Part shown: in pieces, positions 1-64,000 of the stretch
How the letters are laid out: each line of letters begins with the position of its first letter
Position numbering within the stretch: the stretch's first letter is position 1
Origin: Neptunicoccus cionae
GTDB taxonomy: Bacteria; Pseudomonadota; Alphaproteobacteria; Rhodobacterales; Rhodobacteraceae
DNA: 64,000 bases
NCBI RefSeq assembly: GCF_002860325.1
Contig: NZ_PKOJ01000002.1
Coordinates: 372,001 to 436,000 of the forward strand
Direction of reading: 5' to 3'
The notes under the pieces: generated by a model
What the model was told of the DNA's origin: nothing
The model's input: only the letters and a program-made list of their open reading frames with translations
Database searches by the model: none
Translations under genes and position numbers: made by a program

Positions 1-1695
1 TTTGCCTCCAATGCGGTTATTTCGATTATTGCCGTGATGATCCTTGGCGCAGGGCTGGACAAAACCGGACTGATGTCCACGGTCGCCTCTACCATTCTGA
101 AGTATGGCGGCACCAGCGAACGCCGCATCATTCCGATTGTGTCAGCCACTGTCGGCTTTATTTCCAGTTTCATGCAGAACGTTGGCGCCGCTGCGCTTTT
201 CCTGCCAGTGGTTTCGCGGATTTCCTCGCGCACGAATATTTCAATGTCCCGCCTGCTGATGCCCATGGGATTTTGCGCAATTCTGGGCGGCACAATGACT
301 TTGGTCGGCTCCTCGCCGCTGATCCTGTTGAACGATCTGATTGACACAGCAAACCTCGATCTGCCCGCGGATGCCCGCATGGAGCACTTCACATTATTTT
401 CCGTCACACCGATTGGTCTGGCGCTGGTCCTGACGGGGATTTTCTATTTCGTGTTGTTTGGCCGCTGGGTCCTGCCGGGCACCACATCAAAAGGGGATGG
501 TACCTCCGGCCAGACAATGAATGCCTATCTGAAACGGCTTTACGGTCTGAAGGCAGATATTGTCGAAGTCGAAGTTCCCGAAGGTAACATTCTGCTTGGG
601 GAAACCTTTGCCGATCTGATGGAAGTCCACCACTGTTACATCATCGGAAGCTATTTTCAGGGCCACCGCTGGGTCGCGCCACTCGTCACTACCGAAATTA
701 CAACACCCTGTCGTCTGGCCATCCTTGGCCGCCGCAAGGTGATAGAGGAAATGGCCGATATCTACGGGCTGGAAATCAAGCCCAACCTCGATATTTTCGC
801 CGAAGAATTTGCCCCGACGAAAAGCGGTGTCGCCGAAATCGTTGTGCCGCCGGACAGTCAGGTAATCGGAAAAACCGCACAGGAACTGGCGCTGCGCAAG
901 ACTTATGGCATGTCCATGCTGGCGATTCACCGCGGTGGCGACACCATGAGCCATGTGGAACATGAAGACCACGAAGCCACCCGTATCGGCATGGTCCCGC
1001 TGCGCGCCGGAGACACGCTGGTGGTACACGTACTCTGGGAAAATCTGGTGCGGATCAAGAAAGGGCGGGACTTTGTTGTTGTTACAACCGACTTCCCGCA
1101 AGAAGAACTGCGCCCGCAAAAGGTTGGCTGGGCGATCCTCTTCTTTATTATATCGCTCAGTCTGATCCTGTTTACCGATATGCGCCTGTCCCTCTGCCTT
1201 CTGACAGGTGCCGTGGGTATGATTGTCACCCGCGTGATCAACATGGACGAGGCGTATAACGCGGTCGGCTGGAACACCGTCTTTCTGCTCGCCTCCCTGA
1301 TACCGCTCGGGCAGGCCGTGCAAATGACAGGAACAGCGGAATGGATCGCGCAAGGCGTGCTCTCGGTGCTGGACGGCTGGCCGGTCTGGTCGTTGCAGGC
1401 CGGCGTTGCCATTCTCGCGACCATCTTCACGCTGATCATGTCCAACGTCGGCGCAACGGTCCTACTGGTGCCTCTTGCAGTTTCAATTGCGATGGCTTCG
1501 GGCGGCGATCCCGCCATATTTGCCATGACCGTTGCAATTTCCACTTCGAACTCTTTCCTGATCCCGACCCATCAGGTCAACGCCCTGATTATGGGTCCGG
1601 CAGGCTATCGCGTGGTGGATTTCATGCGCACGGGCGGGATCATGACCGTACTGTTCCTGATCGTATCGCTCGTGATGATGAACATCGTCTTTTAA
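1..1695 (+). CDS. SLC13-family permease with RCK_C domains (5' partial)
   Basis: Integral membrane permease of the SLC13/DASS (ArsB/NhaD-like) type, probably a sodium-coupled anion transporter. The reading frame is open from base 1, so the N-terminus lies upstream; the GTG at 34 is internal to a membrane helix. Visible are N-terminal helices, then two TrkA-C/RCK_C-like soluble domains (around residues 175-260 and 265-350 counted from base 34), then a second block of hydrophobic helices containing repeats such as SNVGATVLLVPLAVSIAM and TSNSFLIPTHQVNALIMGP, typical of the family. The substrate cannot be read from sequence; sulfate, dicarboxylate or another anion are possible. It converges on the helicase gene downstream. 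Confidence 0.85.
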   Translation, partial: FASNAVISIIAVMILGAGLDKTGLMSTVASTILKYGGTSERRIIPIVSATVGFISSFMQNVGAAALFLPVVSRISSRTNISMSRLLMPMGFCAILGGTMTLVGSSPLILLNDLIDTANLDLPADARMEHFTLFSVTPIGLALVLTGIFYFVLFGRWVLPGTTSKGDGTSGQTMNAYLKRLYGLKADIVEVEVPEGNILLGETFADLMEVHHCYIIGSYFQGHRWVAPLVTTEITTPCRLAILGRRKVIEEMADIYGLEIKPNLDIFAEEFAPTKSGVAEIVVPPDSQVIGKTAQELALRKTYGMSMLAIHRGGDTMSHVEHEDHEATRIGMVPLRAGDTLVVHVLWENLVRIKKGRDFVVVTTDFPQEELRPQKVGWAILFFIISLSLILFTDMRLSLCLLTGAVGMIVTRVINMDEAYNAVGWNTVFLLASLIPLGQAVQMTGTAEWIAQGVLSVLDGWPVWSLQAGVAILATIFTLIMSNVGATVLLVPLAVSIAMASGGDPAIFAMTVAISTSNSFLIPTHQVNALIMGPAGYRVVDFMRTGGIMTVLFLIVSLVMMNIVF

Positions 1696-1762
1696 ACGGC
1701 TATCCGGCTTCTTCTGGCTGTAAATATCCCGGGGTCTCAGGGGCAGCGCCCCTGAAGCGTCT

Positions 1763-3319
1763 CTATTCTGGCGCAGCGGGCTGTTCTTCCAGTTCCAGAA
1801 CAGGGGCCGCGATGCGACGCAGATCGTCAACGCCCAAAGGCGCGGTCGGCTTGGCCAGCATATACCGTGTCACCCAGTGCAACCGGTGCTCCGCCCGCGT
1901 GATCGCCACATAGGCCAGTCGTTTCCACAAGGCGATCCCTGCCTCTGTGCGCCCTGCACGGCTTGCAGCGTAAATGTCCGGCGCAAACACCTGCACATCT
2001 CCCCATTGAGAGCCTTGCGCCTTATGGATGGTACAGGCGGCTCCGTGAACAAAGGCGGCCCCCATCCGCGCGGCAGAGGGGATGAAGGGTTCTTCCTGAT
2101 CGGGCAATTCAATCTTGATGATCGTCGCCGCCGAAACCTGCGGGTCCTCTGCGCCGATCACATGCAGCCGTGAAAAGCCGGGCTTGCGCCCCTCCCCCAG
2201 ATACACCGCCTGCGCACCCTTGATCAGGCCACGGGCCTCCAGATCAATCCGCTTCTTGCGGTGTTTCATCGGCAGTTCCAGCCCGTCACAAATCAACGGC
2301 TCTCCGGGCAAAAGCATTTCTGCCGGTGCCCCGAATGCATTCCGGAAGGCATGGATCAGCCGGATGCGGGTGGCATTCCGCCAAACCAGAACCGGTGCCC
2401 GCGCCATAGCGGAGGCGTCCACACGGGGGGAGACGATCACCCTGTCGTCCTTGCGTGCGGCCTCTTCGATCATCCGCTCGAACTGGGAAAATTCCAGTGC
2501 CGGATCACTAAGGGCATGGGCCAGATCAAGAATAGGATTGTCATCCGCCTGACGGTGCACACGGTTCAAATACAGTTTGCGGGGCTCCGGCAGATCGTCG
2601 AATGCCATACTGCCCGATTGCCCCACAGGGGCAAGCTGGGCGGGATCGCCGAAAAGAATGAGTGTGGAAAAGATTTCCTGCAAATCCCCAAGCTGTTTGT
2701 CGTCGAGCATCGAGGCTTCGTCCACAAACCCCACATCCAGCGGGTCTTCGCGGCGCTTCCAGCCGACGATAAAATCGGACCCGCGCAGCCCTGCTACTGC
2801 CAAGGCACCGGGAATGGATTTGTTGCTCTCATAAAATTGCGCCGCACGCTCCAGTGCCAGATCGCTCAGACCTTCGATCTCGGGCTTTTCCGCATTACCG
2901 GCGAGCCATTCGGCAATTTTTTCATATTCCGGATCATACATCGGAGTGTAGAGGATCCGGTGGATAGTCGTCGCTGCAACACCGCGGTTGCGCAGCACGC
3001 TCGCAGCCTTGTTGGTCGGGGCCAGAATGGCAAGAGTACGCCGTTCCTTGCGGGCGCGGCCTTCGTAATCGCCACTGATCGTATCCACACCGGCATCTGT
3101 CAGCGCGTCGGCAAGTTTCGCGAGAAGCATGGTCTTGCCGGACCCGGCTTTACCCAGCAACGCAAGCGTCTGCTGTTTTCCGGTGGTTTCAGGGATAAGC
3201 ATCCCGTTTTCCAGATCTACGCCGGAGGCTTTCAATACTTCGGCTACAGCATCATAGGCACTGGCTTGATCTTCGGAAAACTGCATGGCCTCGGGTCCGG
3301 TCTTGTTTCGCGCTAACAT
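1763..3319 (-). CDS. RecD-like superfamily 1 ATP-dependent DNA helicase
   Basis: DNA helicase/ATPase of the RecD2/AAA_30 type. A Walker A motif (GKAGSGKT) lies near the N-terminus, followed by a Walker B-like DEAS segment and later SF1 motifs; the C-terminus has the UvrD_C_2-like sequence HKAQGSQWGDVQVF and YVAITRAEHRLHWV. The reading frame is open to 3511, but the upstream part overlaps luxI and has no clear function; ATGs at 3319 and 3286 (MQFSEDQ) are the best starts. About 519 residues, shorter than classical RecD2, which carries an extra N-terminal region. It lies 31 bp downstream of luxI on the same strand, so it may be co-transcribed with it, although a functional link is not evident. 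Confidence 0.88.
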   Translation of the reverse strand: MLARNKTGPEAMQFSEDQASAYDAVAEVLKASGVDLENGMLIPETTGKQQTLALLGKAGSGKTMLLAKLADALTDAGVDTISGDYEGRARKERRTLAILAPTNKAASVLRNRGVAATTIHRILYTPMYDPEYEKIAEWLAGNAEKPEIEGLSDLALERAAQFYESNKSIPGALAVAGLRGSDFIVGWKRREDPLDVGFVDEASMLDDKQLGDLQEIFSTLILFGDPAQLAPVGQSGSMAFDDLPEPRKLYLNRVHRQADDNPILDLAHALSDPALEFSQFERMIEEAARKDDRVIVSPRVDASAMARAPVLVWRNATRIRLIHAFRNAFGAPAEMLLPGEPLICDGLELPMKHRKKRIDLEARGLIKGAQAVYLGEGRKPGFSRLHVIGAEDPQVSAATIIKIELPDQEEPFIPSAARMGAAFVHGAACTIHKAQGSQWGDVQVFAPDIYAASRAGRTEAGIALWKRLAYVAITRAEHRLHWVTRYMLAKPTAPLGVDDLRRIAAPVLELEEQPAAPE

Positions 3320-3350
3320 AGCGCAACGCCCAGCGGGACTGAACGGCTTT

Positions 3351-4019
3351 TTAGGGCAACTGTGCTGAAACTTGGCCCGGTATACTACTCGGCTGGCCGC
3401 AACTTTCGTGATGAAAGGCTGCGGCGAACCAATCCCTAGACTGCACCGCTGTAATACCGGCGGCAGAACACAGCCGATCCCGAACCTGCGGGGAAAACTC
3501 CCACAGTCCAACGGACACCCGTTTGCGCCCCTGCCCCTGTGATCCCAAAATCTCCGGAGACCAGCCCAAACGGCGATAAATCCGCGCTATCCGCGCATCA
3601 AACACACCAACGGCGTGGCCCAAATGGAAGCCAAGGCCAATCTCACAACCGGCAAGCATAATCGCGGCTGAAACCCGCCCCGCCTTCTCCAAAGACCGGG
3701 GCGAAAGACAAAACCGGGTGCTCTCCCAGATTAAAGGACTGGTAATAGCCCCGCCGGTCACATCGCAAAAATGATCGTTAATCATACAAGGCCCCGTCGT
3801 TGGCAGCACCCGCATGGACCCGCCATGGCTGCCATCGGGCAATTGCCAGATCGCATAAAGCGGATTCATCTGATCGTAGGCGTCCTGCTCCCAGCCCCGC
3901 CGGTCAATCGTCAGATCCCAGCCAAGGCGATCCACAAACTGGGTTTTCCGATCACGGAACATGGTGTCCTGCAACAACGGGTAATCAGAAATTTCATCGG
4001 CGTAGAGATAGCGCAGCAT
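3351..4019 (-). CDS. luxI: acyl-homoserine-lactone synthase (LuxI family)
   Basis: Synthesises an N-acyl-homoserine lactone from S-adenosylmethionine and an acyl carrier, the quorum-sensing signal of Roseobacters. About 222 residues from ATG 4019 (MLRYLYADEISDYP), the usual size. Family signatures are present: the N-terminal Arg-Phe-Trp segment (FRDRKTQFVDRLGWDL), the acidic E-x-D-x-Y-D motif (EQDAYD), GSMRVLPTTGP, and WESTRFCLSP with the conserved Glu and Arg. The frame opens upstream to 4067, but that part has no family similarity. It lies 173 bp downstream of the luxR gene on the same strand. Acyl chain length cannot be predicted. Confidence 0.93.
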   Translation of the reverse strand: MLRYLYADEISDYPLLQDTMFRDRKTQFVDRLGWDLTIDRRGWEQDAYDQMNPLYAIWQLPDGSHGGSMRVLPTTGPCMINDHFCDVTGGAITSPLIWESTRFCLSPRSLEKAGRVSAAIMLAGCEIGLGFHLGHAVGVFDARIARIYRRLGWSPEILGSQGQGRKRVSVGLWEFSPQVRDRLCSAAGITAVQSRDWFAAAFHHESCGQPSSIPGQVSAQLP

Positions 4020-4192
4020 GGAAAAACTCCGGACAAATGACCGCCGGTTTTCCTGTGCGAAGGGCAAGGTACAGACGATCCTGATTTCAAGATGAACTGT
4101 GCCCAGACTTCGGTAATTTTGGTTAACAACTGATCACCGTGCTGGACGGTAAGGTTTTGTCAACGAGAGGATCACGCCGTAACCCCATGATA

Positions 4193-4906
4193 CTAAATAT
4201 TAATCAACCCTTGCGCCAATGCCTTTGCCACTGCATGGGTCGTGTTTGAGGCATTCAGCTTGGACCGCGCAGATTCAATATAAACCCGCAATGTGTGTTC
4301 GGAAATTTTCAGCTGCTCCGCTGCGCGTCCGCGGTTCAATCCCGCCCCGAGCAAGCGCAGCGCATCGGTTTCGCGCGGTGACAGAACCACGTAGCTGCCC
4401 ACGGTTTCAGGGAACTCCAATGCACGAATACTGGCGTGGATATAATGACCGATGAGCAAAAAATTCGGCATATGAGCACTTAGGAAACGGGCCCAAGCCT
4501 CATCCGAACAGGTATGGCTGATGGAAAACAGCGCGAACTCGCCATTGGGACCGCGCACCGGAACCGACACGCCTTGATTGCCGACCCCGCCGTCCTGCGC
4601 TTCCTGAAAAAACTGGCGGGCCGTTTTCTTCTCCCAGTCCAGCGATTTCCAATTGTAGGGATGAAACCTTTGGAACGCTCCGAGAACCACAGGATCGACC
4701 CGATAAAGCGCTTCGCTTTCATAATATTCGGCCCATTGCTGGTCATAGGTCGCCAAAGCGTAAGGCTCCCCCGTACTGTTAACCGAATGATAGACTACGT
4801 GATTTACCTGAAAAATGTCCCTCAGACCTGCGACTACTGCATTAAGTTCCACAAGCGATTTACAATGTTCCACGCGTTCGAGAAATGTTTCGATCTGATT
4901 TTGCAT
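4193..4906 (-). CDS. luxR: LuxR-family autoinducer-binding transcriptional regulator
   Basis: Quorum-sensing regulator of about 237 residues. The N-terminal two thirds form an autoinducer-binding domain (WAEYYESEALYRVDPV, with the Tyr/Trp/Asp pattern of the family). The C-terminal LuxR/GerE helix-turn-helix begins at LSPRETDALRLLGAGLNRGRAAEQLKISEHTLRVYIESARSKL. ATG 4906 (MQNQIETFLERV) is preferred because the longer upstream reading is compositionally unlike a protein. It precedes luxI on the same strand and overlaps a 67-codon ORF by 47 bp. It is expected to sense the product of luxI; which genes it controls is not visible. Confidence 0.93.
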   Translation of the reverse strand: MQNQIETFLERVEHCKSLVELNAVVAGLRDIFQVNHVVYHSVNSTGEPYALATYDQQWAEYYESEALYRVDPVVLGAFQRFHPYNWKSLDWEKKTARQFFQEAQDGGVGNQGVSVPVRGPNGEFALFSISHTCSDEAWARFLSAHMPNFLLIGHYIHASIRALEFPETVGSYVVLSPRETDALRLLGAGLNRGRAAEQLKISEHTLRVYIESARSKLNASNTTHAVAKALAQGLINI

Positions 4907-5063
4907 CACCCTCCGCCGCCGCGATATTGCGGGCCTTTGTTGTTGTCTCCGCCACAGCAACATAGATGGTATCGTCCAACTGTTCGGCCAACCGGCCCAA
5001 ACCGTTCTGGCTCGCAAAAGTCTTCAGGTCTTTGAGGACTGAAATGATCCATTCCTGTGACAT
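4860..5063 (-). CDS. small protein upstream of and overlapping luxR
   Basis: A 67-codon ORF starting with MSQEWIISVLKDLKTFA. The start is preceded by a GAGAC sequence that could serve as ribosome binding site. Residues 1-45 look like a real globular mini-domain (QNGLGRLAEQLDDTIYVAVAE), and I recall similar short proteins next to Roseobacter luxR genes; the last about 15 residues read through the luxR start region in another frame and look less protein-like. The 47-bp overlap with luxR suggests translational coupling. Function unknown; a quorum-sensing modulator is possible by position only. Confidence 0.6.
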   Translation of the reverse strand: MSQEWIISVLKDLKTFASQNGLGRLAEQLDDTIYVAVAETTTKARNIAAAEGDAKSDRNISRTRGTL

Positions 5064-5230
5064 AACAAGTCTCGTTTACAAAGGTTAACAGTGAATTAAT
5101 GCAACTATTCCAAGAATCATTCTGCGTGAGCAAAGCGCAAAGGTAAACTCACCGGAAATAGCGAGTGGGTTGCAACTACACCACCGGAATTAAACATTTT
5201 TCAGCCATCCGGCTCATGCTCTCCGAACGC

Positions 5231-5265
5231 AAAAAGCCCGCAATCCGGTGGCGGATCGCGGGCTT
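5231..5265 (-). terminator. intrinsic terminator of ccr
   Basis: A near-perfect hairpin: arms AAGCCCGC and GCGGGCTT enclose a second stem ATCCG/CGGAT with loop GTGG. On the minus strand it is followed by TTTTTGCG. It lies 21 bp past the ccr stop codon. Confidence 0.85.
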
Positions 5266-5285
5266 AGATCTTGTTATTGGAAGGC

Positions 5286-6569
5286 TCAGAACTTGGACTT
5301 GCTGGCCTCCAGCGTGTCTTCGAAAGTGCGCAGACCGGTTTGTGTGGCGCTTACCAATACGGCCATGTTGCCCGGTTTATGCTCGTTCTTACGCATCTTG
5401 ATATGGGCCTCAGGGATTTCATCCCACGGGAACACCTCGGACATGCACGGATCAAGACGACGCTCCATCATCAGCTTGTTCGCTGCAGCCGCCTGTTTCA
5501 GATGGGCAAAGTGGGACCCCTGAACACGTTTCTGGTGCATCCAGACATAACGCGCATCCATCGTCAGGTTGTAGCCGGTCGTCCCCGCACAGATCACAAC
5601 CATGCCGCCCTTCTTACAAACGAAGGTCGAAACGGGGAATGTGGATTCGCCGGGATGTTCGAACACCATATCGACGTTGTTGCCCTTGCCGGTGATATCC
5701 CAGATCGCCTTACCGAACTTGCGCACTTCGGAGAACCAGGTCTTGTACTCTTCGGAATTCACCTCTGGCAATTGTCCCCAGCAATTGAAATCCTTGCGGT
5801 TGATCACGCCTTTGGCGCCAAGGGACATCACAAACTCGCGTTTGTCTTCGTCCGAGATCACACCGATGGCGTTGGCCCCTGCCGTGTTGATCAACTGGAT
5901 CGCAAAGCTGCCCAGACCACCCGAAGCGCCCCAAACCAGAACGTTCTGACCGGGTTTCAGCGTATGGGGACGGTGACCGAACAACATGCGGTAGGCTGTG
6001 GCCAGCGTCAGCGTGTAACACGCACTTTCTTCCCAAGTCAGGTGCTGTGGACGGGGCATAAGCTGTTGAGCCTGAACCCGTGTGAACTGTCCGAAAGACC
6101 CGTCCGGAGTTTCGTAACCCCAGATGCGCTGGCTATCGGAATACATCGGATCGCCGCCGTTACATTCCTCATCGTCACCGTCATCCTGATTACAATGGAT
6201 GACAACTTCGTCGCCCACTTTCCAGCGTTTTACCTTCTCACCAACAGCCCAGATGATGCCGGAAGCGTCCGAACCTGCGATGTGGTAATCTTCGCCGTGT
6301 ACATCAAACGGGCTGATCGGAATACCCAGACCGGCCCAGACACCGTTGTAGTTCACACCCGCTGCCATAACGAAGACCAGAACCTCGTTACTGTCCAGCT
6401 TGGGTGTTTCAACCACCTCAACCTTAAAGGACTTGTCCGGCTCGCCGTGACGTTCGCGGCGGATCGTCCAAGCATACATTTCTTTGGGCACGTGACCCAA
6501 GGGAGGAATTTCCCCGACTTCATAGAGGTCTTTTTCGGGGGCTTCATATCCGGCGTCGAGTGGTGCCAT
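5286..6569 (-). CDS. ccr: crotonyl-CoA carboxylase/reductase
   Basis: Key enzyme of the ethylmalonyl-CoA pathway: reductive carboxylation of crotonyl-CoA with NADPH and CO2 to (2S)-ethylmalonyl-CoA, used for acetyl-CoA assimilation. 427 residues, the normal size. It is a medium-chain dehydrogenase/reductase: N-terminal GroES-like fold with GVNYNGVWAGLG (residues 71-82) including the Asn of the CO2 pocket, cofactor site VLVWGASGGLGSFAIQL, and MVFEHPGESTFPVS, a Ccr signature distinguishing it from ordinary quinone reductases. It is separated from ecm, its pathway partner, by ppaC and an acyltransferase gene. A 240-bp leader region carries inverted repeats that may be an operator. Confidence 0.96.
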   Translation of the reverse strand: MAPLDAGYEAPEKDLYEVGEIPPLGHVPKEMYAWTIRRERHGEPDKSFKVEVVETPKLDSNEVLVFVMAAGVNYNGVWAGLGIPISPFDVHGEDYHIAGSDASGIIWAVGEKVKRWKVGDEVVIHCNQDDGDDEECNGGDPMYSDSQRIWGYETPDGSFGQFTRVQAQQLMPRPQHLTWEESACYTLTLATAYRMLFGHRPHTLKPGQNVLVWGASGGLGSFAIQLINTAGANAIGVISDEDKREFVMSLGAKGVINRKDFNCWGQLPEVNSEEYKTWFSEVRKFGKAIWDITGKGNNVDMVFEHPGESTFPVSTFVCKKGGMVVICAGTTGYNLTMDARYVWMHQKRVQGSHFAHLKQAAAANKLMMERRLDPCMSEVFPWDEIPEAHIKMRKNEHKPGNMAVLVSATQTGLRTFEDTLEASKSKF

Positions 6570-6654
6570 GATTTACTCTCCTGCGTTAGGCAATTCCTGT
6601 AACGAGTCAGTTCACTGTTACGTTGACACGATCAATGCCGCGATGCAGCAAAAA

Positions 6655-6707
6655 TCGCAAGAGCAATAATCATAAAAAAATGATTATTTTTGCGAAATTT
6701 AATTGCG
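6655..6707. promoter_or_regulatory. nested inverted repeats upstream of ccr
   Basis: An AT-rich island about 90-130 bp before the ccr start. A perfect 9-bp inverted repeat AATAATCAT/ATGATTATT (6665-6673 and 6680-6688) with an A6 loop is flanked by TCGCAA (6655-6660) and TTGCGA (6690-6695), with a further TTGCG at 6703. TTGCG half-sites resemble those reported for short-chain acyl-CoA regulators (ScfR/PccR type, TTTGCAAA repeats) only loosely. A role in ccr control is inferred. Confidence 0.4.
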
Positions 6708-6757
6708 CGGCCGATTTTTCACCGATTTTACCTCTTTTCCGCAGTCATACGCGCATG

Positions 6758-6780
6758 AAAAAAGGGGGGCCAAGCCCCCC
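6758..6780 (-). terminator. intrinsic terminator of ppaC
   Basis: GC stem GGGGGGC/GCCCCCC (6764-6770, 6774-6780) with a 3-nt loop. On the minus strand it runs into a T tract. It lies 29 bp past the stop of the pyrophosphatase gene. Confidence 0.9.
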
Positions 6781-6809
6781 TTCCCGTAACGTCAACGCTG
6801 TAACCGGCT

Positions 6810-7733
6810 TCAGACAGCCAGTTGCGGAATGATTTGTTTCTTGCGGCTGACCACGCCCGGCAGGATCACTGTGTCGCCAGAAACAGTCACCCCGAAGGAT
6901 TTCTCAGCAACAGTTTTTACCAGATCGTTGGACACCAGCAGCGTGGATTCTTCGTTCAGAATGTCCACGACGAACAGCAGAACCTGATCGACACCATCTT
7001 CGGTCGCTACAGCGGTCATGCTGTCCATCAGGCTTGCCTTGCGGTCCAGAACGATTGCAGGCGTGGTGGTTTCCAGAACGGACACACGGAACTCCTTGCC
7101 GCCGACTTCGTATTTTTTGGAGTCCATACGCAGCAGTTCCGCGTCAGAAAACGCAGAAACATCGGATTTCGCCGCAAACATTTCGGCAGCATATTCCGAG
7201 ATGTCGACGCCCAGTTCCGCAGCAAGAGATTTCGCTCGCGCCACATCTGTTTCCGTTGTGGTCGGGGAGCGGAATTCCAGCGTGTCAGAGATGATGCAGG
7301 ACAGCATAACGCCTTTGATCGCATCCGGCGCCTTGGCCAGATCCTCGCCCATCAGGTCTGCCATGATGGTTGCTGTACAGGCCAGCGGGCGCACGGTGAT
7401 GTTGATCGGACCTTTGGTCTTGATCCCGCCTACCAGCAGGTGGTGGTCGATGATCTCAAGAATGTTTGCATCATTGATAGAAGCTGGCAGTTCGGCCGGG
7501 TTGTTGGTGTCAACAATCACCACATCGTCGCCTTCAGCCACATCAGAAATAATTTCCGGTTGCTCGAAACCCCAGCGCTTCAGAACAAACGCAGCTTCGG
7601 TGTTTGGCGTGCCCAGCAATTTGGCAGCGGCGCTCTGGCCTTTGATCTCGTTCAGGTACCAGGCCCATACGATTGCGGAACCGGTTGCGTCTGTATCGGG
7701 GGCCGTATGGCCAAAAACTTGGATCATTTTCAT
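6810..7733 (-). CDS. ppaC: manganese-dependent inorganic pyrophosphatase (DHH family, class II)
   Basis: Hydrolyses pyrophosphate to phosphate, pulling biosynthetic reactions forward in the cytoplasm. About 307 residues. The DHH phosphoesterase motifs are visible: VFGHTAPDTDATGS (metal ligands), VVIVDTNNPAE, and EIIDHHLLVGG; the C-terminal DHHA2 domain holds the substrate-binding Ser-Arg-Lys-Lys sequence near the end (VVSRKKQIIPQL). Four in-frame ATGs lie at 7742, 7736, 7733 and 7727; a GGAA close to 7733 makes MKMIQVFGH likely. It lies between ccr and ecm and ends at its own terminator. Class II enzymes are usual in Rhodobacteraceae. Confidence 0.93.
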   Translation of the reverse strand: MKMIQVFGHTAPDTDATGSAIVWAWYLNEIKGQSAAAKLLGTPNTEAAFVLKRWGFEQPEIISDVAEGDDVVIVDTNNPAELPASINDANILEIIDHHLLVGGIKTKGPINITVRPLACTATIMADLMGEDLAKAPDAIKGVMLSCIISDTLEFRSPTTTETDVARAKSLAAELGVDISEYAAEMFAAKSDVSAFSDAELLRMDSKKYEVGGKEFRVSVLETTTPAIVLDRKASLMDSMTAVATEDGVDQVLLFVVDILNEESTLLVSNDLVKTVAEKSFGVTVSGDTVILPGVVSRKKQIIPQLAV

Positions 7734-7822
7734 CATTTCCATGCAAAATTGGGGTGTTCGCGGCGCTTATAGCGGTGCGATTGGCACCTGTCACTAGCAA
7801 CGGGTGCATTGCACCCCTGCGC

Positions 7823-9202
7823 TCAGCGCAAATGGGCAATGGCATTGGCGTAATAGCGCACAACGTCCAGTTGCTCGGGCTGAAGCACAAACCGCCCGTC
7901 TTTCTCTACAAGAGCACGGCGCAGCACCAGCATTCGTAGCCCGACCTCCACCGCATAGTCCAGACGCTTGCGCGGGATATGCATATGAGCGCCATTGGCA
8001 ATCAACCGGTCGAGTTCAGCCTCTGCAAGCCTTTGCACCTCTGCCGCATCCAGCGAGGTTTCTCCCTGCTCCAGCAACACGGTCGATACCAGAGACACCG
8101 GCAGCACCGGAATCACCTGCCCGACCTGATGCATCAGGGCTTTGCCCAGATCAGCGGTCATCCTTTCGTGACTGACCGTTTCCTTTCCCGCCAGAAACGC
8201 CTTAAGCGACAACGGCACGCCAAAACTGACGCTGGCATACCCGAATTTATAAAACCGCCCTGTCAGGCGCAGCCACAAATGACGCACAACGAAATGCACA
8301 AACGTCCAGAGCTTGAAAAAAACGCCTGTCTTTTCCCCACGGTTCGCCGCCAGCAGCACGCGATCTTCCAACACGCGGTCATAATTGACACCCACCGGAA
8401 CAAACACCACGTCCCGCTCCTGATCAGGGTCAAAATCAGACACGATATAATTCAACAAGCCGAGCTTGGCCGGACGCAAGCTGCCGTCCCGCGACAGGCT
8501 GCCCTCTGGAAAAACGGCCTGTGTGACCCCTGCGGCTGTGGCCATCTGCACATAACGGGACAAAACCCGCCGGTAGAGCAGATTGCGCGATTTGCGCCGG
8601 ATGAAATAGGCCCCTGTGGAGCGAATCAACTGCTTTAATGGCCAGACCCGCGCCCATTCGCCCACGGCATAAGACAGCGCGGAACGGGACGCCGCCAGAA
8701 AGGTGACAATCACATAATCCATGTTAGAGCGGTGGTTCATCACAAACACCACCGTCGCATTCGGGTCCATGTTTTGCAGCGCGGTTTCATCCACATAGCC
8801 GAGCCGCACCCGATAGAGCGCGCGGCTCAACCAACGGGCAAAGCGGATGCCAAAGCCGAAATAGGCAAAGGCCGAAAAGGACGGCACGATCTCGCGGGCG
8901 TAGCGCATCGCCATGTCAGCGGCCACATGATAGGGAATGCCTTCATCATTGGAATGCTCCAACACCGCCTCCATCACTTGCGGGTCATGGGCCAGACGAT
9001 CCACCATCACCTGCCGCTGTGTCAGCTTGAAAGGCTGGATTTGCAATTGCAGTCTGGTGTTCAGCTGTTCGATTGCACGATTGAAACGGCGGCGCAGGTA
9101 CCAGCGCACCGATGGCATAAGGATACGGTCCAGCAACCCCGCCAGTGCCAGCAACCCCGCGACCCAGACGACCCAGACCTGTATTTCAACTGTTTCAAAC
9201 AT
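7823..9202 (-). CDS. glycerol-3-phosphate/lysophosphatidate acyltransferase-like protein
   Basis: Membrane-associated acyltransferase of the PlsB/PlsC superfamily, probably in phospholipid synthesis. About 459 residues from ATG 9202 (MFETVEIQVWVVW). One hydrophobic segment is at the N-terminus. The catalytic block is MNHRSNMDYVIV, a variant of the NHxxxxD motif; acyl-acceptor binding blocks are QAVFPEGSLSRDG and VFVPVGVNYDRV. It is larger than typical PlsC and resembles the PlsB core without its N-terminal extension. The open frame to 9286 is not needed. It is transcribed divergently from ecm across a 206-bp region. Confidence 0.88.
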   Translation of the reverse strand: MFETVEIQVWVVWVAGLLALAGLLDRILMPSVRWYLRRRFNRAIEQLNTRLQLQIQPFKLTQRQVMVDRLAHDPQVMEAVLEHSNDEGIPYHVAADMAMRYAREIVPSFSAFAYFGFGIRFARWLSRALYRVRLGYVDETALQNMDPNATVVFVMNHRSNMDYVIVTFLAASRSALSYAVGEWARVWPLKQLIRSTGAYFIRRKSRNLLYRRVLSRYVQMATAAGVTQAVFPEGSLSRDGSLRPAKLGLLNYIVSDFDPDQERDVVFVPVGVNYDRVLEDRVLLAANRGEKTGVFFKLWTFVHFVVRHLWLRLTGRFYKFGYASVSFGVPLSLKAFLAGKETVSHERMTADLGKALMHQVGQVIPVLPVSLVSTVLLEQGETSLDAAEVQRLAEAELDRLIANGAHMHIPRKRLDYAVEVGLRMLVLRRALVEKDGRFVLQPEQLDVVRYYANAIAHLR

Positions 9203-9271
9203 TCCGCACAGATGTAAACCGAATTGCCCGTTCCGCCAATTGTTACTTCTACGCTGTAACAGCTGATGCAA

Positions 9272-9292
9272 CGGACTGTTGCGCACAGTCCG
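9272..9292. promoter_or_regulatory. inverted repeat in the acyltransferase-ecm intergenic region
   Basis: Perfect 8-bp arms CGGACTGT and ACAGTCCG separated by 5 nt. It lies between the divergent acyltransferase and ecm genes. There is no T tract on either side, so an operator is more likely than a terminator. Confidence 0.35.
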
Positions 9293-9374
9293 CCCCTATC
9301 GCCACGTCGCGACTTGAAATTTTCTGCGCACGAATATTATACAGATGCTTGCAATCGGGTAATTTTATAACTTA

Positions 9375-9389
9375 TGCTGCGGCGCAGCA
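9375..9389. promoter_or_regulatory. 15-nt palindrome in the ecm promoter region
   Basis: TGCTGCG-G-CGCAGCA is a perfect odd palindrome ending 19 bp before the ecm ATG and just upstream of the CGGAG ribosome binding site. An AT-rich TTATAA lies 10 bp before it. A repressor operator overlapping the transcription start is plausible but unproven. Confidence 0.4.
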
Positions 9390-9408
9390 CAGATCGGAGT
9401 CGCATCAA

Positions 9409-11373
9409 ATGACACACACACCTGACCGCCCATGGCTCTTCCGCACCTATGCGGGCCACTCCACCGCCAAAGACAGCAACGCACTGTATCGTGGCAACCT
9501 TGCAAAAGGCCAAACCGGCCTTTCTGTGGCCTTCGATCTGCCAACACAGACAGGCTATGACAGTGATCACGAACTGGCCCGTGGCGAAGTGGGCAAGGTC
9601 GGTGTGCCGGTGGCCCACCTTGGCGACATGCGTGCTCTTTTCGACGATATTCCGCTGGAAAAGATGAACACGTCCATGACGATCAACGCCACAGCACCCT
9701 GGCTGCTGGCGCTTTATATCGCCGTGGCCGAGGAACAGGGTGCGGATGTCAAAAAGCTGCAGGGCACGGTTCAGAACGACATCATCAAGGAATACCTTTC
9801 GCGGGGCACCTATGTCTGCCCGCCCAAACCTTCCCTGCGGATGATCACCGATGTGGCAGCCTACTGCTATACCAATGTCCCCAAATGGAACCCGATGAAC
9901 GTCTGTTCCTACCACCTGCAAGAAGCAGGCGCGACGCCGGAACAGGAACTCGCCTTCGCGCTGGCCACTGCCACGGCCGTACTGGATGATGTACGCGGCA
10001 AAGTCCCTGCCGAGGATTTTGCTACAGTTGTGGGGCGTATTTCCTTCTTTGTGAATGCCGGCATCCGTTTTGTCACCGAGATGTGTAAAATGCGCGCTTT
10101 CGTCGATCTCTGGGATGAAATCTGCGAAAAGCGCTACGGCGTCACCGACCCGAAAATGCGCCGCTTCCGCTATGGCGTGCAGGTCAACTCGCTTGGCCTG
10201 ACAGAACAACAACCCGAAAACAACGTCTACCGCATCCTGATCGAAATGCTGGCCGTGACCCTGTCGAAAAACGCCCGCGCTCGTGCGGTGCAACTGCCCG
10301 CATGGAACGAAGCGCTCGGCCTGCCCCGCCCCTGGGACCAGCAATGGTCCCTGCGGATGCAACAAATCCTCGCCTTTGAAACCGACCTGCTGGAATATGA
10401 CGACCTGTTTGACGGCAACCCCGCGGTGGATCGCAAGGTTGAAGCCCTGAAACAGGGCGCACGGGACGAGCTGGCCCAGATCGACGGCATGGGCGGCGCG
10501 GTCGCAGCGATCGAATATATGAAAGGCCGTCTGGTGGACTCCAATTCCGCCCGACTGGGGCGCATCGAAACCGGCGATACAACTGTTATCGGCGTGAACA
10601 AATACACCGAAGGGGCAGACAGCCCGCTGACAGCGGGTGACGGCGCGATCATGGTGGTGGACAAAGCCGCCGAAGCCGACCAGATTTCCCGTCTGGAACA
10701 ATGGCGGGCGGATCGGGACGAAGGCGCGGTCAAAGCCGCGCTGGACGATCTGCGCCGCGCCGCACAAGACGGCAGCAACATTATGCCCGCCTCTATCGCT
10801 GCCGCCAAAGCAGGCGTTACAACCGGTGAATGGGGCAGCGCCATCCGCGCGGTCTTTGGCGAATACCGCGCCCCTACCGGCGTTGGCAAATCCGTCTCTA
10901 ACCAGACCGAAGGGCTGGACCAAATCCGCGAGGCGGTTGACGCTGTATCGGACAAACTCGGCCGTCGCCTGAAGTTTGTTGTCGGCAAACCCGGACTGGA
11001 CGGCCACTCCAATGGCGCCGAACAGATTGCCGTGCGTGCACGGGACTGCGGCATGGACATCACCTATGAAGGCATCCGCTTGACACCGGAACAAATCGTC
11101 AATGCCGCGCTGGAAGAACAAGCCCATGTGATCGGCCTGTCGATCCTCTCCGGTTCCCATGTGCCGCTGATCGAGGATGTGCTCAAACGCATGAAACTGG
11201 CGGGACTCTCTGACGTACCGCTCATCGTGGGCGGCATCATCCCCGAAGACGACGCCAACCACCTGCGCGCGCTCGGCGTGGCCAAAGTCTACACCCCGAA
11301 AGACTTTGAACTGAACACAATCATGATGGACATCGTCGCCCTTCTGGACAGCAAAGCAGTGGCCGCAGAATAA
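9409..11373 (+). CDS. ecm: (2R)-ethylmalonyl-CoA mutase
   Basis: Adenosylcobalamin-dependent rearrangement of ethylmalonyl-CoA to methylsuccinyl-CoA in the ethylmalonyl-CoA pathway. 654 residues from ATG 9409, chosen for its CGGAG ribosome binding site and the family start MTHTPDRPWLFRTYAG. The N-terminal TIM-barrel domain carries TGLSVAFDLPTQTGYDSDHELARGEVG and the substrate region KLQGTVQNDIIKEYLSRGTY. The C-terminal B12 domain has GLDGHSNGAEQIA, with His as lower axial cobalt ligand, and GLSILSGSHV. The single-chain MeaA-like layout distinguishes it from two-subunit methylmalonyl-CoA mutase; assignment to Ecm is strengthened by nearby ccr. The long frame upstream of 9409 is antisense to the acyltransferase gene and is not coding. 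Confidence 0.95.
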   Translation: MTHTPDRPWLFRTYAGHSTAKDSNALYRGNLAKGQTGLSVAFDLPTQTGYDSDHELARGEVGKVGVPVAHLGDMRALFDDIPLEKMNTSMTINATAPWLLALYIAVAEEQGADVKKLQGTVQNDIIKEYLSRGTYVCPPKPSLRMITDVAAYCYTNVPKWNPMNVCSYHLQEAGATPEQELAFALATATAVLDDVRGKVPAEDFATVVGRISFFVNAGIRFVTEMCKMRAFVDLWDEICEKRYGVTDPKMRRFRYGVQVNSLGLTEQQPENNVYRILIEMLAVTLSKNARARAVQLPAWNEALGLPRPWDQQWSLRMQQILAFETDLLEYDDLFDGNPAVDRKVEALKQGARDELAQIDGMGGAVAAIEYMKGRLVDSNSARLGRIETGDTTVIGVNKYTEGADSPLTAGDGAIMVVDKAAEADQISRLEQWRADRDEGAVKAALDDLRRAAQDGSNIMPASIAAAKAGVTTGEWGSAIRAVFGEYRAPTGVGKSVSNQTEGLDQIREAVDAVSDKLGRRLKFVVGKPGLDGHSNGAEQIAVRARDCGMDITYEGIRLTPEQIVNAALEEQAHVIGLSILSGSHVPLIEDVLKRMKLAGLSDVPLIVGGIIPEDDANHLRALGVAKVYTPKDFELNTIMMDIVALLDSKAVAAE

Positions 11374-11412
11374 CTCCGCCCCTCTTCAATGTTCCAATAA
11401 TACTCCCGCCGG

Positions 11413-11440
11413 AGGCTCCCTTTTCCAAAGGAGCCTTTGT
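11413..11440 (+). terminator. intrinsic terminator of ecm
   Basis: Stem AGGCTCC/GGAGCCT (11413-11419, 11430-11436) with a 10-nt loop followed by TTGTCGTTT. It lies 40 bp past the ecm stop codon. Confidence 0.75.
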
Positions 11441-11445
11441 CGTTT

Positions 11446-12306
11446 CTAACGCCCGTGACTGCGTGAATAGCCGTTGCGCGGTGCAGGTGCCCAGCCCTCC
11501 AGCGCCCCTTCTGCGGGTTTGTACACCTCTACTTTCAGGGGATAACAGGCCGCCGTGTCGCTTGAATGCTGGGCCGAACAATCTCCGCCCGGGCAGGCCG
11601 ACAGACCGCCGATCAGATCGGTTTCTGCAAAAAACTCGAAATAGTCGCCGGGACGGACGGGGCTGGCCTTCATGTAGTATTGCTTGGTGTCGGGCATGAA
11701 CCCTGTGGCCATGAAAACGTTGCACACATCGTGGACCAGCAGTTCTGCCTCTTGCACCGGCAGTTGCGCATAATCTGACAGGGCGCGGCTGAGATTGGAA
11801 TGGCAGCAGTAGTGGTAATCCACCCCGTTCAGGGTATGGTTGGTGTAAGGGTCACAACGGGTTCCGATCACATCATGCACCGATCCGCCATATTCGTCCC
11901 ATCCATACCAGTCGAGCGTATCATCCGTCACCGTTGCCAGCGGACGCACTGTCGGGATTGTAGACCAGAGCCGGTCCCCGGTTGAGACATGGGTCCCGTG
12001 TAAGGCACGGGTTTTACCAGAGAAAAACCGCTCTGACAGGTCGTCGCGGTGCCAGAGGTTCAGATCTCCGACCTGCGGCCCCTCAACGCTGACAATGCGG
12101 CAGAAATGGCCCGCCGGCAGGCTCCAGCAGCGGGCATCCCTTGCAGGGACCAACAGCTCGTCCACCTTCTTCATGCCGGTCCTTGCCGCAGCATAAAGCG
12201 CCATATCAGGGCGCGGCAGGCTGTCGACCGGATAGCAAACAGTAGGGGGAATCGCACGCCTTGCAGCAGCGTCATCGGGGGCGGGGTGTTGTGGCGGATA
12301 CTTCAT
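11446..12306 (-). CDS. DUF1989 (urea carboxylase-associated type) protein
   Basis: 286-residue soluble protein of the DUF1989 family, related to the aminomethyltransferase-like proteins encoded near urea carboxylase. The recognised stretch is GHFCRIVSVEGPQVGDLNLWHRDDLSERFFSGKTRALHG, then HVSTGDRLWSTIP and CDPYTNHTLNG, followed by the Cys-rich CPGGDCS near the C-terminus. It has no signal peptide or membrane segment. It stands alone, with no urea carboxylase genes beside it in this window, so the substrate is unknown. It is convergent with ecm. Confidence 0.88.
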   Translation of the reverse strand: MKYPPQHPAPDDAAARRAIPPTVCYPVDSLPRPDMALYAAARTGMKKVDELLVPARDARCWSLPAGHFCRIVSVEGPQVGDLNLWHRDDLSERFFSGKTRALHGTHVSTGDRLWSTIPTVRPLATVTDDTLDWYGWDEYGGSVHDVIGTRCDPYTNHTLNGVDYHYCCHSNLSRALSDYAQLPVQEAELLVHDVCNVFMATGFMPDTKQYYMKASPVRPGDYFEFFAETDLIGGLSACPGGDCSAQHSSDTAACYPLKVEVYKPAEGALEGWAPAPRNGYSRSHGR

Positions 12307-12361
12307 GCGCCGGAGTTTGATCCCCTCGCCCGCGCAGTGTCAATCTGTGGATTGAAAAGAA

Positions 12362-12385
12362 CGGGGCGGACCCGCGCCCGCCCCG
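12362..12385 (-). terminator. intrinsic terminator of the 62-residue protein gene
   Basis: Stem CGGGGCGG/CCGCCCCG with an 8-nt loop. On the minus strand it is followed by TTCTTTTC. It lies between the gene at 12392-12580 and the DUF1989 gene. Confidence 0.75.
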
Positions 12386-12391
12386 ATTCTG

Positions 12392-12580
12392 TTATTTCGA
12401 AACCGCAGCCGCCTGAGCCGCCGCTGCCTTGATTTCTTCGGCGATTTCCAGTGCCTCTTCGGGATCGAAATCGAGCGGAATCTCCACCCCGTCGCCCTCG
12501 ATAAACAGACGCACCATCCCGTCTGTGGTTGGTCCGATCTGCAAATTGGCCTCTATATCGCGTTCTGTATTGATACCCAT
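12392..12580 (-). CDS. conserved small protein (possibly DUF6324)
   Basis: 62-residue acidic protein. The core TDGMVRLFIEGDGVEIPLDFDPEEALEIAEEI suggests a short beta-hairpin followed by an amphipathic helix, ending in an alanine-rich tail. I recall it as DUF6324, a small family widespread in Rhodobacteraceae; this name is from memory. The start ATG 12580 has an AGGAGT sequence upstream (ATCAGGAGTGTG), a strong ribosome binding site. It has its own terminator. Function unknown. Confidence 0.8.
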   Translation of the reverse strand: MGINTERDIEANLQIGPTTDGMVRLFIEGDGVEIPLDFDPEEALEIAEEIKAAAAQAAAVSK

Positions 12581-12684
12581 GTCACACTCCTGATGATTGA
12601 TCTGGCGCTATCTGAAATTCAATGCATTTTCAAGCCAGATCAGTCTTGCAATTCCTTCAAGCTAAGTTTAAACGCAGCCCCAGT

Positions 12685-12761
12685 GCCGGCGTAGCTCAGT
12701 AGGTTAGAGCGCTTGATTGTGGATCAAGAGGCCCCCCGTTCGAGCCGGGGCGCTGGTACCA
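12685..12761 (+). tRNA. tRNA-His (GTG), A73 without G-1
   Basis: A full cloverleaf with a 7-bp acceptor stem GCCGGCG/CGCTGGT (two G-U pairs), D-arm GCTC...GAGC, anticodon stem CTTGA/TCAAG with anticodon GTG at 12719-12721, and T-arm CCCCG-TTCGAGC-CGGGG. The discriminator is A at 12758 and CCA is encoded at 12759-12761. The base before position 1 is T, so there is no encoded G-1. This matches the atypical tRNA-His known from Rhodobacterales and relatives, which is read by a divergent histidyl-tRNA synthetase. Confidence 0.97.
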
Positions 12762-12917
12762 CCCTCCCCCTTTTCACATCGCACCGATATACGGGACAGG
12801 GCCGCCAGCCCCGCATGGGCGGGGATAGATCGGCCGCACACCATCGCGATCTCACATAATTTATGTAGTCCGGTTTATCCGGCGGGATTACGTGCCTTGC
12901 AGGCACAGCCTGTTTTA

Positions 12918-14567
12918 TCAGGCTGCCATCTGCTCCAGCTTGGGAAGGTAGACATAAAATGTCGTCCCTTTCCCCACCTCGCTTTTCAGCCCCAGTGTCC
13001 CGCCGTGATGCTGCACAATCTTCTTCGTAATAGCGAGCCCGAGCCCCGTACCCACCCGTTTTTTACCATCAGCCGGTTTTGCCTGCGAGAAACTCTCGAA
13101 CAGGCGGGTCTGGTCTTCGGGTTTGATTCCCGGCCCTTCGTCGGCCACAGAGATACACCAGTTCTTTACGTTATCGTGCAGGGCAATCTCCACAGTACTG
13201 CCTTCGGGCGAGAATTTCACCGCGTTCGACATCAGGTTCGACATCACCTGAATCATCCGGTCATGGTCGCAATTGGCTAGGGCCTCGTCCGTGCTTGGCA
13301 CGTAGTTGAATTTGACGCCGTGCTGGTCGCCATACCCTTTGTTGACCTCAATGGATTCTTCCAACAACCCGTTCAGGCTATTTGCCTGACGGTTGTATTC
13401 CATTTTCCCGGAATGGATTTTTTCCATATCGAGAATGTCGTTCACAATAAACATCAGCCGGTCACAATTGCGCAGGGCTATCGAGACTAGCGATTTCGAA
13501 CTGTCGTTCAAGGTCGTTGAAGCCTGTGCTTCAAGCAGTTGCAGTGATCCTTTGATAGAAGTAATCGGCGTGCGCAATTCGTGGCTGACCACAGAAACCG
13601 AAGACATCTTGGCCTTATCAATCGCCATCCGATCCGTGATGTCCCGCGCGACGGAAACAAACACGGTTGTCCCGTCAAGCTGTTCCAAAAGGCTGGTGTG
13701 AACCTCTACATACCCCTTGGCCTGCTTCACCGCGATCACCACCGAGCTCTTGCTACCGTCCATCAAAGGTTGGGTATGGGCGCGGAAGGCCATTTCGTTA
13801 AACCCTGCCTCTGTATCCAGCACCCGCTTTGTCAGGCTTTCTTCAGCCGTCCATTCACACCGCTCCAAAGCCCGTTCGTTCATATATACGATGTCCAGCG
13901 TTTCGGAATCGAAGATGTAAACTTCGTCATGCAGTTTACTTAGGATTGCGTTGGTACGTTTTGTTTCTTCCGCCTTGCGCAAATCAGTGATGTCGTGCCG
14001 GATGGAAACATTTCCCACATGCACGCCCTTATCATCAAATTGCGGCACGATGGTTGCGCGGTAATAACGGATCTCGCCGGATTTCGTCCGGGCAGGATGG
14101 CGCCCTTCCCAACTGCGCCCTTCTTTCGTGGCCTTCAGAATGTCTTCAAACACCGATTCATCGCCAAGATTGGCATGAATCAAATCCATCTTTTTCCCGA
14201 TGGCCTCGTATTTGGTGTAGCCGAATTCTTTCAGGAACTTGTCGTTCACGGACAGAATGGTCGCATTCTCGTCCGTAACGGTAACGACGCTGTGCATATC
14301 CATAGCGGACTGCACAAAAGAGATTTCACGGTCGCGGTCCATAATCTCGCGACGCTGCGCGTTGATGTGCCACTGATAGGCAACCACCAGACCAAAGAGC
14401 AATACAACAACAACCACGCCAAGCGCGGTGGCCATATCGTTGAGCGAGACCATTTTGGACAGCAACCCGACGCGGTAAAGAACGAAAGCTATACCGCAGA
14501 CGAGTACCGCCACGGCAACTACAAAATTTCCGGCTTTCGCCTTTTTGTTGTAATCTGAAACGCTCAT
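12918..14567 (-). CDS. PAS-domain sensor histidine kinase
   Basis: 549-residue membrane histidine kinase. Two transmembrane helices (about residues 13-35 and 47-65) with a short loop, then two PAS/PAC domains (about 85-200 and 205-315), then HisKA with the phosphorylatable His329 in VSHELRTPITSIKGS, and a complete HATPase domain: N box NLMSNAVKFSP, G1 VADEGPGIKPED, G2 VGTGLGLAITKKI. A GGAG ribosome binding site precedes ATG 14567. No receiver is attached; the stand-alone receiver gene at 16972 is the nearest candidate partner. The signal is unknown; the small extracellular loop suggests sensing in the membrane or through cytoplasmic PAS domains. Confidence 0.94.
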   Translation of the reverse strand: MSVSDYNKKAKAGNFVVAVAVLVCGIAFVLYRVGLLSKMVSLNDMATALGVVVVVLLFGLVVAYQWHINAQRREIMDRDREISFVQSAMDMHSVVTVTDENATILSVNDKFLKEFGYTKYEAIGKKMDLIHANLGDESVFEDILKATKEGRSWEGRHPARTKSGEIRYYRATIVPQFDDKGVHVGNVSIRHDITDLRKAEETKRTNAILSKLHDEVYIFDSETLDIVYMNERALERCEWTAEESLTKRVLDTEAGFNEMAFRAHTQPLMDGSKSSVVIAVKQAKGYVEVHTSLLEQLDGTTVFVSVARDITDRMAIDKAKMSSVSVVSHELRTPITSIKGSLQLLEAQASTTLNDSSKSLVSIALRNCDRLMFIVNDILDMEKIHSGKMEYNRQANSLNGLLEESIEVNKGYGDQHGVKFNYVPSTDEALANCDHDRMIQVMSNLMSNAVKFSPEGSTVEIALHDNVKNWCISVADEGPGIKPEDQTRLFESFSQAKPADGKKRVGTGLGLAITKKIVQHHGGTLGLKSEVGKGTTFYVYLPKLEQMAA

Positions 14568-14722
14568 TCGGCTCCATCCTCCTGCGTGCTCCCCTCCCCC
14601 CAGAAGAGAGCGCGTGTCCTGTTAACAAAAGAAGCTACGTCGTGATATTGTCATAAATAGGGAAACAATCGGAATCTCGTGCAAAACATTTAAGATTGTT
14701 GCTCCTGTTACACACTAAACCT

Positions 14723-16783
14723 TCAAGCGACCTTTCGTTCTTCTATAGGTGCAGGGTTTTGCACTTCAGTACGGGACAAAACCAATGTGACCAGCTTGCC
14801 AATATCCCTGTCAATTTCGACTGTGATGCGCGCACCCATGCTTTCGGGGTTCGGCAAATCGGAATCCGGGTCATCCCCTTTGATAAAGTTCACCAGATCC
14901 GACTGGAAACTTTCAGCGTTTGACTGGGCTCCATCCATCAAAGTCAGGACCTGGGCACCGGTATCACGCACTTTGATGATCACCTCGTCTCCCTCGGGAT
15001 GGACAGAAATCTTTACAGACCCTCTCTCTGTGGTCCGGATCGCATTTTCGATCATCCGGCTGAGAGAGCGATCCACATAGACCGGATCAGCGTGAATATT
15101 GGTCTCTTCAATGACAACGGAGAATTCCAGACCTTTGCCGGAGGCTTCATTCCGGAACCGTTCTGCAATCGGGCCAACCAACTGTCCGGCTCTGAAGTCC
15201 TTGCCCTGACCGGTACATACGTCTTTGCTCTTCTGGGTGAACTCCAGAAGTTTGTTAATCAGGGTATGCAGATGCTCTCCAGCGGCGGAAATACGTTGGG
15301 CATGAGATTGCACTTCTTCGGTGACAGCACTGACATGCTGCAATTCGTCTGCCAGCGCCTGCTCTCGCAACGCAACAACAGATTTAAGATGCGTCGGATT
15401 TTCTAAAAATGCGTTATATCCCAAAAGGATACTCAGAGGCGTTTTCAGTTCGTGGCTCACTGCATCCATAAAGCGGGTTTTGGCAATTTCAGAAACCTCG
15501 GCCGCTTCTTTGGCCTTGATAATTTCTGTAACGTCCATGGTGAATACGATTAAACAGCCGTCATCGAGCCGTTTGGTATTCACTTTCAGCCAACGTCCTC
15601 CGGGATAGCGTGCATGTTGCACGGCAGTCGGCTGTTGGCGCATCCGGACCCGTTCCTGAATCCATGCTTCGTCCTTAACCGCGTCGTCCGTAAAGCGATT
15701 TTCTGAAATCGCGATTCGAATCAACTCTTCAAAAGTGGGTTTCTTTGCCAGCAGTGCAGCGCTCAGACTATTGTCGCTCATGTAACGAGAATTGCAGAGG
15801 ATCAGTCGATCCTGCGGATCGTAAAGGGCAAACCCCTGATCGCAGGCTTCTAAGGCGTTACGCATCCTGACTTCGACAACCTTGCGTCCGCTGCGCAATT
15901 TGGCAATCAGGTAGAAGACAGCAACGATACTGCCAAAGGCTATACCGAAATAGAGAACGTTCCGAAAAAACTTCTGGGACACCAGTGGCCAGCCTGCCGG
16001 TGGCTGTGCCGCAATCTGCCACATCCCTGACGGTACAGGAACATCAACGACAACGGCGCCTTTGTCGAAAATCGCCTGATCTCCGTCAATCGGATCGTAA
16101 GTCACGCGGTTACTGCCATCATCGTTCACACGGCGAATGGCCATAATATGGGGAACGGAAGCATCGACCCTGCCTAAGTGTAACGTTTGAACAAATTTGT
16201 CTTTGTCGAGAACGATTGAAATAATACCCCAATTACTCTGACTTGCATCGGCAGCTTGGGTCATCTCAATCGAGTTTCTCAGGATGAAACCTGTCCCACC
16301 CTGGATAAGCTCCAATGGTCCGGCAAGAACAGGTTCATCGGACATAAACGCCTGTAGGGCCGCAGCGAACTGGGCACCATTTTCGCGGTAATTCAACCCG
16401 ATAACAGAGGCGTTCTTCTCCACCGGATGGACATATTCAACAACCAGATCGGGCGCCACAGCGATATTGATGACACTTGTATCGTGGTCCGTAAGCTTTT
16501 CAGCAATCATAGATAGACGCGCCTGACCGAAAGTTTCGGGTTCTATTTCAATCGCAACGCCAATCGCCTGTGCCAAAAGAACAGCCTTGCCAAACTGGGA
16601 TTCGATCTCGCGGCGCATATCATCTGCCACGTCGTTCATTTCAGAACGCAATTCTGCTTTTTCAGTTTGCAGATTATTAACTTCGTTGGCATATATGATG
16701 CCACCGAAACCGATCAAAAGAAATGCCGCCTGCAGAAAACTTGTTTTCTTAACTGCACGGACACTATTTTTCATACCCATCAT
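14723..16783 (-). CDS. CHASE-domain histidine kinase with eroded ATP-binding domain
   Basis: 686-residue membrane sensor. An N-terminal helix (residues about 15-32) is followed by a periplasmic CHASE domain (about 60-235), a second helix near residue 270, a PAS domain, HisKA with His444 in DAVSHELKTPLSILLGYNAF, and a C-terminal HATPase-like region. The N box is recognisable (DRSLSRMIENAIRT) and a G1 remnant reads VRDTGAQVL, but the G1 Gly pattern is altered and no G2 GxGLGL box exists: NPESMGARITVEID stands in its place. Autokinase activity is therefore doubtful; it might act as phosphatase, as substrate of another kinase or by dimerisation. It is divergent from the receiver gene at 16972. 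Confidence 0.9.
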   Translation of the reverse strand: MMGMKNSVRAVKKTSFLQAAFLLIGFGGIIYANEVNNLQTEKAELRSEMNDVADDMRREIESQFGKAVLLAQAIGVAIEIEPETFGQARLSMIAEKLTDHDTSVINIAVAPDLVVEYVHPVEKNASVIGLNYRENGAQFAAALQAFMSDEPVLAGPLELIQGGTGFILRNSIEMTQAADASQSNWGIISIVLDKDKFVQTLHLGRVDASVPHIMAIRRVNDDGSNRVTYDPIDGDQAIFDKGAVVVDVPVPSGMWQIAAQPPAGWPLVSQKFFRNVLYFGIAFGSIVAVFYLIAKLRSGRKVVEVRMRNALEACDQGFALYDPQDRLILCNSRYMSDNSLSAALLAKKPTFEELIRIAISENRFTDDAVKDEAWIQERVRMRQQPTAVQHARYPGGRWLKVNTKRLDDGCLIVFTMDVTEIIKAKEAAEVSEIAKTRFMDAVSHELKTPLSILLGYNAFLENPTHLKSVVALREQALADELQHVSAVTEEVQSHAQRISAAGEHLHTLINKLLEFTQKSKDVCTGQGKDFRAGQLVGPIAERFRNEASGKGLEFSVVIEETNIHADPVYVDRSLSRMIENAIRTTERGSVKISVHPEGDEVIIKVRDTGAQVLTLMDGAQSNAESFQSDLVNFIKGDDPDSDLPNPESMGARITVEIDRDIGKLVTLVLSRTEVQNPAPIEERKVA

Positions 16784-16971
16784 GAAAACATGCGCCTATT
16801 TTTTTTCTTTAAGTTTTACGCACATTCATTTTGCACGCTAAGGTTATTTTCCCGAGACACCTCAATCCACCTGAAATTAACATAATTGGTTGCAATTTTG
16901 CTACACGCACAACTTCTGCTTGCATTTCCAACTGAATCGCTGCATCAAAATCTTTTAGACGGATCGCAGCA

Positions 16972-17364
16972 ATGACTGAATTGAAACGTGTTTTACACGT
17001 CGAAGATGACGAAGATATTCAGGAAATCACCAAGATGGCCCTAGAGGTCGTCGGTGGGATGGAGCTTGATCAGTACCTCGAAGGCAGCGAAGCCCTTGAG
17101 AATATCCGCAAATTCAAACCGGATCTGATCCTTTTGGATCAGATGATGCCGAATATGACGGGCGATGAAGTTCTGGCGCACATCCGCAAGATACCGGAGT
17201 TCGCGAATACCCCTGCCGTATTCATGACAGCACAATCCTCCGAGGCCTCTAGCCGGTTGCTGGAAACGACCGATGCTTTGGAAATCATCTCAAAGCCGTT
17301 CAACCCCATGACGCTGGCCACGCAGTTGAGCGAAATCTTCAAAGCGGCAAGTCAGAACGCTTAA
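16972..17364 (+). CDS. single-domain response regulator (CheY-like)
   Basis: 130-residue stand-alone receiver domain. The acidic pocket is HVEDDED, the phosphoacceptor is Asp56 in LILLDQMMPNMTG, followed by the switch Thr (FMTAQ) and Lys (ISKPFNP). No output domain. It is divergently transcribed from the CHASE kinase gene over 188 bp and lies close to a second kinase, so it probably relays phosphate from one or both. As in other alphaproteobacterial single-domain regulators, the target may be another kinase, a phosphotransferase or a cyclase. The downstream target is unknown. Confidence 0.93.
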   Translation: MTELKRVLHVEDDEDIQEITKMALEVVGGMELDQYLEGSEALENIRKFKPDLILLDQMMPNMTGDEVLAHIRKIPEFANTPAVFMTAQSSEASSRLLETTDALEIISKPFNPMTLATQLSEIFKAASQNA

Positions 17365-17407
17365 CGCGGTTAACGGCCTGCCAAAGCATATATTGCAAAA
17401 ATAAAAA

Positions 17408-17449
17408 GCCCGGAACTGCTGCACGAGTGTGACTGCGCGCGTTCCGGGC
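17408..17449 (-). terminator. intrinsic terminator of the small gene at 17505-17723
   Basis: 9-bp stem GCCCGGAAC/GTTCCGGGC with a long 24-nt loop. On the minus strand it runs into CTTTTTATTTTTG. It may serve both convergent genes, although the plus-strand side lacks a T tract. Confidence 0.7.
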
Positions 17450-17504
17450 GAAACATAATCATCTATGGCGTCAGGGCTAACCTGAAATCTGCGCCATTGT
17501 CATT

Positions 17505-17723
17505 TCAGGCGTTGAAACCTGCCAGCACATCTTTAATGGCGCTTTGCAATTCGGGATCGGGGGTCATTCCCTCGTCGCGGCCGTCAAACCGGCGAGTTGC
17601 AGGGGTTGGCGCTCCGAAATCGGATTCGGTTTTCTGACGTTCGTGCCAGATTTGCGGGCGTAGCTTGTCTGCCAGCACAAAACGGCGATTAGAGGGTATG
17701 GCGCTTGGTTTGATAGGTTTCAT
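17505..17723 (-). CDS. small hypothetical protein
   Basis: 72 residues from ATG 17723 (MKPIKPSAIPSNRRFVLADK), chosen because GAGAG lies 8 bp upstream; the frame opens further to 17798 without protein-like sequence. Basic N-terminus, then a Pro/Thr linker (GAPTPATRRFDGRDEG) and a short acidic helix (PELQSAIKDVLAGF). No transmembrane segment or signal peptide. A terminator follows. Not recognised as a named family; by position it may belong to the signalling island, but nothing in the sequence says so. Confidence 0.65.
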   Translation of the reverse strand: MKPIKPSAIPSNRRFVLADKLRPQIWHERQKTESDFGAPTPATRRFDGRDEGMTPDPELQSAIKDVLAGFNA

Positions 17724-18300
17724 CTTTTTACTCTCACACTCTTTTAAGCGACGGTCCGAAAGGAACCAGAGAACCGTCTGTCTGTACAATCCCGCCAAAG
17801 AAGCGGTGAATTGAAATTACCAAAAATTCGGTTTCCAGTGAACAAAATTCTTCCACATTTCATTGGCTTGCCCCCGAATTACGGCAATTTTGGACAAAAT
17901 CTGGGAAATTGAGGGGCCAGAACGCTGCAAAAGGAAACGGCGCAGCGGCAGCATAACCTTCCGATAAATACTGTAATTTCCTATACGAAAGATCATAACG
18001 GAAATCAGAAGTATATATTGAAATCAAATGGATAGAAGACACTGAAACCTGGACCTTCCCCTTGGTTTCCTACCTCGAAAAATCCCGTTTACACTCGCTG
18101 AGCTTTGACGAAAGTGAAGGTTCTCTCCGATTATACACCCCTTGGAAACACTGCGTTTCACTTGCCCGATACGCCCCATTTGGGCCTCATTTCGGGCTGG
18201 AAGCACCCGTTTCCGGTGGATATTTGAAGCAGTTTCCCCAACGTCGCCCCCCGATTCTTTCCCCGTTTGGCTAGGAATGTGACGGTAATGAGGCATCGCT
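17724..18300. other. 577-bp region without a convincing gene
   Basis: Short frames here (for example 17860-18042 minus and 18062-18274 plus) have no ribosome binding site and no protein-like composition. The half near 17800-18020 is AT-rich and would carry the promoter of the 72-residue gene. No terminator for the cyclase gene, no tRNA and no clear RNA structure were seen. Confidence 0.5.
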
Positions 18301-19323
18301 TTACTGAACGTGTACCATACCGCGACCGCGACCCTTGGAGGTGTAGAGAGCCTGATCAGCGGTCGCCAGAATATCTCCGGCTGTCCGGCGCGAACCGGCA
18401 GGAACAACAGTTGCGCCAACACTCGCACCGACGCGGCAGGTCACGCCTTCGAAGCGGACAGGTTGTTTCAGGTCGTCTATCACCCTCCCAGCAATGGATC
18501 GGACTGTTTCCACAGTTTCACACTCGGTCATGATGATCACAAATTCATCCCCCCCCAGTCGCGCGACAAGATCGGTTGCCCGCATACGCTTTCGCAACTT
18601 GTCCGCCGTAGCCTGAAGCACCATATCCCCTGCCGCGTGGCCGTACGTGTCATTCACAGCTTTAAAATGGTCCAAATCGATTTGCATCAGTACAAACCCC
18701 TTGCCCTTCTTGCGACGGAGCAGGCGCGTCATATGACTTTCCAGTGCACGGCGGTTCGCAAGACCTGTCAGGGCATCTGTAGAAGCTTCTTCTTCTGCAA
18801 GCACACGTGCGCCCTGCAATTTCTGACTTTGGGCTTTATGCTGCTGGTAGACGAACGACTGAACTTCCATCATGTAAATCATATCCAGGGTTGGGTCTGC
18901 TGGTGAGAAATCCTTGTTCGTAAGGTTGCAGCGACTGACGATATCAAGCACGCCAGCCCCGAGCGAGAGATCGATCAGCAGCGCACCCTGCCCAAGACCG
19001 ACAGCAACCGCTTTCAATTTTGCGCGACCAAGATCGGGAACTGAAAGCGTCAGCCGTTCTCCTTCTGCATCCAGAAGACCGGACACATCGCAAATTCCAG
19101 CCGGACGACGGACTTTGAACAAGTCGAAAACGTCAGCGCCGATCACCTGCCTGTTCGAAAAAAGTTTCAGAAGGCTTGGTCCCGCGTGCTGAACCGTTCC
19201 GTTCGGATCTGAAACCATATGAAACGGCAGGACCGTATCAAACACGGACTGAAGACCTGAATAACTCTGCAGGCCGCTAGTTGCCGTTTCTTTCAAAGGC
19301 TGCATTAAGGGCGCCAAACTCAT
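18301..19323 (-). CDS. HNOBA-type diguanylate cyclase (GGDEF), H-NOX partner
   Basis: 340-residue cytoplasmic protein. Residues about 25-130 form a sensor region resembling the haem-NO-binding-associated (HNOBA) domain (LPFHMVSDPNGTVQHAGPSLLKLF). A coiled-coil linker (QQHKAQSQKLQGARVLAEEEA) leads into a complete GGDEF domain (STDALTGLANRRALESH, LDHFKAVNDTYGH, active site RLGGDEF). An inhibitory I-site RATD precedes it, so product feedback by c-di-GMP is likely. No EAL domain. Its ATG overlaps the TGA of the H-NOX gene (ATGA), so the two are co-translated; H-NOX-bound NO would regulate c-di-GMP synthesis. Confidence 0.92.
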   Translation of the reverse strand: MSLAPLMQPLKETATSGLQSYSGLQSVFDTVLPFHMVSDPNGTVQHAGPSLLKLFSNRQVIGADVFDLFKVRRPAGICDVSGLLDAEGERLTLSVPDLGRAKLKAVAVGLGQGALLIDLSLGAGVLDIVSRCNLTNKDFSPADPTLDMIYMMEVQSFVYQQHKAQSQKLQGARVLAEEEASTDALTGLANRRALESHMTRLLRRKKGKGFVLMQIDLDHFKAVNDTYGHAAGDMVLQATADKLRKRMRATDLVARLGGDEFVIIMTECETVETVRSIAGRVIDDLKQPVRFEGVTCRVGASVGATVVPAGSRRTAGDILATADQALYTSKGRGRGMVHVQ

Positions 19324-19913
19324 ATGCTTATCGCAGTCGGGTCGTGGACGGCATCCGGCACCGGCAGTTGCATCACCGATATTTCGAACCGGTCACGATC
19401 CCATTCGTTCAAGGTTTCCGGTACGTGATCGATCAGAATCAACGCACCGTAATCGTCTGCCATCCCCCGAAGCAGCCCCAAAAAGACAGCCCCGAACCCC
19501 AGTTTTTCAAATCGATAATGAACTGTGAACCGGCCCGCGCTATGGCTTTCCAGTTCGAACCGCGGCACATCCAGATCCGGCAGGGCAATTTTCGCGCGGT
19601 CGTGTACATCTTCAAGGGACTGTAGGAATTCGACATAACTTTCCCCGCCTAATCGCAACAGTTTGCGCACCGGTTCCAGCCGTTCCTCGGACACAACGAA
19701 TGTGCCAAAATCTTCAAGCAGATCCGCACGTTCGCGCCCCAACACACGGGTCAGAGCATTAACAAGTCTTTCCGTGAGTGCATCGTCATAGTTGAGCATC
19801 GTTTCGAAACCAAACCCCGACAGGCCCGCCAAAGAACAGGTTTCTTCCCAGATATCCGGTCCGAAAATTTCGCAAATATAGACCTGCAAGCCGCAGTTAA
19901 TTGTGCCATGCAT
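19320..19913 (-). CDS. H-NOX haem nitric-oxide/oxygen-binding protein
   Basis: 197-residue H-NOX (HNOB) sensor. The typical start MHGTINCGLQVYICEIFG is present, and His104 in LEDVHDRAK is the expected proximal haem ligand; Pro117 matches the conserved Pro that packs on the haem. The usual YxSxR haem-propionate motif reads YRFEK (Tyr133, Phe135, Lys137), so Ser and Arg are replaced. There is no Tyr pattern that I can read as an O2-stabilising residue, so NO is the likely ligand. It is the first gene of a two-gene operon with the diguanylate cyclase. Confidence 0.92.
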   Translation of the reverse strand: MHGTINCGLQVYICEIFGPDIWEETCSLAGLSGFGFETMLNYDDALTERLVNALTRVLGRERADLLEDFGTFVVSEERLEPVRKLLRLGGESYVEFLQSLEDVHDRAKIALPDLDVPRFELESHSAGRFTVHYRFEKLGFGAVFLGLLRGMADDYGALILIDHVPETLNEWDRDRFEISVMQLPVPDAVHDPTAISI

Positions 19914-20021
19914 TAGTACACCCGCTTTCTTGAGCTACGATAATGCAAGGGAGACTCTTAACGTTTCCTTTCGATCCTACCGGACGTGGCGGGTATTATA
20001 AGTTGCATTTTAGGTATCCAC

Positions 20022-21566
20022 CTAGAAATCAGTCGGCGCCCCGCCTTCTTCTTTTCTGCGGGCAACAAAAGCAGCCAGTTCAACCTTGATTGCATCATCC
20101 AATGGCGGCGGTGTGTACTCTTTCAAAATGTCTTTATAGATCCGGTGTGCGCGCGCGACCGTCCACTCCTGCCCTGCGAGCGACCAAGCCTCGTAATTAC
20201 GCCAGTCGCTGGCAATCGGGCTGTAAAACGCGGTTTCATAACGTTCCTGCGTGTGCTGCACCCCGAAGTAATGGCCTTGCGGCCCGACTTCTGCGATTGC
20301 ATCAAGCGCGATCTCCGCGGGGCCGGTATCTGTAATGACCGGCTCCATATACCGCTGGATCATCTGAAGCACTTCGCAATCCATAATGAACTTCTCGGGG
20401 CTGGCGATCAGCCCCCCTTCCAGCCAGCCAGCGGCGTGATAGACAAAATTGGAACCGGATTGCACCGCCGCCCAGAGACTATTGGACGTCTCCCACATTG
20501 CCTGCCCGTCCGGTACATTCGCCGTACAAACCCCGCTGGAGCGGATCGGCAAGCCGTAAAACCGCCCCATCTGCCCCGTCATCTGTGTAGCCCGCATGTA
20601 TTCAGGTGTACCAAAGGCAGGCGCGCCGGATTTCATATCTACATTGGAAGTAAACGTCCCTATGGCCACCGGCGTACCCGGATTGATAATCTGCAACAAA
20701 ACGATCGCCGCCAGTCCTTCGGCAATGCTGAGCGCAACGGCACCAGACATGGTTACAGGGGCCATTGCGCCTGCCAGTGTAAAAGGTGTTACCACCACCG
20801 GCTGGCCGCGCCGCGCCATGCGCATCGCCCCGTCAAGCATCGGAAAATCATGCACCAGCGGAGAAACCGAATTGATGTTCGTATACATTCGCGGTGCAGC
20901 ATCAAATTCCGCATGGCTCAACCCGCCTGCGATACGGACCATCTCCATCACATCTTCTACCCGCTCCCTTCCAAGGGAATAGGCATGCACCACTTTATCC
21001 GTCAGCAGCAGCTTTTCCTGAAGGCAATCAAGATGCCGCACAGAGGCGTGAATATCCACCGGCTCTACCGGATAGCCGCCGGCGACATGAATGCAATTGA
21101 AATAGCCGGTGAGCTTCATCAGGTTGCGAAAGCTTTGAAAATCGCCGGTCTTCTTGCCGGTTTCCAGATCCCAATAATTGGGCGGAGACGAGACATTGAC
21201 AAAGGTCAGACAGTCGCCGCCGATTTCGACTTTTCGGTCCGGGTTGCGCGGGGTGATTGTAAAGGACGCCGGTGCCTGTGCCACCCGTGCCATCACAAAA
21301 TCCTCTTCCATAAAGACGGTTTGCCCTTCCACCCTGCACCCTGCCCGCGCCAGAATGTCAAGCGCTTCGGGATTCAGCATCTTTATCCCGATACGAGACA
21401 GAATATGCATGGCCCCGTTGTGGATTGCGTCCACGCCCGCCGCATCCAGGGGTTCTGTGGGGCGGTCGCGGTTGCGCACGATCCGCCATGGCATCTGTTC
21501 TATGGCACGCGTGGACGTCCTGCGCGTGTTCCCCGCGCGTCCTCCGCTTCTGATCCTTGCAGCCAT
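20022..21566 (-). CDS. MttB-family (trimethylamine/glycine betaine methyltransferase-like) protein
   Basis: 515-residue TIM-barrel methyltransferase of the MttB superfamily, which passes a methyl group from a quaternary or tertiary amine to a corrinoid protein. ATG 21566 (MAARIRSGGRAGN) is preferred over 21614 because GGAGA lies 5-6 bp upstream. The frame has no internal TAG, so this is a non-pyrrolysine member, the group that includes glycine betaine methyltransferase (MtgB). Family stretches: GVDAIHNGAMHILSRIGI, HAAGWLEGGLIASPEKFIMD and GPQGHYFGVQHTQERYE. No corrinoid protein gene lies nearby. It is divergent from a GlxA/GbdR-type regulator. The substrate is unproven; glycine betaine, carnitine or another methylammonium compound is likely. 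Confidence 0.9.
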   Translation of the reverse strand: MAARIRSGGRAGNTRRTSTRAIEQMPWRIVRNRDRPTEPLDAAGVDAIHNGAMHILSRIGIKMLNPEALDILARAGCRVEGQTVFMEEDFVMARVAQAPASFTITPRNPDRKVEIGGDCLTFVNVSSPPNYWDLETGKKTGDFQSFRNLMKLTGYFNCIHVAGGYPVEPVDIHASVRHLDCLQEKLLLTDKVVHAYSLGRERVEDVMEMVRIAGGLSHAEFDAAPRMYTNINSVSPLVHDFPMLDGAMRMARRGQPVVVTPFTLAGAMAPVTMSGAVALSIAEGLAAIVLLQIINPGTPVAIGTFTSNVDMKSGAPAFGTPEYMRATQMTGQMGRFYGLPIRSSGVCTANVPDGQAMWETSNSLWAAVQSGSNFVYHAAGWLEGGLIASPEKFIMDCEVLQMIQRYMEPVITDTGPAEIALDAIAEVGPQGHYFGVQHTQERYETAFYSPIASDWRNYEAWSLAGQEWTVARAHRIYKDILKEYTPPPLDDAIKVELAAFVARRKEEGGAPTDF

Positions 21567-21731
21567 GACGGTCTCCAGTGCTGATAAGCCCGATCGAGGG
21601 GTGTTCAGCTTCACACTGGCAGCGGGTTGTCGTTTTCTGCGTCAGGTTTACGACATTTGCTGTCGAATCCGGCGAGACTTCTGCCGGAATCCGGCATTAG
21701 CTGGAGGAAAAGCATCCCATAGAGCCTGCAC

Positions 21732-22727
21732 ATGCCCCATACCTTACACGCCCGAAACGATCAAATCCGCATAGGACTTCTGCTAATCGACCAGTTTTCC
21801 TCATTGTGCATAACAGCAATGACGGGGCCTTTCCGCTCGGCCAACAGGGAATTGGGGCAGGAAACCTATATATGGGATTTCGTATCGCTCGACGATGCTC
21901 CGGTGGCGGCCTCTGACGGTTTATCCGTGACGCCGACCCAGTCCATCAGGAATACAATACGCTTCGATTATTTCTTTGTCTGCGCCGGAATGGAAGCAGA
22001 TCCTCCCCAGCGGGCAACACTCAACACAGCATTACAACGGTTTTCCCGCCAGTCCGACGTTTTCGGCGCCCTGTGTATCGGCAGCTTCATGCTGGCCCGT
22101 GCCGGATTTCTGGACGGCTACCAGTTCACCCTCCACTGGGAGAACCAGCCAGCCTTTAACGAGGAGTTTCCCGAGCTCGTCGTCTCGCCAAACCTCTACG
22201 TTATGGATCGGGACCGCTGGACAGGTTCTGGCGGGTTGTCTTCCATGGATATTGCGCTGCATATCATTGCCAGCCACAGCGGAACCGGTGTGGCAAATGC
22301 CGTAGGTAACCAGTACCAGATAGACCGGATCAGAGGAGCCTCCGTCGGGCAGCGCCCTTATTCCCTTCATCAGTACGACACCCTGCCAAAACCGATGCAG
22401 CAGGCTATTGCAGCGATGATAGCCAATATGGAAACACCCCTCCCCATCCCCGTCATTGCCAAAACCGCAGGCAAGACCGTGCGCTCTCTGGAACGGTTGT
22501 TTGCCCGCTACCTCGACACCTCTCCTGCGCGGTACTATCGCAAGCTGCGTCTGGAAAAAGTGCGCCAGTTGCTCTGGCATACGAACCTGTCGATCCTTGA
22601 AATCGCATTGATGACGGGATTTCCCAGCCCTTCCCACCTGTCGCGGCTGTATCAGGCCGAATTCGGCCTGAAACCTTCAGCGGATCGCAAAGGCCGGATG
22701 GTTGTTGAAACACACCAGCCCGGTTGA
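21732..22727 (+). CDS. GlxA/GbdR-type AraC-family transcriptional regulator
   Basis: 331-residue regulator: an N-terminal DJ-1/PfpI-like domain (residues about 12-195, with ALCIGSFMLARAGFLDG holding the nucleophile-elbow Cys) fused to a C-terminal AraC-type double helix-turn-helix (ETPLPIPVIAKTAGKTVRSLERLFARY, and the second motif LSILEIALMTGFPSPSHLSRLYQAEFG). This architecture is shared with GbdR, which activates glycine betaine/dimethylglycine catabolism. It is divergent from the MttB-family gene with a 165-bp shared promoter region, so it probably controls that gene in response to a methylated amine. Confidence 0.9.
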   Translation: MPHTLHARNDQIRIGLLLIDQFSSLCITAMTGPFRSANRELGQETYIWDFVSLDDAPVAASDGLSVTPTQSIRNTIRFDYFFVCAGMEADPPQRATLNTALQRFSRQSDVFGALCIGSFMLARAGFLDGYQFTLHWENQPAFNEEFPELVVSPNLYVMDRDRWTGSGGLSSMDIALHIIASHSGTGVANAVGNQYQIDRIRGASVGQRPYSLHQYDTLPKPMQQAIAAMIANMETPLPIPVIAKTAGKTVRSLERLFARYLDTSPARYYRKLRLEKVRQLLWHTNLSILEIALMTGFPSPSHLSRLYQAEFGLKPSADRKGRMVVETHQPG

Positions 22728-22730
22728 GCC

Positions 22731-23420
22731 TTACCGCAAGACTGCTGCGATGCCCGAAATGTCCTGCAGAACCACATCCGCCAGATGTGCAATATCATCG
22801 CTCTCTGCCGGACCGGTCAACACACCAATGGTCATGGCAACGTTGGCCGCGCGTCCCGCCCCCAGATCATGGGTGGAATCCCCGACCATCGCAACTTGCT
22901 GCATCGACAGGCCCGTCGCGACACCAAAGGCCAGCAAGGGACCGGCGGCAGGTTTCACCCCGTGGCCGCTGTCAAATCCGGCGACAAAATCAAACAGTTC
23001 CGCAATCCCTTCCTGCTGCAATTGCATATAGGCACCCTCTTCGTAATCGTTGGTCACCAGCCCGAGCTTGATACCCTGAGCCCGCAGACCGGTGAACAAA
23101 GCCTTGAGGTCGCAGACGGGCACAGAGGGCAAACTGCCCAGATGTTTGACCGCCACCGCATCCACATCTTGCGGGCTGAAATCCGGCAGCAGGCTGGCCC
23201 AGACGCCGATGATCTCTCCCGCCGAAGCGTTAACGATCAGGCTGCCAGGCAGGAAGCTGTTGTCGCGCAGGTCAAACCCGACCGCATCGGCCAGTTCTTT
23301 CTTCTTGACCGGATCACCGGCAGACAGGTCTTCCAGAACGTTGTCACACCAAATCGTCCAGGTCGCGCCGTAGTGAAACAGCGTGCCGTCCTTGTCAAAA
23401 ACCAATCCCTTGATCGTCAT
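22731..23420 (-). CDS. HAD-superfamily phosphatase (phosphoglycolate phosphatase-like)
   Basis: 229 residues from ATG 23420 (MTIKGLVFDKDGTLFHY). The HAD motif I DKDGT has the nucleophile Asp and acid/base Asp; motif II is LGLVTNDYE, motif III a Lys in KPAAGPL, and motif IV VGDSTHDLGAGRAANV. A four-helix cap lies between motifs I and II, placing it in subfamily IA with Gph-like phosphatases. Despite the family name it is not expected to be a dehalogenase. It is convergent with the GlxA-type gene (3-bp gap) and divergent from the MarR gene. Confidence 0.9.
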   Translation of the reverse strand: MTIKGLVFDKDGTLFHYGATWTIWCDNVLEDLSAGDPVKKKELADAVGFDLRDNSFLPGSLIVNASAGEIIGVWASLLPDFSPQDVDAVAVKHLGSLPSVPVCDLKALFTGLRAQGIKLGLVTNDYEEGAYMQLQQEGIAELFDFVAGFDSGHGVKPAAGPLLAFGVATGLSMQQVAMVGDSTHDLGAGRAANVAMTIGVLTGPAESDDIAHLADVVLQDISGIAAVLR

Positions 23421-23509
23421 AACCTGTTGTCCGTGTTGTCCATTCTTCCCCGCCAGCCCTAAAGGCTCTTTGCCCTGCATTCCAGCCACGAAATGTTTCG
23501 GATTGACTC

Positions 23510-23533
23510 ACGTTGAAATTTGATTAACAACGT
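23510..23533. promoter_or_regulatory. candidate MarR operator upstream of marR-rdhA
   Basis: Inverted repeat ACGTTG (23510-23515) and CAACGT (23528-23533) with a 12-bp AT-rich spacer, 5 bp before the marR start codon. A TTGACT hexamer starts 7 bp upstream at 23503. The size and position suit an autoregulatory MarR site, but no binding consensus is known to me for this protein. Confidence 0.45.
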
Positions 23534-23538
23534 TAACC

Positions 23539-23988
23539 ATGTCAAAGCCTTTCGATCTTCACGATGGTCTCGGGTATCGCCTGACCATCGCCGCCCGCAG
23601 CAACAACGCGTCTTTTGATGCCGACCTCTCCCAAATCGGGCTCACCCGCCAGATGTGGTGCGTACTGATCGCAGTCGGAGAACAGGGCATCACAACACCT
23701 TCCGGAATTGCCGATTATATCGGGATCATTCGACCAGCGACCTCTCGCACGTTGAAACAGATGGAAAAAAACGGGCTGTTGCGCCGCGTCTCCGGCACCA
23801 CAGACAAACGTACCACCACTGTTGAACTGACGGCTAAAGGAAAGCACAGCCTCGCCCTTTCCTTACCGTTCGCCCAAAAACAGCGGGACCACGTTGAAGA
23901 ATGCCTTTCCGTCGAAGAACAGGCCACGCTTACCGAATTGCTCCAAAAACTGACCGCTTCCGCAGCTTCCACCGCTTCAGGGGTTTAA
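23539..23988 (+). CDS. MarR-family transcriptional regulator
   Basis: 149-residue winged-helix repressor. The helix-turn-helix and wing are at TTPSGIADYIGIIRPATSRTLKQMEKNGLLRRVSGTTDKRTTTVELTAKG, with the DxR(x)TT wing of the family. It is separated from the reductive dehalogenase gene by only 3 bp and so is almost surely co-transcribed with it. MarR proteins of such clusters commonly respond to phenolic compounds; here the ligand may be the halogenated substrate or its product. That the inverted repeat just upstream is its operator is inferred. Confidence 0.92.
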   Translation: MSKPFDLHDGLGYRLTIAARSNNASFDADLSQIGLTRQMWCVLIAVGEQGITTPSGIADYIGIIRPATSRTLKQMEKNGLLRRVSGTTDKRTTTVELTAKGKHSLALSLPFAQKQRDHVEECLSVEEQATLTELLQKLTASAASTASGV

Positions 23989-23991
23989 TCC

Positions 23992-26900
23992 ATGACCAAA
24001 CTTTTCTCCTACAAAGACCGCCCTGTTCACCTTGGCCCCTACCCGCTGGAGCGTCTGCGCCGCCGCCCCGACCTGCCTGAACTGGACCGGCTCGAACCGA
24101 CAGCACAGGTGCTGTTCCGCGATCCCGATCCGACCTCTGTTATCAATGCGATGGGGGAGTATCAGGCGATGCTGGACGCCATTCGCGACGGGATGGTCAA
24201 AAAAGAAATCGCCACGATTCCCGACGATCTGCAAGAGCGGGCCAACCACCTGAAAGCCTTCGGTTATTACTGTGATGCCTCGATGGTGGGTACCAGTCTG
24301 ATCACGCCCGAAATGTGGCTGGGCACCCCTTTTTCCAACCCCGATGTGGACCGTCTGGCCGAAACCCTGCGTACCAAACAGGTCAAAACGCTCGCCTCCG
24401 GTATCGACATGATCCTCGCGGGCCTGCGCGAATCCATGAAGGCGCCGCCCACCACCTGCACCCATCACACCCATGCCATTACCTTCCTGTTTGAATATCC
24501 CCGCGATCCGGAAGCGGGCGAGACGGGCACCGACTGGATACAAAACGCGCAGGTCCACCGTGCTGCCCTGCGCGCCGCAGAAACCGCATCAGTGCTGGCC
24601 TCTTACATCCGCACGCTCGGGTATGACGCCCGTGCCCATTCCGGTTCCGCCTCTGATCTGGACCTGTCCCGTGCCGCTGTTGCAGGCGGACTGGCCACCA
24701 TTCAGGACGGAGTGGCCTGCAACCCGATCCTTGGCACCCGCTTCGGGCTGGCCGTAGTGACAACCACGTTGGAACTGGCGCCAGATCAGGCACTGTCGGA
24801 TGCGCAACCACCGCTCTATTCTTATAAGTTCGGTACCGGAAAACACGCCAAATCCGAACGCACCCGCGATCCCTTTGCCAAACGCAATTTCGCGGACGGC
24901 CCCCATCCTTATGAAAAGCTTAAACGCGTAGACGATCCGACCACCTATATCGACGCGCCGAATGTGGCGCGGGTACCAAAGCGGGCCGATATGTTTGCCC
25001 GCAGCCTTTTCGGAGACCTCGGGCCCAACACCCAAGAGGCCGCAAAAAACGGCAATTACGTGCGCAAATCCGCGTCAGCCTTTGCTTTTCGCCCTGCCCT
25101 TGGCGCATTCGTTCTGTTGCAGGATGGCGGCAAGGCCGACCAAATCCACCCGAGCGTATCCGATCCGGACCGAAACGCTGCTAACCTAAAGGCGACAGCG
25201 TATTTCCTTGGCTGTGATGCTGTCGGGCTCTCTGCCTGTCCGGACTGGTGCTACTATTCCCATGACGCCACCGGAGCAGAGCTGACACCCTATCACTCCA
25301 ACGCCATTTCAATCGTGATCGATCAGGGCCATGAAACGATGGAGGGCGCTTCAGGCGATGACTGGATCGCTTGCGCCCAATCCATGCGCGCCTATCTGCG
25401 GTTTTCCCTTCTTGGCGGTGTTTTGGGCCAGCAGATCCGTAACCTCGGCTACACCGCCAACGTCCACACCGTAATGGGCTCTGAAGTTGTGCAACCGCCG
25501 TTGATGTTACTGTCCGGTCTTGGCGAGGTTTCCCGCATCGGCGAGGTGATCCTGAACCCGTTCCTCGGCCCGCGTCTGAAATCCGGCACGGTGACGACCA
25601 ACATGCCGATGACCCATGACAAGCCGATTGACTTCGGCCTGCAAAACTTCTGCGAAAGCTGCAATAAATGCGCCCGCGAATGCCCGTCAGGCGCGATTAC
25701 CGCCGGACCGAAACTGATGTTCAACGGCTATGAAATCTGGAAGTCGGATAGCCAGAAATGCACCACCTACCGGATCACCACAGCAGGCGGCGCAATGTGT
25801 GGCCGCTGCATGAAAACCTGTCCGTGGAATCTGGAAGGACTGTTTGCCGAAGCCCCGTTCCGCTGGGCCGCGATGAAACTGCCCAAAGCGGCTAAGGCTT
25901 TGGCCAAGCTGGATGACATGGCCGGAAATGGCCGGATCAACCCGACCAAACGCTGGTGGTGGGATTTGGAAATGGTGGATGAAGGCCCCTACACGACCCC
26001 CGTCAAGGAAACCAACCTACGCGGGCTTTCAACCGATCTGGACCTGAAATACGAGGATCAAACACTCGCGGTTTACCCCGCGAACCTGCTGCCCCCGCCC
26101 TATCCCTGGCCTTTCCCGATGGACCGCGAAGCCGCGATCAAGGCCTATCAGGACATGATACCGGCAGCGGAGCATAAACGCCGCCGCGCCGCTGGCATCC
26201 CGACCGAGCACACCTATGTGAACCAGAATCCTGATGATGCCCCTGTCATGCGGGTGAAACTCTCCAAAGTCGAACATCTGACCGACAGTGTCACGCTTTA
26301 CGAGTTTTCCAACCCTGACGGCAGTCCAATGCCCGAATCCACCGCCGGTGCCCATATTGACGTCGTCGTCGCGCCGGAGTTCTTCCGGCAATATTCCATG
26401 TCCCACGATCCGGCAGACCGCTCGAAATACCAGATCGCGGTCCTGCGAGAGGATGCAGGCCGTGGCGGCTCCAAACTGATGTCGCGGATATTTGAAGAAG
26501 GCCGCATGGTGTTTATCTCCAAACCCATCAACCATTTTCCCCTGGTGGAAGATGCCAGCATGACCTATCTGATGGGTGGCGGAATCGGCATCACCCCGAT
26601 GGTAGCTATGGCCCACAGGCTGCATGCGCTGGGGCGAAATTTTCAGCTACACTATTCCTGCTCGCGCGAGGAAGATGCAGCATTCGCACAAATTCTGGCT
26701 GAACAACCGTGGTCTGACAGGGTTTTCTGTCACTATTCCAACAAAGGCAGCCGTGCTGACCTTTCAGCAATCCTGACCTATGCACCCGATGCCCACGTCT
26801 ATACTTGCGGGCCGGATGTCTACATGCAATCTGTCATGGACACCGCCGAGGCTAATGGCTTCCCCGAAGAAAACCGCCATCTGGAATATTTCTCGGTACC

Positions 26901-27189
26901 AGAACTGCCCGAATACGAAAATCACCCCTTTACTCTGAAGCTTGCAAAATCGGGGCGCAGTTTTGAAATTCCGGCGGACCGCAGCCCGACAGATGTGTTG
27001 CTGGAAGCAGGTGTAAACATTGACGTGAAATGCTCTGACGGGATCTGTGGCGTGTGCAAATGCGGCATCGTTTCAGGCGAAGTCGAACACCGCGATTTTG
27101 TCCTGTCCAACGCCCAGCGCGAAAACGCCCTGATCCTGTGCCAGTCTCGTGCGGCAAAACCGGGGGGCGTGCTGGAAATCGACCTGTAG
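23992..27189 (+). CDS. rdhA: self-sufficient reductive dehalogenase (RdhA fused to NAD(P)H reductase)
   Basis: 1065-residue cytoplasmic enzyme built like NpRdhA of Nitratireductor and BhbA of Comamonas, which remove halogen from phenolic compounds in aerobes. Residues 1-545 are the corrinoid-binding catalytic part, with CYYSHD at 420-425 (candidate catalytic Tyr) and NPFLGPRLKSG at 522-532. Two 4Fe-4S sites follow: Cys554, 557, 560, 564, and Cys603, 606, 610 with Cys590 or another. Residues about 750-970 form an FNR-like reductase (RQYSMS at 799 for FMN, GGGIGITPM at 862, YTCGPDVYM at 937), and 978-1065 a plant-type 2Fe-2S ferredoxin with Cys1014, 1019, 1022, 1050. There is no Tat signal and no rdhB anchor gene, so it serves catabolism rather than respiration. 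The substrate is inferred. Confidence 0.93.
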   Translation: MTKLFSYKDRPVHLGPYPLERLRRRPDLPELDRLEPTAQVLFRDPDPTSVINAMGEYQAMLDAIRDGMVKKEIATIPDDLQERANHLKAFGYYCDASMVGTSLITPEMWLGTPFSNPDVDRLAETLRTKQVKTLASGIDMILAGLRESMKAPPTTCTHHTHAITFLFEYPRDPEAGETGTDWIQNAQVHRAALRAAETASVLASYIRTLGYDARAHSGSASDLDLSRAAVAGGLATIQDGVACNPILGTRFGLAVVTTTLELAPDQALSDAQPPLYSYKFGTGKHAKSERTRDPFAKRNFADGPHPYEKLKRVDDPTTYIDAPNVARVPKRADMFARSLFGDLGPNTQEAAKNGNYVRKSASAFAFRPALGAFVLLQDGGKADQIHPSVSDPDRNAANLKATAYFLGCDAVGLSACPDWCYYSHDATGAELTPYHSNAISIVIDQGHETMEGASGDDWIACAQSMRAYLRFSLLGGVLGQQIRNLGYTANVHTVMGSEVVQPPLMLLSGLGEVSRIGEVILNPFLGPRLKSGTVTTNMPMTHDKPIDFGLQNFCESCNKCARECPSGAITAGPKLMFNGYEIWKSDSQKCTTYRITTAGGAMCGRCMKTCPWNLEGLFAEAPFRWAAMKLPKAAKALAKLDDMAGNGRINPTKRWWWDLEMVDEGPYTTPVKETNLRGLSTDLDLKYEDQTLAVYPANLLPPPYPWPFPMDREAAIKAYQDMIPAAEHKRRRAAGIPTEHTYVNQNPDDAPVMRVKLSKVEHLTDSVTLYEFSNPDGSPMPESTAGAHIDVVVAPEFFRQYSMSHDPADRSKYQIAVLREDAGRGGSKLMSRIFEEGRMVFISKPINHFPLVEDASMTYLMGGGIGITPMVAMAHRLHALGRNFQLHYSCSREEDAAFAQILAEQPWSDRVFCHYSNKGSRADLSAILTYAPDAHVYTCGPDVYMQSVMDTAEANGFPEENRHLEYFSVPELPEYENHPFTLKLAKSGRSFEIPADRSPTDVLLEAGVNIDVKCSDGICGVCKCGIVSGEVEHRDFVLSNAQRENALILCQSRAAKPGGVLEIDL

Positions 27190-27196
27190 GAAGTTT

Positions 27197-27475
27197 TCAG
27201 GTCCAGTGAACCTCCGCCTGTCCGGGAAGTGATTGCTGCGCGGCATAGGGGGTTTCATAGGACAGGCCGTGGGCATCACAAAATCCGGTGATCCAGGCGT
27301 CGTCCATTAACAGAAAGCCCAGAACGGCCCCCTGAAAATCGGGGTCCGCTGCTCTGCTACGCAGATCATCGACACTCGCGCCGCTTGCCCCGAGGAAGAC
27401 GTCCCGCAGGTCATCCTCTGAAACGATCCAGGCAAGCGCCTGTAATGCAATGATTTCCGCCTGCTCCTGCTTCAT
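27197..27475 (-). CDS. DUF3572 family protein
   Basis: 92 residues from ATG 27475 (MKQEQAEIIALQALAWIV). It matches the DUF3572 pattern: LQALAWI, FLGASGASVDDLRSRAADPDFQGAVLGFLLMDDAWI and the C-terminal EVHWT. The upstream open frame to 27577 adds nothing recognisable. Probably soluble and helical; function unknown. Its gene lies divergent from the PleD-like cyclase and convergent with the dehalogenase gene (7-bp gap). Confidence 0.9.
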   Translation of the reverse strand: MKQEQAEIIALQALAWIVSEDDLRDVFLGASGASVDDLRSRAADPDFQGAVLGFLLMDDAWITGFCDAHGLSYETPYAAQQSLPGQAEVHWT

Positions 27476-27635
27476 TTCGTTTAAATCCGATTCAATTTTT
27501 TCAAACTTCAGAAAGGTTTCGTTAACACTATTCGGGTTAACTGTCAGCAATACAGCTGCGCGCCCCGCGCTTGGCACCGTATTTGCTAACTTTGTCTGTT
27601 ACATCCCATTGTACACTTCCCGCAGGACTGCGCAC

Positions 27636-29012
27636 ATGCCCGGACGGATACTTCTTCTCGACCCGCAGGTCACCAACCGGATGATGCTGAAATCCCAGCT
27701 AACCCGGGATTTTTTTGAAGTGGCGCTGGCATCTGACGGGGCCGAGCTGACTCAGAGCCTGCGCTTTGCACCGCCTGATCTGGTGCTGCTTTCCTATGCC
27801 TCGGAAAGGACCGCTGGCTTTGAAAACATCACACGTCTGACGCAATCGCAGAAAACGGCCCATATACCGGTTATGTTTCTGCATGACAGCGCAGATACGT
27901 CGGTTTGGGACGCGGCGCATGACTGTCTGGCGGATGATGTTATGGCCTATTCGACGCCCCGATGGCTAATGGCTGCGCGGATCAACATGCTGATCCGCGG
28001 GAAGGAAAAACTCGATTCGCTGATCGCCCGTCAGACGACCATCACGCAGATGGGCTTTGCAGAACCCTCGGCCATTTATCCACCGCTGTTCGTTCGCGCT
28101 GTTAGCCTTGATGTTTCTTGCGCCCTGAAACTCTTTGATACCCCATTTGAGCAAAAGGTTTCAGCCCTCCTGAACCGCCACTTCCCCATGTTGAATATTA
28201 TCGGGGCGCCAATTGAGGGCATCAACCCTTCCCCTGCCGATGTTACGATTGTGGACGAGGCCAGCCTCGGACGCACAAAGGCGTTTCAAACCATCTGTGA
28301 TCTGCGCAAGCGCAATCCTGACAGGGGCACCTCCATCCTTTATTCCTGTGACACCAACAGCCCGAATGCTGCTCGATCGCTGGAACTGGGCGCGCAGGAA
28401 TTCATCTCGGCCAACGCCGGCCCGTCCTGTTTTGCAACAACCCTGCGCCGGATGATCTGGCAAAAACAAATGTCCTACCGAACGGAAAGGGCAGTTGCGA
28501 ACCATCTGAAATCCGCCTTAACCGATCCGCTGACAGGGCTTTATAACCGGCGTTACGGGCTGCAATACCTCAGTCAGCAACTCGTCCGTTCACAGACATC
28601 TGTCACGGCGATGATTCTGGATCTTGACCGTTTCAAGCACGTCAATGACTCTTACGGCCATCTGGCCGGAGACCATGTGTTACAGGAAGCGGCCAAACGC
28701 CTGTCGCGCAACATTCGAAGCGCCGATCTTCTTTGCCGATACGGGGGGGAAGAGTTTCTGATTATCCTTAAGGACACGCCGCTGGAAACCCTTCAAGAGA
28801 TTGCCGACCGACTGCGGCGCGCGATCTGCCGCACGCCTTTTTCTGATGATAGGGAAAACCGGATCTCTGTCTCCGCCAGCATCGGGGTGAGCACTTCAAC
28901 GGCAAGCGGATGCCGTGAGCCAATGGAAGTACTCGAATTCGCGGATCGCGCGCTCTATCAGGCCAAACATTCGGGACGGAACCGTGTGATTTTCGGGGAT
29001 CAGGCCGCCTGA
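27636..29012 (+). CDS. pleD: PleD-like diguanylate cyclase with degenerate receivers
   Basis: 458 residues, the size of PleD (REC-REC-GGDEF). ATG 27636 is chosen because it gives the PleD-type start MPGRILLLDPQVTNR. The first receiver has DP in place of the acidic pair and Ser53 where the phosphoacceptor Asp should be (DLVLLSYAS). The second is weakly conserved. The GGDEF domain is complete: TDPLTGLYNRRYG, LDLDRFKHVNDSYGH and active site RYGGEEF, with I-site RSAD upstream. Phosphorylation-dependent activation at the first receiver therefore seems lost; dimerisation or another input may control it. It is adjacent to a DUF3572 gene. Confidence 0.92.
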   Translation: MPGRILLLDPQVTNRMMLKSQLTRDFFEVALASDGAELTQSLRFAPPDLVLLSYASERTAGFENITRLTQSQKTAHIPVMFLHDSADTSVWDAAHDCLADDVMAYSTPRWLMAARINMLIRGKEKLDSLIARQTTITQMGFAEPSAIYPPLFVRAVSLDVSCALKLFDTPFEQKVSALLNRHFPMLNIIGAPIEGINPSPADVTIVDEASLGRTKAFQTICDLRKRNPDRGTSILYSCDTNSPNAARSLELGAQEFISANAGPSCFATTLRRMIWQKQMSYRTERAVANHLKSALTDPLTGLYNRRYGLQYLSQQLVRSQTSVTAMILDLDRFKHVNDSYGHLAGDHVLQEAAKRLSRNIRSADLLCRYGGEEFLIILKDTPLETLQEIADRLRRAICRTPFSDDRENRISVSASIGVSTSTASGCREPMEVLEFADRALYQAKHSGRNRVIFGDQAA

Positions 29013-29034
29013 CCGTCCCCGATCGGCCTTAAAG

Positions 29035-29517
29035 TTAGCGTTTCTGCTTACGTTGAGCGCGCTTTTCCTGTTCCTGGCGCACCCGTTCCACATAGGCTTC
29101 ATGTTCTTGCGGCGTCATGTCTGCCACGGCTTTTACAAGCGCGTTTTGAAGTCGGGCTCCGTGCTCCAGTGCAATATTATGATGGGCGCTGACAGCCGCA
29201 CGCGCCGCTTCCTCGGAAAAAGGTTGCGCTAGCAGTGCCTCTTCCAGAGCATCTTTGGAGGCGCGAAAGGCATCCATGGTCTTTTTGCGATCTTCACGCC
29301 GCAGACCAGATGCAGCGCGCACCATATCCTGCTCTGCCTCTGGCAGGGCTTTTATGAAACTGCCAAGACCCATGCTTGCCCGACCGCTTGGCGGCGCTTC
29401 AAAACGGCCAAAGGCACCCACGACCAGCCCGACAACCAGAAGATTCAAGGCAAGTGAACCGATCAAGGCAATCTTTCCCCAATTTCGGGTTTTCTTGATC
29501 TCAGTCTTTTGTGTCAT
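29035..29517 (-). CDS. periplasmic heavy-metal sensor / CpxP-like protein
   Basis: 160-residue protein with one N-terminal membrane helix (residues about 17-37, IALIGSLALNLLVVGLVVGAF) and a helical, charged extracytoplasmic domain of the Metal_resist/CpxP type (LPEAEQDMVRAASGLRREDRKKTMDAFRASKDALEEALLAQPFSEEAARAA). The tail is very basic. It is the last gene of the ECF sigma operon (5-bp gap). Such proteins often modulate a sigma/anti-sigma response to envelope or metal stress; the ligand is unknown. Confidence 0.88.
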   Translation of the reverse strand: MTQKTEIKKTRNWGKIALIGSLALNLLVVGLVVGAFGRFEAPPSGRASMGLGSFIKALPEAEQDMVRAASGLRREDRKKTMDAFRASKDALEEALLAQPFSEEAARAAVSAHHNIALEHGARLQNALVKAVADMTPQEHEAYVERVRQEQEKRAQRKQKR

Positions 29518-29522
29518 TCTCT

Positions 29523-29918
29523 TTACCCTTCCAGATCTGCGACGGTTTCGTCCAGAAGTCCCAAGTAGCTGTAATCCAGTTCCGCCGTTTGTTCACTCAT
29601 GGTTGGCAAATAGCTGCGGACCGTGTCAGGCGCGGTGGCCCCGTAAAGCACCCCGATACAAATCGAAGCTGTCAGTGCAGAGGCACCAGCCCAGCCGCCC
29701 ATTACTGCAAATATCCGTGTCAGGATATTCTCTGTCACCCGGGCAGGTGCCGTAGCGGCTGTAGCAACGGTTGCGTGTTTAAAACCAGCCTGAACCTGGG
29801 AGGCATCCGCCAGAATCCGTGCCATTAAATCCGAACCGGGCACGGGCTCCTGCGCCTTTGACGCATCAAAGAACATATCCAACATCTCTTCGTTCGGGCC
29901 TTTATCTGAATGTGCCAT
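29523..29918 (-). CDS. putative membrane anti-sigma factor
   Basis: 131-residue protein with a short acidic cytoplasmic part (EEMLDMFFDASKAQEPVPGSDLMARILADA), one membrane helix (about residues 70-93, IFAVMGGWAGASALTASICIGVLYG) and a short acidic exterior tail. It begins directly at the end of the ECF sigma gene (no gap), so it is probably its anti-sigma factor. No zinc-binding HxxxCxxC motif is present, so it is not a ZAS-type anti-sigma. The assignment rests on context. Confidence 0.75.
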   Translation of the reverse strand: MAHSDKGPNEEMLDMFFDASKAQEPVPGSDLMARILADASQVQAGFKHATVATAATAPARVTENILTRIFAVMGGWAGASALTASICIGVLYGATAPDTVRSYLPTMSEQTAELDYSYLGLLDETVADLEG

Positions 29919-30509
29919 CTATGTATCCAATCCCAGTTCCATTCGTTGCGCCTCAAGCGCCTGTGCCAGCCCGCGTTTGCCCCGTGACAGCAGGCTTTCA
30001 ACCGCTTCCACAGAGATTTCCATAATTTCTGCCACTTCGGGGTTCGCCAGTTCCTGAAGGAACCGCAGACTTACCGCCTTGCGCTGGCGCGTCGGCAAGG
30101 TTTGAAGTGCAGCCTGAAGGGCATCTGCCCGTTCCCGCGCGATCAGATCCGCCTCGATCGAGGGAGAGTCATCCTGGGGTTCAGCAACATTGTCGATGTC
30201 CTCTGTCGCCCGTTTGCCCGAATGCTTGCGCAGACGGTCCGTGCAAAGGTTGCTGGCCACGCGATAAAGCCAAGTAGAAACTTTCGCCTCCCCCTGCCGC
30301 CAGTCCGGCGCGATTTTCCACAGGCGCATCAAGGCCTCCTGCGCAACATCTTCCGCCTCTGCCTGATCACCCAGCATGCGCAAGGCAAGCGCAAGCACCC
30401 GACCCGTATGGCGGTAGGCCAGCACGGAAGCCGCCTGCCCATCGCCATTCGCAAACAGAACCATAAGCGCGTCGTCGCTGATATCGTCATTGGTATCAAG
30501 TGGCATCAT
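29919..30509 (-). CDS. ECF-type RNA polymerase sigma factor
   Basis: 196-residue group IV sigma factor. Region 2 reads ALRMLGDQAEAEDVAQEALMRLWKIAPDWRQGEAKVSTWLYRVASNLCTDRLRK (core binding and -10 recognition); region 4 reads LQTLPTRQRKAVSLRFLQELANPEVAEIMEISVEAVESLLSRGKRGL (-35 recognition helix). It heads an operon with a putative anti-sigma and a CpxP-like protein, suggesting a response to envelope, metal or oxidative stress. The EF-hand gene upstream on the same strand has a candidate ECF promoter and may be a target. Confidence 0.93.
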   Translation of the reverse strand: MMPLDTNDDISDDALMVLFANGDGQAASVLAYRHTGRVLALALRMLGDQAEAEDVAQEALMRLWKIAPDWRQGEAKVSTWLYRVASNLCTDRLRKHSGKRATEDIDNVAEPQDDSPSIEADLIARERADALQAALQTLPTRQRKAVSLRFLQELANPEVAEIMEISVEAVESLLSRGKRGLAQALEAQRMELGLDT

Positions 30510-30586
30510 CGTGCACCGGCATACCCTTTATCACTGTAGTGGGGCAATGCCCGGACCGACTGGTCCGGACATTCCTTTGGTAGGGC

Positions 30587-31216
30587 TTATTCGCCGCGAC
30601 CGTGCTTTTTACCGCGACCGGCTTCTGCTTCGGCTTTGGAGATCTTGCCATCGCCATCTGTATCCAGATGCTTGATCATGCGATCAGCCATATCGGTTCC
30701 AAGCTCGTCACGGGTGATCTTGCCATCCTTGTTGGCATCCATCTTAGCCATCATGCGATCACCGCGATGGGCTTTGCGGCCGTCTCTCTTACCGTGATGC
30801 TTTTGCGCTGCCTCGAACTCTTCCTTGGACAAGGAACCATTGTTGTCCGTATCCATCTTTTCGAACATCTGGCCGCGATCTGCGCGTTTCTCACCGCGTT
30901 CCTTACGCTCTTTGCCGGCTTCCTTCTTCTCTTTACCGTCCTTGGCGTGTTGAGCTTTCATTTCCTCGCGCATTGCCTTGCGGTGTGCTTCGGCTTCCTC
31001 TTTGGTAACAGCGCCGTCCTTGTCGGCGTCCATTGCATCAAAGCGGGCATCGCGGGCTGCGATCAATTCCGCCTTGTCAACGAATCCGTCGCTGTTTGTG
31101 TCCAGTTGATCGAACTGCATCCCGCCACGGGGTTTCGCCATTGTCGGAGTTGTTGCCGAAAGCGCGATCATCAAGGCTGTAGCGCCCATGAGGCCAAATT
31201 TTACAGGATTTCTCAT
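30587..31216 (-). CDS. exported EF-hand calcium-binding protein
   Basis: 209 residues from ATG 31216, with AAGGAAAA as ribosome binding site. A Sec signal peptide runs to about Ala27 (LSATTPTMA-KPRGG). Five EF-hand loops follow: DTNSDGFVDKAEL, DADKDGAVTKEEA, DTDNNGSLSKEEF, DANKDGKITRDEL and DTDGDGKISKAEA, with a long charged Lys/Glu/Arg segment between the second and third. It is likely periplasmic and binds calcium. It lies upstream of the ECF sigma operon with the same orientation; whether it acts as calcium buffer or signal modulator is unknown. Confidence 0.92.
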   Translation of the reverse strand: MRNPVKFGLMGATALMIALSATTPTMAKPRGGMQFDQLDTNSDGFVDKAELIAARDARFDAMDADKDGAVTKEEAEAHRKAMREEMKAQHAKDGKEKKEAGKERKERGEKRADRGQMFEKMDTDNNGSLSKEEFEAAQKHHGKRDGRKAHRGDRMMAKMDANKDGKITRDELGTDMADRMIKHLDTDGDGKISKAEAEAGRGKKHGRGE

Positions 31217-31263
31217 CGTGTTTTCCTTCGTTAAGTTTTCAGTGTGACCGTGTTGTGTCGGGT

Positions 31264-31290
31264 CTGATACGCAAGAGCGCCGCCGGTTCC
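31264..31290 (-). promoter_or_regulatory. candidate ECF-type promoter of the EF-hand gene
   Basis: On the minus strand GGAAC (31290-31286) is followed after 16 bp by TATCAG (31269-31264), about 48 bp before the EF-hand start codon. GGAAC at -35 is typical of ECF sigma promoters. It could be used by the ECF sigma encoded just downstream, but the -10 element is not distinctive. Confidence 0.35.
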
Positions 31291-31395
31291 GTCGCAACAT
31301 TCTGAAAAAAATTACAAAGCCCGAAATTTGCGACATCCCGCCGCAAGACAGCTTGTCCCAGTTCTTTTTGGAAACGATGGGCCTAAATTGACCGT

Positions 31396-31475
31396 ATGGA
31401 AAATAATGATCATCCTATTGATCTAAAGGTATCCGATGGAAAACAACGACCATATCATTGATCCGCAAGTAACAG
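31396..31475 (+). repeat. imperfect 40-bp tandem duplication at the DUF983 start
   Basis: Two adjacent 40-bp units, 31396-31435 and 31436-31475. Both begin with ATG; the first would encode MENNDHPIDLKVS and the second MENNDHIIDPQVT. Differences are mostly at third codon positions. The copies are out of frame with each other (40 is not a multiple of 3), and the upstream one reaches a stop within about 21 codons. Confidence 0.8.
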
Positions 31476-31855
31476 AGCGCGAGGCCAAGCCCGCCATGTT
31501 ACGAGGGTGGCGGCGTAAATGCCCGAACTGTGGCACCGGCCCGCTGCTGAAGGGCTATCTTACTGTGCGTGATACCTGTGAGGTCTGCTCCGAAGAGCTC
31601 CATCATCACCGTGCCGACGACGGGCCGGCCTATGTCACCATTCTGGTCTGCGGCCATTTGCTGGCCCCGCTGATGATGTACGTCTTTGAAACCTTCCGCC
31701 CGAACGTGCTTGTTCTTACGGTTGGCTTCATGGTCGCTTTTGTTGCGCTTGCCCTTTACATGCTGCCACGGATCAAAGGGGTTTTCGTTGGCTTGCAATG
31801 GGCAAAACGGATGCATGGCTTTGGTCGCGACGTTACGCCAGTCGCTGCGGAATAG
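31436..31855 (+). CDS. DUF983 family membrane protein
   Basis: 139-residue protein of the DUF983 family. A zinc-finger-like segment is first (KCPNCGTGPLLKGYLTVRDTCEVC: CxxC...CxxC), then HHHRADDGPAYVTILVCG and two membrane helices (about residues 65-88 and 92-112). Similar genes often lie near cytochrome c oxidase genes, but none is seen here. ATG 31436 is chosen for the AAAGG ribosome binding site within the preceding tandem copy; the ATG at 31396 opens only a short frame. Function unknown. Confidence 0.9.
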   Translation: MENNDHIIDPQVTEREAKPAMLRGWRRKCPNCGTGPLLKGYLTVRDTCEVCSEELHHHRADDGPAYVTILVCGHLLAPLMMYVFETFRPNVLVLTVGFMVAFVALALYMLPRIKGVFVGLQWAKRMHGFGRDVTPVAAE

Positions 31856-31916
31856 CTGGACAAGGCCGCGGGCGGGGGCGTTATATATGCGCAAACAATA
31901 AAGACAGGCGCAGACT

Positions 31917-32597
31917 ATGAATGACATCCCCATCAAGAACGCAGCAACCGTTATTCTGGTGCGTGACGGTGACGAAGGCCCACAGGTCCTGATGGGGCAG
32001 CGGGGCAAATCCGCCGTCTTCATGCCCAATAAATTCGTGTTTCCCGGTGGGGCGGTTGACCCCACCGACGCAGAAGTCACTCTGTCCAATACGGCTGAAA
32101 ATGCCTGTATGGAGCGGCTTAAAGTGCAATCCGACCCCACACTCGGCCCGTCCCTGCTGGCAGCGGCCATTCGCGAGATGTGGGAAGAAACCGGACAGCG
32201 CATCGGCCAGTGTTCCGATCTGGCACCGGAAATGGCCCACACGCAACCGGACAACTGGCAAAGCTTTTTTCAGTCCGGTTGTCTGCCCGATCCTACAGGG
32301 CTGGAATTTATTTTCCGCGCCATAACGCCTCCGGGCCGCCCGCGCCGGTTTGATGCAAGGTTCTTTCTTGGACGTGCGGAACTTATTCAGGACGATCCGG
32401 ATGATTTTGGCCGCGCGCAGGACGAACTGTCCCACCTGCAATGGATTCCGCTCGCCAAATCCCGCGAATTCGATCTGCCCTTCATCACAGAAGTGGTTCT
32501 GGCAGAGGTACAAAACCGTCTGAACCAGCCCGACGCTGACCATCCGGTGCCGTTCTTCAGCCATGACGGCGAACGCTCGCAATTCCTGAAACTTTAA
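31917..32597 (+). CDS. Nudix hydrolase (NUDT19/NUDT7-like)
   Basis: 226-residue Nudix protein, which would hydrolyse a nucleoside-diphosphate-linked compound, possibly CoA or an acyl-CoA. The Nudix fold begins AATVILVRDGDEGPQVLMGQRG; FVFPGGAVDP starts the box and AAIREMWEETG completes it, with a long insertion between the two halves, as in the peroxisomal NUDT7/NUDT19-like CoA diphosphatases. It lies 61 bp after DUF983 and 53 bp before tauR; operon membership is unclear. The substrate is inferred from family resemblance only. Confidence 0.88.
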   Translation: MNDIPIKNAATVILVRDGDEGPQVLMGQRGKSAVFMPNKFVFPGGAVDPTDAEVTLSNTAENACMERLKVQSDPTLGPSLLAAAIREMWEETGQRIGQCSDLAPEMAHTQPDNWQSFFQSGCLPDPTGLEFIFRAITPPGRPRRFDARFFLGRAELIQDDPDDFGRAQDELSHLQWIPLAKSREFDLPFITEVVLAEVQNRLNQPDADHPVPFFSHDGERSQFLKL

Positions 32598-32606
32598 TCC
32601 GAAGCG

Positions 32607-32638
32607 ATAAGTCCACTTTACCACGCAGCTAGGTCCAG
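32607..32638. promoter_or_regulatory. candidate TauR binding sites upstream of tauR
   Basis: On the minus strand GTGGACTTAT (32616-32607) and CTGGACCTAG (32638-32629) form two direct repeats 22 bp apart. They resemble the CTGGACYTAA direct repeats that I recall for TauR of Rhodobacter capsulatus. They end 12 bp before the tauR start, suggesting autoregulation. Confidence 0.5.
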
Positions 32639-32650
32639 CTAAGCTGCGCC

Positions 32651-34111
32651 ATGGCCCTATCCGAAGACCTCTTTTTTCTTGATCCCGCCTTTGAAGGCAG
32701 CCTTCAAAGCCAGATCCGCCAGATCGTGGCCTCGGCCATTCTGTCGCGCCGGTTCCTTCCCGGCGAAAGGCTGCCGTCTTCGCGCAAACTGGCCAAACAT
32801 CTGGGTATTTCGCGGATCACTGTGACCCTGTCCTATCAGGAACTGGTGGCGGATGGATATCTCGCGACACGGTCCCGTTCGGGCTACTTTGTGGCGGATG
32901 ACGCGCCCACTTCGGCCTTTGACGGCACCACCGCGGATCACACCGATAAAGTGGACTGGTCCGCAGCCCTTCAGCGCTGTTACACCGGCGCCCCTATGGT
33001 GGCCAAGTGTTTCAACTGGCAGTCCTATCCCTATCCGTTCATCTACGGTCAAGCCGACCCGCGACTGTTCAGCCATTCCAACTGGCGGCTGTGTGCCCAT
33101 CAGGCACTTGGCAAGAAAGAGTTCGACAGCCTGACTTCGGATTACGCCGAGGAAGATGATGCCCAACTCATTGATTTCATCGCCAGACACACGCTCACAA
33201 GACGGGGCATACAGGCGAACCGAGACCAGATATTACTGACAGTCGGCGCGCAGAATGCGCTCTGGATGGTCGGACAGCTTTTGCTGGGAAAAGGGCGCAA
33301 GGCAGCCTTTGAGAATCCGGGCTATCCGGGTGTACGTGAAATCCTGCGCCATACCGATTGTGCGCTGGCCCCCGTAGATATTGACGAAAACGGGATGATA
33401 CCCGATCAGGTTCCCACCGATACGGACGTTGTTTTCACAACTCCAAGCCATCACGCCCCAACTGCCGCGACGATGCCGATGGCCCGGCGCCATGCCTTGC
33501 TAAAAATGGCAAGTGCGCAGGATATGATCGTTGTAGAAGACGACTATGAATTCGAGATGTCCTTTCTGAACGCACCCTCCCCCGCGCTCAAATCGCTCGA
33601 TACCGAAGGACGTGTAATCTACATCGGCAGCTTTTCGAAATCCCTGTTTCCAGGATTGCGTCTGGGCTATCTCGTCGGCTCTGAACCGCTGATCCGGCAG
33701 GCGCGCGCCCTGCGCACCACCGTGTTGCGGCATCCCCCTGGCCATATGCAGCGCACGACGGCCAATTTCCTTGCTCTTGGCCATTACGATGCCCTGATCC
33801 GCCGCATGAAAGACGCGTATTTCGAGCGGCGTCAGGTCATGGCCAAAGCGCTGGAGAAACATGAACTGACCGTTGCCGGCAGCGCTTCTTTCGGCGGGTC
33901 ATCCTTCTGGATGCGCGCACCCGATCATGTGGATACGGTTGATCTTGCAAAGCTGCTGAAGGCTGAAGGGGTACTGATCGAACCCGGCGCGCCCTTTTTC
34001 GATGGTGCGAACGCACCTAAAAACCACTTTCGTCTGGCCTATTCCTCTATCGACAGCCGCATGATCCCAAAAGGGATTTCCATCATTTCGAAAACAATAA
34101 GAAACCTCTAG
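32651..34111 (+). CDS. tauR: MocR/GntR-family regulator with aminotransferase domain (TauR-like)
   Basis: 486 residues: an N-terminal GntR winged helix (SLQSQIRQIVASAILSRRFLPGERLPSSRKLAKHLGISRITVTLSYQELVADGYL) linked to a fold-type I aminotransferase-like domain with the PLP-binding lysine in YIGSFSKSLFPGLRLGY. This is the MocR architecture. Its place directly before tauABC and the downstream pta/soe genes, and its similarity in layout to Rhodobacter TauR, identify it as the likely activator of taurine utilisation. Taurine or a PLP-taurine adduct would be the ligand. PdxR or GabR-like functions are less likely from context. Confidence 0.88.
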   Translation: MALSEDLFFLDPAFEGSLQSQIRQIVASAILSRRFLPGERLPSSRKLAKHLGISRITVTLSYQELVADGYLATRSRSGYFVADDAPTSAFDGTTADHTDKVDWSAALQRCYTGAPMVAKCFNWQSYPYPFIYGQADPRLFSHSNWRLCAHQALGKKEFDSLTSDYAEEDDAQLIDFIARHTLTRRGIQANRDQILLTVGAQNALWMVGQLLLGKGRKAAFENPGYPGVREILRHTDCALAPVDIDENGMIPDQVPTDTDVVFTTPSHHAPTAATMPMARRHALLKMASAQDMIVVEDDYEFEMSFLNAPSPALKSLDTEGRVIYIGSFSKSLFPGLRLGYLVGSEPLIRQARALRTTVLRHPPGHMQRTTANFLALGHYDALIRRMKDAYFERRQVMAKALEKHELTVAGSASFGGSSFWMRAPDHVDTVDLAKLLKAEGVLIEPGAPFFDGANAPKNHFRLAYSSIDSRMIPKGISIISKTIRNL

Positions 34112-34142
34112 GCACACCAGTCCAGTTTTGAGACAATATTCT

Positions 34143-34160
34143 TATTGGAATCATCCAATA
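34143..34160. promoter_or_regulatory. inverted repeat in the tauA promoter region
   Basis: TATTGGA (34143-34149) and TCCAATA (34154-34160), a perfect 7-bp dyad with 4-bp spacer, 135 bp upstream of tauA. A CTGGACTGG half-site lies just before it (34125-34117, minus). Probably a regulator site for tauABC; TauR is the obvious candidate. Confidence 0.45.
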
Positions 34161-34294
34161 GGCGAACTGGCGCTATCCTAAGTTGGGAAATTGCGACCAC
34201 TTTTCAGCAGTTCTGTCTGCTTTAATACGCGGTTGAGCCTTACACTAACGGAGCGGGGTCTCAATGAAGGCCCTGCCACTCAGGGAGACTATCT

Positions 34295-35302
34295 ATGAAA
34301 TTCACAAAAACACTGACAGCGATGGCTGTTGCTCTGGCTGCTACTACGGGTTCTGCCGCCTATGCGCTGGACGAACTGGTTGTTGCCTACTTTCTGGAAT
34401 GGCCGACGCCGAACCAATATGCACAGCACAACAAGATTTATTCGGAAAAGATGGGAATTCCGGTCAAATGGGTCGCGTTTGACGCAGGTACAGCGATGTC
34501 TGCAGCTATGGCATCCGGCGATGTACACATTTCCTTTTCACAAGGCGTAACACCGTTTCTGGTTGCAACAGCCGCCGGTCAAGACCTGCAAGCTGTTGAT
34601 ATCGCTGTGTCTTACTCCGAGAACGACAACTGCGTTGTGCGCTCCGAACTGGAAATCACTAAAGAGAACGCCGCGGAAGAGCTGAAAGGCAAGAAAGTTG
34701 CTGTGCCTCTGGGTACCGCCGCCCACTCCGGTTTTCTGGCGCAGATGGCCTATCTCGGCATTCCTGAATCCGACCTGACAATCGTTGATATGGCACCCTC
34801 TGATTCCGCAGCAGCCTTCAGCCAGCCGAACACCGATCTGGCCATGGCTTGCGGCTGGGGCGGTTCCTTGCGCACAATGAAAGAATACGGCAACACCATT
34901 CTTTCCGGTGCTGAAAAAGAAGAGGTTGTCGGCAAGGTTTTCGATCTGACCACAATCCCGACATCCTTTGGTGAGGAAAACCCTGACATTCTGGCACAGT
35001 TCCTTGCGATCACGGCCGAAATGAACGCGATGTACGCCGCTGACCGCGCACCGATGATGGAAGCCATCCAGAAAGAAGCTGGCATGGATATGGAAGGCAC
35101 AACAGCCGTTATTGACGTGTTCGCTTTCCCGACCATCGAGGAACAACTGTCCGAAGCATGGATGGGCGGGTTTGTAACAGAGTATCTGACAGACTCTGCT
35201 GCCAAGCTGGAAGAAGGCGGGAAAATCAAAGCCTTGAGCGACTATTCCGCAGTTGTGAACACCAGCTATCTTGAAGCTGCCAACAAAATGATGATGAAAT
35301 AA
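34295..35302 (+). CDS. tauA: taurine ABC transporter substrate-binding protein
   Basis: 335-residue periplasmic binding protein. A Sec signal peptide ends about residue 24 (ATTGSAAYA-LDELVV). The mature part has the NMT1/TauA-like start VVAYFLEWPTPNQYAQHNKIYSEKMGIPVKWVAFDAGTAMSAAMASGDVHISFSQG and a central KKVAVPLGTAAHSGFLAQMAYLG. It is the first gene of the transporter set, followed by a strong intercistronic hairpin and then tauB and tauC. Taurine is the likely ligand because of tauR, pta and soe nearby; other sulfonates are possible. Confidence 0.9.
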   Translation: MKFTKTLTAMAVALAATTGSAAYALDELVVAYFLEWPTPNQYAQHNKIYSEKMGIPVKWVAFDAGTAMSAAMASGDVHISFSQGVTPFLVATAAGQDLQAVDIAVSYSENDNCVVRSELEITKENAAEELKGKKVAVPLGTAAHSGFLAQMAYLGIPESDLTIVDMAPSDSAAAFSQPNTDLAMACGWGGSLRTMKEYGNTILSGAEKEEVVGKVFDLTTIPTSFGEENPDILAQFLAITAEMNAMYAADRAPMMEAIQKEAGMDMEGTTAVIDVFAFPTIEEQLSEAWMGGFVTEYLTDSAAKLEEGGKIKALSDYSAVVNTSYLEAANKMMMK

Positions 35303-35333
35303 TTCAGAATTCCGTCAAATAGATGGTAAAGTG

Positions 35334-35366
35334 AACCGCGGCCGGCCCGGCCGGCCGCGGTTGTTT
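35334..35366 (+). terminator. tauA-tauB intercistronic hairpin
   Basis: A perfect 12-bp GC-rich stem, AACCGCGGCCGG and CCGGCCGCGGTT, with a 5-nt loop, followed by GTTTTC. It lies 31 bp after tauA. As in many ABC operons it probably lets most transcripts stop after the binding-protein gene, or protects the tauA mRNA end. Confidence 0.8.
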
Positions 35367-35403
35367 TCAGCTACCCACACCTCTGTTCACGAATGGAATT
35401 TAA

Positions 35404-36207
35404 ATGACAGGTCTGGTCATCGACGACGTTTCTATGACCTTCGAATTGCCAAACGGTGGCAATGTCGAAGCGCTCAAGAACATCAATTTACAGATAAACG
35501 AAGGCGAACTTCTCTCAGTGCTCGGGCCTTCGGGCTGTGGCAAAACCACCCTCCTCAACATTCTCGCAGGCTTTCTCGCGCCAACATCAGGTGCAATGTC
35601 GATGAATGGCCATGCCATCACCGGCCCCCACAGCGAGCGGGGCATGGTTTTCCAGCAAGGAGCCTTGTTTGAATGGATGAATGTTGCCAAAAACATCGGC
35701 TTCGGGCCGAAGATGAAAGGCACACCACAAGCAGAAATCGACGCCAAAGTGAAAGAATTGCTCGGGATTGTCGGATTGCAGGATTTCGCGGAAAAAATGA
35801 TCTACGAAATGTCCGGTGGTATGCAGCAGCGTGTGGCCCTTGCCCGCTGTCTTGCCAATGATCCTGACATTATCCTTATGGATGAACCCCTCGGCGCGCT
35901 TGATGCGCTGACGCGGGAAAAGATGCAGAGCCTTGTTCTGGATATCTGGAAAAAGACCGGCAAGACCATCATCCTGATCACCCACTCTGTGGAAGAAGCC
36001 CTGCTGCTGGGTGAACGCCTGCTGGTGATGGCCCCGCGCCCCGGTCGCGTGCACAAGGAATACCGCCTGCCTTTCGCCGAAATGGGCGTTGGTGCGGACC
36101 TGCGAGAGGTCAAACGCCATCCCGATTTCGGACCGAAGCGGGATGAGATCCTGTCCATGATCTGGGATATGGAAGAAGAAATCATGGGCCGGACGGAGTC
36201 TGCATAA
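35404..36207 (+). CDS. tauB: taurine ABC transporter ATP-binding protein
   Basis: 267-residue ABC ATPase. Walker A GPSGCGKTT, Q-loop VFQQGALFEW, ABC signature MSGGMQQRVALARCL, Walker B DIILMDEPLGALDALTREKMQ and switch His in ILITHSVEEAL are all present. The C-terminal tail after about residue 225 is short. It belongs to the nitrate/sulfonate/taurine subclass of transporters. The stop codon overlaps the tauC start by 1 bp (TAATG), indicating translational coupling. Confidence 0.94.
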   Translation: MTGLVIDDVSMTFELPNGGNVEALKNINLQINEGELLSVLGPSGCGKTTLLNILAGFLAPTSGAMSMNGHAITGPHSERGMVFQQGALFEWMNVAKNIGFGPKMKGTPQAEIDAKVKELLGIVGLQDFAEKMIYEMSGGMQQRVALARCLANDPDIILMDEPLGALDALTREKMQSLVLDIWKKTGKTIILITHSVEEALLLGERLLVMAPRPGRVHKEYRLPFAEMGVGADLREVKRHPDFGPKRDEILSMIWDMEEEIMGRTESA

Positions 36208-37535
36208 TGATACAGGAAGTATTTGACGTTATCGTAACGACCCTGCGCATGGTGGTGGGTATCACCCTGATCATGGCCGTGTTCTTGCTGGTCAGTCTGG
36301 CGCTGTCCTTTTTGTACGGCCTTTACTCCAAGGGTCGCGGTATGGCGAAGGGTTATACCAGCCTGAAAACCGTCACCTTCGGCGACGAGAGTGCCGTCAC
36401 AGCCAACAGGTTTGCATCTGTCGCAGCTGTTGTGACAATCTTCCTGCTGTGGTGTATCGCCACCGGATCGTCTTTGATCCCAACCGTCCTGCCGCCCCCT
36501 TTTGTTGGTGAGACCGAGTTTGAATACACGGCCCGCAACGCACAAGGAGACACCGACACGGCGACTGTCTTTGTACAGGTCTACGGATCCGATGCAGAAC
36601 GCCCTGACAAGCCGGAAGCCCTGCCCCTTGGCGAGGGTTTTGCCAAGAACGACTTCGTCCAGATTGTAGAGCGCCGCACTAAAGTGCTCAAAGCGCAAAA
36701 CAATGACGAAGGCGGTTCCGAAGACGGCTATGAAGTGATCGAGATCAACGGCACCCCCGTGACCCGCGAAACCACTGTGCCTTTCGGCAAGGGTGAAATC
36801 TTTGTCACCAAACAGGGCTCGCTCTCTGTTCGCCCGTCGACCGGTCTGACTATGGAGGCACTTTATCTGCCACCACCTGAAAAAGTCTGGTCTTCTTTCA
36901 TCACACTGAACAAAGACGGTTATCAGGGTGTAGGTCTGTGGGAGAACGTGTTCTGGTCCCTGATCCGCGTTGTGATCGGCTTCTCGCTTGGCTGTCTGTT
37001 CGGTATCCCGCTTGGCTTTGCCATGGGGCTGAACTCTTGGCTGCGAGGCTGGTTCGATCCGATCGTGGAATTCATGCGTCCGGTTCCGCCGCTGGCGCTG
37101 ATCCCGCTCGTTATCATCTGGTTCGGCATCGGCGAGCAGGGTAAAATCTCGCTGCTGTTCCTTGCCGCGCTCTGGATTATGACCATTGCAGCCCGTGCGG
37201 GTGTGTCTGGTGTGAACATCTCCAAGGTCCATGCAGCTTACTCGCTCGGGGCGACCCGCAGGCAGTTGCTGACCAAGGTAATCCTGCCCAACTCCTTGCC
37301 GGAAATCTTTACCGGCGCACGGGTTGCGATGGGGGTTTGTTGGGGCACGGTTGTGGCCGCCGAACTGGTTGCCGCCGAAAAAGGTGCCGGCAAGATGATT
37401 ATCGCCGCATCGAAATTCTCGCTGACGGATATCGTAATCATCGGGATTATCATCATCGGCGTCATCGGCTACGGCATCGACGTTTTGATGCGCATGGCAG
37501 AGAACAAACTGGTCCCGTGGAAAGGGCGCGGTTAA
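36207..37535 (+). CDS. tauC: taurine ABC transporter permease with extended N-terminus
   Basis: 442-residue permease. The transport part (about residues 215-442) has the usual helices and the coupling-helix signature SLGATRRQLLTKVILPNSLPEIFTGARVAMG. It is preceded by an extra roughly 200 residues: a membrane helix near the N-terminus, a second near residue 75, and a soluble domain (about residues 100-210) predicted outside. Typical enterobacterial TauC is about 275 residues, so this is the long form that I associate with Roseobacter taurine systems. A terminator follows. Confidence 0.9.
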   Translation: MIQEVFDVIVTTLRMVVGITLIMAVFLLVSLALSFLYGLYSKGRGMAKGYTSLKTVTFGDESAVTANRFASVAAVVTIFLLWCIATGSSLIPTVLPPPFVGETEFEYTARNAQGDTDTATVFVQVYGSDAERPDKPEALPLGEGFAKNDFVQIVERRTKVLKAQNNDEGGSEDGYEVIEINGTPVTRETTVPFGKGEIFVTKQGSLSVRPSTGLTMEALYLPPPEKVWSSFITLNKDGYQGVGLWENVFWSLIRVVIGFSLGCLFGIPLGFAMGLNSWLRGWFDPIVEFMRPVPPLALIPLVIIWFGIGEQGKISLLFLAALWIMTIAARAGVSGVNISKVHAAYSLGATRRQLLTKVILPNSLPEIFTGARVAMGVCWGTVVAAELVAAEKGAGKMIIAASKFSLTDIVIIGIIIIGVIGYGIDVLMRMAENKLVPWKGRG

Positions 37536-37563
37536 CCCGCCTGCTCCGCTACGAAACTTTTGC

Positions 37564-37590
37564 AAAGGCCCCGAAAAACGGGGCCTTTCG
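37564..37590 (+). terminator. intrinsic terminator of tauABC
   Basis: Perfect 9-bp stem AAAGGCCCC/GGGGCCTTT with a 7-nt loop, 28 bp after tauC. It separates tauABC from pta-soe, which would need its own promoter. Confidence 0.8.
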
Positions 37591-37677
37591 CATTTTGGCT
37601 ATATCCGCGCAGACAACTGGCCCTAAGCGATATTCCGGTTATAACTGATATAGTTATGCCAAGCTCCGAGGAAACCG

Positions 37678-38616
37678 ATGACCCGCAAACGTTCAGCATT
37701 TCTGTCCAGCACAGCGCCCGATTGTCCCCCGACCCTGATCGCTCAAGCCGCCGAAGGCACGCCGCCCCGTGTCGCTATCGCCCGCGCCGGTGCGCCCCTG
37801 CCCATGCAGGCCGCGAAAGAGGCGACAGAAGCTGGCATCATGACGCCGGTTTTCATTGGGGAAGCAGACACCATCCACGCAGAGGCAGACACGCTCGCCT
37901 GGGATATTTCTGCCTATGATCTGCACAACACCACCGGAGAAGCCGAAGCCGCGTCTGTTGCTGCATCGCTCTGCGGTGCGGATCAGGCAGACGTTCTGAT
38001 GAAGGGGCACCTGCATACCGACCAATTCATGAAGGGCGTTCTGGCTCGGGATAGCGGACTGCGCACCACAGAGCGGCTGGTGCATGTGTTTCACATCACT
38101 CCGCCCGGCCACGACACACCATTGCTGATCTCGGATGCCGCAGTGAACGTGACACCGGACATCAAAACCCGCCAGTCTGCTGTGCAGGCGGTGGTAAAGC
38201 TGGCGCAGGCTCGGGGGATAGAACGGCCCAAAGTGGCCTTCCTCTCCGCCACCGAAAGCGCCATTCCTTCTGTCCCGTCGTCTATGGAAGCAGCAGAGCT
38301 GTGCGACTGGGCCAAGGGCGAAATCGCGGATGCGGATTTTTCCGGCCCGCTGGCGCTCGATCTGGTGCTGTCACCGGAAGCTGCCGAGATTAAAGGATTG
38401 CACGACGATCCCGTGGCAGGTCAGGCGGATTGCCTTGTTGTGCCGGACATCGTCTCGGGCAATGCCATTTTCAAATCTCTGGTCTACCTGTCTGGTGGCT
38501 GCGCTGCGGGTGTGGTGATGGGGGCGAAGGTTCCTGTTCTGCTCACCTCCCGCGCCGATCCGCCTGCCGCAAGACTAGCCTCTGCTGCGCTGGCTGCCAT
38601 TCTGACCCGCATGTGA
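37678..38616 (+). CDS. pta: phosphate acetyltransferase (short form)
   Basis: 312-residue phosphate acetyl/butyryltransferase. Family motifs include VAIARAGAPLPMQAAKEATEAGIMTPVFIGE, ADVLMKGHLHTDQFMKGVL, and AGQADCLVVPDIVSGNAIFKSLVYLSGG. It converts acetyl phosphate and CoA to acetyl-CoA. In bacteria that degrade taurine, acetyl phosphate is formed by sulfoacetaldehyde acetyltransferase (Xsc), and the short Pta is normally encoded right beside xsc. Here xsc is missing between tauC and pta. Phosphate butyryltransferase is a less likely alternative. Confidence 0.88.
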   Translation: MTRKRSAFLSSTAPDCPPTLIAQAAEGTPPRVAIARAGAPLPMQAAKEATEAGIMTPVFIGEADTIHAEADTLAWDISAYDLHNTTGEAEAASVAASLCGADQADVLMKGHLHTDQFMKGVLARDSGLRTTERLVHVFHITPPGHDTPLLISDAAVNVTPDIKTRQSAVQAVVKLAQARGIERPKVAFLSATESAIPSVPSSMEAAELCDWAKGEIADADFSGPLALDLVLSPEAAEIKGLHDDPVAGQADCLVVPDIVSGNAIFKSLVYLSGGCAAGVVMGAKVPVLLTSRADPPAARLASAALAAILTRM

Positions 38617-38625
38617 CAAAATATT

Positions 38626-38646
38626 ATTCCAAATAACCGGTGGAAT
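38626..38646. promoter_or_regulatory. inverted repeat upstream of soeA
   Basis: ATTCCA (38626-38631) and TGGAAT (38641-38646) with a 9-bp spacer, 42 bp before the soeA start. A second dyad GGACAATAGTCC lies just after it. Either may be an operator for the soe genes; no regulator is assigned. Confidence 0.3.
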
Positions 38647-38688
38647 TTCGGGACAATAGTCCGGATAACACTTGGAACGGAGAACAAA

Positions 38689-41523
38689 ATGAACAAACAC
38701 ATCCAACCTGATCTGGATACCTCCCCCAAGGTTTCTGACGAAATCCGCAAGACCACCTGTTACATGTGCGCCTGTCGTTGCGGCATCAATGTGCATATGC
38801 AGGACGGTAAGGTGAAATACATCGAGGGCAACCGCGATCATCCGATCAACCGTGGTGTGCTCTGTGCTAAAGGCTCCGCGGGGATCATGCAGCATTACTC
38901 CCCCGCGCGTCTGAAGGCGCCGATGAAACGGGTCGGCCCGCGCGGGTCGGGCGAGTTTGAGGAAATCAGCTGGGATGAAGCCTTCCAGATCGCATCGGAC
39001 TGGATGACTCCGCTTCGGGAAAAACACCCCGAAAAACTGGCGTTCTTCACAGGACGTGACCAGTCGCAGTCCCTTACATCCTATTGGGCGCAACAGTTTG
39101 GCACTCCGAATTACGCAGCCCACGGCGGGTTCTGTTCCGTCAATATGGCGGCTGCCGGAATCTACACGATGGGCGGCGCGTTTTGGGAATTCGGCCAACC
39201 CGATTGGGAACGGGCCAAGATGTTCATGATCTTTGGCGTGGCAGAGGATCACGATTCCAACCCGATCAAACTGGGCCTGTCCCGCCTCAAGGAACGGGGC
39301 GCCAAAATTGTCGGCGTGAACCCCGTGCGTTCCGGCTATAATGCAATTGCGGATGAATGGGTTGGCATCACACCGGGCACGGACGGGCTGTTCATACTGT
39401 CTCTCATCCGCGAATTGCTGGCCGCGGGCAAGGTGGATCTGGAGTATCTGATCCGCTACACCAACGCGCCCTATCTGGTGAATTGTGATCCGGAGTCAGA
39501 CGACCACGGGCTGTTCCTTTACGATAACGACGGCAAACCACAAGTGTTGGACCGCGCAACCGGCGAACCACTGCCCTTTGACCAGCAAGGTGTCAAGCCG
39601 GAACTGGCGACGAATTACACCCATAAAGGTACGCTTTACCGCCCCGCCTTCCAGTTGATGGCGGAGAAATATCTTGTGGATGATTACGCGCCGGAAAACG
39701 TGGCAGAGCGCACAGGCGTCAAACCCGACACCATCCGGCGTCTGGCCGCTGAACTGGCCCGCACCGCCTTTGAGGAAGAAATCGTCATCAACCAGCCGTG
39801 GACCGATTTCCGTGGCGAAAAACACGACGAAATGATCGGCCGCCCTGTTGCCTTCCACGCCATGCGTGGCATTTCGGCCCATTCCAACGGCTTCCAGACC
39901 TGCCGCGCGCTGCACCTGCTGCAGATCCTGCTGGGCAGTGTCGAGGTTCCGGGCGGTTTCCGCTTCAAGCCGCCCTACCCCAAACCCGTCACAGGCCATC
40001 CGCGCCCTCACGCCAAACCCGTTGCCAACAGCCCGCTGAACGGCCCGCATCTGGGCTTTCCGCAAGGCCCCGAAGACCTTGCGATCAAGGCGAATGGCAC
40101 TCCTGCGCGGATTGACAAGGCGTTTACGTGGGAAAACCCCATGTCCGCCCACGGCATGATGCATATGGTGATTTCCAACGCCCATGCCGGCGATCCCTAT
40201 AAAATCGACACGCTGTTCATGTATATGGCGAATATGTCGTGGAACTCCTCGATGAACTCCCGCGGCGTGATGGATATGTTGACGGACAAAACCGAGGACG
40301 GCGAATATGTCATCCCGCGCATCATCTATTCCGACAGCTATTCATCTGAAATGGTGGCTTTTGCGGACCTGATCCTGCCTGATACCACCTATCTTGAACG
40401 GCACGATTGTATTTCCCTGCTGGATCGCCCGATTTCCGAAGCCGAGGCCATGTGCGACAGCATCCGCTGGCCCGTGGTGGAACCGGACCGCGATGTGCGC
40501 GGCTTCCAGTCTGCCCTCATCCAGCTTGGCGCAAAGATGAAACTGCCCGGTTTCGTGAACGAGGATGGCGCCGCCAAATATCAGGATTACGCCGATTACA
40601 TCGTCAACCACGAACGCCGCCCCGGTGTCGGACCTCTGGCCGGATGGCGGGGTGAGGATGAAACAGGCTCCGGTCGGGGTGCGCCAAACCCCAATCAGAT
40701 CGACCGCTACATTGAAAACGGCGGCTTTTACATGGACCACATCCCAGAAGAGGCGTTGTTCTACAAACCGTGGAACAAAGCCTATCAGGACTGGGCGGTA
40801 GAGCGTGGCATCTTTGATGCGCCCTCACCCTATACGTTCAACATCTATGTAGAGCAGATGCAGAAATTCCGGCTGGCAGCCGAGGGCAAAGGCGAATTGC
40901 AGCCGCCCGACCACCTGCGTGAACAGCTGAAAATGGCGATGGACCCGCTGCCCACATGGTGGCAACCCTTTGAAGAAGCCCTTGTGGACGGGGAGGAATA
41001 TCCCATCCACGCGCTGACCCAGCGTCCTGCGGCCATGTACCATTCCTGGGGCTCTCAAAACGCATGGCTGCGCCAGATCCACGGGCACAATCCGCTCTAT
41101 GTCTCTGGCGAAATCTGGGAACAGCACGGGTTTGAAGAAGGCGACTGGGCCTATCTGAAATCCCATCACGGGGAAATTCAGGTCCCCGTGGTCCGCATGG
41201 ACGCGCTGAACCCGAAAACCGTCTGGACGTGGAACGCCATTGGCAAACGCAAGGGCGCCTGGGCGCTGGATCAGGATGCGCCGGAAACGAAAAAAGGCTT
41301 TCTTCTGAATCACTTGATCCACGAACTTCTACCACCAAAAGGGGACGGATTGCGCTGGTCCAACTCTGATCCGGTCACTGGTCAGGCCGCGTGGTACGAT
41401 TTGCGGGTGAACATCCGCAAAGCGCCAACCCCGGACAATCTGCAATCCGAACCCGCTATTGCGCCGCAAAAATCCCCCGTGGGACAAGGGCCAAAGAACA
41501 TCCGTTACGGAGAAGACTTCTGA
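38689..41523 (+). CDS. soeA: sulfite dehydrogenase molybdoenzyme subunit SoeA
   Basis: 944-residue molybdopterin oxidoreductase of the DMSO reductase family. An N-terminal 4Fe-4S motif has Cys24, 27, 31 and 59 (TTCYMCACRCG...GVLCAKG), and Cys149 in HGGFCSVNM is the candidate Mo ligand. There is no Tat signal peptide, so the enzyme faces the cytoplasm, as expected for SoeABC sulfite dehydrogenase rather than for periplasmic DMSO or polysulfide reductases. The C-terminal cofactor domain has WGSQNAWLRQIHGHNPLYV. It lies in a tau-pta context and is followed by the 4Fe-4S and membrane subunits. It would oxidise sulfite to sulfate and pass electrons to quinone. Assignment depends partly on context. 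Confidence 0.88.
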   Translation: MNKHIQPDLDTSPKVSDEIRKTTCYMCACRCGINVHMQDGKVKYIEGNRDHPINRGVLCAKGSAGIMQHYSPARLKAPMKRVGPRGSGEFEEISWDEAFQIASDWMTPLREKHPEKLAFFTGRDQSQSLTSYWAQQFGTPNYAAHGGFCSVNMAAAGIYTMGGAFWEFGQPDWERAKMFMIFGVAEDHDSNPIKLGLSRLKERGAKIVGVNPVRSGYNAIADEWVGITPGTDGLFILSLIRELLAAGKVDLEYLIRYTNAPYLVNCDPESDDHGLFLYDNDGKPQVLDRATGEPLPFDQQGVKPELATNYTHKGTLYRPAFQLMAEKYLVDDYAPENVAERTGVKPDTIRRLAAELARTAFEEEIVINQPWTDFRGEKHDEMIGRPVAFHAMRGISAHSNGFQTCRALHLLQILLGSVEVPGGFRFKPPYPKPVTGHPRPHAKPVANSPLNGPHLGFPQGPEDLAIKANGTPARIDKAFTWENPMSAHGMMHMVISNAHAGDPYKIDTLFMYMANMSWNSSMNSRGVMDMLTDKTEDGEYVIPRIIYSDSYSSEMVAFADLILPDTTYLERHDCISLLDRPISEAEAMCDSIRWPVVEPDRDVRGFQSALIQLGAKMKLPGFVNEDGAAKYQDYADYIVNHERRPGVGPLAGWRGEDETGSGRGAPNPNQIDRYIENGGFYMDHIPEEALFYKPWNKAYQDWAVERGIFDAPSPYTFNIYVEQMQKFRLAAEGKGELQPPDHLREQLKMAMDPLPTWWQPFEEALVDGEEYPIHALTQRPAAMYHSWGSQNAWLRQIHGHNPLYVSGEIWEQHGFEEGDWAYLKSHHGEIQVPVVRMDALNPKTVWTWNAIGKRKGAWALDQDAPETKKGFLLNHLIHELLPPKGDGLRWSNSDPVTGQAAWYDLRVNIRKAPTPDNLQSEPAIAPQKSPVGQGPKNIRYGEDF

Positions 41524-42356
41524 TGCGCACCCACCACGTTTCCGGCGGGGGCGGCTGCAAGATCCATGTCACGGATCAGGGCCCCGAAGACGCACCTGCC
41601 CTGTTGTTTATCCACGGCTGGGCGCAGCATAACATCTGCTGGCAGGCCCAAGCGCCACTGGCTGAAAAATTCCGCGTCGTCGCGCTCGACCTGCGCGGGC
41701 ATGGCGGGTCGGATACGCCTTCAGAGGTGGAAGACTACACCGACGCAACACTCTGGGCCAACGACATCTATGCTGTGATCACCGAACTTGGGCTGAAAAA
41801 TCCGGTCCTGATCGGCTGGTCCTATGGCGCACGGGTGATTTCTTCCTATCTTGCCACCCACGGGCAGGATGCCATCAGCGCGATTGTCCTTGTGGGCGGT
41901 ATCATTGCCATCGGCAAACACCGCGAGCCGTGGATGATGGGGGAAGGCAGCCCTGCGCTGAACCGCGATCTGTACACATCCGATCAGAACCGGCTGATCC
42001 CTGCGACTGTGAAATTTGTCGAACAATGTACCTACAAGCCGCTCGACAGGGCCAGCTACGCAACGCTGGTTGCGGCCAATATGCTGGTACCCGCGCTGGT
42101 GCGCCGCGCCCTGTTTGCAGGCGATTGGGATTGCCGGCCAATCTGGCAGGCGTTTTCCAAACCCGCATTGGTGATCCACGGTGCAGAGGACAACATTGTT
42201 TTGCCTTCCGTCGGCAAAACCGCGGCAGAAGCACTGCCCGATTGCACCCTGTCTCTTTATTCCGAAACCGGACATGCGCCCTTTGCCGAGCATCCGGCCC
42301 GTTTCAACGACGAGATTGCCGCCTTTGCTGCAAACGCCCTTGGAGTTTCACAATGA
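41523..42356 (+). CDS. alpha/beta hydrolase inserted between soeA and soeB
   Basis: 277-residue alpha/beta-hydrolase. The core elements are ALLFIHGWAQH (oxyanion hole), LDLRGHGGSD, nucleophile elbow GWSYGAR with Ser, an acid in VIHGAEDNIVLP, and the catalytic His in TGHAPFAEHP. Cap helices lie between. Its start codon overlaps the soeA stop (TGATG), and its stop overlaps the soeB start (ATGA), so all four genes are translationally coupled. No signal peptide. It resembles BioH-like or esterase hydrolases; a role in sulfite oxidation is not known to me. The frame opening at 41391 lies inside soeA and is not the start. Confidence 0.9.
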   Translation: MRTHHVSGGGGCKIHVTDQGPEDAPALLFIHGWAQHNICWQAQAPLAEKFRVVALDLRGHGGSDTPSEVEDYTDATLWANDIYAVITELGLKNPVLIGWSYGARVISSYLATHGQDAISAIVLVGGIIAIGKHREPWMMGEGSPALNRDLYTSDQNRLIPATVKFVEQCTYKPLDRASYATLVAANMLVPALVRRALFAGDWDCRPIWQAFSKPALVIHGAEDNIVLPSVGKTAAEALPDCTLSLYSETGHAPFAEHPARFNDEIAAFAANALGVSQ

Positions 42357-43138
42357 CCACCTTACCCCAATCCACCCACAAGAAACTGGGCCTAGCCATT
42401 GATCTGGACATCTGCGTCGGGTGTCATGCCTGCGTGATCAACTGCAAGGAATGGAACACGTCAAACTATGGCGCCCCTCTGTCAGATCAGGACGCATATG
42501 GCGCGGAACCTGTTGGCACATTCCTGAACCGCATTCACACGTTTGAGGTGAAAGCCGCTGACAAACCGGCCCAGACCGTCCACTTCCCCAAATCCTGTCT
42601 GCACTGCGATGATGCGCCCTGTGTTACAGTCTGTCCGACTGGCGCGAGCTACAAGCGCGCAGATGACGGGATCGTTCTGGTAAACGAATCCGATTGCATC
42701 GGCTGCGGTCTCTGCGCTTGGGCCTGTCCGTACGGCGCACGGGAACTGGATGCGGCTGAAGGTGTGATGAAGAAATGCACCCTTTGTGTAGACCGCATCT
42801 ACAACGAGAACCTGCCCGAGATCGACCGAGAGCCGGCCTGCGTACGTACCTGCCCCGCAAATGCCCGCCATTTCGGGGATTACGCAGACCCCGACAGCAA
42901 CGTGTCCCGCATGGCAGCAGAACGAGGTGCGGTGCCATTGTTCCCTGAACAGGGCACCAGTCCGGTGAACCGTTACCTGCCCCCCCGTCCGAAGGCGGAT
43001 ATACAGACAGACGGTGACATCGACATCCTCGCACCGTTTCTGGACACCTCGGGCAACGGCAATACCGCGTCCGGCACATCATCTACATCTGCCAAGGGCC
43101 TTTTGGGCTGGCTCGACAAAGCACTGGAGGCCATCTGA
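42353..43138 (+). CDS. soeB: sulfite dehydrogenase iron-sulfur subunit SoeB
   Basis: 261-residue ferredoxin-like electron-transfer subunit with four 4Fe-4S clusters. Cys groups are seen at CVGCHACVINC, CLHCDDAPCVTVCPTG, CIGCGLCAWACPYG and CTLCVD...CVRTCPANA. It carries electrons from SoeA to the membrane subunit. About 40 extra residues at the C-terminus (after NRYLPPRPK) are Thr/Ser-rich and then end in LLGWLDKALEAI. The start overlaps the hydrolase stop (ATGA) and the stop overlaps soeC (TGATG). Confidence 0.9.
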   Translation: MTTLPQSTHKKLGLAIDLDICVGCHACVINCKEWNTSNYGAPLSDQDAYGAEPVGTFLNRIHTFEVKAADKPAQTVHFPKSCLHCDDAPCVTVCPTGASYKRADDGIVLVNESDCIGCGLCAWACPYGARELDAAEGVMKKCTLCVDRIYNENLPEIDREPACVRTCPANARHFGDYADPDSNVSRMAAERGAVPLFPEQGTSPVNRYLPPRPKADIQTDGDIDILAPFLDTSGNGNTASGTSSTSAKGLLGWLDKALEAI

Positions 43139-44022
43139 TGCATCCCGCACCTTCTGTTATTGTCTTTACGGCCCTGTCAGGGCTCGGCTTTGGTCTGCTG
43201 GCCTTTTTGGGGGTAAACGTCCCCGATGTGACCGGCATGACAGCCTTCATTTTCTTCTTCATCGCCTATGCGCTGGCGGTGGGGGGGCTGGTCGCATCCA
43301 CCTTCCACCTTGGCAATCCGCAACGCGCATTAAAGGCATTCACTCAATGGCGCAGCAGCTGGCTGTCCCGTGAAGGCGTGTTTGCCGTCCTGTCGTTATG
43401 CGTCATGGGCATTTATGCCGCCTGTCTGATTTTTCTCGACCTCCGTCTGCCGGTTGTGGGGATCATCGGTTCGATTCTCAGCCTGATCTCTGTTTATTGC
43501 ACCTCAATGATTTACGGACAGTTAAAGACAGTGCCCCGCTGGAACCAGCCGCTGACGCCGTTCCTGTTTCTGGCCTATGCGCAGACCGGCGGTGCGCTGT
43601 TGTCCGGTCAGGTCTATCTGGCGGCTGGTCTGATGGTGCTGCTTATGATCTTGCAATACGCCCATTGGACCATCGGAGACACCCGTCTGGCGGCGGCGGG
43701 AGGCACGATCGAGGCGGCCACGGGTCTCGGGCATCTGGGGAAGGTGCGGCTGCTGGAAAGCCCCCATAGCGGGACCAACTATCTTTTGCGCGAAATGGCA
43801 TATGAGGTGGGTCGCAAGCACGCTGTGAAGCTGCGAGTGATTGCCCTGCTGCTTCTGGGGTTCCTGCCCTGCGCCCTGCTGGTTCTGACAGCACCTGGCC
43901 ATCTGAGCGCGCTTGTGGCAATCGTCCTGCATGTGGCCGGCGTCTTTGCCGCACGCTGGTTGTTCTTCGCAGAGGCCGAGCATGTGCAGGCACTTTACTA
44001 CGACCGTCACAGAGCCGCTTGA
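43138..44022 (+). CDS. soeC: sulfite dehydrogenase membrane anchor SoeC (DmsC family)
   Basis: 294-residue integral membrane subunit of the DmsC/NrfD group with about eight hydrophobic helices, starting PSVIVFTALSGLGFGLLAFLGV and including the conserved loop STFHLGNPQRALKAFTQWRSSWLSREGVF that is typical of DmsC. It anchors SoeAB at the cytoplasmic face and hands electrons to quinone. It ends with HVQALYYDRHRAA. A terminator follows 25 bp downstream. Confidence 0.92.
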   Translation: MHPAPSVIVFTALSGLGFGLLAFLGVNVPDVTGMTAFIFFFIAYALAVGGLVASTFHLGNPQRALKAFTQWRSSWLSREGVFAVLSLCVMGIYAACLIFLDLRLPVVGIIGSILSLISVYCTSMIYGQLKTVPRWNQPLTPFLFLAYAQTGGALLSGQVYLAAGLMVLLMILQYAHWTIGDTRLAAAGGTIEAATGLGHLGKVRLLESPHSGTNYLLREMAYEVGRKHAVKLRVIALLLLGFLPCALLVLTAPGHLSALVAIVLHVAGVFAARWLFFAEAEHVQALYYDRHRAA

Positions 44023-44046
44023 ACCGCCCTCACAGCCGATAATACA

Positions 44047-44080
44047 GGCCCGCACGGTATCAGAGCCGCGTGGGCCTTTT
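44047..44080 (+). terminator. intrinsic terminator after soeC
   Basis: 11-bp stem (GGCCCGCACGG with CCGCGTGGGCC, one G-U pair and one mismatch) with an 8-nt loop, then TTTTCTTTGG. It closes the soe operon. Confidence 0.75.
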
Positions 44081-44163
44081 CTTTGGCCTGCAGGCGGCTA
44101 AAACGTCCACTTGGAGCGAAGCTGGACGGAGGGTTTTAACCAGTCGCCACCGGACATAAAAAA

Positions 44164-44199
44164 ACGCTCCCAGGAGGCAATGTCCGGGAGCGTCTTTTT
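44164..44199. terminator. bidirectional intrinsic terminator
   Basis: Stem ACGCTCCC/GGGAGCGT (44164-44171, 44186-44193) with a 14-nt loop. It is followed by CTTTTTT on the plus strand and preceded by a run of A, giving T on the minus strand. No gene lies directly against either side, so it may end an unannotated short transcript. Confidence 0.75.
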
Positions 44200-44397
44200 T
44201 CGTCAGTTTCGCACCGGATGCACGGGACGAGCGTGCTGCCTTAGCGAAGCGCGTTGTTGTAAGGTGGCCGCTGTCAGTGAAACGGGGCCTTTTTACCACA
44301 ACCGGTGCTGTGCACCTGACTGACCTGGAGGTGGGCGGCTTGCGCCCTGAAGTCGAGAATGGTTATCGCCTTAAAACCCTTTGTTTTCTAGCCTCCA

Positions 44398-44512
44398 TTC
44401 GCGAAATGACACATATTCTTCGCCAAATGCACACCTCTTTCCGAATTTCAATTTGGCGGTTCGTGAAATGTACACCCGCTTTTTGACCTGCACCGTTCGC
44501 GAAGCGTCTAAT
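44398..44512 (+). repeat. four spaced direct repeats upstream of the LytTR gene
   Basis: Repeats of the form TTCGCGAAATGNNCACN at 44398, 44419, 44460 and 44496 (TTCGCGAAATGACACAT, TTCGCCAAATGCACACC, TTCGTGAAATGTACACC and the shorter TTCGCGAAGCG). The distances are 21, 41 and 36 bp. A spacing near two helical turns between the first two, and four between the second and third, is what LytTR dimers use. Likely a promoter operator. Confidence 0.6.
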
Positions 44513-44620
44513 GGCCGCCACGGACTGAACACAGCACCGCCCTGCGACCGACACATTTCCGCCAGATTCCTTTCCCATCCTAAGAAAGACGCTAAAACCC
44601 CCAATAAAACGGGAAAACCC

Positions 44621-45412
44621 ATGAATATTCACATCGTTTTTTCCGGTCGGGACAGAAATGTGCTGCATGCGCTGCCTGCTGTTATGTGGCTGGCCAGCTG
44701 CCTCTACACCGTTCTGATCGTATTGAACGCTTTACCGCCGATGCTTTCGTCGCAATCTCCGGTATCGCTCAAGAATATTGCCGTCATCCTGATGTGTATT
44801 CTGATCGTTTACCCCTTGTACCGGCTGGGTTTTCTGACGCTGACGCGGATGTATCCCGACAGTCCTGTTGTCAAACGAATCGCAGCACTGTCGCTAATCT
44901 GTGTTGTCGTCGGGGCGTTAAGCCTCGGGTTGGCACTGATCGCGGTGGATATTTCGGGCAGTGTTCTCTCCCGTGCAGATCTGCGCTGGTATCTCCTGAA
45001 CATGATGGTCGGTATCTTCCTGATGCCTGTTTTCTTCTTCATAATCCGCGGCAGTAACATCGTGCGAGAGCAGTTCACCCACGGCGGCAGCACACAGGCT
45101 GCACGGCTGATCCTGCGCAAGCTCGGGCCGGACGCCGGCAGCAAATTGGTCCGGATGCAGAGCGCCGACCACTATGTCGAGGTGCACACCGAAAAAGGAC
45201 CGAAACTGTTGTTGATGCGGCTGTCCGATGCGACACAGATGCTGGAAAGTTTTGACGGCTCTCAGGTGCACCGCTCCCACTGGGTAAACTTCAACGAAGT
45301 CACCGATGTCATCAAAAGGGACCGCAAGGTATGGCTGCGCATGTCCGATGGCACAGATGTACCGGTGTCCCGCAGCTATCGCCCCGAACTCAGGGCGGCG
45401 GGCATGATTTAG
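44621..45412 (+). CDS. membrane-bound LytTR-domain transcriptional regulator
   Basis: 263 residues from ATG 44621 (MNIHIVFSGRDRN), preferred because the longer frame back to 44381 runs through the repeat region. Four hydrophobic helices (about residues 15-140) are followed by a LytTR DNA-binding domain (AGSKLVRMQSADHYVEVHTEKGPKLLLMRLSDATQMLESFDGSQVHRSHWVNFNEVTDV and a basic tail). No receiver domain, so it belongs to the membrane LytTR group. It is probably autoregulatory, with its operator in the spaced repeats upstream. The signal is unknown. Confidence 0.88.
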   Translation: MNIHIVFSGRDRNVLHALPAVMWLASCLYTVLIVLNALPPMLSSQSPVSLKNIAVILMCILIVYPLYRLGFLTLTRMYPDSPVVKRIAALSLICVVVGALSLGLALIAVDISGSVLSRADLRWYLLNMMVGIFLMPVFFFIIRGSNIVREQFTHGGSTQAARLILRKLGPDAGSKLVRMQSADHYVEVHTEKGPKLLLMRLSDATQMLESFDGSQVHRSHWVNFNEVTDVIKRDRKVWLRMSDGTDVPVSRSYRPELRAAGMI

Positions 45413-45423
45413 CGGCAAGTCCT

Positions 45424-46329
45424 TTACAGGAACAGCACGAGCACCAGAATCGACAGCACCACGAATACGATACCTGCCAATTCCCGCAGGGTTGTGGTTT
45501 CTTTGAAGAACAGGGTTGAAGCAAGAAAGGAAAAGATCAGTTCTACCTGACCGACCGCCTTCACATATGCCGCGTTTTGCAGGGTAAAAGCCGTGAACCA
45601 GCCAAGCGATCCGATCATACCGGACAGACCAACCAGCGCTGTAACCCGCCAGTGATGCAATACTTTGGCGATTTCACCCTTTTCCCGCAGAGACAGCCAT
45701 GCGGACATAATAACGGTCTGGAAGGTCGTCACGCACATAAGGGTAAAGACCGAGCGCAGCAGAAAATGTGAGTCGCCCAAAGACAGGGACGCCCCCCGAT
45801 AGCCGATGGCAGACACCCCGAACAGCGCACCAGACGCCAGCCCCAGACCCGCGGCCCCGTTGAAATAACGGCGCCACCCGCCTCTGCCCTGCTGCTCTGG
45901 CGGGTCGGACAGCAGGATCACACCAACCAGCCCGATCACGATTGCAAGAAGCCCAGCGCCGGAAACACCCTCCCCCAGAACAATCATGCCAATCAAGGCA
46001 GTCTGGATCGTCTCGGTTTTCTTGAAGGTGATGCCAACGGCAAAGTTGCGACGGGAAAAAAGCGCAACGACGCACATTGTGGCAAGGATTTGCGCCACAC
46101 CACCGATCCCTGCAAACCAGAAGAATCGAGGGGACAGAGAGGGAAGCTGCCAGCCATTGGCGGTGGCGAGCCCCCAAAGCAAAACTGCCGCAAGCGGTGC
46201 AGCAAAGAGAAACCGCGCAAATGTCGCGCCTGCTGTGCTCAGCCCCGTGGCTTTCAGGTGTTTTTGCAACATAAAGCGCAGGTTCTGACTGAACGCTGCG
46301 CCAATACTGATAAGAATCCAGAGATCCAT
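45424..46329 (-). CDS. EamA/DMT-superfamily transporter
   Basis: 301-residue inner-membrane protein with about ten helices arranged as two EamA repeats (first QNLRFMLQKHLKATGLSTAGATFARFLFAAPL, second ASGALFGVSAIGYRGASL...). Conserved Gly/Pro/Glu positions around the end of each repeat include LGEGVSGAGLLAIVIGLVGVILL and FFKETTTLRELAGIVFVVLSILVLV. A small metabolite or drug exporter is likely; the substrate cannot be inferred. Convergent with the LytTR gene (11-bp gap). Confidence 0.9.
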   Translation of the reverse strand: MDLWILISIGAAFSQNLRFMLQKHLKATGLSTAGATFARFLFAAPLAAVLLWGLATANGWQLPSLSPRFFWFAGIGGVAQILATMCVVALFSRRNFAVGITFKKTETIQTALIGMIVLGEGVSGAGLLAIVIGLVGVILLSDPPEQQGRGGWRRYFNGAAGLGLASGALFGVSAIGYRGASLSLGDSHFLLRSVFTLMCVTTFQTVIMSAWLSLREKGEIAKVLHHWRVTALVGLSGMIGSLGWFTAFTLQNAAYVKAVGQVELIFSFLASTLFFKETTTLRELAGIVFVVLSILVLVLFL

Positions 46330-46445
46330 GGATCAAGCCTTTCGCTTGACCCTTAAAACCACGCCCCCATCCATAGGTCGAGAGCCAATCGTCAAAAAAG
46401 AGAGCCTGAGAAGGCACCCGATAATGCAATCAGCCCGAAGCTCAC

Positions 46446-46712
46446 TTACTTCTTGGCGGCAGGCTTTTTGTTTGACTTGCCTTCCAGCGCATCAAGACGT
46501 GCGGAAAGGGCCGCGTTTTCTTCGCGGGCTTTTTGTGCCATCAGACGCACGGCGTCAAATTCCTCACGGCTCACAAAATCACGGTCGGCCAGCCAACGGT
46601 CCATCCAGCTTTTCATCGCCGTTTCCGCCTCTGTGCGCGCACCTTGTGCAACGCCCATTGCGTTTGTCATCACCTGACTGAGATCTTCAAACAGTTTGTT
46701 ACGGGTCTGCAT
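46446..46712 (-). CDS. ubiK: ubiquinone biosynthesis accessory factor (UbiK/BMFP)
   Basis: 88 residues from ATG 46712 (MQTRNKLFEDLSQVMTNAMG). A short N-terminal helix, a coiled-coil-like middle (FVSREEFDAVRLMAQKAREENAALSARLDALEGK) and a Lys/Ala tail fit the BMFP/UbiK family, which assists the ubiquinone biosynthesis complex. Earlier family names (membrane fusogenic BMFP) exist. It is divergent from lgt, an arrangement common in Rhodobacteraceae. The longer frame to 46892 is not used. Confidence 0.88.
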   Translation of the reverse strand: MQTRNKLFEDLSQVMTNAMGVAQGARTEAETAMKSWMDRWLADRDFVSREEFDAVRLMAQKAREENAALSARLDALEGKSNKKPAAKK

Positions 46713-46833
46713 AGCGGCCCCCTTATCATTGCTGTGTTTCATCGTTATATGGGGTCGAAACAGGCAAAAGCAAAGCCCCAAAAGCGGAACGCGACCCTTC
46801 GCCCCGTGATGCGGCCGGAAAAAAGGCATTCCG

Positions 46834-47727
46834 ATGATAGCAGCTCTCCCCTTTCCCGACATTGATCCGGTTCTTATTTCTTTCGACATCATGGGCTTTA
46901 CGCTGGCGATCCGCTGGTATGCGCTGGCCTATATTGCCGGATTCCTTCTGGCGTGGGGCTGGGCAAATCGTGCACTGCGGCGGGATTATCTCTGGATGGG
47001 GAATACCCCGCCCATGACCCCCAAACATACCGAGGATTTCCTGACATGGGCCATCATTGGTGTGATTTTGGGCGGGCGTCTGGGCTATGTGCTGTTCTAT
47101 TCCAAGGGCGCCTATCTGGACGATCCGGCGATGATCCTGCGGGTCTGGGAGGGCGGCATGTCCTTCCACGGCGGTTTTGCCGGTGTCGTCGTCGCAGCCC
47201 TAATATATGCCCGAAAACACTTTATTCCCCTATTCTCGCTGGGCGATATTCTGGCGATCGGGGTGCCTATCGGTCTGGGGCTTGGTCGGGTTGCCAACTT
47301 TATCAACGGCGAACTTTGGGGCCGCCCCACTACTGCGCCTTGGGGCGTGGTTTTTCCAAACACACCGGACTGTCCGATCGGCTGGACCGAAAGCGTTTGC
47401 GCACGCCATCCTTCACAACTGTATGAAGCCCTGCTGGAAGGCGTGGTCCTTTTTGCCCTGCTCGGGTACCTCGCATACCGGCGCGGCTGGCTGAAAACGC
47501 CCGGTGCCCTGACCGCGCTGTTCTTTGCGGGCTACGGACTGTCGCGTTTTGTTGTGGAATTTTTCCGTCAGGGCGATTCCCAATTCACCGATTTTTCCAA
47601 TCCTTGGGGCCATGTGCTGCGCTTCGGGCAGAACCCTGACAGTTTCGGCCTGACAATGGGGCAGCTTCTCTCCCTGCCGATGATCGCCTTCGGGATTGCC
47701 ATGCTGATCTATGTGCGCCGAAAATGA
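46834..47727 (+). CDS. lgt: prolipoprotein diacylglyceryl transferase
   Basis: 297-residue inner-membrane enzyme that transfers diacylglycerol to the lipobox Cys of prolipoproteins. Seven hydrophobic helices. The Lgt signatures are MSFHGGFAGVVVAALIYARKH and GRVANFINGELWGRPT (the GRxxNFxNxExxG motif), followed by RHPSQLYEALLEG. The stop overlaps the start of the following methyltransferase gene by 4 bp. First gene of an lgt-midA-pgeF operon. Confidence 0.96.
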   Translation: MIAALPFPDIDPVLISFDIMGFTLAIRWYALAYIAGFLLAWGWANRALRRDYLWMGNTPPMTPKHTEDFLTWAIIGVILGGRLGYVLFYSKGAYLDDPAMILRVWEGGMSFHGGFAGVVVAALIYARKHFIPLFSLGDILAIGVPIGLGLGRVANFINGELWGRPTTAPWGVVFPNTPDCPIGWTESVCARHPSQLYEALLEGVVLFALLGYLAYRRGWLKTPGALTALFFAGYGLSRFVVEFFRQGDSQFTDFSNPWGHVLRFGQNPDSFGLTMGQLLSLPMIAFGIAMLIYVRRK

Positions 47728-48773
47728 CTGCTCTGAAGGATATACTGCTGCGCCAGATCGCGCGGCTCGGCACGCTAAGCATTTCGGAATATATGACCCA
47801 GTGTCTCTACCACCCCGATCACGGCTATTACACGCAGGCCAAACCGCTGGGACGTGGCGGGGATTTCATCACCGCTCCGGAAATCAGCCAGATGTTTGGC
47901 GAAATGATCGGTCTGTGCCTTGCACAGAACTGGCTGGATCAGGGCGCACCCGATCCGTTCTGTCTAGCGGAACTGGGCCCAGGATCAGGCCAGTTGATGG
48001 AAGATATTCTGCGGGCGACGAAATCCGTTCCGGGGTTTCATCAGGCCGCAAGATTACACCTGTGCGAGGTGAACCCGCATCTGAAAGCCCAACAACAGGC
48101 GCGTCTGGGTGAATTTGATCCGAAGTGGATCGCATCAACCACGGACCTGCCCGCCCTGCCCCTGTTTCTGATGGCAAACGAATTTCTCGACTGTCTGCCG
48201 ATTAACCAGTTTATCGCCACGGAAGGCGGCTGGGACGAACAGGTTATTGCCGCGCAGGACGGGCAGCTTGTCTTTGGTCGCCGCCCCGCCGGTGCGGTTG
48301 CAACAGAACTGCCAAAAGACGCCGCCGCCGGCACTATTGTCGAGCTTTGCCCTGCTGCGAACGCCGTAGTACAGGATATCGCTGCTGTGATCGCGCAACA
48401 ATCCGGCTGCGCCCTGATCTGCGACTATGGCGGATCGGGCGGAGGCGATACATTGCAGGCATTGCGCGCCCATCAAAAGGTAGATCCTCTCAGCATGCCC
48501 GGTCAGGCAGATCTGACTGCCCATGTAAACTTTTCCGCACTGAAAGACGCCGTCCGCGACGCGCAGGTCTGCGGCCCTGTTCCACAGGGCGCCTTTCTGG
48601 AACGGTTGGGCATAACTGCCCGTGCACAGGCCTTGGCCGGACGGCTGACCGGAGAAAAACTGGAAACCCATATCGCAGCCCATCACCGCTTGACGCATCC
48701 CGATGAAATGGGCGAGTTATTCAAGGTAATGGCAATCCTGCCGGAAGGCGGGACAACACCGGCGGGGTTTTAG
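47724..48773 (+). CDS. SAM-dependent methyltransferase, MidA/NDUFAF7 family
   Basis: 349-residue class I methyltransferase. Typical N-terminal stretch ISEYMTQCLYHPDHGYYTQAKPLGRGGDFITAPEISQMFGEMIG, then the SAM motif AELGPGSGQLMEDIL. The eukaryotic relative NDUFAF7 methylates an Arg of a complex I subunit; the bacterial function is probably similar but is not established here. Its start overlaps lgt by 4 bp and pgeF follows after 2 bp. Confidence 0.92.
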   Translation: MTALKDILLRQIARLGTLSISEYMTQCLYHPDHGYYTQAKPLGRGGDFITAPEISQMFGEMIGLCLAQNWLDQGAPDPFCLAELGPGSGQLMEDILRATKSVPGFHQAARLHLCEVNPHLKAQQQARLGEFDPKWIASTTDLPALPLFLMANEFLDCLPINQFIATEGGWDEQVIAAQDGQLVFGRRPAGAVATELPKDAAAGTIVELCPAANAVVQDIAAVIAQQSGCALICDYGGSGGGDTLQALRAHQKVDPLSMPGQADLTAHVNFSALKDAVRDAQVCGPVPQGAFLERLGITARAQALAGRLTGEKLETHIAAHHRLTHPDEMGELFKVMAILPEGGTTPAGF

Positions 48774-48775
48774 GC

Positions 48776-49534
48776 ATGACACTGGAAATTCTGACTTCTG
48801 ACACGCTGGCTCCGGTCCGCCACGGTTTTTTCACCCGTCGCGGCGGCGCCTCTTCGGGCATCTTCAGCGGCTTGAACTGCGGTCTGGGCTCCAGCGACCA
48901 GCGCGAGGTTGTGAGCCTGAACCGAAAGATGGCTGCCAAAGCGATGGGCACCACGAATGACATGCTGGCAGGGGTTCACCAGATCCATTCCGATAAAGTC
49001 CATGTGGTGACCGCGCAAAACGCCACCGAACGCCCTGAAGCAGATGCACTTGTTACTGCGGAAAAGGGTGTGGGCCTGTCGGTTCTTGCTGCTGATTGCG
49101 CACCGATCCTTTTTGCCGACGCGAACGCCGGTGTCATCGGTGCTGCCCATTCCGGCTGGAAAGGCGCGGTGGGCGGCGTCATTTCCGAAACAGTGGACGC
49201 GATGGTGAAGCTGGGTGCAAAGCGGGAAGACATCAAGGCCAGCATCGGCCCCTGTATCAGCCAGCGCAATTACGAGGTCGGCCCTGAATTTTTTGAACAG
49301 TTCATGGATGAAGACCCCGACTTCACCCGTTTTTTCACAAACGGAACAGAGGACCGCTATCTCTTTGATCTGCCCGGTTTCTGCCTGCACCAGTTGCGTG
49401 AAACAGGACTGGCAGAGGCGCATTGGATCGGACATTGCACCTATCTGGACGAAAACAGGTTCTTTTCCTACCGGCGCACCACCCATCGCAAGGAAGCGGA
49501 TTACGGGCGGTTGATCTCGGCCATCATATTGTAG
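48776..49534 (+). CDS. pgeF: peptidoglycan editing factor PgeF (multicopper laccase-domain family)
   Basis: 252-residue cytoplasmic protein of the YfiH/DUF152 group. The key residues are visible in VHQIHSDKVHVVT, SVLAADCAPILFAD and GAAHSGWKGAVGGV, which supply His and Cys to a metal site; SIGPCISQRNYEVGPEF follows. Members remove wrongly incorporated amino acids from peptidoglycan precursors, and earlier were called polyphenol oxidases. Third gene of the lgt-midA-pgeF operon. Confidence 0.93.
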   Translation: MTLEILTSDTLAPVRHGFFTRRGGASSGIFSGLNCGLGSSDQREVVSLNRKMAAKAMGTTNDMLAGVHQIHSDKVHVVTAQNATERPEADALVTAEKGVGLSVLAADCAPILFADANAGVIGAAHSGWKGAVGGVISETVDAMVKLGAKREDIKASIGPCISQRNYEVGPEFFEQFMDEDPDFTRFFTNGTEDRYLFDLPGFCLHQLRETGLAEAHWIGHCTYLDENRFFSYRRTTHRKEADYGRLISAIIL

Positions 49535-49775
49535 CCATTTGCGAAACAATGTGACGAATACGCGTCGCATTCGGCCACATTTGAATTCTGCGTCTTCCGT
49601 TTGAACCACTCAAATCCGTTAAGAGTCAATGTGTTGGCGGAAACCGGACCGCTGCCACATTCTACCCGCGCATTCCGGCAGGTTTCACAAAACAACCTTT
49701 ATCCGGAACAGTTTACGGCGCAATCCGGCGGTAGAACTGTCTTAACGAAACAATAACTCTCTTGGAGTAAGACAG

Positions 49776-49862
49776 ATGAAAAAGAACAATCGCTGGATGA
49801 AATGGGTTCTTAAAGAATCAGCTGAAATGTCCAAAAAAGAAAAGCTGAAAGCAGCCAGCTAA
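49776..49862 (+). CDS. 28-codon mini-gene
   Basis: A basic peptide of 28 residues starting MKKNNRWMKWVLKESAEMSK and ending in KLKAAS. It is preceded by a TTGGAG ribosome binding site 8 bp before the ATG, and a strong intrinsic terminator follows within about 60 bp. The charge pattern (Lys at both ends, Trp-Met-Lys-Trp near the start) suggests an amphipathic helix. Conservation across relatives would settle whether it is a gene. No known function. Confidence 0.6.
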   Translation: MKKNNRWMKWVLKESAEMSKKEKLKAAS

Positions 49863-49923
49863 ACGCGGGTAAACCGCCGGAGAATTCCCTCAGGACGACG
49901 GTGCACGTCCCCCCTGAAAGTAA

Positions 49924-49952
49924 CCCCTGCCCTAGTGGCGGGGGCTTTTTTA
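49924..49952 (+). terminator. intrinsic terminator after the 28-codon mini-gene
   Basis: 8-bp stem CCCCTGCC/GGCGGGGG (one G-U pair) with loop CTAGT, followed by CTTTTTT. It lies 62 bp after the stop of the mini-gene. Confidence 0.85.
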
Positions 49953-49984
49953 TTTGAAATGTCGGATTTCTGAAAACCGGTGCT

Positions 49985-50482
49985 TCAATCGTCAACCGAG
50001 CGGGCTTCCAGAATGCTGAACGGCACCCCCGGTTCGTCTTTTGCACCACGGATCACCAGCGAGGTTTTTACACTCGCCACGTTTTCAGCGGCGGTCAGAT
50101 GGTTCGTCAGAAAGGTCTGGAACGTCGTCAGGTCCGGTGCCACGCATTTCAGGATGAAATCGGTTTCCCCGTTCAGCATGTGACACTCTCGCACCAGTGG
50201 CCATTCGCGGCACTGGGCTTCAAATGCGCTCAGGTCCACTTCCGCTTGGGAATGCAGCCCAACCATAGCGAAGACCTTGACTTCGAACCCTAATACCCGC
50301 TCGTCCACCTCGGCGTGATAGCCGCGTATGAAGCCGCTTTCTTCCAGTGTGCGAACACGGCGCAGACAGGGTGGCGCGGAAATACCGACCCGTTTGGCCA
50401 GTTCCACATTTGTCATGCGTCCGTCATTCTGCAACTCGGCCAGAATTTTGCGATCAATGGGATCAAGTTTGATTGTAGGCAT
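49985..50482 (-). CDS. Lrp/AsnC-family transcriptional regulator
   Basis: 165-residue regulator. The N-terminal winged helix reads LDPIDRKILAELQNDGRMTNVELAKRVGISAPPCLRRVRTLEESGFIRGY; the C-terminal part is an AsnC ligand-binding (RAM) domain with MLNGETDFILKCVAPDL. It is divergent from trxB, with a repeat-containing 203-bp region that is likely its operator. Amino acids are the usual ligands. A role in trxB control is plausible from position. Confidence 0.93.
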   Translation of the reverse strand: MPTIKLDPIDRKILAELQNDGRMTNVELAKRVGISAPPCLRRVRTLEESGFIRGYHAEVDERVLGFEVKVFAMVGLHSQAEVDLSAFEAQCREWPLVRECHMLNGETDFILKCVAPDLTTFQTFLTNHLTAAENVASVKTSLVIRGAKDEPGVPFSILEARSVDD

Positions 50483-50527
50483 AATATCTCCACAGCCGTC
50501 GCGGCAAATTACGCAGAACGCATCTGC

Positions 50528-50563
50528 TGCGCAATAATATTTCGCAGCTGCGCAATATTATTT
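50528..50563. promoter_or_regulatory. candidate Lrp operator upstream of lrp and trxB
   Basis: Two direct repeats of CTGCGCAATA (50528 and 50548) separated by 20 bp, each followed by AT-rich sequence (ATAT, TTAT) that is also an inverted partner of the other. Repeats on the same face of the helix just upstream of the lrp start are typical of Lrp/AsnC autoregulation. Confidence 0.5.
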
Positions 50564-50685
50564 CCGTGGCCGCCACCTACCCCAGTCTTCAGGTAATCGC
50601 AACAGCGTGACAATCCCCTGCTTTCCCTTCGCCCCCTGCGTCCTTATATAAGGCAAAACCCAAAAGACCGACCGGAGATTCCCCC

Positions 50686-51627
50686 ATGTCAGAGACCCGC
50701 CACACCCGCCTGTTGATCATCGGCTCCGGCCCTGCCGGCTATACCGCCGGCGTATATGGTGCCCGCGCTATGGTCGAGCCCCTGTTGGTACAAGGTATTG
50801 AGCCGGGCGGACAGCTCACCACCACCACCGAAGTGGAAAACTGGCCCGGCGATACCGAAGTTCAGGGCCCCGATCTGATGATCCGTATGGAAGCCCACGC
50901 CAAAGCCATGGGCTGTGAAATCGTAGGCGACATCATCACCGATCTTGACCTGTCCAACCGCCCTTTCACAGCGAAAGGTGACAGCGGTACAACCTATACA
51001 GCAGATGCAGTTATTCTCGCCACTGGCGCACGTGCAAAATGGCTCGGCCTGCCAACAGAGGAAAAATTCAAGGGCTTTGGCGTCTCGGCCTGTGCCACCT
51101 GTGACGGCTTCTTTTACCGCGGACAGGAAATCGTGGTGATCGGTGGCGGCAACACGGCTGTTGAAGAAGCCCTGTTCCTGACAAACTTTGCCAGCAAGGT
51201 TACCCTGATCCACCGCCGCGATGAACTGCGGGCAGAGAAAATCCTGATCGACCGTCTGGAAAAGAACCCCAAGATCGAACCCCTCTGGTTCCACGAGTTG
51301 GAAGAAGTTATCGGCACCGAAGATCCCCTTGGCGTAGAAGGCGTGAAGGTCAAACACACAAAAACCGGTGAGATTACCGAGATCCCTTGTAAAGGTGTCT
51401 TTGTCGCCATCGGTCACGCCCCAGCCAGCGAGCTGGTTGTAGATCAGTTGGAAACCCATATGGGCGGCTATGTGAAAACCAAGCCGGACAGCACTGCGAC
51501 ATCCATTCCCGGCGTGTTCGCGGCAGGCGATCTGACCGACCACCAGTACCGTCAGGCTGTGACCAGCGCAGGAATGGGCTGTATGGCAGCACTTGAGGCG
51601 GAACGTTTTCTGGCAGAAAACGAGTAA
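50686..51627 (+). CDS. trxB: thioredoxin-disulfide reductase
   Basis: 313-residue flavoprotein that transfers electrons from NADPH to thioredoxin. FAD-binding [20 protein letters not shown] at the N-terminus, redox-active disulfide Cys-Ala-Thr-Cys in [17 protein letters not shown]-binding [20 protein letters not shown], and the C-terminal FAD motif [31 protein letters not shown]. It is divergent from the Lrp-family gene and ends with a terminator. Confidence 0.97.
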
Positions 51628-51652
51628 AGCCGCTTTAAACCTGAGAACGATA

Positions 51653-51683
51653 AGCCCTGACGCACACCGTCAGGGCTTTTTTA
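51653..51683 (+). terminator. intrinsic terminator of trxB
   Basis: Perfect 10-bp stem AGCCCTGACG/CGTCAGGGCT with loop CACAC, followed by TTTTTTATTT. Confidence 0.93.
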
Positions 51684-51818
51684 TTTCATCCGTTTTCCCT
51701 GTGGCACCTGAGTCACATTTCGCTTTATCCACCCGAACTCGCAAAAAACACTTTGTCTATAACGCCATTTATGCGATGCGTTCACGCGTGAACATACTTT
51801 GATTCGCAGGAACGGAAA

Positions 51819-53888
51819 TTGCAAAGCGCAAAACCCAATCACGATGAAGAAGATCAGCTCTTCCGGCTTTTACGCCAGATTGATCGTTCTTCCGACGCCT
51901 CGCAGCGCGCACTTGCCGCTGGGATCGGGGTGTCTTTGGGGCGCCTGAATGCACTGTTGAAATCCGCAACCGAAGCCCAGCTGGTCAGGATCAGCGACCG
52001 CAACGGACCGGACAAGCGCCAGCGGTTCACCTACACGCTTACCTCAAGGGGTGAGGCGGAGAAAATCCGGCTCACTGACAGATTTCTGGCACGTAAATTC
52101 GCGGAATATGACGCGCTGCATGCCGAATTGACCGGAACCACCTCTAATCTGGTTCCACTTAAACACAGGACTATAATGATGGAAAACAATCTCGCCCCTA
52201 TTTCGGAGCTTTACGTCTCTCACGACAGTGCCGAAAAGATGAAATTCGAAGCGGCGCAACTGCCGTCTTGGGATCTGACAGCCCGTCAGGTTTGCGATCT
52301 GGAACTGCTGATGAACGGCGGCTTCAACCCGCTTAAGGGCTTCCTGTCGCAAGAAGATTACGAGGGCGTTGTTGAAAACATGCGTCTGGCAGACGGATCT
52401 CTCTGGCCAATGCCAATCACGCTCGACGTTCCAAAATCCTTTGCTGAATCCGTTGAAATCGGTCAGGATATTGCGCTGCGCGACCCTGAAGGCGTTATTC
52501 TCGCGGTGATGTCTGTGACAGACAACTGGGCACCAGACAAAGCGCGCGAAGCTGAAAAAGTCTTCGGTGCGGACGATCTGGCCCACCCTGCCGTAAACTA
52601 CCTGCACAACACTGCCGGTGAATTCTACCTTGGCGGCCCGATCATCGGCATCCAGCAACCGATGCACTACGACTTCCGCGCCCGTCGCAACACCCCGAAC
52701 GAATTGCGCGCCTATTTCCGCAAAATGGGCTGGCGCAAAGTGGTTGCGTTCCAGACACGTAACCCGCTGCACCGCGCCCATCAGGAACTGACCTTCCGCG
52801 CCGCAAAAGAGGCACAGGCCAACCTGCTGATCCATCCTGTTGTCGGCCTGACAAAGCCGGGCGACATCGATCACTTCACCCGCGTGCGCTGCTACGAGGC
52901 TGTTCTGGATCAATACCCCGCATCGACAACCTCCATGTCGCTGCTGAACCTTGCCATGCGCATGGCCGGCCCGCGTGAGGCTGTCTGGCACGGTCTGATC
53001 CGCAAAAACCACGGCTGCACCCACTTCATCGTTGGCCGCGACCACGCAGGCCCGGGCAACAACAGCCAGGGCGAGGATTTCTACGGTCCTTACGATGCGC
53101 AGGAACTCTTCCGCACCCATGAAGAAGAAATGGGCATCAAAATGGTCGATTTCAAACACATGGTTTACGTGCAGGACCGCGCACAATACGAACCTGCGGA
53201 TGAAATCGAAGATAAGGATGACGTGACCATCCTGAACATCTCCGGCACAGAATTGCGCCGCCGTCTGTCCGAAGGTCTGGAAATCCCTGAATGGTTCTCC
53301 TTCCCTGCTGTTGTGACAGAACTGCGCCGCACCCGTCCACCACGGGCGAAACAGGGCTTTACCGTGTTCTTCACCGGTTTCTCCGGTTCCGGCAAATCCA
53401 CAATCGCCAACGCTCTGATGGTGAAACTGATGGAAATGGGCGGTCGTCCGACAACCCTGCTGGATGGTGATCTGGTTCGTAAAAACCTGTCTTCGGAACT
53501 CGGCTTTTCTAAAGAGCACCGCGATCTGAACATCCGTCGCATCGGCTACGTGGCCTCCGAGATCACCAAAAACGGTGGTATCGCGATCTGTGCGCCCATC
53601 GCGCCTTATGCGACCACCCGCCGTGCGGTTCGCGAGGAAATCGAACAGTTCGGTGCCTTTATTGAAGTCCATGTTGCAACCTCTATCGAGGAATGCGAAC
53701 GCCGTGACCGCAAGGGCCTGTACAAACTAGCGCGCGAAGGCAAAATCAAGGAATTCACAGGGATTTCAGATCCTTATGACGTTCCGGAAAACCCTGAGCT
53801 GCGGATCGAAACAGAGAACACAGATGTGGACAACTGCGCCCATCAGGTTCTGCTGAAGCTGGAAAGCATGGGGCTGATCGCCGCCTGA
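51819..53888 (+). CDS. EPS-associated MarR-type winged helix fused to sulfate adenylyltransferase/APS kinase
   Basis: A single open frame of 689 codons. Residues about 8-112 match an EPS-associated MarR-type winged helix (EEDQLFRLLRQIDRSSDASQRALAAGIGVSLGRLNALLKS...RLTDRFLARKFAEYDALHAEL). Residues 120-689 are a complete bifunctional sulfate-activating enzyme: sulfate adenylyltransferase with RNPLHRAHQEL and GRDHAGPGNNSQGEDFYGPYDAQEL, then APS kinase with P-loop FTGFSGSGKSTIA. The start is TTG at 51819 with AGGAACGGA upstream. An internal start at 52176/52179 has its own AGGA, so two products are possible: the fusion and a free Sat/APS kinase. The enzyme makes PAPS for sulfation or assimilation. 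No stop codon separates the two parts. Confidence 0.85.
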   Translation: MQSAKPNHDEEDQLFRLLRQIDRSSDASQRALAAGIGVSLGRLNALLKSATEAQLVRISDRNGPDKRQRFTYTLTSRGEAEKIRLTDRFLARKFAEYDALHAELTGTTSNLVPLKHRTIMMENNLAPISELYVSHDSAEKMKFEAAQLPSWDLTARQVCDLELLMNGGFNPLKGFLSQEDYEGVVENMRLADGSLWPMPITLDVPKSFAESVEIGQDIALRDPEGVILAVMSVTDNWAPDKAREAEKVFGADDLAHPAVNYLHNTAGEFYLGGPIIGIQQPMHYDFRARRNTPNELRAYFRKMGWRKVVAFQTRNPLHRAHQELTFRAAKEAQANLLIHPVVGLTKPGDIDHFTRVRCYEAVLDQYPASTTSMSLLNLAMRMAGPREAVWHGLIRKNHGCTHFIVGRDHAGPGNNSQGEDFYGPYDAQELFRTHEEEMGIKMVDFKHMVYVQDRAQYEPADEIEDKDDVTILNISGTELRRRLSEGLEIPEWFSFPAVVTELRRTRPPRAKQGFTVFFTGFSGSGKSTIANALMVKLMEMGGRPTTLLDGDLVRKNLSSELGFSKEHRDLNIRRIGYVASEITKNGGIAICAPIAPYATTRRAVREEIEQFGAFIEVHVATSIEECERRDRKGLYKLAREGKIKEFTGISDPYDVPENPELRIETENTDVDNCAHQVLLKLESMGLIAA
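52167..52181 (+). promoter_or_regulatory. internal ribosome binding site and ATG-ATG start of Sat/APS kinase
   Basis: AGGA (52167-52170) lies 5 bp before ATG 52176 and 8 bp before ATG 52179, in frame with the upstream winged helix. MMENNLAPISELYVS is the expected beginning of a free Sat enzyme. It suggests translation restart inside the fused frame. Confidence 0.6.
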
Positions 53889-53910
53889 TCCAAAGATCAA
53901 AAATTCGAAA

Positions 53911-53938
53911 AACCCGGCCACTGAGCCGGGTTTTTTGT
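53911..53938 (+). terminator. intrinsic terminator of the Sat/APS kinase gene
   Basis: Perfect 8-bp stem AACCCGGC/GCCGGGTT with loop CACTGA, then TTTTGTCT, 22 bp after the stop codon. Confidence 0.93.
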
Positions 53939-54068
53939 CTCTGCAAATTGCCTGAAAATTCCTTAAAGCCTGACCGATTTATTCAAAGTTTCGACACAAT
54001 CCACCCGTAACTTTACCTAAAGTCAGGGGCATGTAGCGCCCTTTGTTATGAATATCGGAGTTAAGAGT

Positions 54069-54383
54069 ATGCCAGTTCCATCCGGCCTGACCAAAGCCCC
54101 TGCGGCCGGTCAAGCCAAAAGCCGTCCTGCATTCCCCCCGGTGCGCAAGGAATTTCCAGCACCAAAGCAAAAAAACAAATCAAACATCGGATGGAGAGAG
54201 CGCCTTATCCGTTTCAAGGCTGGTTTCCACCAGCTTTTAACAGGCATTCCAAAACCGGCCCCCCTCCACCCTAACAGCGCCAAAGCAAGTGAAGGCCGGT
54301 CCGAAAGCCAGTATTTCGGAAAGCCAGCCAACCGGTTTCAGGCCAGACCGGTAGAGGCGCGTGCATCAAACAGAACAAAATGA
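54069..54383 (+). CDS. small basic hypothetical protein
   Basis: 104 residues from ATG 54069 (MPVPSGLTKAPAAGQ), chosen because CGGAG lies 12 bp upstream and a clear terminator follows. The composition is Lys/Arg/Pro/Ala-rich with a central tryptophan-containing segment (NIGWRERLIRFKAGFHQLL), the only part likely to fold; both ends look disordered. Not recognised as a family. An alternative start is ATG 54048. A protein or nucleic acid binding role could be imagined but is unsupported. Confidence 0.6.
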   Translation: MPVPSGLTKAPAAGQAKSRPAFPPVRKEFPAPKQKNKSNIGWRERLIRFKAGFHQLLTGIPKPAPLHPNSAKASEGRSESQYFGKPANRFQARPVEARASNRTK

Positions 54384-54384
54384 C

Positions 54385-54416
54385 CAAAGCGGGCCGGCAC
54401 CCGCTTTGATCTTTCT
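54385..54416 (+). terminator. intrinsic terminator after the 104-residue protein gene
   Basis: Perfect 9-bp stem CAAAGCGGG/CCCGCTTTG with a 6-nt loop, followed by ATCTTTCT. Confidence 0.8.
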
Positions 54417-54443
54417 GCTTAACGGTTTCGAAAACACTTCACC

Positions 54444-54671
54444 TTAGTGAACACTTACGGGTTCAAACTCGTTGGTACGGGCCAGTGCGAAGGCGATGTC
54501 ACGATCTTTGGCCAGCGCCAAACGTTCCCCGTTTTCAGAGTGAATGGCATAGATATGCTCATCCCCGTTCAACTGCCGCCGCAGATCTTCGGGCAGATCC
54601 GAAAACTCTACCGGCCGCACATAAACCGTGCGGGCATCGAATTTGAATGGGAAATTAAATTTAACGTCCAT
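54444..54671 (-). CDS. DUF1150 family protein
   Basis: 75-residue protein of the DUF1150 family (VYVRPVEFSDLPEDLRRQL, then HIYAIHSENGERLALAKDRDIAFALARTNEFEPVSVH). The middle part looks like a short beta-strand and helix unit. It is 11 bp downstream of the Hsp20 gene in the same direction, so it is probably co-transcribed from the heat-shock promoter. Function unknown, possibly related to stress. Confidence 0.93.
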   Translation of the reverse strand: MDVKFNFPFKFDARTVYVRPVEFSDLPEDLRRQLNGDEHIYAIHSENGERLALAKDRDIAFALARTNEFEPVSVH

Positions 54672-54682
54672 GATCGTGCCTC

Positions 54683-55096
54683 CTACTTGTTATTGATTTC
54701 GATGGTTTGAACCACCGTTTCGGGAACCGAACGGCGCAAATCCACATGCAACAGCCCGTTCTCCATCGACGCGCCAGCGACTTCTACGCCTTCTGCCAGC
54801 ACAAAGGAGCGCTGGAACTGGCGCGCCGCGATTCCGCGGTGCAGGAACACGCGTCCCTCACTGTCATCCACCTGACGCCCGCGAATAACCAATTGCGCGT
54901 TTTCCAGAGTGATCGCCAGATCCTCTTCACGAAAACCGGCAACGGCCAAAGTGATGCGATAGGAATCATCCGCACTTTGTTCAATATTATAAGGGGGATA
55001 GCCTTCGTTGCCCGATTTCGCGGTGCGCTCGACCAAGCGGTCGAGTTGTTCGAACCCGAGCAAAAACGGATGCGAGGCAAAAGAGATCTTTGTCAT
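54683..55096 (-). CDS. ibpA: Hsp20-family small heat-shock protein
   Basis: 137-residue small heat-shock protein with an alpha-crystallin domain (about residues 33-125): YPPYNIEQSADDSYRITLAVAGFREEDLAITLENAQLVIRGRQ...RVFLHRGIAARQFQRSFVLAEGVEV and a C-terminal IxI-like TIEINNK. It binds unfolded proteins without ATP. Transcribed from a strong RpoH-type promoter just upstream, and followed by DUF1150. Confidence 0.95.
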   Translation of the reverse strand: MTKISFASHPFLLGFEQLDRLVERTAKSGNEGYPPYNIEQSADDSYRITLAVAGFREEDLAITLENAQLVIRGRQVDDSEGRVFLHRGIAARQFQRSFVLAEGVEVAGASMENGLLHVDLRRSVPETVVQTIEINNK

Positions 55097-55159
55097 ACAG
55101 TAAGCCCTTTACGGTTAAGCGACTTTTTCAGAGCCCCAAAAGCGGCGACCCTTAAAGGA

Positions 55160-55188
55160 ATATGGGGTGGCCCCGCCGGATTCTCAAG
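55160..55188 (-). promoter_or_regulatory. RpoH (sigma-32) promoter of ibpA
   Basis: On the minus strand CTTGAG (55188-55183) and CCCCATAT (55167-55160) separated by 15 bp match the heat-shock consensus CTTGAA-N13-15-CCCCATNT. It lies about 60 bp before the ibpA start codon. Confidence 0.85.
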
Positions 55189-55268
55189 AACTTATTGAAA
55201 CGATTGGTTGTTAAGCCCTTTCAGATCACGTTAAGATGAATGCTCGGGACATAAATTTCAGGACTTCT

Positions 55269-55487
55269 ATGACAGCTTCACCGCAGATGGATCGCACAGA
55301 GGTGCTTCGCGTCAAACTGGAAACCCGACGGCAGGAACACAGGGATCTGGACGAAGCCATCCACGCATTGCACGACAATGGCCACGCGGACGCCCTTACA
55401 CTACAGCGGCTGAAGCGCCAGAAACTGGCGCTCAAGGACGAAATCCGGCGTCTGGAAGATGAAATTACCCCTGACATTATTGCCTAA
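55269..55487 (+). CDS. DUF465/YdcH family protein
   Basis: 72 residues from ATG 55269, which has AGGA 6 bp upstream; the earlier ATG 55236 has none. A helical coiled-coil sequence MDRTEVLRVKLETRRQEHRDLDEAIHALHDNGHADALTLQRLKRQKLALKDEIRRLEDE is typical of YdcH/DUF465. It precedes purE by 54 bp on the same strand. Function unknown. Confidence 0.88.
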   Translation: MTASPQMDRTEVLRVKLETRRQEHRDLDEAIHALHDNGHADALTLQRLKRQKLALKDEIRRLEDEITPDIIA

Positions 55488-55541
55488 ACCAACATTTTAC
55501 CTATAGTGCGGCCTTCATTACCAAACAGGCGGAATTACCGG

Positions 55542-56030
55542 ATGACACAGGTTAAAGTCGGGATCATCATGGGCAGCCAGTCGGACTGGCCCACAATGAA
55601 ACATGCAGCCGATATACTGGATGAATTAGGCGTTTCTTACGAAAGTAAAATCGTTTCGGCCCATCGAACCCCCGACCGTCTGTGGACCTATGGAAAAACC
55701 GCGGCAGATCGGGGTCTGCAAGTCATTATTGCCGGCGCTGGTGGTGCCGCCCATTTGCCGGGAATGGTTTCTTCCAAAACCCGCGTTCCAGTGCTGGGTG
55801 TACCCGTTCAAACCAAAGCGCTGTCAGGTGTAGACAGCCTGTATTCCATCGTTCAGATGCCCAAAGGCTTTCCGGTTGGGACAATGGCAATCGGCCCTGC
55901 GGGGGCTGCGAATGCCGGTCTTATGGCGGCGGCAATACTGGCCAATTCCGACGCTGATCTGGCACAGAAACTTGACGACTGGCGTGCAGCACTCAGCGCC
56001 TCTATTCCGGAAGAACCCGTAGATGACTAA
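55542..56030 (+). CDS. purE: N5-carboxyaminoimidazole ribonucleotide mutase
   Basis: 162-residue class I PurE, which moves the carboxylate of N5-CAIR to give CAIR in purine synthesis. ATG 55542 ([17 protein letters not shown]) is chosen by family start and spacing. [29 protein letters not shown] with the catalytic His, and [16 protein letters not shown] are present, with [19 protein letters not shown] at the end. Its last 8 bp overlap purK. Confidence 0.95.
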
Positions 56031-57096
56031 TCCCCTGCAAACCGGCGCGACAATCGGCATTCTGGGCGGCGGACAATTGGGGCGTATGCTCTCGGTTGCG
56101 GCCTCCCGTCTGGGCTTCAAAACCCACATCTTTGAACCGGGTGCCAATCCTCCCGCCGGACAGGTTGCAGATCGCGTGACCACCGCCCCCTACGAAGATG
56201 CAGAGTCCCTGCGCAGCTTTGCGCAATCGGTCGATGTCATAACTTACGAGTTCGAGAACATCCCTGCCGAGGCACTGGATATTCTGGAAACAATTCGCCC
56301 CGTCCTGCCGAACCGACGCGCACTAGCCACCTCCCAAGACCGGATTGTGGAAAAGGACTTTCTAACCTCTCTGGGCCTGAAATGCGCGCCTTATGCAAAT
56401 GTGGAGACTGCCGAAGACCTGAAAGCCGCGGTGGAAAAAATCGGTGTGCCATCAATCCTGAAAACCCGCCGCTTCGGATATGACGGAAAGGGACAGGTGC
56501 GGTTAAAAGAAAGCACAAATCCAACATCTGCATGGCAGGAACTGGGTGAAACACCCTCAGTTCTTGAAGGTTTTGTTGATTTCAGCCATGAAGTGTCGGT
56601 CATTGGGGCACGGGCCCAAGATGGCGCGGTGACCTGTTTCGATCCCGGCGAAAACGTCCACCGCGACGGCATACTGCACACAACCACCCTGCCCGCCAAA
56701 CTGAACCGTAGCCAGCACACGGATGCGATTATCCTGACGGGACAAATCCTCAACGCGCTGGACTATGTGGGGGTTATGGGCGTGGAACTGTTTGTGACAC
56801 CTGCAGGATTGATCGTGAACGAGATCGCCCCGCGGGTGCACAACTCCGGCCACTGGACCCAGAACGGTTGTGTCATCGACCAGTTCGAGCAACATATCCG
56901 CGCTGTTGCAGGCTGGCCTTTGGGTGATGGCAAGCGGCACTCCAATGTGGTGATGACAAACCTGATCGGCGACGAGGTGAACGACGTGACGACCCTGTCA
57001 CAGGATTCCAGCGTCGGTCTGCATCTTTACGGTAAGGCCGAAGCCAAGCCGGGCCGCAAAATGGGGCATGTGAATAAAATTACTGGTCCCGCTTGA
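56023..57096 (+). CDS. purK: N5-carboxyaminoimidazole ribonucleotide synthase
   Basis: 357-residue ATP-grasp enzyme that makes N5-CAIR from AIR, bicarbonate and ATP; it acts just before PurE. Start [26 protein letters not shown]-grasp stretch [19 protein letters not shown], and [36 protein letters not shown] near the C-terminus. The start overlaps purE by 8 bp. Its 3' end overlaps the next, convergent gene by 17 bp. Confidence 0.95.
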
Positions 57097-57796
57097 ACGC
57101 GCCGTACTTCAGGAAATACTCAACCTGTTCATAAACCTTCGGGTTGTTCATCATGAATGTGTGGGTCACGTGCAGGACAATGTGATCCGCCATTCCCTCT
57201 ACTTTGGTGCTTTCCACGCTGACCTTGCCGTCATTCGGCCCGTCAATCAGGGACGAAAGCAGCGGATTCATCGTTTGGTCGCCGGCAATAATTCCCACCG
57301 GAAAACGGACAGGACCGAGCTTTACCGGAAGGCTGTCCGGCCCCGTGCCAAGCTGTAGTCCCGCGACACCGTTCCAGAATTCAAACCCCGGCACGTCATT
57401 CATCTGGTCCACGACCTCGGTGCCCTTGTTGGGCGGTGCCAGCATAACCGTGCGGCCCAGACGGGCCGGAGGTTGGGACACATGCCCCATGTAATACCGC
57501 AAGAGAATTCCGCCCATGGAATGGGTTACAAAATGCACTTTCTGCGCAGCGCGACATTTGTGCAACGCTTCGGGAATGGCGCTGCTGGCCAATTCCTCTA
57601 TCGTGGCATCCTTGCTGGGATAATCGAGGTTAACAACTTCATACCCAGCCCGCTTTAACCGCCATTCCATCAGCAACATAGACGTCGCACTTCGCGCCAG
57701 CCCGTGCAACAGGATCACACATTCGCCAGCACGCGCGGCAGGGGCAATGAATGTGGCCATTCCGATAATCCAGACAGTGAACAAGAGCGCTCTCAT
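57080..57796 (-). CDS. exported lipase/PGAP1-like alpha/beta hydrolase
   Basis: 238 residues with a signal peptide ([25 protein letters not shown]). The mature part is a short lipase-like alpha/beta hydrolase: [15 protein letters not shown] (oxyanion region), nucleophile Ser in [18 protein letters not shown], and a His near the end ([16 protein letters not shown]). The DUF676/PGAP1-type core lacks a cap. Probably periplasmic. Substrate unknown. It is convergent with and overlaps purK by 17 bp. Confidence 0.88.
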
Positions 57797-57845
57797 GGGT
57801 TAGCATAAACGGAGCGATAGCGGATTTGTCAAGAATCCGGCGTAT

Positions 57846-58685
57846 TTACCGGCGGTTTACTGCAAGAACAGAGACACCAATACCTCCAAGCACCAGCGCG
57901 GAGGAAATGACGAATTCCAGAGTGAATGGCTCCCCTAGCAGCACCGCACCGCCCAGAGCCGCAATCACCGGGACACTCAGTTGCGCCACCGCTGCTGTTG
58001 CCGTGGCCAGTAGAGGCAGCACCCGATACCAGAGAGCATAGCCAAGTGCCGAAGTTACAGCCCCCGACAGAACGGCGAGCAAAACACCGGAATAGGTAAA
58101 GTGTAGCGCGGGCACCAGCAAAAGCGCCGCAAAGGCGAAGGGCAAGGCCAGAACAAAATTCGCCGCAGTCGCGCCCAGAGGATCAGACGTTTTCTGTCCG
58201 ATCAGAGAATAGATTCCCCAACCTACAGCAGCGATCCCCATCAGGCCCGCGCTGACCATATCAGGCGCGCCGGCAGAAGGCGCCAGCAAATAGGCCAGCC
58301 CGCCAAAGGCAATGCCGGCCCCAAGCCATTGAAATGGCACAGGCGCCCTGCCCGACAGGACCGCGCCAGCAAACATTGTAATCTGCACACCGCCAAACAG
58401 GATCAGCGCCCCCGTCCCTGCATCAAGAGCAACATAAGCAAAAGAAAACCCGAGCATATAGGCCGCCAGCCCGATCACGGCCCAAGGCTTCGCAGGCGCA
58501 AGAAATCCCCCGAGCCGTCCCTGCCGCAAAGCCACTAACAAAGTCAGAACCGCTGCCCCGCTGCCAACACGCACCAGCGCGAAACCGGCCGGATCAATCA
58601 GGCCGCCCGCCAGCCCCATCCGGTTCAGAACCGAATTGGCGGCAAATGCAATCATGGTGAGGACGGTAAGGAGGAACAAGTGCAT
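57846..58685 (-). CDS. EamA/DMT-superfamily transporter
   Basis: 279 residues from ATG 58685 (MHLFLLTVLTMIAFAANSVLNRMGLAGG). About ten membrane helices in two EamA repeats; the first repeat has LIDPAGFALVRVGSGAAVLTLL and the second TSALGYALWYRVLPLLATATAAVAQLSVPVIAALGGAVLLGEPFTLEF. It lacks the specific signatures of amino acid exporters, so the substrate is unknown. It stands on its own between two genes of the same direction. Confidence 0.9.
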   Translation of the reverse strand: MHLFLLTVLTMIAFAANSVLNRMGLAGGLIDPAGFALVRVGSGAAVLTLLVALRQGRLGGFLAPAKPWAVIGLAAYMLGFSFAYVALDAGTGALILFGGVQITMFAGAVLSGRAPVPFQWLGAGIAFGGLAYLLAPSAGAPDMVSAGLMGIAAVGWGIYSLIGQKTSDPLGATAANFVLALPFAFAALLLVPALHFTYSGVLLAVLSGAVTSALGYALWYRVLPLLATATAAVAQLSVPVIAALGGAVLLGEPFTLEFVISSALVLGGIGVSVLAVNRR

Positions 58686-58760
58686 GGGTGGTTTGAACCA
58701 GTCGTCAGCCCCCGGCGCAATCGCTAACTGTAGCAATGACGAAAACGTCAGCGCACCGGC

Positions 58761-59432
58761 CTAAGGCTCAGACCTTGTTCCTTGCAGGACCGCAACAATT
58801 TGTTGCTCCACTACAGCTGGGGAATAGGCATTGGGCACCTCAATCATGGTAACACCCGCTTTACGCAAGGCCTCCCGCTTTACCGCGTCACGCATGAAAC
58901 TGGTTTCGTGATAATGCCCCGACCCTTGATACTCGACTGCTGCCATCAGTCTGCCAGCTGTATCAAAAATCGCGAAATCGAGCCGTTTGCTATTTATCGA
59001 CTTAAAGGCCATGTGCCTATCGCGCGCCGAACCGGTCCCCGGCTTCGGCTTTAGCACCTCACCCAAACTGGTTTGTGCCATCACGCGATACCCCTGATCG
59101 AGTTCCCGGACGGTCTTCTCCAAAAGGGACAACAGCGGCTGTTCCTCTCGGTTCAGCAAAGGCTGGCGGATGAAACCGACCTTAGCAACAAATCTCATCT
59201 GGTTTGCCGGATCGGCAATATCCGTTTCCCGAGCGTCGTCAGCCACGGGTTTGGGAACGTAGAGTTTCCTGTGAGAATTGCTGTAATTGGCACGCTTTTT
59301 GCGTTTGGCCAGCCCCTTCAGGTACGACCCCCCTAGGCTGACAACGAGCACGAAAGCAAAAATCAGCCCAAGCTGAAGCAAGGTATTCGGATCACTGTCC
59401 GGTCTTATGAAAAGGTCTTTTGCGTCAATCAT
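58761..59432 (-). CDS. DUF2726 domain membrane protein
   Basis: 223 residues with one membrane helix near the N-terminus (LQLGLIFAFVLVVSLGGSYL) and a cytoplasmic DUF2726 domain, which resembles a PD-(D/E)xK nuclease fold: SLLEKTVRELDQGYRVMAQTSLGEVLKP..., RLDFAIFDTAGRLMAAVEYQGSGHY (Asp and Glu-x-Gln active-site-like positions), KREALRKAGVTMIEVPN. A nuclease-like activity is suggested by the fold but is not shown. Confidence 0.85.
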   Translation of the reverse strand: MIDAKDLFIRPDSDPNTLLQLGLIFAFVLVVSLGGSYLKGLAKRKKRANYSNSHRKLYVPKPVADDARETDIADPANQMRFVAKVGFIRQPLLNREEQPLLSLLEKTVRELDQGYRVMAQTSLGEVLKPKPGTGSARDRHMAFKSINSKRLDFAIFDTAGRLMAAVEYQGSGHYHETSFMRDAVKREALRKAGVTMIEVPNAYSPAVVEQQIVAVLQGTRSEP

Positions 59433-59535
59433 GGCAATTCTCCCGCCGCAACTTTGTGCTATTTCCGAGATCGAAACAACTCAACCAATAGTTTTAAACA
59501 CAAGCAAATTACCGGAAAATGTCGCATAAATGCAA

Positions 59536-59565
59536 AACGGCCCCGCAGTGTCCTGCGGGGCCGTT
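59536..59565 (-). terminator. intrinsic terminator of groEL
   Basis: 12-bp perfect stem AACGGCCCCGCA/TGCGGGGCCGTT with a 6-nt loop. On the minus strand it is followed by TTGCATTTATG. A second, perfect palindrome sits just after the groEL stop. Confidence 0.85.
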
Positions 59566-59640
59566 CTATTGACTAAACGTCGGTTTGGGTGGCCCTGTCA
59601 GGTCTTGGCGTTGCCGCCAACCCGTGTCAGGAGGAACCGT

Positions 59641-59658
59641 TTTGGCCCTAGGGCCAAA
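59641..59658. repeat. 18-bp palindrome after groEL
   Basis: TTTGGCCC-TA-GGGCCAAA, a perfect palindrome 8 bp after the groEL stop codon. It might be an mRNA-stabilising hairpin or an additional termination structure. Confidence 0.5.
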
Positions 59659-59666
59659 GCCGGTTC

Positions 59667-61328
<1,662 letters not shown>

Positions 61329-61349
61329 CTATTCGTACTTCGGTTCGGT

Positions 61350-61637
61350 TTAGGAAAGAATGCCGAGGATGTCGGATTCTTTCATCATCAACAGCTCTTC
61401 GCCGTCGACGGATACTTCTGTGCCGGACCATTTACCGAACAACACTTTATCGCCAACGCTTACAGCCATTGGGATCAGTTCGCCGCTATCTTTGCGCGCG
61501 CCTTCGCCCAGAGCGATGATTTCGCCCTCAGCCGGTTTCTCTTTTGCAGAATCCGGAATGATCAGACCGCCTGCGGTTTTTTCGTCGCCTTCAAGCCGAC
61601 GAACCAGTACACGGTCGTGCAAAGGTTTGAGTGCCAT
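61350..61637 (-). CDS. groES: co-chaperonin GroES
   Basis: 95-residue chaperonin 10. Starts [47 protein letters not shown], with the mobile loop around residues 16-33, and ends [20 protein letters not shown]. First gene of the groESL operon, behind a sigma-70-like promoter with a CIRCE element. Confidence 0.98.
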
Positions 61638-61689
61638 GGAGAGTGCTCCTTAACTCTTGGTTTTCATTTCTCGGGAGGCCAACAAGGTA

Positions 61690-61716
61690 TTAGCACTCGC
61701 CTCCCGTGAGTGCTAA
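61690..61716. promoter_or_regulatory. CIRCE operator (HrcA) of groESL
   Basis: Exact inverted repeat TTAGCACTC (61690-61698), 9-bp spacer, GAGTGCTAA (61708-61716). It is the consensus HrcA binding site, located just downstream of the promoter elements and 53 bp before groES. It means that HrcA represses groESL until heat stress. Confidence 0.97.
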
Positions 61717-61724
61717 CAGAGCAC

Positions 61725-61753
61725 TATTTAGGAAGCTCGAAGAAAAGAGTCAA
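61725..61753 (-). promoter_or_regulatory. sigma-70-type promoter of groESL
   Basis: On the minus strand TTGACT (61753-61748) and TAAATA (61730-61725) are 17 bp apart. The start of transcription would lie about 61718, next to the CIRCE element. Confidence 0.85.
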
Positions 61754-62061
61754 CTCTCGCATGGGAAGAATTCTCTTAAGCTTTTTTGTACTGTCGGAAC
61801 GTGATCCGCACAGCTTTGGGCCGGCGGAAAAACAAAGAGCACGACCGGATGCGCGATGCCCTAGCCTGAACGCAACCGTTTCAAAAGGGCTGTTATTTTC
61901 ACGCGGTCTGAACACAGGATCCGCAATCCGGCGCAAAACCCGTCAAACAACAGGATTCAGAGGTATTATTCATGTCAAACCGCTGCGAAAGACTTTCGGT
62001 TTCACAGGGTATATGCCAAAAGACATAAAAGACTTTAAAAAGTGTTAGTCGGGGGCTGGAG
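61754..62061. other. 308-bp region upstream of the YjbH-like gene
   Basis: Contains no convincing gene; it separates the divergent groESL promoter from the YjbH-like gene. A GGAG ribosome binding site lies just before ATG 62062. Short frames at 61710-62048 are not protein-like. Confidence 0.5.
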
Positions 62062-64000
62062 ATGGCGAAACTGGTAAAGGCGGCGTTTGGCGGGATATCC
62101 GTGCTCGCAATGACGGCTGGCATGGCGGGCGCACAGCAAGCGCCTTCCCTCAACCTTTATGGCAATTCCGGTCTGATCGACATGCCAAGTGCCGAGCCCC
62201 AGCCGGACGGACAGGTTACGGGTACAATTTCCGGGTCCGCGTCGGACCGCAAGGTAACTCTGTCCTTTCAGCTTACCAAACGGTTGTCTGCCTCTTTCCG
62301 CTATTCCGAACTGAATGACTGGACCATCGCCGGAGAGGACAACGACCGCTCCTTCGACTTGCAATTCCAGTTGCTTGAAGAATCCGATACGCTGCCCGGT
62401 GTGGCCATCGGCCTGCGCGATTTCATGGGACAAGGCGCTTATGGCGCAGAATACCTTGTGGCGACCAAAGCGGTACATCCGAAGCTCCGCCTGACCGCGG
62501 GGCTGGGATGGGGCCGGCTGAGCAACAGTTCCACCGTTCGGGTCGGCGCCAATCCGCAAGGCGGCGTTCCCATTACCAAACAATGGTTTGACGGTGATGT
62601 TGGCGTATTTGGCGGGCTTGCATGGACCACACCCGTCAAGGGGCTGACCCTTAAAGCGGAATATTCTTCGGATGAATACACCCGCGAAGTTGCATCCGGC
62701 GCAATCGAGCGCAAAAGCCCGTTCAACTTCGGGATGGAGTTCAAACGGCGCGATAATCTGAGCTTTGGCCTGTATTATCTGCACGGCTCCGAAGTCGCCT
62801 TGCGCTTCTCCACAGCAATCAACCCCAAACGTCCACCGGCAGTGGGAACACGCGAACGCGCCCCCCTACCCGTTATTGCCCGTCCGGTAAATTATTCTAC
62901 CGGCACAGATTGGGCGAACGTTCCGGATTATAATGTCACCGCGCAGCAGAAATTTGCCACTGTCCTGAAAGAACAGGGACTCGCGGTAGAGGCTGTGGCG
63001 GTGAACGGCCGTTCTGCCGAGTTACGCTTGCGCAACGACACGTTTAATTCCAGCGCGCAGGCCATTGGTCGGGCGGCCCGTGCCATGGCATTTGTTCTCC
63101 CCCATTCGGTGGAAGAATTTGTCATAACCCCCGTGGTCAACGGCGTGCCTGCATCCAGCGTCGTCATCCGCCGGTCGGATCTCGAACGGCTTGAAAATGA
63201 TGTGATGGGTACGGAAAAGATGCTCGATCGGGCCGTGATCCGCAGTGCGGAGTCTTTGCCCGCCGGCAGCGTTTTCGCTCCGGACCTTTACCCCGATTTC
63301 CGCTGGACTATCGCGCCTTTTGTGTCTCTGTCCCTGTTTGACGGCTCCGGACCATTGCGGGCCAGCGCCGGACTGCGGGCCAGCGCGGATTACTACATTG
63401 CACCGGGTTTCTCCTTCTCGGGGTCGGTAACACAGCGGGTGTTTGGCAACCAGCAGGATGAAACCCCGCCCCCGTCAGGCCTGCCACGGGTGCGCACGGA
63501 TCGCGCACTTTACAAGCGCGAAGGCAAGACCGCGCTGGAATCCCTGACAGCAGACCTGATGTTCAAGCCCGCACCCGATTTCTTCGGGCGGGTTTCAGTC
63601 GGGTATCTTGAACCGATGTTCGGCGGTGTTTCGACAGAGCTCTTGTGGAAACCGGCAAACCAGAACTGGGGCCTCGGGGCGGAAGTGAACTATGCCAAGC
63701 AGCGGGATTTCGACCAGCTATTCGGCTTTCAGGACTATGATGTGGTGACGGGACATCTGTCTGCATACTGGAGCGTGACTCCCGGACTGGATGCACAGCT
63801 TGACGTTGGCCGTTACCTGGCCGGTGACTGGGGCGCGACCCTGTCCGTGGACCGTGTCTTTGCCAATGGCTGGACCATCGGCGCCTATGCCACTGTCACG
63901 GATGCCTCTCCGGCGGATTACGGAGAGGGCAGCTTTACCAAAGGGCTGCGCATGAGCATTCCGCTTAGCTGGGGGATCGGCACACCCAACCGGAAAACCT
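62062..64000 (+). CDS. YjbH-family outer-membrane protein (3' partial)
   Basis: A frame open from ATG 62062 (GGAG just upstream) to the end of the window, at least 646 codons. A signal peptide (MAKLVKAAFGGISVLAMTAG, with cleavage near residue 24) is followed by SLNLYGNSGLIDMPSAEPQPDGQ and alternating hydrophobic/polar strands with aromatic ends, the look of a beta-barrel protein of the YjbH group. A middle section (about residues 290-380) is soluble and mixed, before a second barrel-like part. YjbH proteins go with exopolysaccharide production. It starts 308 bp past the groESL promoter and is divergent from it. Confidence 0.85.
   Translation, partial: MAKLVKAAFGGISVLAMTAGMAGAQQAPSLNLYGNSGLIDMPSAEPQPDGQVTGTISGSASDRKVTLSFQLTKRLSASFRYSELNDWTIAGEDNDRSFDLQFQLLEESDTLPGVAIGLRDFMGQGAYGAEYLVATKAVHPKLRLTAGLGWGRLSNSSTVRVGANPQGGVPITKQWFDGDVGVFGGLAWTTPVKGLTLKAEYSSDEYTREVASGAIERKSPFNFGMEFKRRDNLSFGLYYLHGSEVALRFSTAINPKRPPAVGTRERAPLPVIARPVNYSTGTDWANVPDYNVTAQQKFATVLKEQGLAVEAVAVNGRSAELRLRNDTFNSSAQAIGRAARAMAFVLPHSVEEFVITPVVNGVPASSVVIRRSDLERLENDVMGTEKMLDRAVIRSAESLPAGSVFAPDLYPDFRWTIAPFVSLSLFDGSGPLRASAGLRASADYYIAPGFSFSGSVTQRVFGNQQDETPPPSGLPRVRTDRALYKREGKTALESLTADLMFKPAPDFFGRVSVGYLEPMFGGVSTELLWKPANQNWGLGAEVNYAKQRDFDQLFGFQDYDVVTGHLSAYWSVTPGLDAQLDVGRYLAGDWGATLSVDRVFANGWTIGAYATVTDASPADYGEGSFTKGLRMSIPLSWGIGTPNRKT

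Follow-up and report, generated by a model that had tools for sequence, protein, structure and literature searches.

An H-NOX protein with an altered YxSxR motif encoded beside a diguanylate cyclase in Neptunicoccus cionae

The gene pair and its surroundings

The window, by which we mean the whole stretch of 64,000 nucleotides that was analysed, carries an hnoX gene followed by the gene for a GGDEF cyclase (Table 1). The open reading frames and identities given for both in the initial annotation were confirmed by their coordinates and by the PF07700 and GGDEF profile matches, and its proposal of co-translation agrees with the ATGA in which the hnoX stop overlaps the cyclase start. No promoter or terminator signal at the pair scored above shuffled sequence. 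The possibility that hnoX is a pseudogene was considered and rejected, as the frame is open and dN/dS lies well under 1. The HNOBA-like N-terminus claimed for the cyclase was also recovered, the PF07701 match covering residues 26–75 and only positions 6–55 of the 216 in the profile, above cut-off; the profile was matched in 25 of 33 partner cyclases. In the structural model of the cyclase, a small alpha/beta domain and a long helix (residues 144–182) accompany the GGDEF domain. Both the GGDEF active site and the RxxD inhibitory site, the sequence marks of an active cyclase, are present in the window protein, as they are in all 214 partner cyclases found.

Table 1. Positions of the features discussed, in window coordinates unless a locus is named
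Feature	Position	Strand	Basis
HNOBA-GGDEF diguanylate cyclase (340 aa), H-NOX partner	18301..19323	-	PF00990 E 7.5e-44, PF07701 E 4.3e-8
GGDEF active-site motif, residues 257-261	18541..18555	-	sequence
RATD (RxxD inhibitory-site motif), residues 248-251	18571..18582	-	sequence
H-NOX protein (197 aa), GGDEF-linked, assigned to the 'Group 5' type	19320..19913	-	PF07700 E 3.1e-30
ATGA shared by hnoX stop and cyclase start	19320..19323	-	sequence
Altered YxSxR motif, YRFEK, at residues 133-137 (Tyr133 kept, Ser to Phe135, Arg to Lys137)	19503..19517	-	alignments
Codon of His104, retained at the position of the proximal haem ligand	19602..19604	-	aligned with Alr2278 H105
MTTB-family methyltransferase, directly upstream of hnoX, conserved neighbour	20022..21614	-	PF06253 E 2.3e-216
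HAD-like gene, farther upstream of hnoX	22731-23489	-	
Fused H-NOX-cyclase	L012:131-1714	-	single polypeptide
Fused H-NOX-cyclase	L015:1495-3102	+	single polypeptide

Of the 82 named or plasmid loci compared, 71 have an MTTB relative in their flanks and 47 a relative of the HAD-like protein; the MTTB gene lies immediately upstream on the same contig in 15 of the 23 genomes of the genus that have an altered-type hnoX. Near the pair, positions 12918-17364 encode PAS-HisKA and CHASE-PAS-HisKA histidine kinases on the reverse strand and, on the forward strand, a lone receiver-domain protein. The genome has two H-NOX genes. The product of the second, L001, has YLSER and a proximal His, and its gene is followed by that of a hybrid kinase, so the organism retains a canonical H-NOX alongside the eroded copy. 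No more than about 1.6 kb separates L001 (G000:C15:118591-122177) from an MTTB paralogue, and only three MTTB matches were found in the genome. A genome search gave no match for NirS and none above cut-off for NirK, which argues against self-made NO from nitrite via those routes.

The haem site of the window protein and its relatives

The window protein has the HNOB profile match, the fold and the proximal His of an H-NOX. Its AlphaFold2 model (mean pLDDT 90.5) adopts the H-NOX fold, with Nostoc H-NOX and sGC beta-1 as the best PDB matches (Z about 22; for 2o09_A, Z 22.4 and rmsd 2.3 over 179 aligned residues), and residues 1–165 align with Nostoc Alr2278 (phmmer, E 1.7e-21). Because this alignment pairs HYRFEKLG with HYQSTRAG/HYQSTRCG, and VHDRAK with LHARVG, the Ser to Phe and Arg to Lys changes are real. 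Alignment with a well-studied H-NOX, the check put forward in the initial annotation, thus sets YRFEK on YxSxR and bears out the reported absence of Ser and Arg and retention of His104; only the Tyr of the canonical motif remains. The possibility that a different segment represents an intact YxSxR was ruled out, since both the Alr2278 and the family alignments place the YRFEK strand there. The window H-NOX therefore has its fold, proximal His and Tyr in common with Alr2278 and sGC beta-1, but carries Phe and Lys in place of Ser and Arg.

We compared 240 distinct H-NOX proteins, a non-random draw in which sequences identical over the first 165 residues counted as one. They comprised genus matches to the family model or to the window protein, the best and weak matches from the order, a class-wide draw, and the 80 top-ranking named loci out of 562, with D. 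shibae not among the 80; locus L182, which had no profile match, and the genus match G031 were left out. Of 390 genomes sampled across the order, 319 have a relative of the window H-NOX, and the family model matched in 14 of 289 genomes of the class-wide draw, four of them from the window's family. YxSxR is present in 24 of the 240 and missing from 216, an altered subfamily in which not one sequence has the motif intact, so the substitution is not the unusual point that it had been taken to be. All 24 motif-bearing proteins have the proximal His; a downstream GGDEF relative was found for five of these and none for the other 19 in the stretch around the gene. By comparison, the proximal His is absent in 193 of the 216 altered members. 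Across all 216, this site holds Pro in 149, His in 23, Gln, Tyr and Ser in eight each, Ala in seven, Asn in four, Arg and Gly in three each, Asp in two and Glu in one. At the Tyr position of the motif (Alr2278 position 134), Cys occurs in 136 of the 216. Among 22 sequences from the window's genus, 12 have YxFxK, nine keep the proximal His and eight have Tyr at the proximal position; the nine His-keeping sequences all have Lys at the motif, and eight of them also have its Tyr.

The degree of erosion was scored across the 216 at eight pocket positions that the canonical sequences conserve (Alr2278 V52, F70, H105, P113, F120, Y134, S136 and R138). None of the eight is kept in 74 sequences and one in 89. 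The window H-NOX keeps six, the maximum found, a score shared only with its 96% identical relative L025, and it is among the least eroded of the altered subfamily. On average, members of the genus keep 3.4 (n=22) and sequences from elsewhere 0.84 (n=194). Since most relatives have lost more of the haem site, the window copy resembles an intermediate rather than an oddity. Four altered sequences outside the genus (L084, L090, L136 and L137) keep Ser and Arg without Tyr, which shows that the three residues were not lost in a single simple step; judged from these sequences, the order of residue loss does not form a simple ladder across the whole altered lineage. For a correlation between loss of His and loss of other pocket residues, only five supported pairs on independent branches were available, too few for testing.

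Tree placement, Group 5 and the partnership

In an H-NOX tree built with the motif columns omitted, a single branch (SH-aLRT 87) separated altered from canonical sequences, and support rose to 100/99 once kinase-type sequences were omitted. When L264, the P. denitrificans H-NOX with Pro as its proximal residue, was added, the split held at 82/82 with L264 on the altered side, so that the window H-NOX groups with it, apart from the kinase-linked and canonical proteins. Within the altered side the window's genus is basal, and all other altered sequences form one group (92/100), in a tree in which several deep branches are moderately supported. The large tree requires a minimum of 15 switches between His and another residue at the proximal site, for which parsimony cannot tell loss from regain.

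Group 5 is a large cluster built from the P. denitrificans H-NOX, and in the portions available to us of the paper describing it the proximal His is given as present in under 10% of members, Pro as present in most, and Cys as not conserved (Lee-Lopez and Yukl, 2022; PMC8738867). As judged from its branch in our tree, and not from the published similarity network, the window H-NOX is a Group 5 member. Like Group 5 as described there, it has a GGDEF neighbour, here with the ATGA overlap, as well as the MTTB and HAD neighbours that a figure legend names among the neighbour families. It departs from the majority state of the group in keeping the proximal His, together with the Tyr of YxSxR; because loss of the His is a majority but not a universal state, His104 is no bar to membership. 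We found no discussion of YxSxR in Group 5 in the available parts of open-licence papers, PMC8738867 included. The pair is a genuine, ordinary member of this known but poorly understood family.

A direct partnership between H-NOX and cyclase is well supported by these comparisons, since adjacency is conserved and fused forms occur in two relatives. Of the 216 altered H-NOX proteins, 212 have an adjacent GGDEF partner and two are fused to one, 214 in all, and for the other two none was found in the surrounding stretch; ATGA stands at the hnoX stop in 139 of the 212 adjacent pairs. The fused forms are HNOB-GGDEF polypeptides of 528 and 536 aa from the genus, and since they are sisters in the tree (97/91) they probably reflect a single fusion event. 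For hnoX, dN/dS against genus relatives was 0.05–0.17 in four of six comparisons, the other two not being estimable, with most dS values saturated; the closest comparison, with L025, gave 0.14, the one solid value. These ratios indicate that hnoX is under purifying selection.

Models for control of the cyclase

The reading that we favour, with modest confidence, is that the H-NOX is a subunit directly controlling an active partner cyclase, in which a haem/NO input is weakened yet plausible in the window protein. The pair would then be a two-gene c-di-GMP control unit of Rhodobacterales, in which the H-NOX may dock on the HNOBA-like and coiled-coil part of the cyclase and, once docked, change its activity. 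If the D. shibae and P. denitrificans systems are a guide, the change would be restraint. In the Group 5 lineage, YxSxR would have been lost, with repeated changes of the proximal His, while H-NOX and cyclase stayed under selection, with the window H-NOX as an early-branching, little-eroded member. With His104, Tyr133, Phe69 and Phe119 in place and Lys standing for Arg, haem might plausibly be held at lower affinity and an NO signal passed on. The NO control of the cyclase suggested in the initial annotation may accordingly apply to the window pair, whereas in most relatives a haem/NO input is probably absent. A point against this reading is that L013, at 68% identity to the window H-NOX, has Gln at the proximal site.

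Known systems offer partial parallels, cited here from the available parts of the sources. In D. shibae, also of the Rhodobacterales, hnoX lies beside a cyclase gene as in the window (Bedrunka 2018; via PMC7232146, PMC6473078 and PMC8846402), and NO-bound Hnox is cited as an inhibitor of Dgc1 (PMC7232146; PMC8846402); the likeness to the window lies in this gene arrangement. The separate H-NOX proteins of L. pneumophila (Hnox1/Lpg1057) and S. woodyi (H-NOX/DGC-PDE), listed as haem NO sensors, act on a c-di-GMP enzyme in the way proposed here (PMC8846402), but a functional EAL domain, absent from the window cyclase, is also part of the S. woodyi partner. On the same side of our tree as the window protein is the H-NOX of the P. 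denitrificans HnoX/DgcA pair. The H-NOX proteins of P. denitrificans and R. sphaeroides are described as lacking the axial His, and biofilm formation is partly deficient in an hnoX mutant of P. denitrificans, with overproduction in a dgcAB mutant (Kumar and Spiro, 2017; PMC5588039); a 2025 paper states that c-di-GMP could not be quantified in this organism (PMC12582929).

The alpha subunit of soluble guanylate cyclase is haem-less, and the window H-NOX may similarly be a haem-free pseudo-sensor, that is, a constitutive or differently triggered subunit of the cyclase. We regard this as possible but on balance improbable for the window protein. It would fit a subfamily in which 193 of 216 members are without the proximal His and none has YxSxR while the partner cyclases are nonetheless intact, and oxidation can elicit a response from the haem-free H-NOX of V. 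cholerae, according to the parts of PMC7108781 available. The P. denitrificans hnoX phenotype arises without an axial His, so the His kept in the window H-NOX need not imply haem use. Against this, the window protein retains the His and the Tyr as well as canonical Phe/Pro positions of the pocket, all of them lost from most other members.

It is doubtful that the pair is an ordinary NO sensor, with Tyr and Lys holding the propionates well enough for normal haem affinity and a normal NO response and the substitution thus being neutral. The consistent company of Lys, and nearly always Tyr, with the proximal His in the nine genus sequences would agree with this, as would, should its haem-site residues prove similar, the entry in Table 4 of PMC8846402 that gives D. 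shibae Hnox as a haem NO sensor which inhibits Dgc1. On the other hand, the Ser of YxSxR is invariant in 25 canonical sequences, themselves chosen for bearing the motif. A cysteine/zinc redox switch in place of haem, for which the Cys at the Tyr position in 136 relatives and the V. cholerae (PMC7108781) and Cc H-NOX (PMC12329717) precedents, as far as the available text goes, might speak, is very improbable, as family alignment A2 has no invariant Cys column, Group 5 is reported without a conserved Cys in the part of PMC8738867 cited above, and the window H-NOX has Tyr at that position.

Returning to the H-NOX as a subunit with weakened input, we tentatively suggest, as a possibility less likely than not, that the genus preserves steps from an NO-sensing H-NOX towards a haem-independent or differently ligated (for example Tyr-ligated) cyclase regulator, in which the propionate clamp changed first (YxFxK), the axial His was lost later and repeatedly, and control of the cyclase was kept all along. 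How Group 5 H-NOX proteins sense anything is a question that the available portions of Lee-Lopez and Yukl (PMC8738867) leave open, and the value of the window protein is as an intermediate state that makes this question testable. Close homologues in the genus, the two fusions among them, differ at the ligand site (His, Gln, Tyr, Asn or Ser), so a single assay could compare the haem dependence of near relatives. Among them, the little-eroded window H-NOX could reveal whether haem is still used.
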